Positions 1 to 64,000 of a DNA stretch of 64,000 nt are shown here, piece after piece. Each line of letters starts with the position of its first letter. Position 1 is the first letter of the stretch. Position numbers and translations under genes: made by a program. The notes under the pieces are model-generated. The model had not been told where the DNA came from. It was given only the letters and a program-made list of their open reading frames with translations, and did not search any database. This DNA is from Streptococcus devriesei DSM 19639 (GTDB lineage Bacteria; Bacillota; Bacilli; Lactobacillales; Streptococcaceae), in NCBI RefSeq assembly GCF_000423725.1, contig NZ_KE384084.1, forward strand, positions 124,001 through 188,000. The letters run 5' to 3'.

Positions 1-60
1 GGCTGGACAAAAATCATCCAATATTCTTGTTTTGGAATAAACTCTTGGCGCAGTAGTTGG

Positions 61-301
61 GAGTAAGATTTGTTTGCTAGGCCAAGAAGTCTTACCCCTG
101 CACAGTTCATTAGGTGCTTTAGCACCAATGAACCACTGCTGGCTGGCTTTCCTTTTGCCACAAGGCCAAAGCGGAAAACCTAGCCAACTGTGCGGGGGTG
201 GGAGTGAAACGGTCTGGGGAGAGACCGTTTCAGCTCACCACCTTGAAACTAGGGAGTGGTGGGAACCAAAATTTTCAATTTTTGGGTTCTTTCCCACTCC
301 C
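61..301. repeat. Intergenic block of nested hairpins
   Basis: No convincing gene lies here. Positions 95-107 (CCCCTGCACAGTT) pair with 186-198 (AACTGTGCGGGGG). Inside is a perfect small hairpin at 108-130 (GGTGC TTTA GCACC core). Two more stem-loops follow: about 206-232 (ACGGTCT / AGACCGT) and about 251-300 (GGGAGTGG / CCACTCCC). From memory, the motif run GGGAGT...CCGCACAGTT...AACCACTGC resembles a common streptococcal intergenic repeat. That resemblance is recollection, not a search. The 103-codon ORF crossing the block is judged spurious. Confidence 0.6.
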
Positions 302-307
302 CTCTTC

Positions 308-859
308 TTAAGGGTTTTGATAAAATCCTCTAATAATCAGGAACATATCCGCAATTTCTTGGGGGGATTCCTGTGCACCGCTTAGAACCCAATGCATATA
401 AAGGCTTTCGAGACTGGCAGCATAAGTAATCACCATATAATCTTTAGGCAGACCTGAATTAGGGTTAATGCTATCATAGAAGAAACTAGGTATCTCATCT
501 ATCAATTCTTTAATAAATTGCCTTGCCTTTTGCGAAAAATTAACCGGGGCAATTGTAATCACAGACTGAATAAAAGTCTGCTGGCTTTGAAGGTAAATAA
601 GTCCCTGAATAAGACTGTCTCTGATATTTAGAGAACTGGTATTCAGCTCTTTCTTTAGATTGTCGGTAATATCATGCATCAGTTTATCAATTAAGTCATA
701 TTTGTCTTGATAATGAAGATAAAAGGTGCTGCGATTGATATGAGCCTTTTCGGTAATTTTCCGGATGGTAATATCGTTAAAATCAGAATTTTCTACTAAC
801 AGCTCAGTAATAGCTGTTTTTATTTTGGTCTTGCTTTGCGTGTGGCGTCTTTTTATCAT
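308..859 (-). CDS. TetR/AcrR family transcriptional regulator
   Basis: A 183-aa regulator with an N-terminal helix-turn-helix of TetR type. Residues about 28-50 read ITIRKITEKAHINRSTFYLHY, close to the family signature, followed by an all-helical ligand or dimer domain. It is divergent from the ABC exporter at 972, with a 112-bp gap holding a 9-bp inverted repeat. It probably represses that exporter and perhaps itself. The C-terminal part resembles the TetR_C_7/8-like class found in streptococci, but no ligand can be read from the sequence. The start is supported by AAGGAGAAATT just upstream on the minus strand. Confidence 0.88.
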   Translation of the reverse strand: MIKRRHTQSKTKIKTAITELLVENSDFNDITIRKITEKAHINRSTFYLHYQDKYDLIDKLMHDITDNLKKELNTSSLNIRDSLIQGLIYLQSQQTFIQSVITIAPVNFSQKARQFIKELIDEIPSFFYDSINPNSGLPKDYMVITYAASLESLYMHWVLSGAQESPQEIADMFLIIRGFYQNP

Positions 860-887
860 AATTTCTCCTTAAATAGACATCAGTCCA

Positions 888-923
888 TATAATGATGCTT
901 GTCTTTCACTTAAAATCATTATA
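888..923. promoter_or_regulatory. Candidate TetR operator and divergent promoter region
   Basis: TATAATGAT (888-896) and ATCATTATA (915-923) form a perfect 9-bp inverted repeat with an 18-bp spacer. The right arm overlaps a plausible -10 (TATACT, 922-927) for the ABC operon starting at 972. Placement between the regulator and its likely target suggests an operator. Binding is inferred only. Confidence 0.4.
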
Positions 924-971
924 TACTAAGAAAAAGATTAAATCAACACACGTCTAAATAAGGAGACTTGT

Positions 972-1673
972 ATGAGTTACATTGAAATGAAGCATTCCTA
1001 TAAACGCTATCAGATGGGAGAAACAGAAGTTATCGCCAATAATGATATCAGCTTTGAGATCAATAAAGGAGAGCTGGTCATTATATTGGGCGCTTCCGGT
1101 GCCGGAAAATCAACTGTTCTTAATATCCTTGGCGGCATGGATACTAATGATGAAGGAGAGGTTTGGATCGATGGCAGCAACATTGCAGACTACAATCAAA
1201 AACAGTTAACGGCTTATCGCCGCAATGATGTCGGTTTTGTTTTTCAATTCTATAATTTGGTTCCGAATCTGACGGCCAAAGAAAATGTAGAACTGGCTTC
1301 AGACATTGTCGCCAATGCCAAGGAAGCTGCAGCTGTTTTACAGGAGGTTGGTCTTGGTGACAGGCTGGATCATTTTCCTGCCCAACTGTCCGGAGGAGAG
1401 CAGCAGCGAGTATCTATCGCCCGTGCCTTAGCTAAAAATCCTAAGTTACTTTTATGTGATGAACCTACAGGAGCACTGGATTATCAAACAGGTAAGCAGA
1501 TTTTGGAACTCCTGCAGGCTATGTCTCGGCAAAAAGGTGCTACTGTTGTCATTGTGACACATAATTCGTCCTTGGCTCCCATAGCTGACAAAGTTATCTA
1601 TCTGCATGATGCCAAAGTCAGTGCGATTGAGATCAATAATCAGCCTCAAGATATTGACAATTTAGAATACTGA
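972..1673 (+). CDS. ABC transporter ATP-binding protein (MacB/LolD type)
   Basis: A 233-aa ATPase subunit. Walker A is GASGAGKST at residues 40-48, the ABC signature is LSGGEQQR near residue 140, and Walker B is [12 protein letters not shown] near 160. The GALD variant and short length are typical of the MacB/LolD/FtsE-like class that pairs with FtsX-type permeases. The next gene, 54 bp downstream, is such a permease. An AAGGAG ribosome site lies just before the ATG. The pair is probably an exporter of peptides, lipids or drugs; the substrate is unknown. Expression is probably controlled by the divergent TetR gene. Confidence 0.92.
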
Positions 1674-1727
1674 GGCTTTTTGAAAATCAAAACTATATGT
1701 CCTTCTTTGGGGATGAGGAGTGATTGT

Positions 1728-4343
1728 ATGAGAAAAAAGATTTATTGGAAAACCGTTTGGAATGTTATTTTGAATTCAAAAGGTCGTTTTCTGTCTATTA
1801 TGCTTTTGATGTTTCTAGGTTCTTTTACCTTTATCGGTTTAAAGGCAACCAGACCCAATATGCAAAGACTGGCTGCAGATTATCTGCGGACACACCAAAC
1901 GGCCGATCTGTTTGTAACAGCCAGTCATGGTTTTAGTCAAACGGATCAAAAAGAATTAGAGAAGATTAAGGGGACTAAAGTAGAGTTTGGAAAAGTAACA
2001 GACATGACTATTGAAGGAACAGACGATGCCATGAGGGTCTTCTCCAACAGTCAAAAGCTCTCAACTTATCAGCTGGAGGCTGGGCATTTTCCTAAGGAAG
2101 AAGACGAAATTGCTTTGACGTCTTTGATGAAGAAGAAGTATAAAATTGGTGACGAGTTGACTTTTGCATCTTCTGATAAGTCCAATTTAAAAAGAAATCA
2201 TTTTAAAATTGTTGGGTTTCTCAGGTCGTCTGAAATTTGGTCAACCTTAAATATGGGGTCATCAACAGCAGGAGATGGGAATTTATCAAGTTATGGCCTT
2301 GTGACTTCTCAGGCTTTTGCGAACAGCAGTAATACTTTAGCACGGATTCGCTATAATCATTTAAAAACAATCAGTCCTTTTTCTGATACTTACAGCTCAA
2401 AAATCAGTCGTTATCAAGATAAGCTGGATACATTAGTAGAAGACAATGGACAAAAACGTTTGGAGGCTCTGAAAAAAGCTCCGCAAGAAAAAGTTAATCA
2501 AAGCAAACAGGCACTTGCAGCTGCAAAAAAACAACTGCAAGAAAAGACAGATACGGCTCCGTCCTACCAGCAGCAGCTGGCTATCAGGCAGGCACGGCAA
2601 TCCATTGTTCAAAAAGAACAGCAAATTAAAAAGGCTCAGGATAAAATTGATGCCATTCCTAAGCCGGTTTACAGCACTTATACACGCTCAACCATGCTGG
2701 GCGGAGAGGGCTATACGGTCTACTCTTCCAATGCAGACAGTATGGGAAATCTTGGCAATATCTTTCCTATTGTGCTTTATGCAGTTGCAGCCCTGGTTAC
2801 CTTTACAACGATGACACGCTTTGTTGATGAAGAAAGGACTAATTCAGGCTTATTCCGAGCTTTGGGTTATACAAGACAGGACGTCATTCGCAAATTCTTG
2901 ATTTATGGTTTTGCGGCCAGCATGCTTGGCACAGTTTTGGGGATTATCGGCGGTCACTATATCCTTTCAAAAATTGTATCTCAGATTTTTACCGGAAAAA
3001 TGACCCTAGGCAATCCTCACTTATCTTTTTATTGGTCTTATACGCTTATCGCAGTTCTCCTAGGTTTAGTCAGTGCGGTTTTGCCTGCTTATCTTATCGC
3101 CAGCAGAGAACTGAGTGAGAAAGCAGCCCAATTATTGCTGCCTAAACCACCTATGAAAGGCTCCAAGATTTTCTTAGAGCGGTTTGGCTTTATCTGGAAA
3201 CGTTTGAGTTTTACTCATAAAGTAACAATTCGCAATATTTTTCGCTATAAACAGCGGATGTTTATGACCATATTTGGTGTGGCTGGTTCAGTTGCCCTTC
3301 TTTTTGCAGGATTAGGCATTCAAGCTTCTTTAGGAAAGGTGATTAGAGAACAGTTTACACAGCTGACACCTTACCACTTAGTGGTTATGAAACAGGAGAT
3401 GACCAAAGAAGACAAAAGTTTAACCGATTTTTTAGCATCAAAGGAAGTTGACAGCTATCAAAGCCTTTATTACACACACTTAACCGAAGAAGTCCCCCAT
3501 TTGAAAGACAGACAGAGTATTTCTATTATGGTTACAGATCAGACAGATTTCGGTGGATTTGTGCACTTAAAAGATGCCTATTCGAATAGCAGGCTAAAGC
3601 TGTCCAAGAAAGGCGCTGTCATTTCTGAAAAATTAGCTCGTTTTTATAAGGTTGAGGCAGGTGACACTTTTACACTTAAAGACAGTGACGGTAAAAAACG
3701 CCGTGTCAAGGTTGCAGCAGTTGCCAAGATGAATGCCGGCCATTATCTGTTTATGACTCAGTCAGCCTATCGAGATATTTTCGGTGAAAAACCGGATAAA
3801 AATGCCTATTTTATCAATTTAAAAGACGACTCATCCTCTCATATTAAAGATATGTCAACAAAACTGCTTGCTATGAGCAGTGTCGCATCGGTTACGCAAA
3901 ATACCTCACAGATGAAAATGATCAAAACTATCGTTACGTCCTTAAATGCTGCCATGACAGTCTTGGTTATTATTACGATTCTTTTAGCTATTGTCATTCT
4001 TTATAATCTGACCAATATTAATATTGCTGAGCGCATCAGAGAACTCTCAACAATTAAAGTTCTTGGCTTTTTCAATAGAGAGGTGACCTTGTATATTTAC
4101 CGGGAAACCATTATCCTTTCTTTGATAGGAATTGTTTTGGGTATGGTGTGTGGCCGCTATCTTCATCAAATCATTATGGAAATGATAGGATCTGATAATG
4201 TATCGTTTGGTACAGTAGTTGATGACAGCACTTATGTGATACCGACTGCCTTTATCCTTCTTATTCTTGTCGGATTGGGTGTAATTGTCCATCAGCGGCT
4301 TAAAAGACTTAATATGCTGGAAGCTTTGCAAGCAGCAGATTAA
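1728..4343 (+). CDS. FtsX-family ABC transporter permease
   Basis: A large permease of 871 aa. A TTG-initiated extension from 1680 is possible, but ATG 1728 has GAGGAG seven bases upstream and starts MRKKIYWKTVW, a sensible cytoplasmic N-terminus before the first membrane helix. The architecture has one N-terminal helix, a long extracellular domain with a Lys/Gln-rich helical stretch (about residues 245-305), then three helices, a fourth anchor, a second extracellular domain and three C-terminal helices. That is two FtsX units in one chain. It works with the ATPase encoded just upstream. The substrate is not evident. The length suits large streptococcal permeases of this type. Confidence 0.9.
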   Translation: MRKKIYWKTVWNVILNSKGRFLSIMLLMFLGSFTFIGLKATRPNMQRLAADYLRTHQTADLFVTASHGFSQTDQKELEKIKGTKVEFGKVTDMTIEGTDDAMRVFSNSQKLSTYQLEAGHFPKEEDEIALTSLMKKKYKIGDELTFASSDKSNLKRNHFKIVGFLRSSEIWSTLNMGSSTAGDGNLSSYGLVTSQAFANSSNTLARIRYNHLKTISPFSDTYSSKISRYQDKLDTLVEDNGQKRLEALKKAPQEKVNQSKQALAAAKKQLQEKTDTAPSYQQQLAIRQARQSIVQKEQQIKKAQDKIDAIPKPVYSTYTRSTMLGGEGYTVYSSNADSMGNLGNIFPIVLYAVAALVTFTTMTRFVDEERTNSGLFRALGYTRQDVIRKFLIYGFAASMLGTVLGIIGGHYILSKIVSQIFTGKMTLGNPHLSFYWSYTLIAVLLGLVSAVLPAYLIASRELSEKAAQLLLPKPPMKGSKIFLERFGFIWKRLSFTHKVTIRNIFRYKQRMFMTIFGVAGSVALLFAGLGIQASLGKVIREQFTQLTPYHLVVMKQEMTKEDKSLTDFLASKEVDSYQSLYYTHLTEEVPHLKDRQSISIMVTDQTDFGGFVHLKDAYSNSRLKLSKKGAVISEKLARFYKVEAGDTFTLKDSDGKKRRVKVAAVAKMNAGHYLFMTQSAYRDIFGEKPDKNAYFINLKDDSSSHIKDMSTKLLAMSSVASVTQNTSQMKMIKTIVTSLNAAMTVLVIITILLAIVILYNLTNINIAERIRELSTIKVLGFFNREVTLYIYRETIILSLIGIVLGMVCGRYLHQIIMEMIGSDNVSFGTVVDDSTYVIPTAFILLILVGLGVIVHQRLKRLNMLEALQAAD

Positions 4344-4460
4344 TGTTTTGTTGGCAAAATTATAAAGCTGATGCTAGTCCTAAATTCGACAATGTCATCC
4401 CTCTTAGGAGAAAAAATTCTAATTAATAATTAAAATTGATAACTATTTTTGTTTTATGAT

Positions 4461-4516
4461 AACGCCCCGGCACAGCCTCTTATTTCTAGGCTGTTCTCAT
4501 GCTGGGCGTTTTTTTA
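4461..4516 (+). terminator. Rho-independent terminator after the ABC operon
   Basis: AACGCCC...GGCACAGCC pairs with GGCTGT...GCTGGGCGTT, followed by a run of T. It lies between the exporter operon and the DUF2130 gene. Confidence 0.85.
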
Positions 4517-4521
4517 TTTTT

Positions 4522-4530
4522 TGTTATAAT
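4522..4530 (+). promoter_or_regulatory. Extended -10 promoter of the DUF2130 gene
   Basis: TGTTATAAT (TG-n-TATAAT) lies 29 bp before the ATG at 4560, with TTGGAG as ribosome site. No good -35 is visible, as expected for an extended -10. Confidence 0.6.
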
Positions 4531-4559
4531 AGAGCTATAAATACGATTGGAGTATAGTC

Positions 4560-5813
4560 ATGAATAATATCAAATGTCCTCACTGCGGGACAGTTTTTAC
4601 AATTAATGAAACAGAATACAGCCAGCTTTTGGCTCAGGTGCGCAGCAGTGAATTTGATAAAGAACTGCATGATCGCTTAGCGCGTGAGACGCAGCTTTTG
4701 GAAGAAAAGTCGAAAAATAATCTGCAGCAGGAGCTGGGTAAGAAAGACGCTGAGATAGCTGACTTAAAAGCAGAAATTGAGAACTTGTCCTCTGTCAATG
4801 CACTTGAAATGGCTAAGGCACTGTCTGAAAAGGAAAAAGAAGTCACGAATTTGCAAAACCGCTTGGATAAGCTGTCTTTGGAAAAGGACAACGAGCTGCA
4901 GACAGCTCTTTCAAAGGTTGAAAAAGAGCGTGATGAGGCTAAAAATCAGCTGACACTGCAGGAAAAAGAAAGTGAACTGGAGCTTTCTTCCGTGCGCAGC
5001 GACTATGAAAGTCAGCTTAAGGCGGCTAATGAACAGGTAGAATTTTATAAGGATTTCAAGGCGCAGCAATCAACCAAGGCTATTGGCGAGAGCTTAGAGA
5101 TTTATGCTGAAACAGAATTCAACAAGGTGCGCAGCTATGCCTTTCCTAATGCCTATTTTGCTAAGGATAATGAGGTTTCCGGCCGTGGTTCTAAGGGTGA
5201 TTTTATTTTTCGTGAGGCCGATGAAAACGGTGTTGAATTTTTGTCCATCATGTTTGAGATGAAAAATGAGGCGGATACGACCAAAACTAAGCATAAGAAT
5301 GCTGATTTCTTTAAGGAGCTTGATAAGGACCGCCGCGAGAAAAACTGTGAATACGCTGTCTTAGTGACTATGCTGGAGGCTGAGAATGATTACTATAATA
5401 CAGGCATTGTCGATGTCAGCCATGAATATGAGAAGATGTATGTGGTTCGGCCGCAGTTCTTTATCCAGCTGATCGGGCTTTTGCGAAATGCTGCGCTCAA
5501 TAGTTTGCAGTACAAACAGGAGCTGGCTTTGGTGCGTGAACAGAACATTGATATCACGCACTTCGAAGATGACCTTGAAACCTTCAAAAACGCCTTTGCT
5601 AAGAACTATACTTCAGCAAGTAACAACTTCAAAAAAGCCATTGATGAAATTGATAAATCAATCCGCCGCATGGAAGAAGTCAAGCGCTTTTTGACAACTA
5701 GTGAAAATCAGCTCCGCCTTGCTAACAATAAATTAGACGATGTTTCCGTCAAAAAATTAACACGAAAAAATCCAACCATGAAGGCTAAGTTTGAAGCGTT
5801 AAAAGAAGAATAG
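4560..5813 (+). CDS. DUF2130 domain-containing protein
   Basis: A 417-aa protein. It starts with a zinc-ribbon-like CPHCG motif (residues 6-10). A long coiled coil of about residues 30-175, rich in E, K, L and Q, follows, then the globular DUF2130 domain. Within that domain, G-S-K-G-D-F-I-F near residue 212 and E-M-K-N-E near 235 are spaced like the D...ExK core of PD-(D/E)XK nucleases. Nuclease function is inference. A second helical region closes the protein. It stands alone between a terminator and an acetyltransferase gene. The biological role of the family is not known to me. Confidence 0.85.
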   Translation: MNNIKCPHCGTVFTINETEYSQLLAQVRSSEFDKELHDRLARETQLLEEKSKNNLQQELGKKDAEIADLKAEIENLSSVNALEMAKALSEKEKEVTNLQNRLDKLSLEKDNELQTALSKVEKERDEAKNQLTLQEKESELELSSVRSDYESQLKAANEQVEFYKDFKAQQSTKAIGESLEIYAETEFNKVRSYAFPNAYFAKDNEVSGRGSKGDFIFREADENGVEFLSIMFEMKNEADTTKTKHKNADFFKELDKDRREKNCEYAVLVTMLEAENDYYNTGIVDVSHEYEKMYVVRPQFFIQLIGLLRNAALNSLQYKQELALVREQNIDITHFEDDLETFKNAFAKNYTSASNNFKKAIDEIDKSIRRMEEVKRFLTTSENQLRLANNKLDDVSVKKLTRKNPTMKAKFEALKEE

Positions 5814-5864
5814 GACCTTTCAATGTGGTGTTGTTTCTTTTCCTAAAATGTGTGAGGACTGAAA

Positions 5865-6296
5865 ATGATTATTAGACCTGCTCAACTATTAGATATTGAA
5901 AAGTTATCCCCTCTTTATGCTGAACTTGGCTATCCTGTCAAGGAAGCTGAATTGGTTAGACGATTAAAAACAGTTCTTTCTCATCCTGATTACCATCTTT
6001 TAGTCGCAGTTGATGACAATGAAATTATTGGGATGATTGGTTATGCTAAAATGTTATTTTTTGAAAATGAAGGTGCCTACTATCGTATTCTTATTCTGGC
6101 AGTATTACAAAACTATCGCCGTAAGGGTGTTGCGACAGCCTTGGTAGATGCTGTCAAAAATCGTGCACTATCTGAAAATATTCACGCTTTAGCGCTAAAT
6201 AGTGGGGATACTTTAGAACGACAAATAGCTCATCGTTTTTATGAAAATTATGGTTTCAAGCAAGCTAGTCGTGGTTATTCTCTCTATCTAAAATAA
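5865..6296 (+). CDS. GNAT family N-acetyltransferase
   Basis: A 143-aa acetyl-CoA-dependent acyltransferase. The acetyl-CoA-binding loop is visible as NYRRKGVATALVDAV (about residues 84-98, the Q/RxxGxG/A motif), preceded by a beta strand ILILAVLQ and followed by the ALNSG...HRFYENYGFK ending typical of GNAT folds. The substrate cannot be deduced. A ribosome site (GTGAGGA) is present. It lies in the same direction as its neighbours but more than 50 bp from each, so it may be a single-gene unit. Confidence 0.88.
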   Translation: MIIRPAQLLDIEKLSPLYAELGYPVKEAELVRRLKTVLSHPDYHLLVAVDDNEIIGMIGYAKMLFFENEGAYYRILILAVLQNYRRKGVATALVDAVKNRALSENIHALALNSGDTLERQIAHRFYENYGFKQASRGYSLYLK

Positions 6297-6340
6297 TGTT
6301 AATTGTTAATAGTTTCAAAATCATTGTCACTTTTCTGATG

Positions 6341-6349
6341 TGTTATAAT
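6341..6349 (+). promoter_or_regulatory. Extended -10 promoter of the DUF1858/DUF438 operon
   Basis: TGTTATAAT lies 29 bp before the ATG at 6378. TTGTCA at 6324-6329 is only 14 bp upstream, so an extended -10 promoter is more likely than a classical pair. Confidence 0.55.
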
Positions 6350-6377
6350 AAAGCTATCAAATATTGAGGTAATTATT

Positions 6378-6614
6378 ATGAACAATATTATAGATTTATC
6401 AAAACCCGTTGCACAGACCCTCAAGGAACATCCTGAAGTTAAGGATATTCTGGTGGAACTGGGTTTTAAACCCTTGGCTAATCCTGCCATGCTCAATACA
6501 GTCGGTAAAATAACAACACTTAAGGCTGGTTCAAAAATGACGCGCATTCCCCTTGCTAAAATTAAGCAAACCTTAGAATTTAACGGCTATGAAGTGGTTG
6601 GTGATGAGCAATGA
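6378..6614 (+). CDS. DUF1858 domain-containing protein
   Basis: A 78-aa protein beginning MNNIIDLSKPVAQTLKEHPEVKDIL. It matches the DUF1858 pattern, with the central LGFKPLANPAMLNTVGKITTLKAGS that aligns with disulfide-isomerase-type hybrid-cluster accessory domains, but it lacks cysteines. Its stop overlaps the start of the DUF438 gene by 4 bp, so the two are translationally coupled. In other firmicutes the two domains are neighbours or fused, which suggests joint action in sensing or handling a small redox molecule. This role is inference. Confidence 0.85.
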   Translation: MNNIIDLSKPVAQTLKEHPEVKDILVELGFKPLANPAMLNTVGKITTLKAGSKMTRIPLAKIKQTLEFNGYEVVGDEQ

Positions 6615-7972
6615 CTGAGGAACGTATTCATATTTTAAGAGATATCCTGCTGGACTTGCACCATGGTGCCAGTGCTGAATCTGTTCAAGAACGTTTTAAC
6701 CAGCACTTCAAAGGTGTTTCCGCCATTGAGATTTCCATGATGGAGTATGAGCTGATGAATTCGGATACTGGTATCACTTTTGAGGATGTTATGGATTTAT
6801 GCAATGTTCATGCTAATCTTTTTAAGGGAGCCATTTCAGATGTTGATGTACCCGACAGTGAGCAGGAAGGCCATCCGGTCAAAGTTTTTAAGGATGAAAA
6901 TCTGGCCTTGCGTGCAGCTGTTATGCGTATCCGCCGGATTATTGACAATTACGCTAAGCCTGAAAATGAGGAATTTCGCCAAGATATTCTAAAAGGTCTC
7001 AGGCATCAGTTTGACTTGTTGGGGCAGTTTGATAACCATTACACCCGCAAGGAAAAACTATTTTTCCCCATTATGGAGGGTTATGGGCATGATGCGCCGC
7101 CTAAAGTGATGTGGGGAGTAGATGACAACATCCGTGAACTCTTCAAAGAAGCCAAACTGGCTCTGGTGAAGCTGCCTGAGGGCTCTATTGAGGAGCTTTC
7201 TGATAAATTTGAGATGTTTGCGGCTGAGTTTGAAGAGATGATTTTTAAAGAAGAGGCAATTTTGCTGATGATTCTTCTAGAGTCTTTCACACAGGATGAC
7301 TGGCTGCAGATTGCCGATGAAAGTGATGCTTACGGTTATGCCATTCTTAAGCCGACTGTAAAATGGCAGCCCCAGCGTGAATCGTTTGGCAATGAAACTG
7401 ATGCAGGAAAAACCACAGGCAATAATACAGCCGATGCTCTAAAACAAGGGGCAGCAGCTGACCAGTCCAGCAGCCAAAGCATTATCCAAACACCAGAAGG
7501 CCAATTTACGATTACTTTTACGCCCAATGAAAGTAAAGCAGCTGTTGACCGTACGATTAAGCAGCCCTTTGGGAACGGCTATCTATCGCTTGAGCAGGCC
7601 AATCTGATTTTGAATCATCTGCCTTTGGAGATCACTTTTGTCAATAAAGATGATATTTTCCAATACTACAACGACAGTGTTCCGGCTGCCGAGATGATTT
7701 TCAAACGAACGCCCAGCCAAATAGGGCGCAATGTCGAACTCTGCCACCCGCCAAAAGTGCTGGACAAGGTCAAGAAAGTTTTTGAAGTGCTGCGTTCCGG
7801 CCAAAAAGATAAGGTAGAGATGTGGTTTCAGTCTGAGCGCTTGGGAAAATTTGTCTATGTCACTTACGCAGCTGTCCGCAATGAAAAAGGAGAGTTTCAA
7901 GGAGTTTTGGAATACGTCCAAGACATCAAACCTTTCTTTGAACTGGACAGCGACAGCAACCGTGATATCTAA
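6611..7972 (+). CDS. DUF438 domain-containing hemerythrin/PAS protein
   Basis: A 453-aa multidomain protein. The N-terminal DUF438 region (about 1-95) is followed by a hemerythrin-like helical domain (about 97-235). Visible potential ligands include H in RHQFD, HYTRKE, and EEAILL near 215. A linker rich in A, Q, S and N comes next. The C-terminal PAS domain (about 325-445) begins LSLEQANLILNHLPLEITFV and contains a CHPP motif. Hemerythrin domains bind di-iron and PAS domains bind haem, flavin or other ligands, so an O2/NO or redox-sensor function is plausible. The PAS part is clearly related to the tail of the FMN reductase at 60537-61775. Confidence 0.88.
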   Translation: MTEERIHILRDILLDLHHGASAESVQERFNQHFKGVSAIEISMMEYELMNSDTGITFEDVMDLCNVHANLFKGAISDVDVPDSEQEGHPVKVFKDENLALRAAVMRIRRIIDNYAKPENEEFRQDILKGLRHQFDLLGQFDNHYTRKEKLFFPIMEGYGHDAPPKVMWGVDDNIRELFKEAKLALVKLPEGSIEELSDKFEMFAAEFEEMIFKEEAILLMILLESFTQDDWLQIADESDAYGYAILKPTVKWQPQRESFGNETDAGKTTGNNTADALKQGAAADQSSSQSIIQTPEGQFTITFTPNESKAAVDRTIKQPFGNGYLSLEQANLILNHLPLEITFVNKDDIFQYYNDSVPAAEMIFKRTPSQIGRNVELCHPPKVLDKVKKVFEVLRSGQKDKVEMWFQSERLGKFVYVTYAAVRNEKGEFQGVLEYVQDIKPFFELDSDSNRDI

Positions 7973-8002
7973 GCAAAGAGGACTGATAGAGTCATAGCGT
8001 CA

Positions 8003-8050
8003 AAAAAACGAATAACTGTTCGGAATTCCACCGGGCAGTTATTCGTTTTT
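8003..8050. terminator. Convergent terminator
   Basis: AAAACGAATAACTG pairs with CAGTTATTCGTTTT. A-rich and T-rich flanks allow it to serve both the DUF438 operon (plus) and the NUDIX gene (minus). Confidence 0.88.
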
Positions 8051-8119
8051 GTGTTAATGATTTTTATGTGTTAAGAAAAAGCAAAAACTGCTGACATGTT
8101 TCTGAGCTTTACCCAAGCC

Positions 8120-8626
8120 TTACAATGCTTTACGTCTTTTTGCCAAATAGGCCAGCAAAAATTTTTCTGCCAAACTGCCGTCTTTAATTTCTTTTTTAGC
8201 TTTGTTAAGATCAAACCAGGCCCAGTCATCAATTTCACTGTTGGGAACAATATCTCCAGAGACCGTAACGGCAAAATTGAGCATGAGCGTATTGGATTTT
8301 TCGAAATACTGGCTCTGATTAAAACGGAGCGATGTCACCTTCAGACCGGTTTCCTCTTGAATTTCACGCTTGACAGCTGCTTCGGCACTTTCACCTTGAG
8401 AGATGTAACCGGCAACCAAGATATAATCCGGTCTGTTGTATTGTTTAATGAGCAGTATTTTATTCTGCCTTTCGTTTTGGACAATCATACTGCAGGCTGT
8501 ATTAAAAATAGGGAAACGAAAGGCCTGACAGTTCTTACAGTAAGGAATGAGGCCTTCATTTTCTAAAAATTTAGGCTGTAATTTTGTTCCGCATTCTGTA
8601 CAAAATTTTTGAATGTGATAAGTCAT
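8120..8626 (-). CDS. NUDIX hydrolase with zinc ribbon (NudC-like)
   Basis: A 168-aa pyrophosphohydrolase. The N-terminus has a four-cysteine zinc ribbon (CTEC near 9-12 and CKNC near 30-33), as in NADH pyrophosphatases. The Nudix box is complete: G-YISQG-E-SAEAAVK-REIQEETGL. Likely substrates are NAD(H)-like or other nucleoside diphosphate compounds. It lacks the longer N-terminal domain of full NudC, so the substrate is uncertain. It is convergent with the DUF438 gene. An AGGAG site precedes the start on the minus strand. Confidence 0.88.
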   Translation of the reverse strand: MTYHIQKFCTECGTKLQPKFLENEGLIPYCKNCQAFRFPIFNTACSMIVQNERQNKILLIKQYNRPDYILVAGYISQGESAEAAVKREIQEETGLKVTSLRFNQSQYFEKSNTLMLNFAVTVSGDIVPNSEIDDWAWFDLNKAKKEIKDGSLAEKFLLAYLAKRRKAL

Positions 8627-8767
8627 AGGAGCTCCTTTGTCCTTATTTTAACAGAAAAAACAGCTCTCGTAAAACGTCTTAAGTTTTGATTTTACCGGTC
8701 TAAATCCATTATTAAAATGGAATTTTCCCATCCCCTGCCGCAAGTCTAGACAGATAACAGTTTTCAA

Positions 8768-8798
8768 TTGACCAGCTCTCAGTATTCTATGCTATAAT
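8768..8798 (+). promoter_or_regulatory. Promoter of truB, transcript apparently leaderless
   Basis: TTGACC (8768-8773) and an extended -10, TGCTATAAT (8790-8798), lie so close to the ATG at 8806 that transcription should begin at or within a base or two of the start codon. No Shine-Dalgarno sequence fits in that space. Confidence 0.6.
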
Positions 8799-8805
8799 AG
8801 GAATT

Positions 8806-9687
8806 ATGATTTCAGGAATTATCAATCTTAAGAAAGAAGCGGGAATGACCTCACACGATGCGGTTTTTAAGCTTCGAAAGATTTTGCAGGAAAAGAAAAT
8901 CGGCCATGGCGGGACGCTTGATCCTGATGTCGTCGGGGTGCTGCCCATTGCTTTGGGCAAGGCGACCCGTGTTTTGGAATACATGACAGACTCCGGCAAG
9001 GTCTATGAAGGGCAGGTGACCCTTGGTTTTTCAACCACAACAGAAGATGCCGGCGGTGAGATTGTTGAGAAAACACCGGTGGACAAGCATCTGACAGAAG
9101 AAGATGTTGATGCAGTCATGTTGACCTTTGTCGGTCAGATCAAGCAAATTCCCCCTATGTATTCGGCAGTCAAAGTCAATGGCCGTAAACTTTATGACTA
9201 TGCGCGTGCCGGTGAGACTGTTGAGCGGCCCGAGCGTCAGGTGACCATCTATGATTTTAAGCGTACCGGCGATTTGATTTTTAAAGACGATCTGTGTTCT
9301 TTTGCTTTTAGAGTTGTCTGCAGCAAAGGAACCTATGTCAGAACCTTAGCCGTTGATTTAGGGGCACGGCTTGGCTATGCCAGCCACATGTCCTTTCTCG
9401 AAAGAACTGCTTCAGCTGGTCTAACATTAGATAAGGCTTTAAGTTTAAGTGAGATTGCAGATAAGGCTGCAGCAGGCGATTTTTCTTTTATTTTACCGAT
9501 TGAGTACGGTGTTCTGTCCCTGCCGCATGCAGTCCTTAGTGAGGAAGAGGCCACCGAAATTTCCTTTGGCAGACGCATCAGCCTGCCTCAAAAAGATGAG
9601 CTGCTGGCCGCTTTTTATGAAGATAAGCTTGTCGCTGTCTTGGAAAAACGAGAAGCTTTTTACAAACCTAAAAAAGTGTTTCTTTAA
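8806..9687 (+). CDS. truB: tRNA pseudouridine(55) synthase TruB
   Basis: A 293-aa enzyme that converts U55 of the tRNA T-loop to pseudouridine. The catalytic block [19 protein letters not shown] (about residues 37-55) holds the essential Asp. The motifs [10 protein letters not shown] and [15 protein letters not shown] are typical of the TruB family, and the C-terminal small domain is present. Length is normal for firmicutes. It is followed 27 bp later by ribF, the usual firmicute pairing. The promoter position suggests a leaderless message. The start [18 protein letters not shown] is the conserved TruB N-terminus. Confidence 0.96.
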
Positions 9688-9714
9688 AAAAGTGTTTTAG
9701 AAAGATGATATAAG

Positions 9715-10635
9715 ATGAATATTTTTAGAATTCGCAGCCATAAGGACATCAGCCGCCAAGAGGCGTCAGTTCTGGTTTTAGGCTATTTTGATGCTCTTCA
9801 TAAGGGGCATAGGAAGCTGTTTGAGGAAGCGAAAATACTGGCTGAGAAAGAAAAATTGAAAATCGTTGTACTGACTTTTCCGGAATCTCCTCAGCTGGCT
9901 TTCTCGCGCTTCAGCCAAGAGCTGCTTAATCATATCAATTACCCGGAAAAACGTTATGCTAAGTTTGAAGAATATGGGGTCGATGATCTCTACCTGACTG
10001 ACTTCACCTCGGATTTTGCCAAAACCAGTTCTGATGATTTTATCAACGACTATATTAAGGCCCTTAACGCAAAGGCTGTCGTTGTTGGTTTTGACTATAA
10101 ATTTGGCCACAACAAAACAGATTCCGACTATCTGAAGCGTAATTTTTCCGGCCAAGTCATTACGGTGCCTGAAGTACAGTATCAGCAGGAAAAAATCAGC
10201 TCAACTCGAGTGCGCCGCTTGATCGGCCAAGGAGATGTTGCTCAGGTCAATCAGCTTTTAGGCTACGAATTTTCAACACGGGGAATTGTTGTGCACGGTG
10301 ATGCCAGAGGGCGGACGATCGGTTTTCCAACGGCCAATCTGGCACCTATTGATCGCACCTATCTACCGGCAGACGGCGTTTATGTGGCTGATGTTTTAGT
10401 AGGCGAAAAACGCTACCGCTCCATGACCAGTATAGGCAAAAATGTTACCTTTGGCGGAACAGAGCTGCGCTTAGAAGCCAATATCTTTGATTTTGACGGA
10501 GATATCTACGGGGAAACAATTGAAATTTTATGGCTGGATAAAATTCGTGAAATGGTCAAGTTTAACGGCATTGATGATCTAGTTAAGCAGCTTGAAACAG
10601 ATAAAGAATTTGCCCTAAATTGGGGAAAAGCATAG
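9715..10635 (+). CDS. ribF: Bifunctional riboflavin kinase/FAD synthetase
   Basis: A 306-aa enzyme making FMN from riboflavin and then FAD. The N-terminal nucleotidyltransferase half shows LGYFDALHKGH (about 23-33, the GxFDxxHxGH motif) and ISSTRVRRLIGQGDV (about 161-175). The C-terminal kinase half shows GRTIGFPTANL (near 198-208). The FDALH form replaces the commoner FDGVH, a conservative variant seen in streptococci. It is probably cotranscribed with truB. The FMN/FAD it supplies matches the flavoenzymes elsewhere in the window (nox, FMN reductases, apbE). Confidence 0.96.
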   Translation: MNIFRIRSHKDISRQEASVLVLGYFDALHKGHRKLFEEAKILAEKEKLKIVVLTFPESPQLAFSRFSQELLNHINYPEKRYAKFEEYGVDDLYLTDFTSDFAKTSSDDFINDYIKALNAKAVVVGFDYKFGHNKTDSDYLKRNFSGQVITVPEVQYQQEKISSTRVRRLIGQGDVAQVNQLLGYEFSTRGIVVHGDARGRTIGFPTANLAPIDRTYLPADGVYVADVLVGEKRYRSMTSIGKNVTFGGTELRLEANIFDFDGDIYGETIEILWLDKIREMVKFNGIDDLVKQLETDKEFALNWGKA

Positions 10636-10655
10636 CCAAGTCACTCAAAATCTTG

Positions 10656-10661
10656 TATAAT
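10656..10661 (+). promoter_or_regulatory. -10 element upstream of spx
   Basis: TATAAT 29 bp before the ATG at 10691, with AAAGGGG as ribosome site. The -35 region (TAGCCA, 10633-10638) is weak, so strength is uncertain. Confidence 0.5.
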
Positions 10662-10690
10662 AAAAAGAAGTATGAATAAAGGGGTAGGTT

Positions 10691-11104
10691 ATGATTACCT
10701 TATTTTTATCGCCTAGCTGTACAAGTTGCCGTAAGGCAAGGGCTTGGTTAAATAAACACGATGTTGCCTTTCGGGAACACAATATCATCACAAGCCCTCT
10801 GAGCCGCGATGATTTATTGAAGATTCTCTCCTATACCGAAAATGGAACCGAAGATATTATTTCAACACGTTCAAAAGTTTTTCAAAAATTAGATATTGAT
10901 GTGGATGAATTGTCTGTCTCTGAGCTGATTAACCTTATTTCTAAAAATCCCAGTCTGCTCCGCCGTCCGATTATTATGGATGATAAGCGCATGCAGATTG
11001 GTTTTAACGAAGATGAGATTCGGGCTTTTTTACCACGAGATTACCGCAAACAAGAACTGCGTCAGGCAACGATTAAAGCAGAAACTGAGGAAGAAGATGA
11101 CTAA
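10691..11104 (+). CDS. spxA: Spx/MgsR family regulator (ArsC-like fold)
   Basis: A 137-aa Spx-type regulator that binds the RNA polymerase alpha C-terminal domain and redirects transcription under thiol stress. The redox switch CTSC is at residues 10-13, and the [26 protein letters not shown] block is typical of the family. The length and acidic tail (ETEEEDD) fit. Position between ribF and the UPF0223 gene is, from memory, that of the SpxA1-type gene in S. mutans. The paralogue number cannot be proved from this window. Confidence 0.92.
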
Positions 11105-11375
11105 AAGCTATTCTTATCCTTTAGATTTATCGTGGAGCACTGAAGAAATAACCTCAGTGCTTTCTTTTTTAAATTTGATCGAAAAGGCTTACGAAAGCAA
11201 AGTTGAAGCTGCCCGCCTTTTAGAAGGCTACAAAAAATATAAGAATGTTGTCAGCAGTAAGTCGCAGGAAAAGCAAATTGACCGTGAGTTTGAAAAGGTC
11301 AGCGGCTATTCTGTCTACCGTGCAGTTCAGGCGGCAAAGTCTAAAGAGAAAGGATTTATCTCCCTTGGAAACTAA
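11097..11375 (+). CDS. UPF0223 family protein
   Basis: A 92-aa protein starting [21 protein letters not shown], the pattern of the UPF0223 family (YktA-like, small helical, function unknown to me). ATG 11097 overlaps the end of spx by 8 bp and sits after the AGGAAGAAG stretch. The end overlaps the TTG start of the inositol phosphatase by 11 bp. The three genes therefore form a tightly packed operon. Confidence 0.85.
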
Positions 11376-12123
11376 ATTTCAATTTGCAAAAGAGCTGATT
11401 TATGAAGCGGGACGCTACATTCGTGATAATATGACACACGATTTAGTAATTGAAGAAAAGTCGCGTTTTGATGATTTGGTTACGGATTTAGATAAGGCTG
11501 TTCAAGAATTGATGGTTGAACGAATTCACAGCGCTTATCCGGAAGACCATTTTTTTGCAGAAGAGGAAGGTCTTGTATCAGATATAGACGATGGCTGCGT
11601 CTGGGTTTTGGATCCGATTGACGGAACAGTTAATTTTATTGTTCAGGGCTGTGATTTTGCTGTTATGATCGCTTACTATGAAAATGGTATTGGTCAATTC
11701 GGACTCATTTATGATGTCATGAACGATGTTCTTTACAGCGGCGGCGGCCAATTTGAAGTAAGGGCTAACGACAAGCCGCTGCCTTCTTTTCAAGACAGAC
11801 CTTTCAAGCGTTCTTTAATCGGCGCCAACAGTGCCATGTGCGCCCAAAATATTATGGGGGTAGCTGACTTAGGCCGCCAGACTCTGGGGATTCGCGGGAT
11901 TGGCAGTGCAGGACTTAGTATTTGCCGTATCTTAGAAGGGCGTTTTATCGCTTATTTTTCTAATATTGCTCCCTGGGATTACGCTGCAGGCAGCATTATG
12001 GGAGAAAAACTGGGTTATACCATTCTTGATTTGTACGGCCATAAACCTGACTATAAAAGCCGGCAGATGGTTATGTTTATTCCCAAGGCTAAATTAAAAG
12101 AAATTCAAAAATATATTAAATAG
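11365..12123 (+). CDS. suhB: Inositol monophosphatase family protein
   Basis: A 252-aa Mg-dependent sugar phosphatase. Metal-binding motifs are complete: AEEEG (near 68), DPIDGTVNF (near 87-95) and WDYAAGSIM (near 200-208). The upstream in-frame codons to 11245 overlap UPF0223 and do not look like the family. TTG 11365 gives the expected N-terminus ([21 protein letters not shown]) and has AAAGGA upstream. The substrate could be inositol phosphate, another sugar phosphate or 3',5'-bisphosphate nucleotide. The symbol follows common use in streptococci. Confidence 0.88.
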
Positions 12124-12176
12124 TATCTTGTCTGACAGGGTACTTGTCTTGGATAGGACAGAAGTAGATTATTTAT

Positions 12177-13484
12177 ATGTCATTACCTGAAAAATTTGTC
12201 GAAAAATATCAAAATATTTTGGGAAGTGAAGCTGACGATTTTTTCGCAAGTTTCAAAGAAGAAGCAGTTGCTGCTTTTCGAACCAATCCTTTAAAAGGCC
12301 GTCAGCTTTCTTTTGAAAATCCCATTCCAAACACAGATTGGGGCTATTATGGCAAGGTTTCCGGCCGATCTGCTGAGCATGTCTCAGGCCTAGTCTATTC
12401 TCAGGAACCGGCTGCTCAGATGGTTGCTCAGGCAGCAGCACCTGCAAAAGGAATGAAAGTGCTCGATTTGGCAGCAGCGCCGGGAGGGAAAACCACTCAT
12501 CTGCTTTCTTATCTGGATAATACAGGTATTTTGGTGAGCAACGAGATTTCTAAAAAGCGCAGTAAGGTTCTCGTGGAAAATGTAGAACGCTTTGGTGCCA
12601 GAAATATCCTTGTTACCAATGAAAGTCCAAAAAATCTGGCTCAAACCTTTGACCATTATTTTGATATGATTGTCTTGGATGCACCGTGTTCGGGTGAAGG
12701 AATGTTCCGAAAAGACCCGGTAGCCATGCAATATTGGCACGAAGATTATCCGGCAGAGTGTGCCGATCTTCAAAAAGAGATACTGCAAGAAGCTGTAAAA
12801 ATGCTGGCTTTTGGCGGCAGTTTAGTCTATTCAACCTGCACATGGGCTCCGGAAGAAAATGAAGACATCATCCGCTGGCTCCTCTCACACTATGATTATT
12901 TGGAGCTGGAAGATGTTCCCAAGATTAATGGGATGACCGAAGGCATTGATATGCCCGAAGCTGCACGGATGTATCCCCATTGTTTTAAAGGGGAAGGACA
13001 GTTTGTAGCCAAACTCCGGGATAAGCGGCGGGCTCAGCCGTCTCTTCTATCCAAAAATGTTAAATCTTATTTGAAAAAAGATCAGGAAGAACTTTGGCAG
13101 ACTTTTGCTGATAAATATCTTAAGGTTAAATTAGAAGGTCAGTACCAAACTTTTGGCAATCAGCTTTATTTAGTTCCGCAGGGACTGCCGGATCTCTCCA
13201 CGCTGAAAATCGCCAGAAACGGCCTGCATTTAGGAACCTTCAAGAAGAACCGGTTTGAACCGTCTTTTGCCCTGGGACTGGCTTTACGAAAAGGTGAAGT
13301 AGTACAGTCTATTGAAATTGATGTAGAACAGTTCAAAACTTATGTTTCTGGAAATGTTCTGTCCCTCTCCAAAGATTATGAAAAAGGCTGGTATCATATT
13401 CTTATAAACGGGAACGGCCTAGGTTTTGCCAAGGTAACTGGCAATACGCTAAAGAATTATTTTCCTAAGGGTCTTCGTTTCTAA
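12177..13484 (+). CDS. RsmF/NOP2-type rRNA (cytosine-C5) methyltransferase
   Basis: A 435-aa SAM-dependent RNA methyltransferase of the RsmB/NSUN family. The SAM site is DLAAAPGGKTTHL (about residues 96-108). The catalytic cysteine motifs are DAPCSGEGMFRKD (near 167-179) and VYSTCTWAPEENE (near 217-229). A C-terminal extension with a PUA-like ending is present (LSLSKDYEKGWYHILINGNGLGFAKV). The length and GEGMFR motif match RsmF-type enzymes. The exact rRNA target is inferred from the family. It lies about 50 bp behind the inositol phosphatase gene, in the same direction. Confidence 0.92.
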   Translation: MSLPEKFVEKYQNILGSEADDFFASFKEEAVAAFRTNPLKGRQLSFENPIPNTDWGYYGKVSGRSAEHVSGLVYSQEPAAQMVAQAAAPAKGMKVLDLAAAPGGKTTHLLSYLDNTGILVSNEISKKRSKVLVENVERFGARNILVTNESPKNLAQTFDHYFDMIVLDAPCSGEGMFRKDPVAMQYWHEDYPAECADLQKEILQEAVKMLAFGGSLVYSTCTWAPEENEDIIRWLLSHYDYLELEDVPKINGMTEGIDMPEAARMYPHCFKGEGQFVAKLRDKRRAQPSLLSKNVKSYLKKDQEELWQTFADKYLKVKLEGQYQTFGNQLYLVPQGLPDLSTLKIARNGLHLGTFKKNRFEPSFALGLALRKGEVVQSIEIDVEQFKTYVSGNVLSLSKDYEKGWYHILINGNGLGFAKVTGNTLKNYFPKGLRF

Positions 13485-13525
13485 GTGTAAATGTTATAGA
13501 ATACATTTTAAAAAAATTTTACAAT

Positions 13526-13558
13526 TGCAAACCGTTTCATTTATTTTATTGTTATAAT
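13526..13558 (+). promoter_or_regulatory. pst promoter region with a cre-like palindrome
   Basis: An extended -10 (TGTTATAAT, 13550-13558) lies 24 bp before pstS. Just upstream is TGCAAACCGTTTCA (13526-13539), an imperfect palindrome close to a catabolite-responsive element but with C for G in the core. A very similar sequence lies at 26392-26405. The regulator is unknown. Confidence 0.45.
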
Positions 13559-13582
13559 TGATTAGGAAAGGAAAGCAAGTAA

Positions 13583-14446
13583 ATGAGAAAGAAAAAAATA
13601 GTTTTATCCTTAGCGCTGGCTGTAGCCGGTCTGAGCTTAGCGGCGTGTTCCAGCTGGATTGATAAGGGGCAGACAATAACCAGTGTCGGTTCAACAGCTC
13701 TGCAGCCTTTAGTAGAGGCTTCTTCAGATGAATTTTCTCAGTCTAATTTAGGTAAAACTATCAATGTCCAAGGCGGCGGTTCCGGTACAGGGCTTTCGCA
13801 AGTACAGTCAGGTGCTGTTCAGATTGGCAACAGTGACCTTTTTGCCGAAGAAAAAGACGGGATTAATGCCAAAGAACTGGTTGACCATCAGGTTGCAGTT
13901 GCGGGAATTGCTGTGATTGCAAATAAAAATGTGAAGGTTTCCAATTTGACGGTTGAACAGCTGCGAAAAATTTTTACGGGTGAGTATACCAACTGGAAAC
14001 AGGTAGGCGGTCAGGATTTAGAAATTTCTATTATTAACCGAGCTGCCAGTTCTGGCTCTCGGGCAACCTTTGACAGTGTCATCATGGATGGAAAAGATGC
14101 CAAGCAAAGTCAGGAGCAAGATTCCAACGGTATGGTAAAATCAATCGTTTCACAGACTCCGGGTGCGATTTCCTATCTGGCTTTTGCCTATGTCGACAGC
14201 TCAGTAAAATCTTTGCAATTGAACGGCTTTAAACCAACTGTAAAAAATGTAACAACTAACGACTGGCCGCTCTGGTCTTATGAACACATGTATACCAAAG
14301 GAAAAGCCAAAGGCTTAACCAAAGAATTTTTGGAATTCATGATGAGTAAAGAGGTGCAAAAGAGTATCGTACCTCGAATGGGTTACATTTCTGTTAATGA
14401 TATGAAAGTTGTTAAAAGTGCTGACGGCACTGTAACGGCTAAATGA
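13583..14446 (+). CDS. pstS: Phosphate ABC transporter substrate-binding lipoprotein PstS
   Basis: A 287-aa extracellular phosphate-binding lipoprotein. The signal peptide ends in a lipobox, LSLAACSS, with Cys22 as the lipidation site. Phosphate-binding loops are visible: [23 protein letters not shown] and [13 protein letters not shown]. Length is typical. It is the first gene of the pst operon, and an AGGAAAGGAAAG ribosome region precedes the start. It feeds the PstC-PstA channel. Confidence 0.96.
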
Positions 14447-14538
14447 TTATGATATAAGCGAAAGGAATAAAAGTTACTTAGCCGATTTAGCTGCTTTTAT
14501 TGCTTTTCGAAGTTCTTATCTTGATGTATGGAGGAATC

Positions 14539-15474
14539 ATGAAAAATCAAGAACTGATTAAAAAGCTGACATCACCTTCTAAAAATTCTCGTTTAGAAAA
14601 ATTCGGTAAAACAATTACCTTTTGCTGTTTGGCTTTGATTGTCCTTATCGTTGCGATGATTCTTATTTTTGTTGCTCAAAAAGGTCTGTCAACTTTCTTT
14701 GTGGATAAAATCAGCCCATTCAAATTTCTTTTTGGAAAAGACTGGCAGCCTAATGTGAAAGGACCGGACGGCAAACCCTTGCTGGGAGCTTTGCCAATGA
14801 TCTTAGGGTCTTTCATTGTTACCATTTTATCAGCTTTGATTGCGACACCTTTTGCCATTGGAGCAGCAGTTTTCATGACTGAAATTTCACCTAAATACGG
14901 AGCCAAAATTCTGCAGCCTGTTGTGGAGCTGCTTGTCGGCATTCCATCGGTTGTTTACGGATTTATCGGTTTGCAGATTGTGGTACCTTTCGTCAGAACC
15001 TTGTTCGGCGGTACAGGATTCGGTATTTTATCCGGGGTTTTTGTCCTGTTTGTTATGATTTTGCCGACTGTTACCTTTATGACTGTTGACAGTTTAAAAG
15101 CTGTTCCAAGACACTATAAAGAAGCTAGTCTTGCTATGGGAGCTACCCGCTGGCAAACGATTTGGCGTGTTATTTTAAATGCGGCAAAACCTGGTATTTT
15201 TACAGCAGTGATTTTCGGGATGGCTCGCGCTTTCGGTGAAGCTTTGGCGATTCAGATGGTTGTCGGAAATTCAGCAGTTATTCCGACTTCTCTGACCACA
15301 CCTGCAGCCACTCTGACTTCTGTCTTGACAATGGGAATCGGCAATACAGTCATGGGAACCGTCCAAAATAATGTTCTTTGGTCACTGGCCTTAGTCCTTC
15401 TGATTATGAGTTTGGCCTTTAATATGCTGATGAAATTTATTACAAGGGAAGGTAAGAAAAATTATGCACGCTAA
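14539..15474 (+). CDS. pstC: Phosphate ABC transporter permease PstC
   Basis: A 311-aa integral membrane permease with about six helices. The EAA-type coupling loop is visible as EASLAMGATRWQTIWRVILNAAKPGI. ATG 14539 follows GGAGG and begins MKNQELIKKLTS. The longer frame from 14500 has no ribosome site and was not used. The end overlaps pstA by 11 bp. It forms the channel with PstA. Confidence 0.95.
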   Translation: MKNQELIKKLTSPSKNSRLEKFGKTITFCCLALIVLIVAMILIFVAQKGLSTFFVDKISPFKFLFGKDWQPNVKGPDGKPLLGALPMILGSFIVTILSALIATPFAIGAAVFMTEISPKYGAKILQPVVELLVGIPSVVYGFIGLQIVVPFVRTLFGGTGFGILSGVFVLFVMILPTVTFMTVDSLKAVPRHYKEASLAMGATRWQTIWRVILNAAKPGIFTAVIFGMARAFGEALAIQMVVGNSAVIPTSLTTPAATLTSVLTMGIGNTVMGTVQNNVLWSLALVLLIMSLAFNMLMKFITREGKKNYAR

Positions 15475-16351
15475 ACAACTGGATAAATTAGTTACTGGTA
15501 TTTTATATACCATTGCCGGTATTATTATTACCATTTTGGTATCGCTCTTACTTTTTATTCTTGTACGGGGAATTCCCAGTATTGACTGGCACTTCCTGAC
15601 AGGCCGCTCTTCATCCTATGAAACTGGCGGCGGTATCGGCATTCAGCTTTATAATTCCTTCTTTCTTTTAATCGTAACACTGATTATTTCCATTCCCTTG
15701 TCTATGGGAGCAGGCATTTATTTGTCTGAATACGCTAAAAAGGGCCGCTTGACAGATTTTATCCGTACCTGTATTGAAATCTTGTCTTCTCTGCCATCTG
15801 TGGTTGTCGGTCTGTTTGGGTATTTAATTTTTGTTGTGCAGTTTCAATATGGTTTTTCCATCATTTCAGGTGCTCTGGCGCTGACCGTTTTCAATTTACC
15901 GCAGATGACGCGTAACATCGAAGACAGTTTGAGAAACGTCCATCATACTCAGCGCGAGGCTGGTCTTGCCTTGGGTATCTCTCGTTGGGAAACCGTGCTC
16001 CATGTAGTTATTCCGGAAGCACTCCCGGGGATTGTGACCGGTATTGTGCTTGCTTCCGGCCGTATTTTCGGGGAAGCAGCGGCATTGATTTATACAGCAG
16101 GTCAATCTGCTCCGGCTCTGGATTGGGGAAACTGGAATCCGCTTAGTACGACAAGTCCGATTTCAATTTTCCGTCAGGCGGAAACCTTGGCTGTCCATAT
16201 TTGGAAGGTTAACAGTGAAGGAACTATTCCGGATGCTACCAAAGTATCTGAAGGCAGTGCGGCAGTTTTACTTGTTTTTATCCTTATCTTTAACTTGTCA
16301 GCACGTTACATTGGTAAAAAACTGCATGCTAAGCTGACATCAGCAGCCTAA
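15464..16351 (+). CDS. pstA: Phosphate ABC transporter permease PstA
   Basis: A 295-aa permease, the partner of PstC. The coupling loop EAGLALGISRWETVLHVVIPEALPGIVTG and six membrane helices are clear, and the segment FGEAAALIYTAGQS is typical of PstA. It overlaps pstC by 11 bp and lies 10 bp before the first pstB, so the operon is closely coupled. Confidence 0.95.
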   Translation: MHAKQLDKLVTGILYTIAGIIITILVSLLLFILVRGIPSIDWHFLTGRSSSYETGGGIGIQLYNSFFLLIVTLIISIPLSMGAGIYLSEYAKKGRLTDFIRTCIEILSSLPSVVVGLFGYLIFVVQFQYGFSIISGALALTVFNLPQMTRNIEDSLRNVHHTQREAGLALGISRWETVLHVVIPEALPGIVTGIVLASGRIFGEAAALIYTAGQSAPALDWGNWNPLSTTSPISIFRQAETLAVHIWKVNSEGTIPDATKVSEGSAAVLLVFILIFNLSARYIGKKLHAKLTSAA

Positions 16352-16361
16352 AGGAGGACAA

Positions 16362-17165
16362 ATGGCAGATTATAATTGGAATGAAAGGCATATCATTACT
16401 TTTCCGGAAGGGAACCTCGCCTTGTCAACCAAGGACTTACATGTCTATTATGGTGAAAATGAGGCGATTAACGGGATTGATATGCAGTTTGAGAAGAACA
16501 AAATTACAGCTTTAATCGGTCCGTCAGGCTGCGGGAAGTCAACTTTCCTCCGCAGTCTCAATCGAATGAATGATACTATCGATATTGCCAAAGTAACCGG
16601 AGAAATCATGTATGAGGGAATTGATGTCAATGCCCCAAATATCAATGTTTATGAAATGCGCAAGCACATTGGCATGGTTTTCCAAAGACCAAATCCTTTT
16701 GCTAAATCGATCTACAAAAACATTACATTTGCTTATGAACGTGCCGGTATTAAAGATAAGAAAGTCTTGGATGAAATTGTTGAGACGTCTCTAAAACAGG
16801 CGGCGCTTTGGGAGCAAGTCAAGGACGATTTGCATAAGTCTGCCTTTACTCTTTCGGGAGGGCAGCAGCAGCGTCTGTGCATCGCTCGGGCTATTGCGGT
16901 GAAACCTGACATTTTGTTAATGGATGAACCGGCCTCAGCTCTTGATCCTGTGGCGACTATGCAGTTAGAAGAAACGATGTTTGACCTAAAGAAAAATTAC
17001 ACAATTATCATCGTTACTCACAATATGCAGCAGGCGGCCCGCGCCAGTGATTATACAGCCTTTTTCTATTTGGGAGATTTGATTGAGTATGACACAACAA
17101 ATAATATTTTCCAAAATGCTAAATTAAAATCAACCAGTGATTATGTGTCTGGACACTTTGGATAG
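16362..17165 (+). CDS. pstB: Phosphate ABC transporter ATPase PstB (first copy)
   Basis: A 267-aa ATPase. Walker [10 protein letters not shown] (near 50-58), Q-loop MVFQRPNPF, signature [14 protein letters not shown], Walker [14 protein letters not shown] and the H-loop IVTHNMQQA are all intact. AAAGGAGG is the ribosome site. It carries an N-terminal extension ([19 protein letters not shown]) compared with the second copy. Streptococci commonly have two PstB proteins; this is the PstB2 type with the longer N-terminus. Confidence 0.95.
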
Positions 17166-17176
17166 AAAGGAAAGCG

Positions 17177-17935
17177 ATGACAGAACCTATTTTAAAAGTA
17201 ACTGATTTGTCTGTTTATTACGGTAAAAAGAAAGCACTTAATAATGTATCCATTGATTTCTATCCTAAAGAAATCACTGCTTTAATTGGTCCGTCAGGGT
17301 CCGGTAAATCAACTTTGCTGCGTGCCATCAACCGCATGGGAGATATTAATCCCGAAGTAACGGTCACAGGTTCTATTATGTACAACGGACATAATATTTA
17401 CAGTCCGCGGACAGACACAGTAGAGCTGCGCAAGGAAATCGGTATGGTTTTCCAGCAGCCCAATCCTTTTCCGATGACTATCTATGAAAATGTTGTTTAC
17501 GGTTTGCGTTTAAAGGGTATTAAGGATAAGAAGATTCTTGATGAAGCTGTTGAAAAGTCTTTGAACGGTGCCTCAATTTGGAATGAAGTAAAAGACCGTC
17601 TGCATGATTCAGCAATTGGCCTGTCCGGCGGGCAGCAGCAGCGTGTCTGCATTGCCAGAGTTCTGGCGACCAGCCCGCAGATTATTCTGCTGGATGAACC
17701 GACCTCGGCCTTGGATCCTATCTCAGCTGGGAAAATCGAAGATACGCTCTATGATTTAAAAGAAAAATACACGATGATTGTCGTTACACGTTCCATGCAG
17801 CAGGCTTCGCGTATTTCTGACCGAACAGGCTTTTTCCTTGCCGGAGATTTGATCGAATACGGCAATACTAAAGAAATGTTCCTGAATCCGCAGAAAAAAG
17901 AAACTGAAGATTATATTACAGGTAAGTTTGGATAA
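17177..17935 (+). CDS. pstB: Phosphate ABC transporter ATPase PstB (second copy)
   Basis: A 252-aa ATPase. Walker [11 protein letters not shown]-loop [17 protein letters not shown], signature [14 protein letters not shown] and Walker [13 protein letters not shown] are present. The H-loop position reads [10 protein letters not shown], that is Arg where nearly all ABC ATPases and the first copy have His. The codon at that site is CGT, so it is not a misread. The pair may therefore act as an asymmetric heterodimer with one impaired site. This inference rests on the H-loop only. Confidence 0.95.
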
Positions 17936-17962
17936 AAATAATAATAGAAAAGAGATGAGAAC

Positions 17963-18616
17963 ATGTTAAGATCGCAATTTGAAGAAGAATTAGATAAATT
18001 ACACAATCAATTTTACGCGATGGGTACAGAAGTGCTGGCACAGATCAACAAGACTGTGCGTGCTTTTGTCAGTCACGACCGCGACTTGGCCAAAGAAGTT
18101 ATCGCTGATGATGATGTGGTAAACGAGTATGAAACGAAACTAGAAAAAAAATCTCTCGAAATTATCGCTCTGCAGCAGCCTGTCTCTAATGATTTGAGAA
18201 CCGTTATTACAGTTCTCAAAGCGTCGAGTGACATCGAGCGGATGGGTGACCATGCTTCCTCAATTGCCAAGGCGACTATTCGCATGAAAGGTGAGGAGCG
18301 CCTGCTTGATGTAGAAGAAAAGATCAGCGAGATGGGCAAGGCTGTTAAGCATATGGTAGAGGATGCTTTGAATGCTTATATCAACGGTGATGATAAAAAA
18401 GCTTATGAGATCGCTGCAACCGATGAAGTGATTGATAACTATTTCAAAGATATCCAAAATCTGGCAGTCGAAGAAATCAAGCAGACACCAGATGCTGCTT
18501 TTGCAGGTAAGGAGTATTTCCAAGTGCTGATGTATCTTGAACGAATCGGTGATTATGCACGCAATATTTGTGAATGGATTGTCTATCTTAAAACTGGAAA
18601 AATCATTGAATTATGA
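17963..18616 (+). CDS. phoU: Phosphate transport regulator PhoU
   Basis: A 217-aa protein of two repeated three-helix bundles. Metal-ligand motifs ASSDIERMGDHASSIA (about 76-91) and YLERIGDYARNICEW (about 193-207) are the E/DxxxD repeats of PhoU. It is the last gene of the pst operon and modulates transporter activity or signalling. A 27-bp gap with AGAGATGAG precedes the start. Confidence 0.95.
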   Translation: MLRSQFEEELDKLHNQFYAMGTEVLAQINKTVRAFVSHDRDLAKEVIADDDVVNEYETKLEKKSLEIIALQQPVSNDLRTVITVLKASSDIERMGDHASSIAKATIRMKGEERLLDVEEKISEMGKAVKHMVEDALNAYINGDDKKAYEIAATDEVIDNYFKDIQNLAVEEIKQTPDAAFAGKEYFQVLMYLERIGDYARNICEWIVYLKTGKIIEL

Positions 18617-18658
18617 TACAATAATAATTTAGAAATTTTGAAATAATAAGGGAGATAC

Positions 18659-21205
18659 ATGGAATCTGTAGAACACTTTATTGAAAAGTTTGTGCCTGAA
18701 AATTATAATATTTTTCTAGACATTAACCGGCAGCAAAGAACTTTCTCCGGTAACGTAGCTATCAACGGAGAAGCGCTTGACAATGTGATTTCGCTGCATC
18801 AGAAAAATTTGACGATCAGCTCTGTTCTTTTGGATAATACTGAGTTGGTTTACGAACTGGACAATGATCATGAGGCTGTTCATATTGAACTCCCTGAAAC
18901 CGGCAGCATGACTCTGGTTTTGGAATTTGCAGGTAAGATTACAGATAATATGACGGGCATCTATCCTTCTTATTATACTGTTAATGGGGTTAAAAAGGAG
19001 ATTGTTTCAACGCAGTTTGAAAGTCACTTTGCCCGTGAAGCTTTTCCGAGTATTGACGAGCCGGAAGCAAAAGCGACCTTTGATTTGGCACTGAAATTTG
19101 ATCAGGAAGAGGGCGATATCGCCCTCTCTAATATGCCCGAAATTAATATCAGCCGCCGTGAAGAAACAGGTGTTTGGACCTTTGATACAACTCCAAGAAT
19201 GTCTTCTTATCTTTTAGCTTTTGCTGTCGGCAGTCTTCATGGGAAAAAGGCCCGCACAAAGAATGGTACGGAAGTAGGTGTTTTTGCGACTGAGGCTCAA
19301 AACAGTGACTCAGTTGATTTTGCCTTGGACATTGCTGTTCGTGTTATTGATTTTTATGAAGGCTATTTTGGCGTTCAGTATCCAATTCCGCAGTCCTATC
19401 ATCTGGCTCTTCCGGATTTTTCCGCCGGTGCTATGGAAAACTGGGGACTGATTACCTACCGGGAAGTCTATCTCTTAGTTGATGATAATTCAACAGCAAG
19501 CAGCCGTCAGCAGGTAGCGCTTGTGATTGCCCATGAGTTGGCTCACCAATGGTTCGGTAACTTAGTTACCATGAGATGGTGGGATGATCTTTGGCTTAAT
19601 GAAAGCTTCGCCAACATGATGGAATACGTTGCGGTTGATGCTATTGAACCCGACTGGAATATTTTTGAGGACTTCCAGACAAGCGGTGTTCCGCATGCTC
19701 TTAAGCGGGATGCGACAGATGGTGTTCAGTCTGTGCATGTCACTGTTAAACATCCGGATGAGATTAATACCATTTTTGATGCAGCTATCGTTTATGCCAA
19801 GGGGAGCCGTTTGATGCACATGCTTCGCCGCTGGCTTGGGGATAAAGATTTTGCCGCGGGCTTGAGGAGCTATTTTGAAAAATATCAATATGCCAACACT
19901 GTCGGCCGCGATCTTTGGAATGCACTGTCAGCTGCTTCCGGCAAGGATGTTGCCAGCTTTATGGATGCTTGGTTAGAGCAGCCGGGCTATCCTTTAGTAA
20001 CATTGACCGTCCAAGATGACAAACTTCGTATTTCGCAAAAGCAATTTTTCATTGGCGATTATGAAGAAGCCGGACGTCTTTGGCCAATTCCGCTTAACAG
20101 CAATTGGTCCGGTCTGCCTGATACCTTAGAAGAAGAAGCTATTGAAATTCCTAACTTTACGCAGCTGCTTGCTGACAATAAGGATAAAGGGCCTTTGCGC
20201 TTGAATACAGGCAACACTGCTCACTATATCAGTAATTATGACGGTCAGCTGTTAGAGGCTGTTCTGGCGGATTTTGACCGACTTGATCACACTTCCAAAC
20301 TTCAGATTATCCAAGAGCGCCGATTGCTGGCAGAGAGCGGTCAGATTTCTTACGCTGAACTGGTGGCGCTTTTGTCAAGCTTGTCAGCTGAAACTTCTTA
20401 TATGGTCATGTCGGCAAGCCATCAGTTGGTGGCCGGTATCGAAAGATTCTTAGAAGAAGGCAGCCAAATCGAAGCAGATTTTAAATCCTTAGTTCGTGAT
20501 GTTTATCAGGCCAATTATCAGCGTCTTGGTTTTGAGAAGTCAGATCAGGAGAGCGATGAGGATGAGATGGTTCGTCAGATTGTTTTGGCTAATATGATTT
20601 ATGCCGATGATCCTGACGCCAATGAAAAAGCGCAGGCGCTTTTTGAAAGGCACAAAGGCAACATCGAATCTATCCCGGCTGCAGTCCGGCTCGCTGTCTT
20701 GACCAATCAAATCAAGCATGCTGAAACTGATGATCTGGTAACACTTTATTTGGATACTTATGTGCTGACCAACGACGGGAATTTCCGCAGACAGTTAGCC
20801 GGTGCTTTGGCACAAACAAAATCACAAGCAACGCTTGAGAGGATTTTGAACGAGCTGAAAAATAAAGATGTCATTAAACCTCAGGATCTGTCGCTTTGGT
20901 ACAGGCTTTTCCTCAGTGAACCTTTTACTCAGGAAGCGTTCTGGACATGGGCGCGCAGCAACTGGGAGTGGATTAAAGATACGCTTGGCGGCGATATGAG
21001 TTTTGACAGCTTTGTCATTATTCCGGCCAATATTTTTAAAACCAATCAACGTTTAGAAGAATATAAAGCTTTCTTTGAACCGCAGTTGGATAATTTGGCG
21101 ATCAGCCGGAACATTACGATGGGAATCAAGGAAATCTCAGCCAGAACAGCTTTGATTGAAAGAGAAAAAGCTGCTGTTTGGCAGGCTGTTACAGGTCATT
21201 TTTGA
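18659..21205 (+). CDS. pepN: Aminopeptidase N (M1 family)
   Basis: An 848-aa cytoplasmic zinc metallopeptidase releasing N-terminal residues from peptides. The exopeptidase motif GAMENWGLITYRE is near 257-269. The zinc site HELAHQWFGN (HExxH, near 292) is followed by NESFANMMEY, which supplies the third ligand Glu. An ERAP1-like C-terminal domain is present and the length is normal for lactic acid bacteria. The gene starts 42 bp after phoU and has GGGAG before the ATG. A TACAAT at about 18615 may give its own promoter. Confidence 0.96.
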   Translation: MESVEHFIEKFVPENYNIFLDINRQQRTFSGNVAINGEALDNVISLHQKNLTISSVLLDNTELVYELDNDHEAVHIELPETGSMTLVLEFAGKITDNMTGIYPSYYTVNGVKKEIVSTQFESHFAREAFPSIDEPEAKATFDLALKFDQEEGDIALSNMPEINISRREETGVWTFDTTPRMSSYLLAFAVGSLHGKKARTKNGTEVGVFATEAQNSDSVDFALDIAVRVIDFYEGYFGVQYPIPQSYHLALPDFSAGAMENWGLITYREVYLLVDDNSTASSRQQVALVIAHELAHQWFGNLVTMRWWDDLWLNESFANMMEYVAVDAIEPDWNIFEDFQTSGVPHALKRDATDGVQSVHVTVKHPDEINTIFDAAIVYAKGSRLMHMLRRWLGDKDFAAGLRSYFEKYQYANTVGRDLWNALSAASGKDVASFMDAWLEQPGYPLVTLTVQDDKLRISQKQFFIGDYEEAGRLWPIPLNSNWSGLPDTLEEEAIEIPNFTQLLADNKDKGPLRLNTGNTAHYISNYDGQLLEAVLADFDRLDHTSKLQIIQERRLLAESGQISYAELVALLSSLSAETSYMVMSASHQLVAGIERFLEEGSQIEADFKSLVRDVYQANYQRLGFEKSDQESDEDEMVRQIVLANMIYADDPDANEKAQALFERHKGNIESIPAAVRLAVLTNQIKHAETDDLVTLYLDTYVLTNDGNFRRQLAGALAQTKSQATLERILNELKNKDVIKPQDLSLWYRLFLSEPFTQEAFWTWARSNWEWIKDTLGGDMSFDSFVIIPANIFKTNQRLEEYKAFFEPQLDNLAISRNITMGIKEISARTALIEREKAAVWQAVTGHF

Positions 21206-21251
21206 GGGGCTGAGAAACTTGAAAATAAGATCAGCTAAAACAGATTTTATT

Positions 21252-21480
21252 GGCTCATTGTCAACTGTAGTGGATGGTTTATTTTAATGTATTGAGAAGA
21301 CCAAGTTGGTTTTCTCTTTTTTGATACTCAGAGTGATGAGAATCATAAAATTTTCTAAAGCTAAGGACTTTTTTATATCCTTGATGAAACTGCTGATTGC
21401 CTTTGATTTAGCCTTAGAACGAGTCTATTTTCAATTATTTTTAATTTGTTTTCGATATCTGAGAAAGACCTTAAGATGTC
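21252..21480 (-). mobile_element. Decayed end of an ISL3-family insertion sequence
   Basis: GGCTCATTGTCAACTGTAGT at 21252 matches the terminal inverted repeat I remember for streptococcal ISL3-type elements (IS1167/IS1193 kind). Reading the minus strand inward, stop 21284-21286 closes a frame ending LSIKKEKTNLVFS, preceded by RSKAKSKAISSFIKDIK. I read this as a degraded form of the ISL3 transposase tail (YSNAKLEATNxLIKxIK...LNIKKEKT). A hairpin with a T run (21294-21322) lies at the transposase end. The rest of the element and the other end are not recognisable. Confidence 0.72.
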
Positions 21481-21720
21481 TTCAGTAAAATCAAAGAATT
21501 GGACTTTTGAAAAAGTACTGAGAATAAAGTTATATGCTTGAGGAAAAATAGAAAGTATGGTAGGATGAGACAAAAGCGGGAAGATAAAAATGATATTGAA
21601 TATGAAACCAAGCGTTAAAACGCTAGAAGGCAAGCACGATTTTTAAAAATAAAATATTCATAATGATCTTTGCTGTGTCCCAGCTGTACTACTGCAGAGT
21701 TATTCTTCTAGGAGGTTGCT

Positions 21721-21870
21721 ATGAGTAAAAGTAGGCTATTTACATCTATATTTATCCTATTAATTGATATATTTTTGTTAATTTGGGGATTGAAAAATAG
21801 CAATGCTATATTAGTAATTGCTGGAATAATAGGCTTAGGGATTTTTATTTCTTATTTTAGGAAGGAGTAG
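21721..21870 (+). CDS. Small two-helix membrane peptide (49 aa)
   Basis: A short gene with a perfect AGGAGG site six bases before the ATG. The product starts MSKSRLFTSIFILLIDIFLL and has two hydrophobic segments (about 8-24 and 28-44) ending in SYFRKE. The last codons contain the ribosome site of the next gene, which starts 4 bp later, so the two are coupled. Base composition is more AT-rich than in the flanking housekeeping genes. I do not recognise the family. Small membrane partners next to secreted proteins are often immunity or export helpers, but here that is only a guess. Confidence 0.6.
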   Translation: MSKSRLFTSIFILLIDIFLLIWGLKNSNAILVIAGIIGLGIFISYFRKE

Positions 21871-21874
21871 CAAT

Positions 21875-22468
21875 ATGAAAATGAAACGAAATATCTTTGG
21901 TTTTATGGTCGTCTTATTATACAGTATGATTTGTTTTATCATTGCAAATACCACATATGCAGATACATATAATATTGATGGTTATACAGTATCACAAAAT
22001 AATAACATTATTTCTGTTACTGATAGTCAAACAGGATTATCAGCTTATTTAGACATTACTACAGGAACACTGACTGATATTGATGGTACTGTGTCTAATG
22101 TTGAAGTTAATAATAGTCATGATTATATTCCAGATGTTTCTAATGGAAATTCATATTCCAGAGCAACTGCCGGTTTTCGCCGAGGAGCATGGAATTATGT
22201 TGCATCCACGACGTATAATTTAGGATATGTTCAGTCTGTACAAGCTGCCATGCTTAAAATTATGGCTCTTGTTGCCGGCCCAGCAAAACCATTTATAAAT
22301 GCTGCAGGTGCAGGTTTAGGATTAGCTGCGGCGGTTAATAAAAATGTAACTGTAAAACTTAGTCAGTATTACGATCCGGCTCAACCTACAAAAATAAAAG
22401 AAGTTGTTGTTACTTATGCTAATGGCAAGCAAATTGGTTCAACTTCTTACGTACGTAATATTTATTAG
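21875..22468 (+). CDS. Secreted protein of unknown function (197 aa)
   Basis: A signal peptide (KMKRNIFGFMVVLLYSMICFIIA) with likely cleavage after NTTYA near residue 30. The mature part is rich in N, T, S, V and D. It has a beta-like N-terminal half (NIDGYTVSQNNNIISVTD), then RATAGFRRGAWNYVAST, then a hydrophobic Ala/Gly-rich stretch (about 118-150, with GPAKPFINAAGAGLGLAAAV), and a tail ending SYVRNIY. AGGAAGGAG is the ribosome site. I cannot assign a family. The Gly/Ala-rich segment and context allow a bacteriocin-like or surface-active protein, but no motif proves it. A terminator follows about 100 bp later. Confidence 0.75.
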   Translation: MKMKRNIFGFMVVLLYSMICFIIANTTYADTYNIDGYTVSQNNNIISVTDSQTGLSAYLDITTGTLTDIDGTVSNVEVNNSHDYIPDVSNGNSYSRATAGFRRGAWNYVASTTYNLGYVQSVQAAMLKIMALVAGPAKPFINAAGAGLGLAAAVNKNVTVKLSQYYDPAQPTKIKEVVVTYANGKQIGSTSYVRNIY

Positions 22469-22565
22469 TTTTAAAATCCCTTTGCTTAATAATTATTTGA
22501 AAGCTCTTTGTAAATCTTTGTAAAACTGGGACACTTTTTTAGATATTATAGAACTCAAAAGATTT

Positions 22566-22597
22566 GGTCCTGTATCAGTCAGGACTGAGTCTTTTTT
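22566..22597 (+). terminator. Terminator after the secreted-protein gene
   Basis: GTCCTG (22567-22572) pairs with CAGGAC (22580-22585), followed by TGAGTC and a run of six T. It overlaps the end of the minus-strand small ORF. Confidence 0.65.
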
Positions 22598-22750
22598 ATT
22601 CTTTGAATGACACTACTCAGTGGTAATCTTTCTGCAAAGATATTTTTTACTTTCTCCGTAATGTAATGTATCTGCTGTCTCAATAGAACTATTCGTAAAT
22701 CTTCATTGAGTTTTTCCAAACAGTCGTATTTTTTCAATACTATTCATCAT
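22579..22750 (-). pseudogene. Small ORF broken by a one-base slip in an A6 run
   Basis: On the minus strand AAGAGG precedes tandem ATG codons at 22750 and 22747, but the frame starting MMNSIEK stops after 15 codons. Another frame continues from the A6 run as KYDCLEKLNEDLRIVLLRQQ, then HYITEKVKNIFAERLPLSSV and a stop at 22579. Removing one A would give a coherent 56-aa helical, charged protein. It may be a pseudogene, a phase-variable gene or a frameshift product. A TTG in the second frame is an alternative start. The family is unknown to me. Confidence 0.35.
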
Positions 22751-22814
22751 TAAGCCTCTTTTAAGAATGGTAGGTTAAACTGAGATTATTCTGAAAGAAA
22801 GAAGAGGTTTATCG

Positions 22815-22904
22815 ATGGAAAAAGTATTTACTAACCCCATTTTTCTCTCACTGGCGGCAAAATCTGCCTTAACTGTATTGATTGCAGCTCTTGCTAAAGG
22901 CTGA
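22815..22904 (+). CDS. Candidate 29-codon hydrophobic peptide
   Basis: ATG at 22815 is preceded by AAGAAGAGG at a good distance and opens a 29-codon frame. The product begins MEKVFTNPIFLSLAAK and continues with a hydrophobic Leu/Ala helix, ending ALAKG, net positive. It lies upstream of the ciaR promoter and divergent from the broken small ORF. Such peptides can be small toxins, bacteriocin-like or membrane-tuning peptides, or merely chance ORFs. No database comparison was possible. Confidence 0.35.
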   Translation: MEKVFTNPIFLSLAAKSALTVLIAALAKG

Positions 22905-22956
22905 TTTAAAGGAGCGTCCTCTTTCCGGAAATAACTAGTCGAAAACTTCTAAGTCA

Positions 22957-22965
22957 TGCTATAAT
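22957..22965 (+). promoter_or_regulatory. Extended -10 promoter of ciaRH
   Basis: TGCTATAAT lies 25 bp before the ATG of ciaR, with AAAGGAG as ribosome site. I did not see a clear paired TTTAAG CiaR box next to it. Confidence 0.6.
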
Positions 22966-22990
22966 AGAAAGGAAGAAAAGGAGCCGGAAC

Positions 22991-23665
22991 ATGATAAAAA
23001 TATTATTAGTAGAAGATGATTTAAGTCTGTCAAATTCTATCTTTGACTTTCTAGACGATTTTGCTGACGTTATGCAGGTTTTTGATGGGGAAGAAGGCCT
23101 TTATGAAGCCGAAAGCGGCGTTTACGATTTGATTTTATTGGATTTGATGCTGCCTGAAAAAAGCGGCTTTCAGGTTTTGAAGGAATTGCGTGAAAAAGGG
23201 ATTACCACACCTGTCTTGATTATGACGGCTAAAGAAGGGCTGGATGATAAGGGGCATGGCTTTGAATTGGGAGCTGATGACTATCTGACAAAGCCTTTTT
23301 ATCTGGAAGAGCTGAAAATGCGCATTCAGGCTCTTCTCAAGCGCTCAGGAAAATTCACCGATAAAAACCTTGTATACGGTGACTTAACGGTAGATACATC
23401 TACTAATACGACCAAAGTAAACGGTAAGGAAGTTGAACTGCTTGGCAAGGAGTTTGATTTGCTGGTTTATTTCCTGCAGAATCAAAATGTTATTTTGCCT
23501 AAATCACAGATTTTTGATCGAATCTGGGGCTTTGACAGTGACACGACTATTTCTGTCGTTGAAGTCTATGTGTCTAAAATCAGAAAAAAACTCAAAGATA
23601 CTCAGTTTGGAAAAAATTTGCAGACATTGCGCAGTGTAGGATATATTTTGAAGGATGCTAATTAA
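22991..23665 (+). CDS. ciaR: Response regulator CiaR
   Basis: A 224-aa OmpR/PhoB-type response regulator. The receiver domain has the acidic pair ED near 9-10, phosphoacceptor Asp in [11 protein letters not shown] (near 51), T/K switch residues in LIMTAKEG and LTKPF. The winged-helix DNA-binding domain ends [15 protein letters not shown]...LRSVGYIL. It pairs with the overlapping kinase gene. Cia systems control competence, bacteriocin production and stress tolerance in streptococci. Assignment rests on the sequence and on the pepN-ciaRH-rpsT-coaA order. Confidence 0.95.
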
Positions 23666-24974
23666 ATTAAGACAAAAAAACAGGCATGGCGAAAATGCCT
23701 CCTTTTTCAGCCATTTCTTCGGTGTATTTACGGGAATATTCTTGGTGATGACTGTCATTATTATACAGGTCATGCGCTTTGGTATTTATTCTTCCGTTGA
23801 TGACAGTCTCAAAAAGGCGACGAAAAATATTGATGATTATGTCAATATGGCCATGGTCAGAAATACTATGGTTAGTGATGCCATGGACGAAGACAGCGAA
23901 GGATCCCCCTTTAAAATCAAGCCGGATGGCCAAATGGCTGCCAATACAGATACGATTCTTTATGATAAAAAACATAATGTTGTCAATAATATCAATGCTT
24001 TTTCACCCTTATACCGTATTCATCCCAAACTGCACAATTTAGGCGCTATTGCTGAGCAAAGAGCCAAGAATATCTATGGTCAAACAGAAAAATACAGAAC
24101 CGTAACAGTTAAAGTGGATAATGCTTTTTACCCTCAGGTAAAATTTGCAACGATTGTGATTAACACAACTCAGCTGGAGGAAGCCAATCAGCGCTATGTG
24201 ACGATTATTATCAGCGTTATGATTGTCTTTTGGCTGATTTCGGTTATTGCCAGTGTCTATTTGGCTAAGTGGAGCCGCAGACCTATTTTAGAGAATTACG
24301 AAAAGCAGAAATCTTTCGTGGAAAATGCCAGCCATGAACTGCGGACACCGCTGGCAGTCTTGCAAAATCGCTTGGAAAGCTTGTTTAGAAAGCCTGAAGC
24401 TACTATTTTAGAATCGTCAGAATCCATCGCTTCCAGTTTGGAAGAAGTCAGAAATATGAGGATGCTGACAACTAATCTCCTTAATCTGGCGCGCCGTGAT
24501 GATGGCATTGAGCCTGAAATAACGGAGGTCAACCCCAGCTTTTTTGATGATACCTTTAAAAACTATGCGATGATTGCACAGGAAAGCGGAAAAACCCTGC
24601 ATATTACAAATAAGGTCAGCCGTCAGATTAAAACTGATAAAACCCTGCTCAAACAATTGATGACCATTCTTTTTGACAATGCGGTCAAATACACGGATCA
24701 AGATGGAGAAATTTGGATCGATGTTAAAACAACAGATCGCAGCCTGATTTTATCGGTGGCTGACAACGGTCAAGGAATTTCGGATACGGATAAGAAGAGA
24801 ATTTTCGATCGCTTTTACCGTGTTGATAAGGCCAGAACTCGGCAAAAGGGCGGTTTTGGTCTGGGCTTGTCTCTGGCTAAGCAGATTACCGATAGCTTAA
24901 AAGGCAGTATCATTGTCAAAGATAAGAAACCGCAGGGAGCTATTTTTGAAGTCCGTTTGGCAGCCAGTAAGTAA
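23655..24974 (+). CDS. ciaH: Sensor histidine kinase CiaH
   Basis: A 439-aa membrane kinase. Two transmembrane helices (about 21-41 and 176-196) flank an extracellular sensor domain. The H-box is [18 protein letters not shown] with the phospho-His near 223. The N-box ([17 protein letters not shown]), G1 (VADNGQGIS), F (FDRFYRVD) and G2 (GFGLGLSLA) boxes are all complete. The gene overlaps ciaR by 11 bp. Poor ribosome binding upstream suggests translational coupling. Confidence 0.95.
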
Positions 24975-25008
24975 AAAGCAGATTCTGTACCCCCCATAAC
25001 TATTAGGA

Positions 25009-25067
25009 CAAAAAAATACCTCTGGAGTATTTCACTTTACCAAAAGGCTTCGGAGGTATTTTTTTGT
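25009..25067. terminator. Terminator after ciaH
   Basis: AAAAAATACCTC pairs with GAGGTATTTTTTT around a loop with a small internal stem. It can serve either strand. Confidence 0.85.
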
Positions 25068-25104
25068 ACCGCAGATGCACTGCCAGTCGGATTTCCCAAA
25101 AAGA

Positions 25105-25130
25105 AAAAAGTCGGACTAGTCCGACTTTTT
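25105..25130 (-). terminator. rpsT terminator
   Basis: A perfect palindrome AAAAAGTCGGACT / AGTCCGACTTTTT directly behind the rpsT stop. On the minus strand it ends in a U run. Confidence 0.85.
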
Positions 25131-25365
25131 AGTTAGCTAACTGACGTGCAAGGCGTGCTTTATCGCGGCTTGCTTTGTTTTTATGAATCAAACCTTTTGA
25201 TTTAGCTTTGTCGATGCTGGAAGAAGCAGCACGGAAAAGTTCTTCAGTTGGGTTTGCTTCAAAAGCTTTGACAGCAGAACGCATAGCTGATTTTTGAGCT
25301 GAATTGCGGCTGTTTTGCTTAACGTTGAGTTCAGCGCGTTTAATCGCTGATTTAATATTTGCCAA
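25129..25365 (-). CDS. rpsT: 30S ribosomal protein S20
   Basis: A 78-aa basic protein binding 16S rRNA at the 30S body. The sequence [20 protein letters not shown]...[10 protein letters not shown] is S20. The start is TTG at 25365: GGAGG lies eight bases upstream and the protein then begins at the conserved residue. The ATG-initiated extension at 25380 would place the GGAGG inside the gene. The promoter is strong. UUG starts are known for rpsT of E. coli, where they matter for autoregulation; whether that applies here is open. Confidence 0.95.
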
Positions 25366-25397
25366 TGTCTTTACCTCCAAATTATGATAACTACACT

Positions 25398-25426
25398 ATT
25401 ATATAGAAATTCTGAGCATTTGACAA
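25398..25426 (-). promoter_or_regulatory. rpsT promoter
   Basis: On the minus strand TTGTCA (plus 25421-25426), a 17-bp spacer and TATAAT (plus 25398-25403) form a near-consensus promoter, fitting high ribosomal protein expression. Confidence 0.8.
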
Positions 25427-25433
25427 GCCTTTA

Positions 25434-26354
25434 TCACTTTTTCAGGTAAATTTCATCTATTTTATGGTCATTGGCCTTATGGAGAATCAACTCAGCGCGA
25501 TTTCGCGTGGGCTCAATATACTTTTCCAGATTAACGAGGTTGATGTTTTTCCAAATTTCTCTGGCAAAATCAAGAGCTCCCTCTTTTCCCATCTTCAAGA
25601 AGCGGTGATAGTAGTTTTCTTCATCGTTCTCCGCCAAATCCAGCAAAGTTGAAAAGCGTTCAAGGTACCAATTTTCAATATGCCTGATGTCGGCATCTAT
25701 ATAGATTGAAAAATCAAAGTAATCGCTCATATAAAGACGGTTATTTAAAGGATTTTGAAAGACATTGATACCTTCCACAATCAGAAAATCAGGTGCAGTA
25801 AGGGTTTGGCTTTGGCCCGGCACAATATCATAGATTTCATGCGAGTAAACGGGAATCTCTGCAGTCTGCCCATTTTTCATGCTGTCCAGAAAGTTGAGCA
25901 GAAGCTCCATGTCATAACTCTCGGGAAAACCCTTGCGATTCAGCATATTTTTAGCAGAAAGAACGGCATTGGGGTATAAAAAACCATCAGTCGTAACCAT
26001 CTCCACACTGGAGTTTTTAAATGTTCTTGCCAGTAAAAGCTGCAGGAGCCGGCTGGTAGTAGACTTGCCGACAGCAACAGAGCCAGAAACTCCGATAATA
26101 AAGGGACGGTTATTGAGATCTTTTTGCAGAAAAATACTTTTGGAAAAGCTGAGATTTTCTTGGGCTCTTTTATAGATTTTTATCAGACTGATTAAAGGCA
26201 GATAAATGTCGGTAACATCCTGAATACTGATTTGGTCATTGAGACTCTTAATGGAATTTAATTCTGTCACGTTCAAAGGCGGCTGTGATTTTTGGTGCAG
26301 ACGCTGCCAGGTACGACGGGAAATTTTTTCAAAATTAATAAACTCGTTTGCCAT
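25434..26354 (-). CDS. coaA: Type I pantothenate kinase
   Basis: A 306-aa kinase for the first step of coenzyme A synthesis. The P-loop [18 protein letters not shown] is near 88-105. [11 protein letters not shown] and [12 protein letters not shown] are typical of the CoaA family. Length matches the bacterial type I enzyme. It is divergent from the methyltransferase gene and has GGAGG before the start on the minus strand. A minus-strand extended -10 (TGGTATAAT) covers plus 26375-26383. Confidence 0.95.
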
Positions 26355-26390
26355 GAAATCCTCCTTCGAAGAACATTATACCATATTGAA

Positions 26391-26419
26391 TTGAAAACCG
26401 TTTCAAAGTATGCTAAAAT
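26391..26419. promoter_or_regulatory. Divergent promoter with central palindrome
   Basis: TTGAAA-ACCG-TTTCAA (26391-26406) is a perfect palindrome with a 4-bp centre. Its left arm is a -35 for the methyltransferase (17-bp spacer, TGCTAAAAT extended -10 at 26411-26419). The right arm lies in the upstream region of the coaA promoter. It resembles a cre or similar operator. Confidence 0.5.
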
Positions 26420-26450
26420 TGATTAGCGTAAAACAGGAGTCAAAAATATT

Positions 26451-27044
26451 ATGAATAATATGTACTATACAGAAAATCCTGACAGTAAGCATGAGTTAAA
26501 AGACATAAATGTCAATTTACTGGGACAAACCTTTCATTTTTTAACGGATTCAGGTGTTTTCAGCAAAAAAATGGTTGATTACGGCAGTCAGGTTCTTTTA
26601 AACAGTCTTGACTTTGAGAAAGAAAAGACCCTGCTTGATGTCGGCTGCGGCTACGGTCCCTTGGGTATTTCTCTGGCTAGGGTTTACAGTCTTGAAGTAA
26701 CCATGGTTGATGTTAATAGGCGGGCACTGGATTTGGCTAAAATGAATGCTGAAAAAAATGGGGTCAAGGCCAGTATTTTTCAGTCAAATATCTATGAAAA
26801 TGTTTCAGGGCTTTTCGATGCCATTATCAGCAATCCTCCCATCAGAGCCGGCAAAGAGGTTGTTCATGCCATCATTGAAGGCAGTATTGAGCATCTGAAT
26901 ACAGGCGGCAGCCTGACAATCGTCATTCAGAAAAAACAAGGAGCTCCCAGTGCTAAAGCAAAGATGGAGCAGGTTTTTGGCAATGCTGCTGTCTTAAAAA
27001 GAGACAAGGGCTATTATGTTCTTAGGAGTAAGAAAGAAAGGTAA
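26451..27044 (+). CDS. Class I SAM-dependent methyltransferase (RsmC-like)
   Basis: A 197-aa methyltransferase. The SAM motif DVGCGYGPLGISLA is near 63-76 and the catalytic ISNPPIRAGKE near 125-135 is the NPP[FYWI] signature of small-domain rRNA guanine N2 methyltransferases. The product lacks the N-terminal half of E. coli RsmC, as usual in firmicutes. It precedes the nucleoside salvage genes, and the same order is, from memory, seen in S. mutans. The substrate is inferred from the family. Confidence 0.88.
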   Translation: MNNMYYTENPDSKHELKDINVNLLGQTFHFLTDSGVFSKKMVDYGSQVLLNSLDFEKEKTLLDVGCGYGPLGISLARVYSLEVTMVDVNRRALDLAKMNAEKNGVKASIFQSNIYENVSGLFDAIISNPPIRAGKEVVHAIIEGSIEHLNTGGSLTIVIQKKQGAPSAKAKMEQVFGNAAVLKRDKGYYVLRSKKER

Positions 27045-27148
27045 TAAAGACGAGAGAGGCAGGATGAATGTGACAGTCTTGTTCCGGGAAACAGAATTTC
27101 CCAAGAATGTCTGTATTCGGCTGTTTTCTAAGCGTTTTGGGTAGTTTA

Positions 27149-28429
27149 ATGATAAGAGCAGTTGATTTAATTCAAAAAAAGCGAGACGGTCATGAATTGA
27201 CAAGGCAGGAAATAAATTGGCTTATTGAGGCCTACACTGATGGGCGAGTGCCTGATTATCAGATGTCTGCCTTTGCCATGGCTGTTTATTTTAGAGGAAT
27301 GACAACCAGAGAAACACATGATCTGACCATGGCCATGGTTCATTCGGGTGAGGAGATTGATTTGTCTGCCATTCCTGGTATAAAAGTAGATAAGCATTCA
27401 ACCGGCGGTGTCGGTGACAAGGTGACTTTGATATTAGTACCGTTGGTAGCGAGCTTTGGGGTGCCTGTTGCTAAAATGAGCGGCCGCGGTCTCGGACATA
27501 CCGGCGGAACACTTGATAAGCTGGAATCCATTAAGGGCTATCAGATTGAACTGGCTCAGGCAGATTTTATCCAACAGGTCCAAAAGGTTGGCTTGGCAGT
27601 TATCGGTCAGTCTGACAATCTGGTTAAAGCAGACAAGATGCTCTATGCCCTGCGCGATGTTACAGCGACGGTAGATATTATTCCTTTGATCGCCAGTTCC
27701 ATCATGAGTAAAAAAATTGCTGCCGGAGCAGACCGTATTTTACTGGATGTGACTGTTGGCGACGGTGCTTTTATGAAGACCTTGGAAGATGCAGAAACCT
27801 TATCCAAAACCATGGTTGCTCTGGGGAAAGAAATGGGACGGCAAACAATTGCTGTCATCACTGACATGAGTCAGCCTCTAGGACAGGCTATCGGCAATCG
27901 TTTAGAAGTTCTGGAAGCTTTGCAGATCATGCAGGGACAGGGCCGCGAAGATCTGACAGATTTTATCTGCGAGCTGGCTCAGCTGATGTTGGAATTAGCT
28001 GGGAAACAAGCAAGTCTGACAGCTATTCGTGAACATTTAACAAACGGTCAGGCACTGAAGAAATTCGAAGAAATGGTTGTCAGCCAAGGAGGCGATTTAG
28101 CAGATTTGTACCGACCGTCATCAGCACCGGTTGTCACCGAAATTACTGCAGATGAGGAAGGCTATATCAAAGAGCTGCCGGCTTTAACATTTGGTCTTTT
28201 TGCCATGCGTCTGGGAGCCGGCCGAGCGGTTAAAACGGATCAACTGGATTATGAAACAGGAATTGTTTTTGAGAAAAAAGTTGGGGATCCTGTTCAAAAA
28301 GGAGATCGGATTGCAAGGGTTTACTCCAATGAAAAATTATCTGAAAACATGCTTACAGAATTCAAAAAAAATGTTAAAATAGATAAGGATGAATTGAGAG
28401 TAAATGAGATTTTAAGAATCATTACTTAA
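27149..28429 (+). CDS. deoA: Pyrimidine-nucleoside phosphorylase
   Basis: A 426-aa enzyme cleaving thymidine, uridine and deoxyuridine to base and (deoxy)ribose-1-phosphate. The signature KVDKHSTGGVGDKVTLIL is near 81-98 and KMSGRGLGHTGGTLDKLES near 108-126. ATG 27149 gives the normal N-terminus (MIRAVDLIQKKRDGHELT). The longer frame to 27107 looks like leader. It is the first enzyme of the deoA-deoC-cdd block. The C-terminal barrel-sandwich domain is complete. Confidence 0.95.
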   Translation: MIRAVDLIQKKRDGHELTRQEINWLIEAYTDGRVPDYQMSAFAMAVYFRGMTTRETHDLTMAMVHSGEEIDLSAIPGIKVDKHSTGGVGDKVTLILVPLVASFGVPVAKMSGRGLGHTGGTLDKLESIKGYQIELAQADFIQQVQKVGLAVIGQSDNLVKADKMLYALRDVTATVDIIPLIASSIMSKKIAAGADRILLDVTVGDGAFMKTLEDAETLSKTMVALGKEMGRQTIAVITDMSQPLGQAIGNRLEVLEALQIMQGQGREDLTDFICELAQLMLELAGKQASLTAIREHLTNGQALKKFEEMVVSQGGDLADLYRPSSAPVVTEITADEEGYIKELPALTFGLFAMRLGAGRAVKTDQLDYETGIVFEKKVGDPVQKGDRIARVYSNEKLSENMLTEFKKNVKIDKDELRVNEILRIIT

Positions 28430-28447
28430 TTATTAAGAAAGGGTAAC

Positions 28448-29110
28448 ATGGAAATCAATCAATATATTGACCACACTTTATTAAAACCAGAAAGTAGTCA
28501 GGCTCAGATTGACAAGCTCATTCAAGAAGCTAAGCACTATCATTTTGCCAGTGTCTGTGTAAATCCTACATGGGTTTCTCATGCGGCTGCGTCTCTCAAA
28601 GAAAGTGATGTTAAGGTTTGTACCGTCATCGGTTTTCCTTTGGGAGCAACGACCAGTGCTGTAAAAGCATTTGAAACAAAAGATGCCATTAGCAACGGTG
28701 CTGATGAAATTGACATGGTGATTAATATCGGGCAGGCAAAATCCGGAAACTTTGATTTTGTTGAAAAGGATATTCGAGCAGTTGTAGAAGCTAGCGCTGA
28801 CAAGCTGGTTAAGGTTATTATCGAAGCCTGTCTTTTGACCGATGACGAAAAGGTTAAAGCCTGTCAGGCAGCTAAAGCAGCAGGAGCAGATTTTGTTAAG
28901 ACTTCAACCGGCTTTTCTACAGGAGGAGCTACAGTAGAAGATGTTCGTCTCATGCGTCAGACAGTGGGACCTGAATTCGGTGTTAAGGCGGCTGGCGGAG
29001 CGCGGACTTTAAAAGACGCTCAAGCCTTCATCGAAGCAGGGGCAACACGAATTGGAACATCTGCGGGGATTGCGATTGTTGAAGGGAAAGAAGCAAAAGG
29101 TGGCTACTGA
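28448..29110 (+). CDS. deoC: Deoxyribose-phosphate aldolase
   Basis: A 220-aa class I aldolase splitting deoxyribose-5-phosphate to glyceraldehyde-3-phosphate and acetaldehyde. The Schiff-base lysine is in [14 protein letters not shown] or, more exactly, in the following [17 protein letters not shown] block (near 148-164). DHTLLKP at the N-terminus is family-typical. It sits 18 bp after deoA with AAAGGG as ribosome site, and overlaps cdd by 11 bp. Together with deoA it channels deoxyribose into glycolysis. Confidence 0.95.
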
Positions 29111-29486
29111 TTTAGTATCTCTCGCTAAAAAAGCCAGCCAAAATGCCTATGTACCGTATTCACATTTTCCCATTGGTGCTGCGGTCAGAACCAAATCCGG
29201 CGATGTTTATCTGGGCTGCAATGTTGAAAATGCCAGTTTTGGGCTGACCAACTGCGGCGAACGGACGGCCATTTTCAAAGCTATTTCGGAAGGCCATCGC
29301 GATTTCGAAGAGATTGCTGTCTATGGTGAAACCGAGGAGCCGATATCTCCGTGCGGTGCCTGCCGTCAGGTCATGGCTGAATTTTTTGAGCCGACTGCTC
29401 GGGTTACTTTGATTGCTAAGGATGGTAAGACGGTCGTGATGACGGTCGATGAGTTATTGCCTTACTCGTTTACAGAGTTGAGGTAA
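29100..29486 (+). CDS. cdd: Cytidine deaminase
   Basis: A 128-aa zinc enzyme turning (deoxy)cytidine into (deoxy)uridine. Zinc and catalytic motifs are visible: [20 protein letters not shown] with the Glu, and PCGACRQV. The GTG at 29100 yields the usual N-terminus ([13 protein letters not shown]). The longer ATG frame from 29052 is buried in deoC and unlike the family. The gene provides substrates for deoA and precedes the nucleoside transporter, so uptake and catabolism are linked. Confidence 0.93.
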
Positions 29487-29576
29487 AGCTGTTTTATTGG
29501 TCTGTTAAGCCTTTAGGTTTAATATTAATTTTTCGGCAACATTTGTTGTATATAAAACTTAGGAGGGTTCATCTTT

Positions 29577-30626
29577 ATGAACAAGAAAATTGTTGGTTTA
29601 GGTTTAACTGCTGTAGCAGTATTAGGACTTGCAGCCTGCGGCAATCGCGCTGCTAAAAACAATGGCAAGGCCAAAACAGATTTAAAAGTTGCTATTGTAA
29701 CTGATACTGGTGGTGTTGATGACAAGTCATTTAACCAATCAGCATGGGAAGGTTTACAGGCTTGGGGTAAAGACAAGGGCCTCAGCAAGGGAAATGGTTT
29801 TGATTATTTCCAATCAGCTAATGAATCTGATTACGCTACCAATCTTGATACAGCTTCATCAAGCGGCTATAAATTAATTTTTGGTATTGGATATGCTCTG
29901 CATGACGCTATTGAAAAAACAGCGGCTGATAATGAAGAAGTTAACTATGTTATCATCGATGACGTTATTGAAAACAAAGATAATGTTGCCAGCGTTACTT
30001 TTGCTGATAACGAAGCGGCTTACCTTGCAGGAATTGCTGCTGCTAAGACCACAAAAACGAAAAAAGTTGGTTTTGTAGGCGGTGTTAAATCAGAAGTTAT
30101 CACCCGTTTTGAAAAAGGTTTTGAAGCCGGTGTTAAATCTGTAGATAAATCTATCCAAATTCAAGTCGATTATGCGGGATCATTTGGCGATGCGGCTAAA
30201 GGTAAAACAATTGCAGCTGCCCAATATGCCGGCGGTGCTGATGTTGTTTACCAAGCTGCGGGCGGTACAGGTGCAGGTGTCTTTAGTGAAGCTAAAGCTT
30301 TGAACGAGAAGAAAAATGAGTCTAAAAAAGTTTGGGTTATCGGAGTTGACCGTGACCAAGCTGCTGAAGGAAAATACACTTCTAAAGACGGTAAAAAATC
30401 TAACTTTGTCCTCGCATCTTCATTAAAAGAAGTTGGTAAGGCTGTTCAGCTGATTTCAAACAACACTGCGGATAAGAAATTCCCAGGCGGTAAAGTAACA
30501 ACTTACGGACTTAAGGATAAAGGTGTTGACCTTGCGCCAACAAATCTATCTGACGATGCTAAAAAAGCTGTTGATGATGCCAAGAAACAAATCGTTTCAG
30601 GCGACATCAAAGTTCCAGAAAAATAA
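29577..30626 (+). CDS. rnsB: Nucleoside ABC transporter substrate-binding lipoprotein (BMP family)
   Basis: A 349-aa lipoprotein with lipobox LGLAACGN (Cys21). It belongs to the BMP/TmpC/PnrA family: VTDTGGVDDKSFNQSAWEGL near 41-60 is the conserved start of the mature protein. It is followed by the ATPase and two permeases. By context and family it binds ribonucleosides. The rns symbol follows the nucleoside transporter name I recall from S. mutans. GGAGG lies about 11 bp before the ATG. Confidence 0.92.
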   Translation: MNKKIVGLGLTAVAVLGLAACGNRAAKNNGKAKTDLKVAIVTDTGGVDDKSFNQSAWEGLQAWGKDKGLSKGNGFDYFQSANESDYATNLDTASSSGYKLIFGIGYALHDAIEKTAADNEEVNYVIIDDVIENKDNVASVTFADNEAAYLAGIAAAKTTKTKKVGFVGGVKSEVITRFEKGFEAGVKSVDKSIQIQVDYAGSFGDAAKGKTIAAAQYAGGADVVYQAAGGTGAGVFSEAKALNEKKNESKKVWVIGVDRDQAAEGKYTSKDGKKSNFVLASSLKEVGKAVQLISNNTADKKFPGGKVTTYGLKDKGVDLAPTNLSDDAKKAVDDAKKQIVSGDIKVPEK

Positions 30627-30632
30627 GGGTTT

Positions 30633-30660
30633 AAGGGCGACCTCAGCCGGTCGCCTTTTT
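30633..30660 (+). terminator. Terminator-like hairpin between rnsB and rnsA
   Basis: AAGGGCGACC TCAGCC GGTCGCCTTTTT just behind rnsB. It probably attenuates, so that the lipoprotein is made in excess over the membrane parts. Confidence 0.8.
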
Positions 30661-30761
30661 AACACTGAGATCTTTGTATCTCAGTAGAGATTAGGACAGA
30701 ATCGCTGTACGAGCGCGTCCTGCTCTCTACTGAAGTATAAAATTTCTGAAAGGAAAGTACT

Positions 30762-32294
30762 ATGACGCAACATGTCATTGAAATGAGAGAAATTACCAAA
30801 AAATTTGGTGATTTTGTTGCTAATGATCATATCAATCTCAATCTTAGAAAAGGTGAGATTCATGCTCTGCTTGGTGAAAATGGTGCTGGGAAATCAACCT
30901 TGATGAACATGCTTGCCGGTTTGCTTGAACCGACCAGCGGTGAGATTGCAATCAACGGTAAGACTGTTAAGATTGATTCTCCATCTAAATCAGCCCAGTT
31001 AGGTATCGGGATGGTGCATCAGCATTTTATGCTGGTTGAGGCCTTTACAGTGACTGAAAATATTATTTTAGGAAATGAAATTCTTAAAAATGGTATTTTA
31101 GATTTAAAAAAAGCTGGTCAGGAAATCAAAGATTTGTCTGAAAAATACGGCTTGGCTGTTGATCCGGATGCTAAGATTGCTGATATTTCTGTTGGAGCTC
31201 AGCAGCGGGTTGAAATTTTAAAGACCCTTTACCGCGGTGCCGATATTCTTATCTTTGATGAGCCGACTGCTGTTTTGACGCCCTCTGAAATTCAGGAATT
31301 GATGAGCATCATGAAGGGTCTTGTCAAAGAAGGAAAATCAATTATCCTGATTACGCATAAATTGGATGAAATTCGTTCGGTTGCTGACCGTGTGACTGTT
31401 ATCAGACGCGGTAAAAGTATCGAAACTGTTGACGTGGCAGGGGCAACATCCGAGGATTTGGCTGAAATGATGGTTGGCCGCTCAGTCTCTTTTACAACTG
31501 AAAAAACAGCTGCCAATCCTAAAGAAGTCACACTGGCTATTAAGGATTTGGAGGTCAATGAGAATCGCGGTATTCCTGCTGTTAAAGGACTTTCTTTAGA
31601 TGTTAGAGCTGGTGAAATCGTCGGTATTGCCGGCATTGATGGCAATGGGCAAAGTGAATTAATTCAGGCGATTACAGGTCTGCGCAAAATTAAATCAGGA
31701 ACCATCACCATTAAAGGTCAGGACGTGACCAAACTTTCGGCCCGCAAGATTACAGAATTAAGTGTGGGACATGTTCCTGAGGACAGGCACCGCGACGGCT
31801 TGATTCTTGAGCTGACGCTGGCAGAAAATATGGCTCTGCAGACTTACTATAAACAGCCTTTGAGCAAAAATGGTGTTTTAAATTATCATAAGATTAATGA
31901 ACACGGACGTCAGCTGATGGAAGAATTTGATGTCCGCGGCGCCAGCGAACTTGTTCCGGCTAAGGGCCTGTCAGGCGGTAATCAGCAAAAAGCTATTATT
32001 GCCCGCGAAGTTGACCGCGATCCGGATTTGCTGATTGTCAGCCAGCCCACCCGCGGTTTGGACGTAGGAGCTATTGAATATATTCATAAACGCCTAATGG
32101 CAGAGCGTGATAAGGGGAAAGCTGTGCTGCTGGTTAGTTTTGAGTTGGATGAAATTCTTAATCTGTCTGATCGTATCGCTGTTATTCACGATGGTAAAAT
32201 TCAAGGCATTGTAAGGCCGGAAACCACTAATAAACAAGAACTGGGAATTTTAATGGCCGGCGGAAGTATTGAAAAGGAGGAAGCAAATGTCTAA
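30762..32294 (+). CDS. rnsA: Nucleoside ABC transporter ATPase (double-domain)
   Basis: A 510-aa protein with two fused ATPase domains of the CUT2 type. Domain 1 has Walker A GENGAGKST near 41-49, the signature ISVGAQQRVEIL and Walker B ILIFDEPTAVLTP. Domain 2 has the degenerate Walker A GIDGNGQSE near 292-300 and LSGGNQQKAIIAREV. This is the pattern of RbsA/NupO proteins, in which one site is degenerate. It overlaps the permease gene by 8 bp. Confidence 0.94.
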   Translation: MTQHVIEMREITKKFGDFVANDHINLNLRKGEIHALLGENGAGKSTLMNMLAGLLEPTSGEIAINGKTVKIDSPSKSAQLGIGMVHQHFMLVEAFTVTENIILGNEILKNGILDLKKAGQEIKDLSEKYGLAVDPDAKIADISVGAQQRVEILKTLYRGADILIFDEPTAVLTPSEIQELMSIMKGLVKEGKSIILITHKLDEIRSVADRVTVIRRGKSIETVDVAGATSEDLAEMMVGRSVSFTTEKTAANPKEVTLAIKDLEVNENRGIPAVKGLSLDVRAGEIVGIAGIDGNGQSELIQAITGLRKIKSGTITIKGQDVTKLSARKITELSVGHVPEDRHRDGLILELTLAENMALQTYYKQPLSKNGVLNYHKINEHGRQLMEEFDVRGASELVPAKGLSGGNQQKAIIAREVDRDPDLLIVSQPTRGLDVGAIEYIHKRLMAERDKGKAVLLVSFELDEILNLSDRIAVIHDGKIQGIVRPETTNKQELGILMAGGSIEKEEANV

Positions 32295-33363
32295 AAAAAC
32301 ACAACAAATTGTCGTTCCTCTGATTTCGGTTGTCTTGGGAATTATACTGGGAGCCATTATCATGCTGATTTTTGGCTATGATCCGGTATGGGCTTATGAA
32401 GGACTCTTTCAAAAGTCTTTCGGCAGCTTGAAGGATATCGGAGAAATATTCCGTGCAATGAGTCCGTTGATTTTAATTGCACTCGGTTTTGCGGTGGCCA
32501 GCCGCGCCGGTTTCTTCAATATCGGTCTGTCAGGTCAGGCTTATGCCGGCTGGATAGCTGCTGGTTGGTTTGCTTTGGCAAATCCTAGCTTACCTCGTCC
32601 TATCATGATTGTTATGACTGTTCTTATCGGAGCAGCAGCAGGGGGTGTTGTGGGTGCTATCCCGGGATTTTTACGAGCCTATCTTGGTACCAGTGAAGTT
32701 ATCGTTACCATTATGATGAACTATATTGTGCTCTATATTGGCAATGCTATCATTCAGGATGGTTTTTCTAAGAGTGTCATGCGGAATTCTGACTCCAGTA
32801 TCTATGTGGGTAAAAACGCCAGCTATCAGACTGATTGGCTGCGGGCGCTGACTGATAATTCTCGGATGAATATCGGCTTTTTCCTAGCACTCATTGCCAT
32901 CTTGGTTGTTTGGTATTTGCTCAACAAGACAACACTCGGTTTTGAAATTCGCTCGGTCGGTCTTAACCCGCATGCCAGTGAATATGCAGGGATGTCAGCT
33001 AAAAGAACCATTGTTCTGTCTATGATTATCTCAGGAGCTCTGGCAGGGCTTGGAGGTGTTGTTGAAGGACTGGGAACTTTCGGCAATGTCTATGTACAGA
33101 ATACGTCTCTTGCGATCGGTTTTGACGGAATGGCGGTCAGCCTGCTGGCTTCCAATTCTCCGATTGGTATTTTGCTTTCAGCCTTCTTGTTTGGAGCGCT
33201 CAGTGTCGGGGCACCAGGTATGAGTATCAGCGATGCAACCCATGTCGGAACGCCGCCTGAATTGATAAAAGTGGTGACCGCCCTGATTATCTTCTTTGTC
33301 GGTGCTCACTATGTTATCGAACGTTATATTAAACCTAAAAAACAAGTGAAAGGCGGTCAGTAA
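32287..33363 (+). CDS. rnsC: Nucleoside ABC transporter permease (first)
   Basis: A 358-aa permease of the BPD_transp_2 family with about eight to ten helices. ATG 32287 follows AAGGAGG and starts MSKKTQQIVVPL, so the short upstream extension from 32269 is rejected. The motif TSEVIVTIMMNYIVLYIGNAIIQ and the ending NPHASEYAGMSAKRTIVLSMIISGALAG are typical of nucleoside permeases. It pairs with the next gene. Confidence 0.93.
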   Translation: MSKKTQQIVVPLISVVLGIILGAIIMLIFGYDPVWAYEGLFQKSFGSLKDIGEIFRAMSPLILIALGFAVASRAGFFNIGLSGQAYAGWIAAGWFALANPSLPRPIMIVMTVLIGAAAGGVVGAIPGFLRAYLGTSEVIVTIMMNYIVLYIGNAIIQDGFSKSVMRNSDSSIYVGKNASYQTDWLRALTDNSRMNIGFFLALIAILVVWYLLNKTTLGFEIRSVGLNPHASEYAGMSAKRTIVLSMIISGALAGLGGVVEGLGTFGNVYVQNTSLAIGFDGMAVSLLASNSPIGILLSAFLFGALSVGAPGMSISDATHVGTPPELIKVVTALIIFFVGAHYVIERYIKPKKQVKGGQ

Positions 33364-33364
33364 A

Positions 33365-34321
33365 ATGAGTTTAGAAAGTATTTTAGCTCTTTTAGTATCA
33401 TCGATGCTGGTTTATGCGACGCCTCTCATCTTTACCAGTATAGGCGGTGTCTTTTCTGAAAGATCCGGTGTTGTTAACGTAGGACTTGAAGGTATCATGG
33501 TTATGGGTGCTTTCGCCGGAATTGTCTTTAATTTAGAGTTTGCTGAGTCTTTCGGCAGGGCAACACCTTGGATTGCAGCTCTGGTCGGCGGAGCAGTCGG
33601 TCTGCTATTTTCCTTGATTCATGCTGCAGCTACGATCAATTTTCGGGCAGATCACATTGTTTCCGGTACTGTTCTTAATCTTTTAGCCCCATCTTTAGCA
33701 GTTTTCTTTGTTAAATCCATGTACAATAAGGGACAGACAGATAATATCCATCAATCCTTTGGGAAGTTCGATTTCCCGGTCTTGTCTGACATTCCTTTTA
33801 TCGGGCCGATTTTCTTTGAAGGAACCAGCTTAGTTGCTTACATTGCGATTCTCTTTTCCGTTTTGGCTTGGTTTATCCTGACTAAAACAAGATTCGGCCT
33901 GCGTCTGCGTTCAGTCGGTGAACATCCTCAGGCTGCAGATACTTTGGGGATAAATGTTTACCTGATGCGCTATTGGGGCGTTATGATTTCAGGATTTTTA
34001 GGAGGAATAGGAGGAGCGATTTACGCTCAGTCTATTTCGGTTAACTTTGCCGGAACAACCATTTTAGGGCCAGGGTTTATTGCGCTGGCAGCCATGATTT
34101 TTGGCAAGTGGAATCCGATAGGAGCTATGCTGTCAAGCCTGTTTTTCGGTCTGTCTCAAAGTTTGGCCGTTATTGGCAATCAGCTGCCTTTCCTGTCAAA
34201 CATTCCGACAGTTTACCTGCAGATTGCACCTTATGTATTAACTATCTTAGTATTGGCTGTTTTCTTTGGACAGGCAGTTGCCCCCAAAGCAGATGGTGTC
34301 AATTATATCAAGTCAAAATAA
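33365..34321 (+). CDS. rnsD: Nucleoside ABC transporter permease (second)
   Basis: A 318-aa permease of the same family, one base after rnsC's stop, and last gene of the block. ERSGVVNVGLEGIMVMGAFAG near the N-terminus and VGEHPQAADTLGINVYLMRYWGVMISGFLGG near the C-terminal half are family-typical. A terminator follows immediately. Confidence 0.93.
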   Translation: MSLESILALLVSSMLVYATPLIFTSIGGVFSERSGVVNVGLEGIMVMGAFAGIVFNLEFAESFGRATPWIAALVGGAVGLLFSLIHAAATINFRADHIVSGTVLNLLAPSLAVFFVKSMYNKGQTDNIHQSFGKFDFPVLSDIPFIGPIFFEGTSLVAYIAILFSVLAWFILTKTRFGLRLRSVGEHPQAADTLGINVYLMRYWGVMISGFLGGIGGAIYAQSISVNFAGTTILGPGFIALAAMIFGKWNPIGAMLSSLFFGLSQSLAVIGNQLPFLSNIPTVYLQIAPYVLTILVLAVFFGQAVAPKADGVNYIKSK

Positions 34322-34329
34322 GACCTTTC

Positions 34330-34357
34330 AATCACCCATGCAAATGGGTGATTTTTT
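34330..34357 (+). terminator. Terminator of the nucleoside block
   Basis: AATCACCCAT GCAA ATGGGTGATTTTTT, eight bases after the rnsD stop. Confidence 0.9.
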
Positions 34358-34380
34358 CGTGAAGAAATGAGCATATTCAT

Positions 34381-34408
34381 TGTAAGCGTTTCAATATCAT
34401 GTTATACT
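34381..34408 (+). promoter_or_regulatory. nox promoter with overlapping cre-like site
   Basis: TGTAAGCGTTTCAA (34381-34394) fits the catabolite-responsive consensus TGWAARCGYTWNCA with one mismatch (A for C at position 13). It covers the -35 region of an extended -10, TGTTATACT (34400-34408). CcpA control of nox is therefore plausible. Confidence 0.55.
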
Positions 34409-34452
34409 AGTGGAGTAATTAAATTAGATTATGATGAAAAGAGGATTTTCTT

Positions 34453-35826
34453 ATGAGTAAAATCGTTGTTGTTGGTGCTAACCATGCCGGTACATCTAGT
34501 GTTAATACCATTTTAGATAATTACGGCAGTGAAAACGAAGTTGTTGTTTTCGACCAAAATTCTAATATTTCTTTCTTAGGATGCGGAATGGCTCTTTGGA
34601 TTGGTAAGCAAATATCAGGGCCTCAAGGGCTTTTCTATGCAGACAAAGAGATGCTGGAATCAAAGGGTGCAAAAGTTTACATGGAGTCACCGGTAACAGC
34701 TATAGATTACGATGCTAAAACAGTTACTGCCTTGGTTAACGGCAAGGAGCATGTAGAAAACTACGATAAACTCATCTTAGCAACAGGTTCAATACCAATT
34801 TTACCGCCTATCGAAGGAGCAGCGATTAAAGAAGACAGCCGCGAATTTGTAGCGACACTTGAAAATCTGCAGTTTGTTAAACTTTATCAAAATGCTGAAG
34901 ACGTCATTAATAAATTGCAAGACAAGAGTAAAAATCTCAACCGTGTTGCGGTTGTCGGTGCCGGCTATATTGGTGTCGAGCTGGCTGAAGCCTTTAAGCG
35001 TCTCGGTAAGGAAGTTACTTTAATTGATGTCGTTGATACTTGTCTGGCTGGTTATTATGACCGCGACCTTTCGGATATGATGCGTCAAAATCTGGAAGAT
35101 CACGGAATTGAATTGGCCTTCGGTGAAACCGTCAAAGCTATCGAAGGTGAAGGCAAGGTAGAGCGTATTGTGACCGATAAAGCTAGCCGTGATGTTGATA
35201 TGGTTATCTTAGCCGTAGGATTCCGTCCTAATACTGCATTGGGCAATGGCAAGCTGGAAACTTTCCGCAACGGTGCCTTCCTTGTTAATAAAAAACAAGA
35301 GACCAGCCTGCCTGATGTTTACGCTGTTGGTGATTGCGCTACGGTTTACGACAATGCAATCAATGATACTAACTATATTGCTTTGGCATCAAATGCCCTG
35401 CGTTCAGGCATTGTAGCGGGTCACAATGCGGCTGGCCACGAATTAGAATCCCTTGGAGTACAGGGTTCAAATGGTATTTCTATCTTTGGACTGAATATGG
35501 TATCAACCGGATTGACGGCTGAAAAAGCGAAACGCTTTGGTTACAACCCAGAAGTAACAGAATTTACTGATAGTCAAAAAGCAACTTTTATCGAACACGA
35601 TAACTATCCGGTTACTCTTAAGATTGTCTATGATAAGGACAGCCGCCTTATTCTCGGTGCCCAAATGGCCTCTAAAGAAGATATGTCAATGGGAATTCAT
35701 ATGTTTTCACTGGCTATTCAGGAAAAGGTCACTATCGATCGCTTAGCCCTGTTAGATTTCTTCTTCCTGCCTCATTTCAACCAGCCTTATAACTACATTA
35801 CAAAGGCAGCACTTAATGCTAAATAA
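34453..35826 (+). CDS. nox: NADH oxidase (H2O-forming)
   Basis: A 457-aa FAD flavoprotein reducing O2 to water with NADH. The N-terminal FAD site [13 protein letters not shown] is near 4-16. The redox-active Cys is in [11 protein letters not shown] (near 44, peroxidatic as cysteine-sulfenic acid). The NAD site [17 protein letters not shown] is near 166-182 and the second FAD motif VYAVGDCAT near 294-302. It regenerates NAD+ aerobically, complementing the ldh gene nearby. AAAGAGG is the ribosome site. Confidence 0.95.
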
Positions 35827-35831
35827 GTTTA

Positions 35832-36163
35832 AGCTGAGATTATATCTCAGCTCAGACTGAAGAGAAAGTCTATTTTCTCAAAAAGTAATATTTTGTTATG
35901 ATACTTTCCTTAGGTAGCACGGACGGTAGCGACTTCCTTTGGAATTCCATACCTAGATTTTGAGCCTAGGTCTCAAAATCTCCGAGAGGCAGAAACTCAA
36001 TGTTTCTGCCTCTTTTGCTACATTGGAAAGTATCGGGGGAGGTTTTGATCGTTTCTATATTATTTTACAAAATAGAAAAGTAATACTATTCTATGATGAA
36101 ATTTTAGAGAGAATTTAGTTTTGGGAGTTTGTCTACAACCTGAGCTGAGATTATATCTCAGCT
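35832..36163 (+). repeat. Terminator-inserted repeat element A with duplicated hairpin
   Basis: The nox terminator stem-loop (AGCTGAGAT TAT ATCTCAGCT) occurs twice as exact 21-bp copies, at 35832-35852 and 36143-36163; only the second is followed by T7. Between them lies a 290-bp non-coding segment (35853-36142). Its ends are imperfect inverted repeats: CAGACTGAAGAGAAAG on the left, CAGGTTGTAGACAAAC as the reverse complement of the right. The inside has hairpins such as GAGGCAGAAAC / GTTTCTGCCTC. It shares about 90 bp with the element at 54145-54538. It looks like a small non-autonomous element that landed in the terminator and duplicated the stem-loop. Confidence 0.7.
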
Positions 36164-36293
36164 TTTTTTGATTGAGTTTTATAAGGAAATGAGGAGTATT
36201 TCTTTCTTTCCTGCCAGAAAAGTTTTTCTGCTATTGGCATTGTCGCTTAGGGGTCAATAGTATATAATAAAAGGAGCAAAGGAGGTTCTCAGA

Positions 36294-37433
36294 ATGGATG
36301 GACAGCGATTAAAAGAAGACAATAAACTGCAAACAAGAAAAGACGAAACGCAGGAAGAAGTTCTAAAAAATAAAATTTCTAGGCTCAGGGCTGCTTTAGA
36401 GCTGGAAAAGGATCCCAATCTGAAAAAAGAGATTCTTCTCTTGCTTGAGGAATATGAAGCATCTTACAAGGCCTTAATTCAGAAAAAGCGTTTTTTGAAA
36501 TACCTGCTGTTTGCAGCTGCTGCCATAGCTATCATCATCGCTGTTTTATTCTTTATGTTTTTAAAGGATAGCTCAAGGTCCAGTACATCATCATCTCAAG
36601 TTCATCATTTTCGTGAATCCACTGCATCATCAGAAAAAGATAAAACCGAAAAAACGACTGCAGCAGAATCGTCTGACAAAAAGAAGAGTAAGTCAACGAA
36701 TTTGAATGCTTTTCCGAGAACTTTGCTCGGTACTTGGTCAGGCTATCTTAGCTATGCACAAGAGGACATGAGTATGACCTTTACAGAGGACAATATCGTT
36801 AAAACTACTGTAGGTTCAAATACTTATACGAGCCGTATTGACAGTTTGGAAAAGGTCGGTACTAATACTTATCTCTATCATCTTTCCCCAAATTCAGAAC
36901 CGACTGCCCTTGCTCCGGGAGCTCAGATTGGAGGAGCCAGAATCAAATATGCTTACGGCATCTATCTTGGGGAAGATTATATTGTTCCTATTGTCTGGCA
37001 AGCAAGTGAAAATGCTGACTTCGATTATTCTAAGCCTTTAGAAAACAATCAGCCGGATTATCGCTTAACAAAGGGGAATGCTTCGCAAAATTCATCTAAA
37101 GCGACAAGAAAAAAGGACAGCCAAGTAGATACCAAGAATCTAACAACTCAGCAAGTTGAGGACTGGGTTATCGCGCATTATCTTGACAGTAACAAAGATA
37201 ATCGTTTTACAAAGGCAGACTTTATCATCGAAAGCTGGAAAGCACAGACAGACGGACTGGTTTATGCTATTGTCCGAGAAAATCATGATACCGATGCCAT
37301 GAAAGAAGCGGGAGCAGATCCCAATGTTAATCCGGCCGTTGCTCATTATCGTATTAATGCAAATGGTGAGCTGGAAAAATTATCCGGTGCTGATAATTGG
37401 ACAGTTGTCAGCAGGACCTATTACACTGACTAG
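36294..37433 (+). CDS. Membrane-anchored protein of unknown function
   Basis: A 379-aa protein with a cytoplasmic charged N-terminus (about 1-63, coiled-coil like), a single membrane helix (FLKYLLFAAAAIAIIIAVLFFMFL, about 67-90), then an S/T/K-rich linker (about 92-140) and an extracellular region. The first extracellular part starts FPRTLLGTWSGYL. The C-terminal part (VDTKNLTTQQVEDWVIAHYLDSN...) resembles a domain common in lipoproteins and surface proteins of lactic acid bacteria. The function is unknown. AAAGGAGG precedes the start. A terminator follows, shared with ldh on the other strand. Confidence 0.78.
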   Translation: MDGQRLKEDNKLQTRKDETQEEVLKNKISRLRAALELEKDPNLKKEILLLLEEYEASYKALIQKKRFLKYLLFAAAAIAIIIAVLFFMFLKDSSRSSTSSSQVHHFRESTASSEKDKTEKTTAAESSDKKKSKSTNLNAFPRTLLGTWSGYLSYAQEDMSMTFTEDNIVKTTVGSNTYTSRIDSLEKVGTNTYLYHLSPNSEPTALAPGAQIGGARIKYAYGIYLGEDYIVPIVWQASENADFDYSKPLENNQPDYRLTKGNASQNSSKATRKKDSQVDTKNLTTQQVEDWVIAHYLDSNKDNRFTKADFIIESWKAQTDGLVYAIVRENHDTDAMKEAGADPNVNPAVAHYRINANGELEKLSGADNWTVVSRTYYTD

Positions 37434-37446
37434 AAATCAAACATTG

Positions 37447-37479
37447 CAAAAAAGACAGGCCCAAGGCCTGCCTTTTTTA
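37447..37479. terminator. Convergent terminator between unknown gene and ldh
   Basis: AAAAAGACAGGCC CAA GGCCTGCCTTTTTT with flanking A and T runs, usable on both strands. Confidence 0.9.
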
Positions 37480-37503
37480 TCATAAGGTATGGAGGTTGAT
37501 TGC

Positions 37504-38496
<993 letters not shown>

Positions 38497-38633
38497 CTAA
38501 ACATCTCCTTAATAATTTATTAGGTGTATACTTTATACGAATTTATTCTAACACTTTTAGTTAAAAAAGTCACTAATATTTTCCCCAGCTCTGGGAAAAC
38601 TATAGTAGAATAGCTGAAAATGAGCATTTTTTG

Positions 38634-38642
38634 TGATATAAT
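38634..38642 (+). promoter_or_regulatory. Extended -10 promoter of gyrA
   Basis: TGATATAAT lies 38 bp before the gyrA ATG chosen here. Confidence 0.6.
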
Positions 38643-38679
38643 ATAAGGGAGTTTTAGACTAGAAATGGGGCATTTTTTA

Positions 38680-41142
38680 ATGCAAGATAGAAATTTAGTA
38701 GATGTTAATTTAACGAGTGAAATGAAAACGAGTTTTATTGACTATGCTATGAGTGTTATTGTTTCTCGTGCTCTGCCTGATGTCCGCGACGGTTTGAAAC
38801 CAGTTCACCGCCGCATTTTATACGGAATGAACGAACTGGGTGTCACACCGGACAAACCGCATAAAAAATCGGCACGTATTACTGGTGATGTCATGGGTAA
38901 ATATCACCCGCACGGAGACTCATCCATTTATGAGGCTATGGTCCGTATGGCTCAGTGGTGGTCTTACCGCCACATGCTGGTTGACGGTCACGGAAACTTT
39001 GGTTCTATGGACGGAGACGGGGCTGCCGCACAGCGTTATACAGAAGCGCGCATGAGCAAGATTGCGCTTGAAATGCTGCGCGACATTAATAAAAATACCG
39101 TTGATTTTGCAGATAACTATGACGGCAGTGAGCGCGAACCCTTGGTTCTGCCAGCTCGTTTCCCTAATTTACTGGTAAATGGGGCAACCGGTATTGCGGT
39201 TGGTATGGCAACTAATATTCCGCCTCATAATTTGGGAGAAACCATTGATGCTGTCAAATTAGTCATGGACAAACCTGACGTGACGACACGCGACTTGATG
39301 GAAGTTTTGCCCGGACCGGATTTTCCGACAGGGGCACTTGTCATGGGCAAATCAGGCATTCACCGCGCTTATGATACCGGTAAAGGTACCATTGTCCTGC
39401 GGGCTCGCACTGAAATTGAGACGACCAAGTCCGGACGAGAACGCATTGTTGTGACGGAATTTCCTTATATGGTCAATAAGACCAAGGTGCATGAACATAT
39501 CGTCCGTCTGGCACAGGAGAAACGTGTTGAAGGGATTACGGCTGTTCGTGACGAATCGAGCCGTGAAGGAGTGCGCTTTATCATTGAGGTTCGCCGGGAT
39601 GCCAGCGCCAGCGTTATTTTGAACAATCTGTTTAAGCTGACAAGCCTGCAGACAAACTTTAGTTTTAACATGCTGGCCATTGAAAATGGTGTGCCAAAGA
39701 TTCTGTCTTTGAGACAGATTTTAGATAATTATATCGCCCACCAAAAGGAAGTGATTGTCAGACGGACAGAGTTTGACAAGGCCAAAGCTGAGAGCCGCGC
39801 ACATATTTTAGAAGGCTTACTCATTGCGCTTGATCATCTGGATGAGGTCATTCAGATTATTCGCAGCAGTGAAACCGATACTATTGCACAGGCAGAATTG
39901 ATGAGCCGCTTTGACTTATCAGAACGGCAAAGTCAGGCTATTCTCGATATGCGTCTGCGCCGTCTGACCGGTTTGGAAAGAGATAAAATCCAGTCAGAAT
40001 ATAACGAATTATTAGCTTTAATTGCTGATTTGGCAGATATTTTGGCAAAACCAGAACGGATCGTTGCTATTATCAAAGAAGAGCTGGATGACATCAAGCG
40101 GAAATTTGCGGATGACCGCCGGACAGAACTCATGGTCGGTGAAGTCTTGACGCTGGAAGATGAGGATCTGATTGAAGAAGAAGATGTTTTGATTACCTTG
40201 TCTAATAAGGGTTACATCAAGCGTCTGGGACAAGACGAATTCCGCGCCCAAAAGCGTGGCGGCCGCGGGATTCAGGGAACCGGTGTCAATGATGATGATT
40301 TTGTCCGTGAACTGGTTTCAACCAGCACCCATGATTCTATGCTCTTCTTTACTAATCAAGGCAGGGTTTACCGCCTGAAAGGCTATGAAATCCCTGAATA
40401 CGGCCGCACTGCTAAAGGACTGCCGGTCGTTAATCTGCTGAAATTGGATGAGGGAGAGACGATTCAGACGATTATCAATGTCAAAGCTGATGATTTCCAT
40501 GATAAGTACCTCTTTTTCACAACCAAACAGGGACTTGTCAAACGGACCAGCGTTTCTGCCTTTGGCAATATCCGCCAAAACGGACTCAAGGCTCTAAACC
40601 TGCGCGACGGAGATGAACTCATCAATGTGCTTTTGACAGATGGCACAAACGATATTATTATCGGAACTCGTCAAGGCTATTCCGTTCGTTTCAATGAGAC
40701 AGCTGTTCGCAACATGGGACGTTCAGCAACAGGTGTTAAAGGTGTTAATCTGCGTGAAGAGGACCTTGTTATCGGTGCTGCCCATATCACTGAAAATCAA
40801 GATGTTTTAACCATTACGGAAAAAGGGTACGGCAAGCAAACCCCTGCTGATCAGTATCCGACTAAAGGCCGCGGCGGCAAGGGAATTAAAACAGCCAATA
40901 TCACCGCTAAAAACGGTCCTCTTGCAGGCTTAGTAACTGTTAATGGCGATGAGGATATTATGGTTATTACGGATACCGGTGTGATTATCCGTACAAGTGT
41001 TGCCAATATTTCTCAAACAGGCCGTTCAGCTATGGGTGTCAAGGTCATGCGCTTGGATAAGCAGGCAAAAATTGTTACCTTTGCATTGGTAAAACCAGAA
41101 GCAGCAGAAGAGCCGGCTTCAAATGGTGATGAAAATGAGTAG
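38680..41142 (+). CDS. gyrA: DNA gyrase subunit A
   Basis: An 820-aa breakage-reunion subunit of gyrase. The quinolone region [17 protein letters not shown] keeps the Ser and Glu of the wild-type form, and the active tyrosine is in [12 protein letters not shown]. The C-terminal pinwheel contains the GyrA box [13 protein letters not shown] 38680 gives the usual [16 protein letters not shown]; a start 15 bp earlier at 38665 is also open. The end overlaps srtA, a pairing seen in other streptococci. Confidence 0.96.
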
Positions 41143-41890
41143 AAAGTCAATGAATAACATGCGTAAACCTAAGAAAAAGCGACATTTTCTTCGAAGCTTT
41201 TTCTTCATTCTCCTGTTAGTGATTGGTTTGGCTTTAATCTTTAATAAACCAATTAGAAACAGCCTGATTGCTTGGAATACCAATCGATATCAGGTCAGCA
41301 AGGTCAGCAAGGAAGATATCAAAAAAAATAAAAAGGCTGATTCTTCCTTTGATTTTAAAAAAGTTAAATCGATCAGTACTGAGTCAGTTTTGGCAGCTCA
41401 AATGGCAGCGCAAAAACTGCCTGTTATCGGCGGTATTGCAATTCCGGAGTTGAAAATCAATCTGCCGATTTTTAAAGGCTTAGACAATGTTGGCCTGACT
41501 TATGGTGCCGGCACAATGAAAGAAAATCAAGCCATGGGGCAAAATAATTATGCCCTAGCCAGTCATCATGTTTTTGGAATGACAGGGTCTTCACAGATGC
41601 TGTTTTCGCCCTTAGAACGTGCAGAAAACGGCATGAAAATTTATCTCACGGATAAAAATAAAATTTACACCTATATCATCGATGAGGTAAAAACGGTCAG
41701 TCCTGAGCATGTTGAGGTGGTAGATGATAAACCCGGTCAGACTGAAATTACACTGGTGACCTGTACGGATGCCGGAGCGACAGCCAGAACGATTGTTCAC
41801 GGCAGCTATCAAGGAGAAACTGATTTCAAAAAAGCTCCTAAGAAAGTCAAAAAAGCCTTTCGCCGATCTTATAATCAAATCTCACTCTAA
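41135..41890 (+). CDS. srtA: Class A sortase
   Basis: A 251-aa membrane-bound transpeptidase that cuts LPXTG surface proteins and links them to peptidoglycan. An N-terminal basic stretch and one helix ([19 protein letters not shown]) anchor it. Catalytic residues are in [11 protein letters not shown] (His), [12 protein letters not shown] (Cys) and ATARTIV (Arg). ATG 41135 overlaps the end of gyrA; an ATG at 41123 is an alternative. It is followed by a strong terminator. Confidence 0.95.
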
Positions 41891-41930
41891 TGGTCAATCA
41901 GCTTTGCAATCAATAAAAACAAATACTTTG

Positions 41931-41965
41931 AAAGGACTGAGCAAAACTGCTTTCAGTCCTTTTTT
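41931..41965 (+). terminator. Terminator of gyrA-srtA
   Basis: AAAGGACTGA GCAAAACTGCTT TCAGTCCTTTTTT. Its T tract runs straight into the extended -10 (TGTTATAAT, 41967-41975) of the next gene. Confidence 0.9.
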
Positions 41966-42009
41966 CTGTTATAATGTGCATAAGGCAATAATTAAAGGAA
42001 GGTCAACTA

Positions 42010-42414
42010 ATGAAATTAACTGCTATTCACCATGTTGCTTTTATCGTCTCAGACTACGATAAATCTTATGATTTTTATGTCCATAAACTGGGATTTGAAG
42101 TCATTCGGGAAAATCACAGGCCTGAACGCCACGATTATAAATTAGATTTGAAGTGCGGCAATGTAGAGTTGGAAATTTTTGGTAATAAAGTGAGCGATCC
42201 CTATTACAGTGCGCCTCCCGCTCGTGTCAGCCGACCAAGAGAAGCTTGCGGCCTGCGCCATCTCGCCTTTCGTGTAGCCGATGTGGAAGCTGTCAGACAA
42301 GAGCTGCTTGATTTGGGAATAGAAGTTGAGGAACTGCGCTATGATGATTATACCGGTAAGAAGATGGCTTTTTTCTTTGACCCTGATGGCTTGCCTTTAG
42401 AATTGCATGAGTAA
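42010..42414 (+). CDS. VOC family protein (glyoxalase-like)
   Basis: A 134-aa protein of the vicinal oxygen chelate fold. The start MKLTAIHHVAFIVSDYDKSYDFYV and the end KMAFFFDPDGLPLELHE give metal ligands His and Glu in the usual places for glyoxalase-I-like or YaeR-type proteins. RLRHLAFRVADVE in the middle supplies the second His. AAAGGAAG is the ribosome site. Function as lactoylglutathione lyase or other metalloenzyme is not settled by sequence. Confidence 0.85.
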   Translation: MKLTAIHHVAFIVSDYDKSYDFYVHKLGFEVIRENHRPERHDYKLDLKCGNVELEIFGNKVSDPYYSAPPARVSRPREACGLRHLAFRVADVEAVRQELLDLGIEVEELRYDDYTGKKMAFFFDPDGLPLELHE

Positions 42415-42510
42415 GGCACTGTTGACTTTTTCTTTTGCGAAAAGATCGGAAAATGCTATAATGAAGCTCTGAGATTTGAAATAAGAAACGATTAACGAGA
42501 GAGGTATTAT

Positions 42511-43482
42511 ATGACATTGCGAAAATTATTGACTTGCGGAGCACTTTTTGTGATTTCCTTGATGAGTTTGACTTTGGTTGCTGCCGACAGTTCGAGTTCT
42601 GTTCAAAAGGTGATTGACGAAACTTACGTTCAGCCGGACTATGTCATGGGGTATTCTTTGAGTGAAGAGCAGCGCAGCCAGACCTTGAATCTGCTGGGCT
42701 ACAATGCTGATACAGACACTAATGTCAAAACACTTGATACCAGCAGCTATGCTAAGATTATGAATGTGGCGGATGATTCCAGCCTACAGTTGTACTCATC
42801 TGTTAAAATCCAAAAATTAGGAGATAAAGAAACGCTGGATGTGAAAATCGTAACTCCCCAAAACATTACCAAGGTCACTCAGGATATGTACCGCAATGCT
42901 GCAGTAACACTTGGCATTGAACATGCTAAGATTACAGTCGCTGCACCTATTGCAGTGACAGGAGAATCAGCTTTGGCCGGTATTTATTATTCACTTGAAG
43001 AAAACGGAGCAAGTGTTTCTGAAGAAAGCAAGAACTTAGCACAAGAAGAGCTGGGTGCCCTTTCTGACATCAATGAGCAAAATCAAGGCAAGAAAGGCTA
43101 CGATGCAAACAAACTCAATGTTGCTCTGACCGATATTAAATCGGCAGTAGCAGATGCAGGGGACAGTCTGACTAAAGATCAGGTTCAAAAAATTGTCGAA
43201 GATACCTTGGATAATTATGGGCTGAAGTCTTCGATGACAGAAAATCAAATCACCTTGATTGTTAACTTTGCATTTAATCTGTCAAAAAGCAAGGTGATTC
43301 ACAATGATGGCTTTAAATCGACACTTAATTCCTTAAAGGACAGTATTGTAGCTAAGGCCAAGTCTACGTTTAAAGGATTTGATCTGAATTTTGATGCTAA
43401 TAAGGCGATCGAATCCGGCAAGGGATTCTTTGCCAGAATTTGGCAGTGGCTGGTTGACACCTTTAACGGACTGTTTTCATAA
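42511..43482 (+). CDS. DUF1002 domain-containing secreted protein
   Basis: A 323-aa exported protein. A signal peptide (LRKLLTCGALFVISLMSLTLVAA) is cleaved near 23. The mature part matches the DUF1002 family by its GYSLSEEQRSQTLNLLGY...VAAPIAVTGESALAGIYYSLEENG pattern. An amphipathic C-terminal region ends ARIWQWLVDTFNGLFS. The function of the family is unknown to me. An extended -10 (TGCTATAAT, 42454-42462) lies upstream. Confidence 0.85.
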   Translation: MTLRKLLTCGALFVISLMSLTLVAADSSSSVQKVIDETYVQPDYVMGYSLSEEQRSQTLNLLGYNADTDTNVKTLDTSSYAKIMNVADDSSLQLYSSVKIQKLGDKETLDVKIVTPQNITKVTQDMYRNAAVTLGIEHAKITVAAPIAVTGESALAGIYYSLEENGASVSEESKNLAQEELGALSDINEQNQGKKGYDANKLNVALTDIKSAVADAGDSLTKDQVQKIVEDTLDNYGLKSSMTENQITLIVNFAFNLSKSKVIHNDGFKSTLNSLKDSIVAKAKSTFKGFDLNFDANKAIESGKGFFARIWQWLVDTFNGLFS

Positions 43483-43538
43483 AGCGTAGCTGAGCTTTTT
43501 AAAGGCAGCTGGCATCTCTTTAATAGTTTGAACAAATG

Positions 43539-43568
43539 AGCTGAGCCGGATATGGGCTTGGCTTTTTT
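43539..43568 (+). terminator. Terminator after the DUF1002 gene
   Basis: AGCTGAGCC pairs with GGCTTGGCT through two wobbles, then a T run. Confidence 0.7.
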
Positions 43569-43617
43569 AGCGGCTTAATGAGGAAATGATGTTTATTGAA
43601 ATTTTCTGAAAATCCTC

Positions 43618-43645
43618 TTGACAGCTTTAAATTCAGTGTTATAAT
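43618..43645 (+). promoter_or_regulatory. Promoter of the Nramp-like gene
   Basis: Consensus TTGACA, 16-bp spacer and TGTTATAAT extended -10, a strong promoter 59 bp before the start codon. Confidence 0.75.
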
Positions 43646-43704
43646 AATTGTATAGCAGATTCTGAAAAATCTGACAATTTATAAAAAAATAAGGAGAAAA
43701 GTTT

Positions 43705-44967
43705 ATGGTGGAAAACACTGAGGAACAATCAACAACCTGGAGAGAAAAATTTCAGGCTTTCGGTCCCGGAATCCTCATGGCTGCAGCGGCAGTCGGAGGG
43801 TCGCATATTGTCTCTTCGACACAGGCAGGAGCTATTTATGGCTGGCAGCTGGCCATTATTATTCTTTTGGTCAATTTATTTAAATACCCGTTTTTTAGAT
43901 TTGGATCACAGTATACGCTGCAAAATAACAAAAGCCTGATTGAAGGCTATAAGGAAAAAGGATCTTTTTACCTCTGGGTATTTTTCATTATGAATATTTT
44001 TTCAGCTGTTGTTAATACGGCTGCGGTAGGTATTTTAGCGGCTGCTATCTTATATAATATTTTTCCGCATGGATTTGGTCTGAGCATTTCGCAGCTGACA
44101 ACAATTTTGATTGTGGTTACCTGGGCCATGCTCTTGATTGGCGGCTATAAATTTCTTGACAGCCTGTCGAAGTTTGTCATGATTTCCCTGACTTTGGCGA
44201 CGACCTTGGCGGTTATTATTGCTGTTTTCAAACACAGAGAGCTGGCTCCTGATTTTCATGCACCTTCACCGTGGCAATTAAGCGCCCTGCCTTTTATTGT
44301 TTCGCTAATGGGCTGGATGCCGGCACCTATTGAAATATCGGCGATTAACTCCATGTGGACGGTTGAAAAACGCCGGACAACTAAAGTGACCTATAAAGAT
44401 GGTTTGCTGGACTTTAACGTGGGCTACATCGGAACGGCTATTCTTGCCTTCATCTTCTTGGCTTTGGGAGCTTTGATTCAGTTTGGCTCCGGAGAACCGG
44501 TCAAAAGTGCCAGTGCAGCCTACATCGCCCAATTTATCAGCATGTATGCCTATGCTATCGGAAACTGGTCGCGGCTCTTGATTGCCTTTATCGCCTTTTT
44601 GTGTATTTTTGGTACGACTATTACCGTTATTGACGGCTATTCCCGTGCTAATAATGAAAGTCTCCGTCTTCTTTTCAATAAAAAAGAGTCCAGCCAAAAA
44701 CAATTAAACATTTGGATAACAGCGACTTCTATTGTCGGAATTCTCATTGTTCTCTTATTTGCAGGTGATGTTGCTACACTGATGCGTTTTGCCATGATTG
44801 CTTCTTTCCTGACAACGCCGATTTATGCTTATTTGAACTTTTCTCTGGTTAATGGTAAGGAACACAAGCTATCACCGTGGCTGTCAGGCTTGTCTGTTGC
44901 TGGGATTATTTACCTGTCCGGCTTCGCTCTCTTCTTCCTTGCCTATATTACAGGCCTTATCGGCTGA
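43705..44967 (+). CDS. Nramp-family transporter with altered metal site
   Basis: A 420-aa membrane protein with about eleven helices. The N-terminus GPGILMAAAAV and the helix-6 region LMGWMPAPIEIS align with Nramp (MntH) carriers. Yet the metal-binding DPGN motif of helix 1 is replaced by GGSH (residues 31-34), and MPH of helix 6 by MPA. Normal Mn/Fe transport is thus unlikely; an Nramp-related carrier for Mg or another solute is possible. Length fits the family. AAGGAGAAAAG lies before the ATG. Confidence 0.85.
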   Translation: MVENTEEQSTTWREKFQAFGPGILMAAAAVGGSHIVSSTQAGAIYGWQLAIIILLVNLFKYPFFRFGSQYTLQNNKSLIEGYKEKGSFYLWVFFIMNIFSAVVNTAAVGILAAAILYNIFPHGFGLSISQLTTILIVVTWAMLLIGGYKFLDSLSKFVMISLTLATTLAVIIAVFKHRELAPDFHAPSPWQLSALPFIVSLMGWMPAPIEISAINSMWTVEKRRTTKVTYKDGLLDFNVGYIGTAILAFIFLALGALIQFGSGEPVKSASAAYIAQFISMYAYAIGNWSRLLIAFIAFLCIFGTTITVIDGYSRANNESLRLLFNKKESSQKQLNIWITATSIVGILIVLLFAGDVATLMRFAMIASFLTTPIYAYLNFSLVNGKEHKLSPWLSGLSVAGIIYLSGFALFFLAYITGLIG

Positions 44968-45029
44968 TAGAAGACTGGTAAAATGATGTGCTGTAAAGAC
45001 TGATTTGGAGCAATTCATAAGAAAACAGC

Positions 45030-45058
45030 AGACTGGAATGAAAATTTCCAGTCTTTTG
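45030..45058 (+). terminator. Terminator after the Nramp-like gene
   Basis: AGACTGGAA TGAAAA TTTCCAGTCTTTTG. Confidence 0.75.
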
Positions 45059-45148
45059 TAATGGCTAAATATCACCATGACTTGGATTGAATTTTCCAAA
45101 ATAGGTATCTAAAATTGGCTGTCCGTTTTATTCCAAAAGCAGGAGCGT

Positions 45149-45182
45149 TTTAAAGACAGCTTCTGGTATAGCTGTCTTTAAA
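45149..45182. repeat. Perfect inverted repeat upstream of the NUDIX gene
   Basis: TTTAAAGACAGC and GCTGTCTTTAAA are separated by ten bases, with no T run behind. It lies just upstream of a promoter (TTGAAT 45201-45206, 18-bp spacer, TATAAT 45225-45230). It may be an operator or a hairpin. Confidence 0.55.
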
Positions 45183-45262
45183 GGATGGCTGACAAAAAAC
45201 TTGAATTTTCACTGTCTTTAGGGATATAATAAAGGAAACTGCGAGCGAGGAAAGATGCAACG

Positions 45263-45763
45263 ATGACAGAACTTTGGGATGCCTATGATGAAAATCGGCA
45301 ATTGATTCCGGGAAAGACCATTGTACGTGAGACTTTTTCAACAGCAGATGACTTTCACTTGGTGGTTGAAGTCCTGCTTTTGCATGAAGATAATGCGGTG
45401 CTTTTTATGCATCGTTCTTCTGAAAAAGAAATTTTTCCGGGCTATTACGAGGCGACTGCCGGCGGCTCAGTCTTAAAAGGCGAGAACTCAGAGACAGCTG
45501 TTCGCCGGGAATTAAAGGAAGAGACGGGTCTAGAGGCCAGGCGTCTGCAGCTTCTTTTTCAATACAGCGATCCTCAGTACCATTCCCATTTTGATCATTA
45601 TCTGGCTAGAACCGATGCGGATAAGAACAGCGTCAGTTATCAAAAAGGTGAGACAGACGGTCACATTTGGGTGGCTCCGGAAGACTTAGCAGATTTTCTG
45701 GAGAAGGAGGATGTCCTGCCTGCCAATGTGACAGAGCTGAAGATACTGTTTGGTTTGGAATAA
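45263..45763 (+). CDS. NUDIX hydrolase
   Basis: A 166-aa protein. The start MTELWDAYDENRQLIPGKTIVRE and the Nudix box G-SVLKG-E-NSETAVR-RELKEETGL place it in the isopentenyl-diphosphate-isomerase-like or YfcD class. The substrate is unknown. Ribosome signal is weak (GCGAGGAAAG). It has its own promoter. The next gene, a HAD phosphatase, begins 48 bp later. Confidence 0.88.
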   Translation: MTELWDAYDENRQLIPGKTIVRETFSTADDFHLVVEVLLLHEDNAVLFMHRSSEKEIFPGYYEATAGGSVLKGENSETAVRRELKEETGLEARRLQLLFQYSDPQYHSHFDHYLARTDADKNSVSYQKGETDGHIWVAPEDLADFLEKEDVLPANVTELKILFGLE

Positions 45764-45811
45764 CAGCTTTCTGAGCCACTGTTTTATGAAATGGATTATT
45801 AAGGAGTTAAA

Positions 45812-46621
45812 ATGACAGTAAAAGTAATCGCGACTGATATGGATGGTACTTTTTTGAATTCACAGGGTCAATATGACCATGAGCGCTTCCAAAAGCTGTT
45901 AAAACGGCTCCAAGAGAAAGATATTCATTTTGTTGTGGCAAGCGGCAATCAGTATCGGCAGCTGAAGGACCAGTTTCCCAATTGCCATGAGCAACTGACC
46001 TTTGTCGGTGAAAATGGTGCTAACATTGTGCATCAGGATAAGCCTTTGATTGAAGTTTTTCAAGAAAGAGAAGATCTTATCAACTTAATCCATTTTGTTG
46101 AGAAAGAATATCCTGAAGCTGTCATTTCTTTGTCAGGGGAGGAGAAAGCTTATCTGCGCAAAGATGTTCCTGATTATATCATAGAATGGCTGCTGCCTTT
46201 TCTGCCTAACTTAGAGCTTGTTGAGCAGCTGCTTCCGCTTCCTAGCGAACGGTTCTTCAAACTGACCCTCAAGGTTGAAGAAGGGGCTGTAAATCAGGTC
46301 ATGCAGGCTATTAATACTTTTAAAACGAATGATCGTTTAGTAGGAACCAGCAGTGGTTTTGGCTGCATTGATGTTATCACAAAAGGGCTGCATAAAGGCT
46401 GGGCGCTTCAGCAATTACTGAAACGCTGGAATTGCACGAGAGATAATCTCATGGTATTTGGAGACAGCGGCAATGATGTTGAAATGCTGAAACTGGCTAA
46501 ATATTCCTATGCGATGGCTGACGCTTCGCAGGAAGCTAAAATCGCAGCTCGTTATCAGGCAGGGTCAAATGATGATTTTGCTGTGCTGGAAACGATTGAA
46601 AACTATTTAGCAGATATATAG
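45812..46621 (+). CDS. Cof-type HAD-IIB family phosphatase
   Basis: A 269-aa haloacid dehalogenase-type sugar or cofactor phosphatase. Motif I TDMDGTFLN (Asp nucleophile near 9), motif II VVASGNQ, motif III K in ITKGLHKG and motif IV FGDSGNDVEML are complete. The C2 cap between motifs II and III marks subtype IIB. Substrates are probably phosphorylated sugars or flavin/PLP; unresolved. AAGGAG precedes the start. Confidence 0.9.
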   Translation: MTVKVIATDMDGTFLNSQGQYDHERFQKLLKRLQEKDIHFVVASGNQYRQLKDQFPNCHEQLTFVGENGANIVHQDKPLIEVFQEREDLINLIHFVEKEYPEAVISLSGEEKAYLRKDVPDYIIEWLLPFLPNLELVEQLLPLPSERFFKLTLKVEEGAVNQVMQAINTFKTNDRLVGTSSGFGCIDVITKGLHKGWALQQLLKRWNCTRDNLMVFGDSGNDVEMLKLAKYSYAMADASQEAKIAARYQAGSNDDFAVLETIENYLADI

Positions 46622-46685
46622 TAGAGCGTAAAATTGGGCAGCTGATCTCACTTTTTATCGTGTACACAGGCTAAGGAGGCATGAA

Positions 46686-47333
46686 ATGTTAGATGGGCAA
46701 AAAACTTCCGCTCAGCGTTCCAAGGAAAGCGGCAGTGCTAAATTAGATACCTATCAGATGGAGCGGCTGCAGCTCTTTCATGAGACCAATCCGCAAGAAC
46801 CGGCAGACGGGATTGTTTTTGCCGGTGATTCAATCACCGAATTTTTTCCTTTGAAAAAATATCTGGGGCGTGATAAACCGCTGATTAACAGAGGTATTGC
46901 CGGGACGGACTCTGTCTGGCTTTTGGAGCATCTGCAAGAGCAGGTGCTGGACTTACATCCGGCCAAAGTTTTTTTAATGATTGGCATCAATGATATCGGC
47001 AGAGGTTATGATTTATCGGCGATTGTCGGCAGAATCACAGATATGATAGCACAGATTCGAAGCCATAATATTTTTACCAAAATCTGCCTATTGTCTGTTT
47101 TACCAGTCAATGAAGGGGAACAGTATGCTGCCAAGGTGAAAATCAGAACTAACGCTGCTGTTCAAAAGCTGAATCAAGATTTGCAGGTTCTGGCAGGTGC
47201 TGAATATGTTGATTTGTATCCCTTGCTGCTGGATGACAGAGGAAATTTAGCAGAAACTAATACTATTGACGGCCTTCACCTAAGTCAGGCGGGTTATGCA
47301 AAAATAGCAGCTGCTTTAAAAGAAGAGCTGTAA
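46686..47333 (+). CDS. SGNH/GDSL family hydrolase
   Basis: A 215-aa esterase-like protein. The GDS block IVFAGDSITEFFP (Ser near 51), the Gly block GIAGTD, the Asn block MIGINDIG and the DGLHLSQAGY (Asp, His) motif form the SGNH site. No signal peptide is seen, so it acts in the cytoplasm. Its natural ester is unknown. AAGGAGGC precedes the start. A terminator follows. Confidence 0.88.
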   Translation: MLDGQKTSAQRSKESGSAKLDTYQMERLQLFHETNPQEPADGIVFAGDSITEFFPLKKYLGRDKPLINRGIAGTDSVWLLEHLQEQVLDLHPAKVFLMIGINDIGRGYDLSAIVGRITDMIAQIRSHNIFTKICLLSVLPVNEGEQYAAKVKIRTNAAVQKLNQDLQVLAGAEYVDLYPLLLDDRGNLAETNTIDGLHLSQAGYAKIAAALKEEL

Positions 47334-47362
47334 ATCTGACAGTTCAAAAAGTCAGCTTAATA

Positions 47363-47396
47363 CTGCAGAAGTTCAAAAGTTCTGCGGTTTTTTTAT
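47363..47396 (+). terminator. Terminator after the SGNH gene
   Basis: TGCAGAAGTT CAA AAGTTCTGCGG followed by seven T. Confidence 0.8.
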
Positions 47397-47540
47397 TGTC
47401 TGTTTTCAGCCATAAAATTTTCGAAATAAGCCGAAAAATTCGAAAAAATACCCATATTTTTCACAAAAAGTAGTAATATAAAGGTATAAGTAAATGGTGC
47501 TGCATCTTGCGGCAAGCTCTATTATTAAGGAGGAATTCTC

Positions 47541-47825
47541 ATGGATGAACTGAAAAAAATTTTGCTGGCCGGTATCGGTTTAACGTCGATGACCTATGAA
47601 AAGGCGAACGGCTTTGTTAAGGAATTGGTCGAAAAAGGCCGCATCACAGTGGATGAAGGCAAGGAATTGCAGTCTGAATTAAAGCGTAAGAGCCAGGCAG
47701 AGGCTCAGGAAGTTTTGGATAAGGTCAATGCTAAGACGCAGACTGTGCAGTATGCGACCAAAGAAGATGTTTCCCGTTTGGAAGCAAAGCTGGACGCTCT
47801 TTTGCAGCAGTCATCTGAAGAATAA
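47541..47825 (+). CDS. Phasin-like helical protein
   Basis: A 94-aa, almost wholly helical protein. The start MDELKKILLAGIGLTSMTYEKA and the pattern ...FVKELVEKGRITVDEGKELQSELKRK match short phasin-superfamily proteins of firmicutes, often located before ABC1/UbiB kinases as here (next gene 21 bp on). Function is unknown, and no polyester metabolism is implied. AAGGAGG is the ribosome site. Confidence 0.8.
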   Translation: MDELKKILLAGIGLTSMTYEKANGFVKELVEKGRITVDEGKELQSELKRKSQAEAQEVLDKVNAKTQTVQYATKEDVSRLEAKLDALLQQSSEE

Positions 47826-47846
47826 GTTCCAGACAAGGGAAAGTTT

Positions 47847-49421
47847 ATGTCAACTAAGCGTTTAAGAGAAATAGTCGCTGTTTTTAGCTCGGTCGGTCTG
47901 ACAGCGCTTAAGGATAAAAAAAGACCGCTTGATGACCAAACAGGACCGCAAAAACTGCGTCAGGCCTTTGAAAAACTGGGGTCGAGTTTTGTCAAAATCG
48001 GCCAGATTTTATCCACCAGAAGTGATTTGCTGCCGGAAGCCTATATTAAAGAGCTGAGTAAACTGCAAAGCGATGTAGAGCCTTTGCCTAAAGATATTGT
48101 CATGTCTGCTATTCAGGCAGAGCTTAAGGAACCAATCAATAAAGTGTTTCAGTGGGTTTCTGATGAGCCGTTAGCCAGCGGTTCCGTTGCTCAAACGCAT
48201 CTAGCCAAGCTTTATTCCGGTCAGGAAGTTGTGATTAAGATCCAAAGGCCTCATTTAGCGGACGTTATTGAAGAAGATATCAGTCTTTTGATTCGCCTGT
48301 CTCGCAGAATTCCGTCTGCTTTTATTCCCATGGTTAATGTGACTGATGTCTTATATCAGCTAAAGGGCAGTCTGATTCTTGAAATTGATTTTCGCAATGA
48401 GGCACAGGCCATGCTGGATTTTGCCGAACTCAACCAAGAAGTTAAATGTGTTGCTGTTCCTGCCGTCTTTACGGATTATACAACCCGGCATATGATCGTG
48501 GAAGAGTATATCTCCGGCATTCCCATCAATCATTATGAAGACTTACTTAAGGCCGGCTATGATTTGGAGGACATCGGCCGAAAGCTGATGCTCTCTTTTA
48601 TCAAACAGGTCTTCAAAGACGGCTGTTTTCATGGTGATCCCCATCCGGGAAATCTCCTGATTCATGAAGGGCAGATTTATTTCATTGATTTTGGGATTAC
48701 CGGAAGACTAGAAGATGCTATGCGGGCTTCTCTGAATGATATTCTCTACAGTTTCACGGCTCAGGATGTAGATGGAATGACCAAGGCCGTCCTTGATATT
48801 ACCAACTTTGAGACCTCTGTCAATAAGATGGAGCTGAGTCAGGATGTTGAGCGTATGCTGGCTAAATATTCAAGCCTTGATTTGGGCGATTTATCCATCA
48901 CGGATCTTCTGCAAGATTTGGTTGATATTTTCCTGAAAAATCACTTGAAAGCACCGTCGCAAATCGTTATTTTGGAAAAGGCTTCGCTGCAGATTGAAGG
49001 AATTTTCCGAGATTTGGCGCCCGATATTGATCTGATGACCCTGGCCAAGAATTATTTCCTTGAAAATATGGGGCCTGATCTGCTGAAGCAGGCGCTTAAT
49101 AAGGAAGCTCTGCTGATAGAATTATTTTACCTGCTGAAAAACGGCAAAAATATTCCCAGGCGGATGAATCAGCTGCTGGAACAGGTCCTAAACGGGCGTA
49201 TTCTCATCAATCATGACCTCTATGACTATGCGAATCGCATTAAAACAATCAACAGTATTGCCAATCGGCTGGTACTCAGCCTGATTTTTCTGGCTTTGAT
49301 GCTCTCTGCCGGCTTGTTTAGCCTCAATGCAGCAATGCAGACCTTGTCTGAGTTCTTGCTGGTTTTGGCACTGCTTGTTTTAATCTGGGACATTGTTTTG
49401 ATGGTTAAAAGCCGCCGTTAG
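47847..49421 (+). CDS. ABC1/AarF/UbiB-family atypical kinase
   Basis: A 524-aa membrane-associated atypical kinase. The KxGQ motif appears as SSFVKIGQILSTRSDLLP. The Ala-rich loop is ASGSVAQTHLAKL, with the invariant Lys in VVIKIQRP. The HGDPHPGNLL and FIDFGITGRL motifs carry catalytic and metal residues. Two helices end the chain (LVLSLIFLALMLSAGLF and LVLALLVLIWDIVLM). Streptococci lack ubiquinone, so a role in coenzyme Q synthesis is unlikely; the substrate is unknown. It is coupled to the phasin-like gene. Confidence 0.9.
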   Translation: MSTKRLREIVAVFSSVGLTALKDKKRPLDDQTGPQKLRQAFEKLGSSFVKIGQILSTRSDLLPEAYIKELSKLQSDVEPLPKDIVMSAIQAELKEPINKVFQWVSDEPLASGSVAQTHLAKLYSGQEVVIKIQRPHLADVIEEDISLLIRLSRRIPSAFIPMVNVTDVLYQLKGSLILEIDFRNEAQAMLDFAELNQEVKCVAVPAVFTDYTTRHMIVEEYISGIPINHYEDLLKAGYDLEDIGRKLMLSFIKQVFKDGCFHGDPHPGNLLIHEGQIYFIDFGITGRLEDAMRASLNDILYSFTAQDVDGMTKAVLDITNFETSVNKMELSQDVERMLAKYSSLDLGDLSITDLLQDLVDIFLKNHLKAPSQIVILEKASLQIEGIFRDLAPDIDLMTLAKNYFLENMGPDLLKQALNKEALLIELFYLLKNGKNIPRRMNQLLEQVLNGRILINHDLYDYANRIKTINSIANRLVLSLIFLALMLSAGLFSLNAAMQTLSEFLLVLALLVLIWDIVLMVKSRR

Positions 49422-49443
49422 GTAAATATTCAGGAGAGTTAGT

Positions 49444-49827
49444 ATGAAGATAGAGCATGTAGCCATCTATGTCAAGGATTTAGAAGGCGCCTGTCATTTT
49501 TTTGAGACCTATTTTCAGGCGCGTTCAAATACGCTTTACCACAATCAAAAGAAAGCTTTTAAATCTTACTTTTTGTCTTTTGATGATGGTGCACGTTTAG
49601 AAATTATGAGCAAGGAAGGTATTGCTGAGCAGGAACTGCCTAAGGAACATCTGGGACTGATTCATTTTGCCATCAGCGTGGGCAGCAAAGAAAAAGTAGA
49701 TGAGCTGACGAGCCGCCTTCAAGCCGATGGCTATCCTGTTTTGAGCGGTCCGCGGATAACAGGTGACGGTTACTACGAATCCTGTGTTTTGGGAATTGAA
49801 GATTGTCAGATAGAAATCACCGTTTAA
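49444..49827 (+). CDS. VOC family protein
   Basis: A 127-aa glyoxalase/bleomycin-resistance-fold protein. MKIEHVAIYVKDLEGACHFFETYF is the first beta-alpha-beta-beta-beta unit and GLIHFAISVGSKEKVDEL the second. Potential ligands are His5, Glu53-region and His75-region. The function is unknown. GGAGAG lies before the start. It sits between the ABC1 kinase gene and the GH1 cluster. Confidence 0.84.
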   Translation: MKIEHVAIYVKDLEGACHFFETYFQARSNTLYHNQKKAFKSYFLSFDDGARLEIMSKEGIAEQELPKEHLGLIHFAISVGSKEKVDELTSRLQADGYPVLSGPRITGDGYYESCVLGIEDCQIEITV

Positions 49828-49873
49828 GGTTCAAATCGTAGGATAGTATCAGTATATCTGAGGATTTTAGAGG

Positions 49874-49899
49874 AAAAAGCGCTTTCTAACTGTTATAAT
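49874..49899 (+). promoter_or_regulatory. GH1 operon promoter with cre-like site
   Basis: AAAAAGCGCTTTCT (49874-49887) has the symmetrical AAGCGCTT core of catabolite sites but three deviations from consensus. It lies just upstream of TGTTATAAT (49891-49899). Confidence 0.45.
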
Positions 49900-49916
49900 A
49901 ACAATTATTATGATAA

Positions 49917-51395
<1,479 letters not shown>

Positions 51396-51415
51396 GATTG
51401 AAAAGGAGTGTAAGG

Positions 51416-52012
51416 ATGGCTCAAACGCTTTATCTCATGCGCCACGGCGAAACGTTATTTAACAAGCAAAAACGCGTTCAGGGCTGGTGCGATTCTCCCC
51501 TGACTGAAACAGGGATTGCTCAGGCAAAACAAGCAAGAGATTATTTTCTACGGCAGGGAATTCTCTTTGACAGAGCCTATTCTTCGACACAGGAACGAGC
51601 GACAGATACTTTGAGGCTGATTACCGACCTTCCCTATCAGCAGTTGAAAGGGCTGAAAGAAATGAATTTCGGTATCTTTGAAGCTCAGCCTGAGCTTTTG
51701 CTGCCCAAATTCAGACCGGGCAGCAGCTCTTTTGAGGATTTGCTGGTACCTTATGGCGGTGAGGACATTGATCAGGTTGGCCAGCGTGTTTATGACACCA
51801 TTACTGAAACACTTGCCAAGGAACAGGCACAGACAAATCTGATGGTCAGCCACGGAGCAGCTCTTTACGGTCTTGTATTAAAGCTTAAGCTGGAACTCCC
51901 GCGGAATTTTCGCTTTGGCAACTGTGCGATCTGCCAATTTGATTGGTCCGGCAGCAGGCTGCATTTAATCAGTGTCATTGATCCGCTGACCGATCAGAAA
52001 ATTGACTTATAA
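51416..52012 (+). CDS. Histidine phosphatase family protein (first)
   Basis: A 198-aa phosphatase of the phosphoglycerate-mutase-like fold. The RHGE motif LYLMRHGETLFN holds the phospho-His; the second His is in LMVSHGAALYG. ATG 51416 has AAGGAG upstream and gives MAQTLYL. The TTG at 51398 would put the site inside the gene. It is close to the next gene (about 40 percent identical by eye) and lies 20 bp behind the GH1 gene. Confidence 0.9.
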   Translation: MAQTLYLMRHGETLFNKQKRVQGWCDSPLTETGIAQAKQARDYFLRQGILFDRAYSSTQERATDTLRLITDLPYQQLKGLKEMNFGIFEAQPELLLPKFRPGSSSFEDLLVPYGGEDIDQVGQRVYDTITETLAKEQAQTNLMVSHGAALYGLVLKLKLELPRNFRFGNCAICQFDWSGSRLHLISVIDPLTDQKIDL

Positions 52013-52024
52013 AGGAGATTTTTA

Positions 52025-52633
52025 GTGCGAACACTTTATTTAATGCGGCACGGGCAAACACGGTTTAATGTGCAGCAGCGTATTCAGGGCGCCAGCGATT
52101 CGCCGCTGACTGAGCTGGGTATTGAGCAGGCTAAAGCTGCAAAGCATTATTTTGAACAAAAAGGGATTAGCTTTGATAGCATTTATGCTTCGACACAAGA
52201 ACGTGCTTGTGACACGGCTGAATTAGCCAGCGGACGACCGGATTATGTGCGGCTGAAGGGGCTGAAAGAACAGGATTTTGGTGCCTTTGAGGGTCAGCAG
52301 GAGTACCTCAACCCTCCCTTGCAGGGAGATATCGGTTATGGGGATTATTTTGTGACTTACGGCGGTGAATCGTATTTAGATGTTCGGCAGCGAATGGAAG
52401 AAACGATCCGGCAGATACTGGAGACTGAAAAAGATCCCTCGACGATTCTGATGGTCAGTCATGGAGCTGCTATTGCTCAGTTTTACCGTCAGGTCATTGC
52501 CAATTATCCGCGTATTCGCATGACAAACTGTGCTATTTTGAAATTTACCTATGAAAAGGGCCGCTTTGACCTTCTGTCGGCTGCGGATCCGGTTGCGGGT
52601 AAAAGGTTATATATCAAGGACGAAGAGCGCTGA
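52025..52633 (+). CDS. Histidine phosphatase family protein (second)
   Basis: A 202-aa paralogue of the preceding gene. It begins with GTG and reads MRTLYLMRHGQTRFN, with second His in LMVSHGAAIAQF. AAAGGAG lies eight bases ahead. Duplication followed by divergence is likely. In this context it might dephosphorylate a sugar phosphate made by the GH1 enzymes; the substrate is unproved. Confidence 0.9.
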   Translation: MRTLYLMRHGQTRFNVQQRIQGASDSPLTELGIEQAKAAKHYFEQKGISFDSIYASTQERACDTAELASGRPDYVRLKGLKEQDFGAFEGQQEYLNPPLQGDIGYGDYFVTYGGESYLDVRQRMEETIRQILETEKDPSTILMVSHGAAIAQFYRQVIANYPRIRMTNCAILKFTYEKGRFDLLSAADPVAGKRLYIKDEER

Positions 52634-52668
52634 TTGATACATTAGGAACTTGAATTAAATAATGATAA

Positions 52669-54120
<1,452 letters not shown>

Positions 54121-54125
54121 GGACA

Positions 54126-54559
54126 GAAGCGGCGCAAGCCGCTTCAGACTGTAGACAAACCTTCATTTGCTTATCTTGATAAACAAAAAGAATCTGCAGA
54201 CTAGCCTATAAATTTAAATGTTCACGAGCGCAAGCGAGCTAACTAAAGGATACTTCCGCCGTGATGAAAGTGTCAGAATTGGGACATGTAAGCCGATTCT
54301 GACACGCGGAAACTTTGAGACTAATCGAACACGGGCTGTGGACTGTGCAAAATAGATGAGTATCTCCTAAAGCCTTCTGAGACTCGTCGTCGAACTCCCT
54401 AATTTTGCTGTGTCCACTAAAACGCCCTTTGTATCTTACATTAGGCTCAAAGTTTAGGCATGGAATTCCTTAGGAAGTCGCTGCCGTCCGACATCACCTA
54501 AGGAAGTATCAAAGAAAAGAGACTTTTTCTTCAAACTGAAGCGGCGCAAGCCGTTTTTT
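54126..54559 (-). repeat. Terminator-inserted repeat element B
   Basis: The GH1 gene terminator stem-loop (GAAGCGGC GCAA GCCGCTTC, 54126-54145) recurs in part at 54538-54553 with T6 behind it. Between them is a non-coding segment of about 393 bp starting CAGACTGTAGACAAAC. Its reverse complement starts CAGTTTGAAGAAAAAG and shows the same left block as element A: GATACTT(T)CCTTAGGT, CGGACGG, AGCGACTTCCT, GGAATTCCAT, CCTA, TTTGAGCCTA. So it is inverted relative to A. Inside it is a strong stem (GTGTCAGAAT / ATTCTGACAC, about 54270-54305) and a nested member of the second family (54323-54437). Confidence 0.7.
54323..54437 (+). repeat. Structured element family 2, copy 1 (nested in B)
   Basis: Reads AATCGAACACGGGCT at the 5' end and GCCCTTTGTATCTT at the 3' end, which pair through GGGC/GCCC. 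Inside are GTGGACTGTGCAAAAT / ATTTTGCTGTGTCCAC and an inner GATGAGT...GACTCGTC stem. The ends match the copies at 61794 and 63766, but the interior sequence is unrelated to theirs while still folding. Confidence 0.6.
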
Positions 54560-54614
54560 AAGGTTTGGCATTTTCACGAGAAAACATCGGGTGATTGTTT
54601 TGGTGTTATAAAAC

Positions 54615-55301
54615 TTGAAGTTTAGAAAGTTTGGTGATAAGTTGGGCACAAAGAAAATAGGGATGAAGCAGCTGTTGCTTTATTTGCTGGGAATTGTGAT
54701 TTTGGCAGCGGGGATCTGCCTTAATACGAAAACGCAGTTAGGCGTATCTCCCGTTATTTCGGTAGCATATAATGCCGGACAGATTTTGAAACTTCCGATT
54801 GGGGCAACAACCTTTGCTTATTACTGCTTTTTGATTTTCCTGCAGTATTGTCTTTTGCGAAAGAATTTTGAGGCTGTGCAGCTGCTGCAGGTCATCGCCG
54901 GTTTTTTGACCAGTTTTTTTATTCAGCTCTATGATAATATACTGCCTGTTCCGGAAAGCCTCTTGGCTAAGTGGCTGCTGCTTTTTATAGCTATTATATT
55001 AACTGGGGTCGGCGCTTCTTTAACGATTGCCATGCAGGTCATTCCCAATCCTGCGGATGGTTTGGCAAATACGCTGGGTTTTGTTTGCCGCAGAAATTTT
55101 GGATTTGGTAAAAATTTTTTGGATGCCCTCTGTATTCTTATCGCCTTATGGTTAGGCTGGTTTTTTAAGCGAAGCTTTTTGGGGATTGGGCTTGGAACAG
55201 TAGCCGCCATGCTGCTGACGGGTCGGGTCATTGCCTTTTGCCATCCCTACTCGGAAAAACTGTTTGAAAAGTTGCCTAATCGCACTGCAAAAGATAATTG
55301 A
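54615..55301 (+). CDS. YczE/YitT-like membrane protein
   Basis: A membrane protein of up to 228 aa with about five to six helices. The pattern LLGIVILAAGICLNTKTQLGVSPV and IPNPADGLANTLGFVCRRNFGFGKNFLDA is that of the YczE/YyaS/YitT class (function unknown, possibly transport). The start is uncertain: TTG 54615 lacks a ribosome site, and ATG 54663 (MKQLLLYLLG) fits the family better but also has no clear site. The upstream repeat element B may have removed the normal leader. Confidence 0.78.
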   Translation: MKFRKFGDKLGTKKIGMKQLLLYLLGIVILAAGICLNTKTQLGVSPVISVAYNAGQILKLPIGATTFAYYCFLIFLQYCLLRKNFEAVQLLQVIAGFLTSFFIQLYDNILPVPESLLAKWLLLFIAIILTGVGASLTIAMQVIPNPADGLANTLGFVCRRNFGFGKNFLDALCILIALWLGWFFKRSFLGIGLGTVAAMLLTGRVIAFCHPYSEKLFEKLPNRTAKDN

Positions 55302-55356
55302 CCGCAGCTTATCTATCTTTTGGGGCAATAAGAATTCCCTTCAAGAGATTTTAGTG

Positions 55357-55362
55357 TATAAT
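55357..55362 (+). promoter_or_regulatory. -10 element of the AI-2E family gene
   Basis: TATAAT ends eight bases before the ATG at 55370, so the transcript is probably leaderless. No good -35 is seen. Confidence 0.45.
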
Positions 55363-55369
55363 AGAGCTT

Positions 55370-56494
55370 ATGAAACTTAATAAAAATTACATTCTGTATC
55401 CTGTTTTAGTGTTTGTCATTTGTTATGCAGCCGTGGCAAATTGGTCTAAGGGAGCAGAATTACTCAATACTTTCTTTGCTGCCCTGTCTCCTTTTTTAGC
55501 AGGCGCTGCTATTGGTTATATTGTCAACATTGTCATGAGTGCTTATGAAAAATTATATGACAAGTTAATAAAATCGCCTCGCCTGCAAAAGGCCAAGCGT
55601 CCTGTAACTATGATTTTGGCTTATGCGACCTTCGTTCTTGTAGTAACTCTGATTTTCACCATTGTGCTGCCGGATTTGATTGCCAGTCTTCAGTCACTCT
55701 TAGCCATTGATCCAAAAGATATTCAGGCGCTTATTAATGACGTTCAGCACAACAAATGGGTTTCAAGGATTTTAGCCGCTTTTGGGACAGATAAACAGCT
55801 CAGCAGTTTAATCTCGGACTACAGCCGGCAGATTCTAAGCCAATTTCTATCTGTTTTAACCAATGTCTTAGCTTCTGTAACATCTATTGCCTCAGCCTTA
55901 ATTTCCATCTTTGTCAGTATCATTTTTTCCATGTATGTTTTGGCTAATAAGGAAAAATTGGGTTATCAGTTTAATCTTCTGGTAGATACTTATCTTGGGC
56001 GTCATGCTAAGAAAGTCCACTATCTTCGTGATATCTTACATCAGCGTTTTCACGGCTTTTTTGTCGGTCAAACCTTAGAGGCTATGATTTTGGGCAGTCT
56101 GACTGCAGTAGGGATGATGCTGCTTGGTTTGCCTTATGCCGCGACTATCGGTATCTTGATTGCTTTTACAGCCCTAATACCGGTTGTAGGTGCCTATATC
56201 GGAGTGACCATCGGTCTTATTTTAATCATGACCCAGTCATTTTCACAGGCCATCATTTTCCTGATTTTTATCGTTCTTTTGCAGCAGTTTGAAGGCAACG
56301 TTATCTATCCGAGAGTGGTCGGCGGATCAATCGGTCTGCCGTCAATGTGGGTGCTCTTAGCCATTACGCTTGGCGGAGCACTGGCAGGGATTGTTGGTAT
56401 GCTGGTAGCCGTCCCTATTTTAGCCAGTCTCTATCAAATCATCAAAGATCATGTTTATCAAAAACAAGCTCATAATCAACGTCAAGGCGGTTAA
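55370..56494 (+). CDS. AI-2E family transporter
   Basis: A 374-aa permease of the PerM/AI-2E exporter family with about eight helices. The C-terminal blocks GLPYAATIGILIAFTALIPVVGAYIG and LLQQFEGNVIYPRVVGGSIGLPSMWVLLAI are the family hallmarks. It may export small molecules or ions; AI-2 export is known only for one member. Start codon follows the promoter closely. A terminator overlaps its 3' end. Confidence 0.9.
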   Translation: MKLNKNYILYPVLVFVICYAAVANWSKGAELLNTFFAALSPFLAGAAIGYIVNIVMSAYEKLYDKLIKSPRLQKAKRPVTMILAYATFVLVVTLIFTIVLPDLIASLQSLLAIDPKDIQALINDVQHNKWVSRILAAFGTDKQLSSLISDYSRQILSQFLSVLTNVLASVTSIASALISIFVSIIFSMYVLANKEKLGYQFNLLVDTYLGRHAKKVHYLRDILHQRFHGFFVGQTLEAMILGSLTAVGMMLLGLPYAATIGILIAFTALIPVVGAYIGVTIGLILIMTQSFSQAIIFLIFIVLLQQFEGNVIYPRVVGGSIGLPSMWVLLAITLGGALAGIVGMLVAVPILASLYQIIKDHVYQKQAHNQRQGG

Positions 56495-56517
56495 GGCCTT
56501 GGCGTTTTGCTATTTTT
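56478..56517 (+). terminator. Terminator of the AI-2E family gene
   Basis: AACGTCAAGGC GGTTAAG GCCTTGGCGTT, then TTGCTATTTTT. It overlaps the last codons of the gene. Confidence 0.75.
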
Positions 56518-56614
56518 AAGACAGTAGGATAGTATCAGATATTAAGAGAATGCCACTATCTTTTAGCAAACAGTATGATTTATAATAAGACTAGAAAATC
56601 ATTAGGAGTATGTG

Positions 56615-57463
56615 ATGAGCAGAAAAATTATTTTTTTGGATGTAGACGGAACTCTGGTGGATTATAATAATCGCATTCCGCAGTCGGCAGTAACAGCTGT
56701 TCTCAAGGCGCGGCAAAATGGTCATCTGGTGTTTGTCTCAACAGGACGCAGCCGAGCAGAGATGCAGCCGGAACTTTGGGACATTGGTCTAGATGGCATG
56801 ATCGGCGGCAACGGCTCTTATGTAGAATATAACGGGCAGGTCATTATGCACCAGCTGCTTTCTCCAGCGGAGTCTAAAGCCGCTGTTGATTGGCTGCACG
56901 AACGCGGTTTGGAATTTTATTTGGAAAGCAATAATGGCCTTTTTGCCAGCAGGAATTTCAAGGAGCGTGCACGCGAAACCCTAAAAATTTATGCCATGCG
57001 TAAAGGAAAGACATCAGCAGAAGTTGAACATCAAGAAGTCGAAGATGTCATACACGGTCTTATTTTCGGAGGCAGTCTTTACCGTGATGATCTCAATAAA
57101 ATCAGTTTTGTTCTTGATTCCTATCAAGATTACTTGGATGCCCAAAAGGCTTTCCCGGATCTAAAGGTCGGCACCTGGGGCGGCCGTGGGGAGACAGCGC
57201 TTTTTGGCGATCTGGGTGTCAAAGACATTACTAAAGCGCACGCTATTGACGTCCTTTTACAGCATTTAAATGCCGATAAAAAAGAAACGATTGCCTTTGG
57301 TGATGCCAAAGTTGACATCCCCATGCTGCAATATTGTGAGATAGGGGTTTCTATGGGCAATGGCGGAGCGGAAATTTTAGCCATGGCAGATATGGTGACA
57401 GCTGATGTTGAAGAAGACGGACTTTACAAAGCTTTTGAAAGATTAGGGCTGCTTGCTGATTGA
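56615..57463 (+). CDS. Cof-type HAD-IIB family phosphatase
   Basis: A 282-aa HAD phosphatase. Motif I IFLDVDGTLVD, motif II VFVSTGRSRAE, motif III K in VKDITKAHAIDVLL and motif IV AFGDAKVDIPMLQ are present. The AKVD in place of the usual (G/S)ND changes a Mg ligand context and is worth noting, though Asp remains. ATG 56615 has AGGAG six bases ahead. The GTG at 56612 is less likely. Substrate unknown. Confidence 0.88.
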   Translation: MSRKIIFLDVDGTLVDYNNRIPQSAVTAVLKARQNGHLVFVSTGRSRAEMQPELWDIGLDGMIGGNGSYVEYNGQVIMHQLLSPAESKAAVDWLHERGLEFYLESNNGLFASRNFKERARETLKIYAMRKGKTSAEVEHQEVEDVIHGLIFGGSLYRDDLNKISFVLDSYQDYLDAQKAFPDLKVGTWGGRGETALFGDLGVKDITKAHAIDVLLQHLNADKKETIAFGDAKVDIPMLQYCEIGVSMGNGGAEILAMADMVTADVEEDGLYKAFERLGLLAD

Positions 57464-57564
57464 AAATATGCAGAGTTTCTTAAGAAAATTGAAAGAAAAC
57501 AGTAATCAAAGAGTAAAGGCAGTCGTTTAAACTATTTGAAATGGTTTATATAGACATATACTGA

Positions 57565-57619
57565 AAGCGGGATAAGGAATTTAATAAGAAAGCCTTTTTA
57601 AATTCTGTCTTGCTTTTTT
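57565..57619 (+). terminator. Terminator after the second HAD gene
   Basis: AAGCGGGATAAGGAATTTA pairs with TAAATTCTGTCTTGCTT (interrupted), then a T run. Confidence 0.6.
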
Positions 57620-57682
57620 CTATATAGAAATAATTGATTTTTTGACCTTAAAATTGTATAATTAAAATAGTTCTATTTAGAA
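57617..57682 (+). promoter_or_regulatory. MarR operon promoter with two palindromic operators
   Basis: TTTCTATATAGAAATAATT (57617-57635) and TTCTATTTAGAAATAATT (57671-57688) are direct copies of a palindrome. They flank TTGATT (57634-57639), a 17-bp spacer and TATAAT (57657-57662). The second copy covers the expected transcription start. This fits autorepression by the MarR protein encoded next. Confidence 0.6.
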
Positions 57683-57703
57683 ATAATTACAAAAGGAGAT
57701 CGC

Positions 57704-58162
57704 ATGACCGAACTAGCACGGGGTGGTTATCTAATCAGTCACATCAATCTTTTGAACGGGCGCCTGTTCAACAAGCTGCTGGCTGACGAAGAAGAAGCCG
57801 CCTATTCAGGAGAGCAGGGCAAAATTCTGAGCTGCCTTTGGGTCACAGAGCCCTTGACAGCAACGGATATAGCCATAAAGACCGGACTGGCTAATAATAC
57901 GCTGACTAAGATGTTAAAGCGTTTAGAAACACAAGGCTTAATTGTTTCGCGGCCGCATCCTAAAGACAAACGCAAGCGCTGCTATTATTTAACAGATCTG
58001 GGAAAATCGCAGCAAACTGTCGGCGAGAAAGTCAGTCAAGCCTTAGGCCAAATTTTTTACAAGGGTTTCTCGCAAGAAGAAATTCAGCAGTTTGAAAAAG
58101 ATCTGACTAAGGTGATGCAAAATTTAGAAGCCGCCAGTCCCAGGTGGAAGGAGAAGCTATGA
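57704..58162 (+). CDS. MarR family regulator of the Opu transporter
   Basis: A 152-aa winged-helix repressor. The wing region LTATDIAIKTGLANNTLTKMLKRLETQGLIVSRPHPKDKRKRCYYLTDLG is typical of MarR proteins. It is coupled by a 4-bp overlap to the ATPase of a compatible-solute transporter, like the OpcR/GbsR-type arrangement. It probably senses choline, betaine or salt state and controls the operon. AAAGGAG lies before the ATG. Confidence 0.9.
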   Translation: MTELARGGYLISHINLLNGRLFNKLLADEEEAAYSGEQGKILSCLWVTEPLTATDIAIKTGLANNTLTKMLKRLETQGLIVSRPHPKDKRKRCYYLTDLGKSQQTVGEKVSQALGQIFYKGFSQEEIQQFEKDLTKVMQNLEAASPRWKEKL

Positions 58163-58884
58163 TTCGTTTTGAAAATGTCAGCAAGTCTTACGGACAGGAA
58201 AAGGTACTGGATGACCTCAATTTTGAAGTTGAAGAAGGGGAATTCTTTGTCCTGATCGGCCCCAGCGGCAGCGGTAAAACAACGACACTTAAGATGATCA
58301 ATCGTTTAATTGAGCCCAGTCAGGGAAAAATCTTCTTGAATCAGCAGGCTATTACTGCTCTTTCTTTGCGTGATTTGCGCCTGTCAACAGGTTATGTTTT
58401 ACAGCAGATTGCCCTTTTCCCGAATCTGACAGTCAGGGAAAACATTGAACTGATTCCTGAGATGAAGGGCTGGCCAAAAGAAGAGCGCTTGGAAAAAACC
58501 AAGGATTTACTCAATAAGGTCGGTCTGGGTGCGGATAAGTATTTGGAGCGCTATCCTAGAGATTTATCAGGCGGCGAGCAGCAGCGGGTCGGAATTTTAC
58601 GAGCTATCATCGCTAACCCTTCTATCCTTTTGATGGATGAACCGTTTTCAGCTTTGGATCCGATTTCTCGAAAACAGCTGCAGGATCTGACGCTTTCTCT
58701 TCAAAAAGAGCTGGGGATAACAATCGTTTTTGTGACTCACGATATCGATGAAGCGAAGAAGTTAGCGGATCGGGTAGCTGTTTTTCAAGAAGGAAAAATT
58801 GTGCAGCTGGCCAGTCCTAGGGAAGTTGAGAAGTCTCCTGCTAATGCATTTGTGGCAGACTTATTTGGGGGTGACAGACAATGA
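58159..58884 (+). CDS. opuCA: Glycine betaine/carnitine/choline ABC transporter ATPase
   Basis: A 241-aa ATPase of the OpuCA/ProV class without the C-terminal CBS domains that many members carry. Walker [10 protein letters not shown], signature [12 protein letters not shown], Walker [14 protein letters not shown] and H-loop [10 protein letters not shown] are intact. ATG 58159 overlaps the MarR stop (ATGA) and has AAGGAG five bases ahead. It is followed by a fused permease-binding protein. Confidence 0.9.
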
Positions 58885-60401
58885 CGGATTTAATCACTAC
58901 CTTCCAAGACCGTTTTGCTGATTGGCTGCAGTCTTTATTGGAGCACTTGCAAATTTCTCTGCTGTCGCTCTTACTCGCTATTATCATTGCGATTCCTTTG
59001 GCCATCGTCATCAGCCACCGCAAGCGTCTGACAGAGATTATTTTGCAGATTTCAGGGATCTTTCAGACCATTCCTTCTCTGGCATTATTGGGACTTTTTA
59101 TTCCCTTTGTAGGGATTGGAACAGTGCCTGCTGTTGCTGCCTTGGTTATTTACGCGCTTTTTCCCATTTTGCAAAATACCATCACAGGTCTAACAACTAT
59201 TGACCCCAGTCTAGTTGAAGCCGGTCAGGCTTTTGGGATGACTAAGTGGGAGCGGCTTAAAAAATTCGAACTTGCTCTGGCTATGCCGGTTATGATTTCC
59301 GGTGTCAGAACAGCAGCCGTCATGATTATTGGAACAGCGACCTTGGCGGCGCTGATTGGTGCCGGCGGCCTTGGTTCATTCATTTTGCTGGGTATTGACC
59401 GTAATAACAGTTCTTTGATTTTGATAGGTGCCATTTCTTCAGCGCTTTTAGCGATTTTGTTCAATCTGGCTATCAAGATTTTGGAAAAAGCATCTTTGAA
59501 AAAGATAGTCTTGGCCTTTTTGATTATGATAATCGGCTTGGGTGCCTCTTATCTGCCCAACATGATAAAGGCCAGCCAGAATAAAGAAGAGATTGTTATC
59601 GCCGGCAAGATGGGACCTGAACCTGAAATTCTGATTAATATGTACAAGGAATTAATCGAACAGGACAGCAATCTGTCGGTGACGGTCAAGCCTAATTTTG
59701 GTAAGACAAGTTTCCTGTATGAAGCTTTGAAAAAAGGGGATATTGATATCTACCCGGAATTTACAGGAACTGTTACTGCCAGTCTGTTAAAGAATCCTCC
59801 TCAGACATCTACCGATCCACAAAAGGTTTATCAGGAAGCACGCGACGGGATTTTAAAACAAGATAATCTTGTTTATTTAAAACCGATGAAATACCAGAAT
59901 ACCTATGCTGTAGCAGTTAAAAAAGCCTTTGCCAAGGAAAACGGCCTTCAAACAATTTCTGACTTAAAGAAAGTCGAAAATTCTGCTAAGGCCGGCTTTA
60001 CTCTGGAATTTAATGACAGAGAAGACGGCAATAAAGGTCTGAAAACTGTTTACGGTCTTAATTTGCAGGTCTCTACCATGGAGCCGGCTCTGCGCTATCA
60101 AGCCATTCAAAATGGTGATGTTGCCATAACAGATGCCTACTCAACAGATTCAGAAATTAAAGCCTATAATCTGCTGGTTCTAAAAGATGATAAACAGCTC
60201 TTCCCGCCTTATCAGGGAGCACCTTTGCTCAAGGAAGAATTGCTGAAAAAGCATCCGGAACTCAAAAAGATTTTAAATCGTCTGGCTGGTAAAATCACCG
60301 AAGCCCAGATGAGTGAGATGAATTATCAAGTCAAGGAAAAAGGCAAATCTGCAAAGACAGTAGCCCACAACTATCTGAAAGAAGCAGGGCTGCTGGATTA
60401 A
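58881..60401 (+). CDS. opuCB: Fused Opu permease and substrate-binding protein
   Basis: A 506-aa fusion. Residues 1-205 form a five-to-six-helix permease with the EAA loop [30 protein letters not shown]. After a further helix ([14 protein letters not shown]... and [17 protein letters not shown]) comes an extracellular OpuBC-type binding domain (about 235-506) starting [22 protein letters not shown]. Such fusions are common in lactic acid bacteria. It imports a quaternary amine such as choline, carnitine or betaine, giving osmoprotection. It overlaps the ATPase gene by 4 bp. Confidence 0.92.
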
Positions 60402-60474
60402 AGGATTCTTGCCTGATCTGCATTGATTTTAAAAAAGAGTGGATAGAAATATTTTATATTTTTAAAGCTAACTA

Positions 60475-60522
60475 AAAAGACGAAGATAAGCAGTACTTAA
60501 ACCGTTTATCTCCGTCTTTTTT
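60475..60522. terminator. Convergent terminator
   Basis: AAAAAGACGAAGATAA pairs with TTTATCTCCGTCTTTTTT, serving the opu operon and the FMN reductase gene on the other strand. Confidence 0.85.
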
Positions 60523-60536
60523 ATTTTGTCTGAAAA

Positions 60537-61775
60537 TCAATGGGCAGAAGCACCAGACGTTGCATCAGCAGCTCCTGTATCATTGCTGCTGGAAGCACCG
60601 GAGGTTGTGTCACTGCCGCTGTCAGAAGCGCCGGAAGTCGCGTCAGCCCCTGCAGCACCGCCGACTAATCTTTGACCTGTTGTCTGCAGATACCAGTCCA
60701 GCCAAGGTCTGAAATTAAAGACAATTTCGTTGATACCTGCAAAAGAACCATCCGGATAGTACATTGCCTGATAGTTATGCGTGTTGATTACGCTTGGATT
60801 AGGATTTGGCACCAGTGTGCGGACGTATTCTTGATTGCCGTTGCGCAGGCTGCCGATAACCCACTCGACATTTTTCATCCGTTCAGGCGGAAGGCTGTTG
60901 TGAACCGTTGACAAACGGCTGCCTGACTGCGATGGCACACGCTTAGCAAACATGGTGTCGGGATCTTGATGAGCATTATTGTAATACAGGAATTGGTTGT
61001 TGTCATCAGAATAGGTCAGCTCAAACGGCATGGCTTTTAAGAACATATTGATTTGGTCAACTGTCAAAATACCATGATCCAGTTTGACATAGGTGTCGCC
61101 TGAAACAGCACCTGTAACCTCGGCAACTTTTTCAACCCATTCGGGATCGTCCGGATCAACCTCTGTAACGGATGTTGCAATAGGATGATTGCAGTCTAAA
61201 TCTTCTGGTTCAATTGGTTTTGGTTTTTGCAATTTTGATACCACTCCTACGTAACTAACAAAATTATCTAAGCAGGTTTCCAAAAATTCGACAGTACCTT
61301 TGTTAATAATATTGCCCTTATCATCAAAAGCTTCTTTAGCTTTGCCGAGCAGGAATTCATTTCCCGGAAGGGTGTAGGCATTAACTCCCGGCGCATCTAG
61401 AATTTTTCTCAGATGAACCTGTGCGCGTGATGTTCCTTGATCGTAATAGGAAGCACCGACAATCATAACCGGCTTGTTTTCGAAGGGATGTACCTCACAG
61501 GACAGCCATTCCAAAACGCTTTTTAAGGCAGCGGTAATGGTATGATTGTGTTCAGGGGTTGCAATGATAACACCGTCTGCGCGTGTGATTTTATTGTACA
61601 AAAGCCTCAGCTGAAAGCTTTCCTTCCAGTCTTGATCCTGATTGAACATCGGTACTTCATCAATTTCTAATACTTCCAATTCAAATTTCAGTTTAAATTG
61701 CTTTCTGATGAATTCCAATAATTTGCGATTGTACGATTGCTCTGCATTGGAACCTACAAGTCCTACAAATTTCAT
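60537..61775 (-). CDS. NADPH-dependent FMN reductase fused to a PAS-like domain
   Basis: A 412-aa protein from ATG 61775 (MKFVGLVGSNAEQSYNRKL, with AAGGAG upstream); the extension to 61802 is rejected. Residues 1-190 are a flavodoxin-fold NAD(P)H:FMN reductase with the ATPEHNHTITAALKSVLEW block. A linker follows, then a domain at about 235-370 (LTVDQINMFLKAMPFELTYSDDNNQFLYY...) that is clearly related to the PAS domain of the DUF438 protein at 6611. The last 37 residues are a low-complexity A/T/S/G/D tail with repeated ATSGAS. The pairing of flavin reductase with a sensor-like domain suggests redox sensing; the role is inferred. Confidence 0.88.
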   Translation of the reverse strand: MKFVGLVGSNAEQSYNRKLLEFIRKQFKLKFELEVLEIDEVPMFNQDQDWKESFQLRLLYNKITRADGVIIATPEHNHTITAALKSVLEWLSCEVHPFENKPVMIVGASYYDQGTSRAQVHLRKILDAPGVNAYTLPGNEFLLGKAKEAFDDKGNIINKGTVEFLETCLDNFVSYVGVVSKLQKPKPIEPEDLDCNHPIATSVTEVDPDDPEWVEKVAEVTGAVSGDTYVKLDHGILTVDQINMFLKAMPFELTYSDDNNQFLYYNNAHQDPDTMFAKRVPSQSGSRLSTVHNSLPPERMKNVEWVIGSLRNGNQEYVRTLVPNPNPSVINTHNYQAMYYPDGSFAGINEIVFNFRPWLDWYLQTTGQRLVGGAAGADATSGASDSGSDTTSGASSSNDTGAADATSGASAH

Positions 61776-61793
61776 GTTATTTTCTCCTTTAAT

Positions 61794-61902
61794 AAGATAC
61801 AAAGGGCATTAAGAAAGCGAGAAGAAATAGGAGCCTCGCGCCATGCGCTTTGCGCATAAGGCAGACTATCTTTTTCTCGACGCTTTTAGCCCATGTTCAA
61901 TT
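61794..61902 (-). promoter_or_regulatory. Structured element family 2, copy 2
   Basis: On the minus strand it runs GAACATGGGCT ... GCCCTTTGTATCTT and ends about 18 bases before the AAGGAG of the FMN reductase gene. Pairing: GGGC/GCCC; AAAGCG-CGAGAA / TTCTCG-CGCTTT region with a single-base bulge; inner ATGCGC / GCGCAT hairpin inside GCCT/AGGC. It fills almost all of the 104-bp gap between the two FMN reductase genes. Confidence 0.62.
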
Positions 61903-61906
61903 CACC

Positions 61907-62512
61907 TTATAAGCTTTCCCAATCAAAATTTTCTGCCTCTTTATGCAGAAGTTCCTGAGCACTTGATAGTTTTTCGGTGATTTTCACAAAAATACGAAAG
62001 TCGTCAAAAATGGCATCAAGTTTTTGGAAGGTATCTAAATCAGTAAGGTTGCCGTCTTTATCAAAAGCTTCTAAGGAATGGGAAAGCAGAAATTCATCCG
62101 GAAGGACACTGGCCTTGATTTCCGGAGCATTAAGCATTTGCCGCAGCTGCAGCTGGGCACGTGATGAGCCCAGTGTTCCATAAGAAGCTCCTGTAATCAT
62201 AACCGGTTTATTCAAAAGCGGGTAAATGCCGTAAGACAGCCAAGCCAGAGCACTCATCAAAGCAGCAGGAACCGAATGGTCATATTCAGGTGTTCCAATA
62301 ATAACGCCATCGGCAGCTTCAATTTTAGCAGCGATTTCAGTTACTTGTTCAGGAAGTTTTTTATCGGCCGGTTTATTGAACATGGGGAGATCCTTGATTT
62401 CGACCAGTTCAATATCAGCCTTGTCAGCAAAATGTTTTTGCATGTATTGCAGCAATTGGCGGTTGGTGGATTTTTTTGAATTTGTACCAACTAATCCAAT
62501 AAGTTTCATCAT
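61907..62512 (-). CDS. NADPH-dependent FMN reductase
   Basis: A 201-aa flavodoxin-fold reductase, paralogous to the first half of the neighbouring gene (shared MKLIGLVGTNS, the GTPEYDHSVPAALMSALAWLSYGI block and GASYGTLGSSRAQLQLRQML). It reduces flavins or azo/quinone compounds with NAD(P)H. The start with ATG-ATG has AGAGG ahead. It lies 23 bp after apbE, so the three genes form one operon. Confidence 0.9.
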   Translation of the reverse strand: MMKLIGLVGTNSKKSTNRQLLQYMQKHFADKADIELVEIKDLPMFNKPADKKLPEQVTEIAAKIEAADGVIIGTPEYDHSVPAALMSALAWLSYGIYPLLNKPVMITGASYGTLGSSRAQLQLRQMLNAPEIKASVLPDEFLLSHSLEAFDKDGNLTDLDTFQKLDAIFDDFRIFVKITEKLSSAQELLHKEAENFDWESL

Positions 62513-62535
62513 GTCATACCTCTTTTCTTTTGGGT

Positions 62536-63471
62536 TTAGTAAAGGGGGATAAAAGTATTTTTTAAGCCATTTGAGATGGCCAAGCGGTTATCTCTGGTAA
62601 TGATAATGCCTTCGATATGCTTGGTTTGATTAATCGTCTCCATAGCCAGCGGAATCGGCAGGCCAAACAAACGCGTTGTCCAAATCTCACCGTCAAGCGA
62701 GAGATCTGAAATAATACTGAGACTAGCCATCTGTGTTTCGATCGGATAGCCTGTATTTTTATCAAAAATATGGTGATAGTCTTTCCCGCCGACTTGCAGG
62801 TGGCGCTCGTAAATGCCGGAAGTGACAACAGATTGATTGTAGATTTTAACGATTCCGACATTTTGATTTCGCGGTTTGCGGGGATCTTGGATACCAATGT
62901 GCCAAAACCCTCCGGGTCGCTTTGAGTTAGGCCCGTAGACTAAAAGATTGCCGCCCAAATTAATCATAGCAGAAGCAGCGCCTTGATTTTTTAAATAGGC
63001 AATAATCTTATCGGCAATATAGCCCTTTGCCAGAGCGCCGAGATCTATCTTCATTCCTTTTTGGGCTAGGAAGACTGTCTTTTTTTGAGCATCCAAAATA
63101 ATATTATGCGGGTCGATGAGCTTTAACTGTTCATCGATCTGAGACGGATCCGGAAGATGGGCATCATCAAAGCCGATGCGCCAAGTCTGTACCAAAGGTC
63201 CGATAGCGATATTAAGGTTGCCGGGCTTCTCTAAACTGTGCTCTTTTCCGATTTGAATCAATTCAAATAAATCCGGATGAACAGCAACAGCGTTCAGTCC
63301 GGCCTGATGATTGACAGCCATTAATTCTGAATCATCGCTGTTGGCGCTGAAGCGATGCTCATACATTTTTAAAAGTTGGCAGGCACTCTCGACAAGTTCT
63401 TTGGCATTGCCGGCTTCAGCCACGATATCAATCGTTGTTCCCATCAGGTGCAAAGTTTGCTGTGCCTGCAA
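62536..63471 (-). CDS. apbE: FAD:protein FMN transferase ApbE
   Basis: A 311-aa enzyme that attaches FMN covalently to Thr/Ser of target flavoproteins using FAD and Mg. Motifs: LMGTTIDI near the N-terminus, IDLGALAKGYIADKI with the Mg-binding Asp (about 140-154), INLGGNLLVYG and the DKNTGYP block. No signal peptide or lipobox is visible, so it may act in the cytoplasm. It leads the FMN-reductase operon, and the paired genes suggest a flavinylated electron-transfer substrate, not seen in this window. The start at 63471 reads MQAQQTLHLMG and the codon is TTG; AGGGAGG lies ahead. Confidence 0.9.
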   Translation of the reverse strand: MQAQQTLHLMGTTIDIVAEAGNAKELVESACQLLKMYEHRFSANSDDSELMAVNHQAGLNAVAVHPDLFELIQIGKEHSLEKPGNLNIAIGPLVQTWRIGFDDAHLPDPSQIDEQLKLIDPHNIILDAQKKTVFLAQKGMKIDLGALAKGYIADKIIAYLKNQGAASAMINLGGNLLVYGPNSKRPGGFWHIGIQDPRKPRNQNVGIVKIYNQSVVTSGIYERHLQVGGKDYHHIFDKNTGYPIETQMASLSIISDLSLDGEIWTTRLFGLPIPLAMETINQTKHIEGIIITRDNRLAISNGLKNTFIPLY

Positions 63472-63505
63472 TTATTTCACCTCCCTTAAAATGTTTCTTA
63501 TTAAT

Positions 63506-63534
63506 ATGATAGCGTTTTCTGAAAGTAAAATCAA
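63506..63534 (-). promoter_or_regulatory. apbE operon promoter with cre-like site
   Basis: On the minus strand TTGATT (plus 63529-63534), a 17-bp spacer and TATCAT (plus 63506-63511). AGAAAACGCTATCA (plus 63507-63520) differs from the catabolite consensus at only the first base and overlaps the spacer and -10. Confidence 0.55.
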
Positions 63535-63547
63535 GCTAAAATCAAAG

Positions 63548-63574
63548 AGTTAAGCACCGGCTTAACTTTTTTTC
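63548..63574. terminator. Hairpin between the tautomerase and apbE
   Basis: AGTTAAGC ACCG GCTTAACT with T7 on the plus strand and a weaker T-rich tail on the minus strand. Confidence 0.6.
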
Positions 63575-63747
63575 TTCATTTCTCCGTGCGGGTAATAGGT
63601 TCCCTCCGGCATATCGTTTATAAAGACATGAATCGCCTCCTTAGGCGCTTTGGCAACACGGGAAACAACCTCAGTGACCTCACGGGCAAGTTCGATTTTT
63701 TGTTCTTCTGTGCGACCTTCAAATAAATCAATTTTAACAAATGGCAT
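63562..63747 (-). CDS. 4-oxalocrotonate tautomerase family protein
   Basis: A 61-aa tautomerase. Catalytic Pro1 appears after Met removal (MPFVKIDLFEGRTEEQK), with the mid-motif EVVSRVAKAPKEAIHVFINDM. Length is exact for the 4-OT family. The biological substrate in streptococci is unknown. The ribosome site AAAGGAG is preceded by structured copy 3 of family 2. Confidence 0.92.
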   Translation of the reverse strand: MPFVKIDLFEGRTEEQKIELAREVTEVVSRVAKAPKEAIHVFINDMPEGTYYPHGEMKKKS

Positions 63748-63765
63748 AAGTTTTCTCCTTTATTT

Positions 63766-63874
63766 AAGATACTAAGGGCGTGTCAAATCCGTATAAAAAT
63801 AGGAAACGGACGCTGTGTCGCTAAGACACAAGGACGTTTATCTTTTTTACTAGGATTTTAGCCCGTGTTCAATT
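63766..63874 (-). promoter_or_regulatory. Structured element family 2, copy 3
   Basis: On the minus strand: GAACACGGGCT ... GCCCTTAGTATCTT, ending about 20 bases before the tautomerase start codon. Pairings are GGGC/GCCC, AAATCC/GGATTT, GTATAAAAATA / TATCTTTTTTAC and an inner TGTGTC/GACACA hairpin within AACG/CGTT. Apart from the fixed ends these stems differ in sequence from those of copy 2. Confidence 0.62.
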
Positions 63875-63967
63875 AATAGTTGATACCTTTATTTTAGCAT
63901 ATTTTCAAAGAGATGGCGCCCCAAATTCCTTTTTAATTTATGAAAACTCAGTGCGCCTTTTTTGCTT

Positions 63968-64000
63968 TTATGGTAAAATAGATGAGATACTAGTATGAGA
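63968..64000 (+). promoter_or_regulatory. Possible promoter of a gene beyond the window
   Basis: GGTAAAATAGATGAGATACTAG ends the window with a -10-like TAAAAT (63973-63978). From the mutans-group order I would expect tdk to follow, but no coding evidence lies inside the window. Confidence 0.25.

Follow-up and report, generated by a model that had tools for sequence, protein, structure and literature searches.

Element B, a probable MITE-like relative of IS1182-family insertion sequences inside a duplicated terminator hairpin of Streptococcus devriesei

Element B lies between two copies of the GH1 terminator hairpin

In the window (the whole 64,000-nucleotide stretch, G000:C1:124001-188000, of the Streptococcus devriesei DSM 19639 genome that was analysed), a mobile-element copy designated element B is inserted in the terminator hairpin of a glycosyl hydrolase family 1 (GH1) gene, and this hairpin is duplicated around it. 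Its ends are similar to those of an IS1182-family insertion sequence (IS), the target duplications of related IS are centred on hairpin axes, and the type of RNA core that it carries shows covariation. The explanation covering all of these features, in which considerable confidence is placed, is that B is an IS1182-type MITE mobilised in trans into palindromes, with duplication of the hairpin and with an RNA core as cargo. The parts of the locus are the following.

52675..54120, + strand: GH1 gene, whose terminator was struck (Pfam PF00232, E=1.7e-131)
54127..54144, no strand: left hairpin copy of the GH1 terminator (target duplication), without a T-run behind it (read from the sequence; flank repeat score 15 against a control maximum of 6)
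54145..54538, + strand: MITE-like element B (394 bp), oriented as Rfam SSRC8_2
54145..54160, + strand: left terminal inverted repeat of B, CAGACTGTAGACAAAC (16 of its first 20 bases as in the IS1182-family IS of the same genome)
54249..54510, + strand: conserved RNA core of B, split by a nested element, closing stem GATACTTCC / GGAAGTATC
54324..54441, no strand: nested 118-bp element within the core, in the loop of its helix P4, with TA at 54322-54323 and 54442-54443
54524..54538, - strand: right terminal inverted repeat of B (reverse complement CAGTTTGAAGAAAAA)
54539..54556, no strand: right copy of the terminator hairpin, AAGCGGCGCAAGCCGTTT, with T6 at 54554-54559

The GH1 stop codon occupies 54118-54120 and the hairpin AAGCGGCGCAAGCCGCTT (54127-54144) stands directly behind the gene, B starting with CAGACTGTAGACAAAC at 54145 and finishing with TTTTTCTTCAAACTG at 54538. 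The first-pass annotation had described a hairpin before B and a second copy followed by T6 behind it, and the two copies indeed have 17 of 18 bases in common, the T-run being kept at the right copy only. The right copy together with T6 (54539-54559) is the likely working terminator of the GH1 gene. The annotated span of 54126-54559 includes both hairpins and was narrowed to the element proper, 54145-54538 (394 bp).

A second element, A, had been proposed as another copy of the same mobile element, inserted in the opposite orientation in an unrelated terminator. It sits behind a pyridine-nucleotide-disulphide oxidoreductase gene, between identical 21-bp hairpins.

35832..35852, no strand: left hairpin copy of A, 21 bp
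35853..36142, - strand: element A, 290 bp, orientation opposite to B (SSRC8_2 51.9 bits on the - strand)
36143..36163, no strand: right hairpin copy of A, 21/21 identical, then six further T

The flank repeats scored 21 for A and 15 for B, against a maximum of 6 among 552 mis-paired controls, so that insertion of B into the GH1 hairpin with duplication, as well as two such insertions in unrelated terminators, goes beyond chance. The reverse complement of B agreed with the left block of A at 74 of 90 positions (82%, E=2e-16), well above chance similarity, and a weaker block at the end matched at 23/27 (E=0.007). Beyond these shared blocks the sequences of A and B differ, though each contains parts of the same RNA core. 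The second element said to be nested in B was recovered as 118 bp at 54324-54441, between two TA dinucleotides. The observation was thus confirmed, and the interpretation that one mobile element is present twice, as A and as B, was supported. The finding also proved larger than stated: the family of the transposase, the duplication's being centred on the hairpin, and the conserved RNA core come in addition.

The ends of B resemble those of an IS1182-family insertion sequence

A genome-wide screen for the end motif led to an IS with similar ends (L063). The screen listed 49 exact CAGRYTGWAGA matches in the S. devriesei genome, of which 10 outside known pairs were examined (L061-L070), 8 further unpaired exact matches being left out. 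These 10 consisted of one IS (L063), one short deleted copy of 100 bp (L062), one known diverged copy (L066) and seven sites rejected as elements for being coding-like (on the strength of open reading frames in L061, L064 and L067 and by visual inspection in the other four). Another IS with CAGRYTGWAGA ends may also be present in this genome.

The L063 IS is 1536 bp long, has the ends CAGACTGAAGACAAAG and lies between duplicate copies of a 22-bp hairpin that is followed by a T-run. Its transposase is split into two open reading frames scoring 242 and 156 bits with NCBIfam IS1182, each below the cut-off of 270, and no working IS1182 helper transposase was found in the S. devriesei genome, the one located there being this split one. 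The IS was typed as IS1182 because its intact homologue in Streptococcus sp. 'caviae' (L076) passes NF033551 (IS1182), the top and sole model above cut-off, with 431 bits against 270; Pfam domains DUF772 and DDE_Tnp_1 were found in this homologue.

Compared with the left end of the IS, the left and right ends of B matched at 16/20 and 13/20 bases and those of A at 15/20 and 13/20, the right end of B reaching 12-13/20 against the IS ends. The right ends thus appear to be the weak point of the match between MITE and IS1182 ends. B contains no open reading frame of at least 100 aa inside 54145-54538, hence no transposase gene, and it possesses IS1182-like terminal inverted repeats, a target duplication and several copies, as expected of a MITE. 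These properties support B as a probable MITE-like, non-autonomous relative of IS1182-family insertion sequences.

Target duplications are centred on hairpin axes

Relatives of the transposase were collected by a single scan of a genome collection, in which the best 80 of 111 matches were kept, giving 79 loci in Streptococcus, Lactococcus, clostridia, Peptoniphilus, Fenollaria, Serratia and others. A dyad test was carried out on the 57 of these 79 IS loci having both ends and flanks, the 22 lacking one end or flank being left out. Mismatch-free target duplications of 17-33 bp were present in 31 of the 57 usable IS copies, at 29 distinct sites (L086, L089 and L134 share one insertion site). In all 31 the centre of the duplication was exactly the hairpin axis, and none of 1000 sites drawn at random from these loci combined such centring with a hairpin score of at least 7.5, which is the lowest score among the 31 duplications.

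The other 26 of the 57 IS copies were without a scored direct duplication. Inspected by eye, 14 had different hairpins at their ends and 6 no hairpin at the chosen right end; in another 5 the repeats were imperfect or partial. The last, L116, was a scoring miss, counted as having no duplication despite a 23-bp duplication on account of its short flank. The right end chosen is probably not the true one in L097, L113, L131, L132, L133 and L138. Two different end hairpins were observed in the IS1182-type copies L077, L096, L098, L107, L112, L127, L130 and L141; unlike ends of this kind would result from recombination of one copy with another or from joins in the assembly.

Over the 31 sites the length of the duplication correlated weakly with the span of the stem (0.26), and in L100 the possible stem span is 38 with a duplication of only 22. 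The rule consequently concerns the base of the stem and not always the full stem. Since duplication length varies while the centring holds, the favoured reading is that an extruded hairpin is recognised at its base and the cuts are symmetric, and hairpin-directed insertion duplicating the hairpin is the best-supported mechanism.

In this mechanism an IS1182-type DDE transposase would recognise in trans the CAGACTG(A/T)AGA... ends, and the element would enter a palindrome at its base, in many cases an intrinsic-terminator stem-loop, the strands being cut symmetrically about the axis and the hairpin being duplicated by gap repair. The T-run would stay with one hairpin copy, through which the gene would keep a terminator behind the insertion; the interrupted gene would thereby still be terminated, at a low cost to the host.

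The palindrome could instead be bound as duplex DNA, as a dyad-symmetric site, or the transposase could follow RNA polymerase or Nus factors paused at terminators, no DNA hairpin being extruded in either case. Duplex palindromes are symmetric too, so that centring alone does not separate duplex from hairpin, and many targets give the impression, uncounted, of the A-rich and T-rich sides of real terminators. A fixed protein-protein stagger on duplex DNA, however, normally gives one length, whereas the duplications here range over 17-33 bp and are nevertheless centred; this alternative is accordingly considered rather unlikely, though worth keeping in mind.

B carries a conserved RNA core related to SSRC8_2

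Searching Rfam with the whole window at gathering thresholds gave no match, and SSRC8_2 was exposed in e-value mode, with 51.9 bits for A and 22.3 bits for B against a gathering cut-off of 72. B is thus related to Rfam RF02616 (SSRC8_2) without being a member by its gathering score. Two relatives of B from one genome (G026) pass the cut-off, L176 with 76.0 and L193 with 76.8 bits, and the 281-position model spans them from hairpin to hairpin. The strongest SSRC8_2 locus surveyed (L195, 340.8 bits) begins and ends in similar hairpins (17/21 by eye), the model therefore running there from hairpin copy to hairpin copy. At E<=0.001, SSRC8_2 was found in 101 of the 118 genomes of the genus (above the cut-off in 14/118) and in none of 14 control genomes.

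The alignment used to measure covariation consisted of uninterrupted cores from other copies; an 88% identity filter reduced 98 distinct cores to 40, and B is absent because its core is interrupted. Across these 40 non-redundant cores 93.4% of cells were paired, falling to 36-51% when the partners were slid by 1-3 columns, and compensatory changes occurred in 31 of 40 pairs, a number reached by none of 500 shuffles. A possible pseudoknot between the loop of P4 and the 3' strand (84.9% of cells paired) is weakly supported, with double changes in 2 of 4 pairs, in one sequence each.

The core can also be considered as a resident sRNA gene or a riboswitch, of which the terminal repeats would merely be the structural ends. 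It corresponds to an Rfam sRNA entry (SSRC8_2), its covariation is strong, and for S. pyogenes SSRC8 a Northern signal, RACE ends and a Rho-independent terminator at its end were described in 2013 (PMC3675131). The repeats, on the other hand, resemble IS ends, the copies sit between different duplicated hairpins, and 26 of 86 cores have no terminal repeats by motif test. A resident sRNA would explain the cargo and not the unit, and is thus an improbable account of B.

With the core as cargo of a mobile element, the terminator of the sRNA SSRC8 would itself be a duplicate of the hairpin used as target. Transcription running on from the upstream gene, in the sense of B, would add a long 3' extension that stops at the right hairpin; the terminator at the end of SSRC8 is consistent with this.

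Cores without terminal repeats precede housekeeping genes

Among the 86 distinct cores, both MITE ends were recognised in 32, one in 28 and neither in 26; the motif test behind these counts tolerates two mismatches and is noisy, most of all in the 28 cores with one end. The next gene lay in the sense of the core for 16/26 cores without ends, 7/28 with one end and 6/32 with both, and 18 of the 32 full elements stood between convergent open reading frames by a crude call. Cores without ends, as well as some having a single weak end match, were found 19-168 nt before dnaK, groEL, purE, tpx, yhbY, rmlB, purB and others, phosphoglycerate-dehydrogenase-like and BglK-like neighbours being assigned below curated cut-offs. 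In seven genomes a sense core precedes dnaK by 32-138 nt (L187, L191, L253, L260, L261, L274 and L280); the gene was typed in L187, and the other six share its first 40 residues. The S. devriesei genome has a solo core 19 nt before purE (L068:2715-2846, G000:C10), and the same core before purE was noted by eye in L268 and probably in L276.

For cores outside the S. devriesei genome, with or without MITE ends, direct repeats scored at least 14 in 26 of 90, against 1 of 360 mis-paired controls; that one scored 24 and was exceeded by 4 of the 90. A crude palindrome score (7/26 at >=0.8) was discarded as misleading, A/T-tract matches shifting the repeat boundaries, and was replaced by the dyad test in the IS set only.

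A wider reading, offered tentatively, is that a streptococcal mobile family lands on extruded terminator hairpins, the hairpin and not the transposase setting the duplication length, and that it may have carried across the genus an RNA domain with covariation and perhaps a pseudoknot, co-opted as a sense leader between or before housekeeping genes (dnaK, groEL, purE, purB, tpx, rmlB). Duplication length would then apparently be set by DNA secondary structure, and whether a DDE transposase sees hairpin or duplex becomes directly testable. The catalogued sRNA SSRC8 would be re-read as the cargo of a mobile element, with a terminator copied from the host, and a widespread structured RNA would be exposed in front of chaperone and purine genes.

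Copies in the genome, a paralogue of B and its empty site

Searches of the S. devriesei genome (2.12 Mb) returned 37 aligned stretches with B and 54 with A, corresponding to 30 places by the authors' count. The flank test was done with 24 hand-curated copies with both ends, namely those of 23 of the 30 places and the IS; the copies of L005, L006, L008, L009, L020, L022 and L023, with an end missing or diverged, were omitted. In 16 of the 24 (IS included) the flank repeats scored above all 552 mis-paired controls, and these 16 repeats are 18-27 bp long and coincide with a hairpin. The remaining 8 had no scored direct duplication: 2 look inverted and in 6 the hairpin is lost or changed. In the two that look inverted, c3 (L004:1473-1881) and c17 (L025:1336-1715), the end hairpins resemble mutual reverse complements, as judged by the loop. 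At L007:1501-1560 (G000:C1:477477-477536) a B-type end fragment adjoins another element copy at one hairpin, as if two insertions had struck the same target.

The copy closest to B, at G000:C6:108245-108733, agrees with it in 376 of 392 aligned bases (96%). Besides the 118-bp insert, which it has at the same place, this paralogue contains an extra insert of ~90 bp; the hairpin duplicated around it (20/20) is a different one. With the insert at the same place and a different hairpin around it, the B lineage most likely moved again after gaining its 118-bp insert; a TA-flanked 118-bp element would thus have landed in the core of B before the lineage gave rise to the paralogue.

Two related genomes, G065 and G066, lack B at this site: the GH1 gene and the next gene downstream align there (87% and 81%), and the ~120 bp separating the two genes leave no room for the element. 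The G065 gap, the only one of which the sequence was read (the G066 gap being judged by length), holds a single hairpin followed by TTTTTAAGGTTTG, the right flank of B being TTTTTTAAGGTTTG; this hairpin differs in sequence from that of B. From this comparison G065 would represent an orthologous, not identical, pre-insertion site for B, the exact pre-insertion site not having been seen. Other candidates for empty sites were dropped: L180 and L201, neither locus being simply collinear, and G065 at the locus of A, where there is no copy of A but other sequence.

Capture by homologous recombination, or local duplication of the terminator, could in principle account for the hairpin copies without any transposition. 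The unlike hairpins at the two ends of several copies are what recombination between copies would give. Against it stand the many loci at which hairpins unrelated to one another are directly duplicated next to similar terminal repeats, and the element-free orthologous site in the relatives G065 and G066, which makes this explanation very improbable.

Comparison with known systems

The nearest known case is IS1272 / TnSha1 of staphylococci, an IS1182-family system that targets hairpins without sequence specificity, 5 of 7 of its sites being confirmed as transcription terminators (PMC4923244, 2016); that some IS1182 members target palindromes is cited there from Siguier et al. 2015. Family and insertion into terminator or other hairpins are common to IS1272 and to the elements described here. 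IS1272, in contrast, makes blunt cuts that delete part of the hairpin and leave no target duplication according to PMC4923244, whereas axis-centred duplications of 17-33 bp were found here in 31 of 57 IS copies, and a MITE family exists as well. ISSmi2, an IS1182-family IS of a pneumococcal genome (PMC10383233), was likened by description and not by sequence. ISPse1 of Paracoccus (IS1182 family, 1653 bp) is listed with a 4-bp duplication (PMC3281130), so that not every member of the IS1182 family makes long hairpin duplications.

SSRC8 (RF02616) is described as an sRNA, 'mobile' and 'transpos' occurring 0 times in the main text of PMC3675131. The SPRITE, RUP and BOX elements of S. pneumoniae are likewise short, dispersed, structured and over-represented between convergent genes; as presented in PMC3049150, SPRITE differs by its AAAA/TTTT ends and by having no established duplication, and duplication of a terminator hairpin is attributed to none of the three. 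Among the titles and abstracts returned by full-text literature searches, which did not extend to most subscription papers or to ISfinder, none reported hairpin-long duplications in the IS1182 family or SSRC8 as a mobile element. A distant search of a phage collection for relatives gave no match.

Membership of B in the IS1202 family, the first guess made from the long duplication, has next to no remaining credibility: very long duplications are known from its streptococcal members (IS1202 27 bp, ISSeq2 28 bp) and TGTAGAC occurs five bases inside the left end of B, the outer ends of Acinetobacter members being 5'-TGT (PMC10132070), but the transposase with similar ends belongs to another family, IS1182 by NCBIfam (NF033551), the hairpins abut CAGACTG and not TGT, and for the long-duplication group PMC10132070 reports that no target specificity was found.

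Nested elements

B is longer than A mainly through the 118-bp TA-flanked insert, the spacer differing too. Relatives of this insert occupy another position of the core in L004, L008, L012, L021 and L023 and stand alone in L024. Blocks matching both of its parts, TAATTGAACACGGGCT and ACGCCCTTAGTATCTTAAAT, were seen in the window at 63762-63875 on the - strand, which suggests a free-standing copy near the window end, and a further short match was noted at 61793-61810.

A second nested insert of ~90 bp, GACGATTGCCGTTAGAAAT...GGTTTTG, was observed at the same core position in L002, L008, L012, L021, L023 and L025-L030. Being at one position in many copies, it has probably spread jointly with the outer element.
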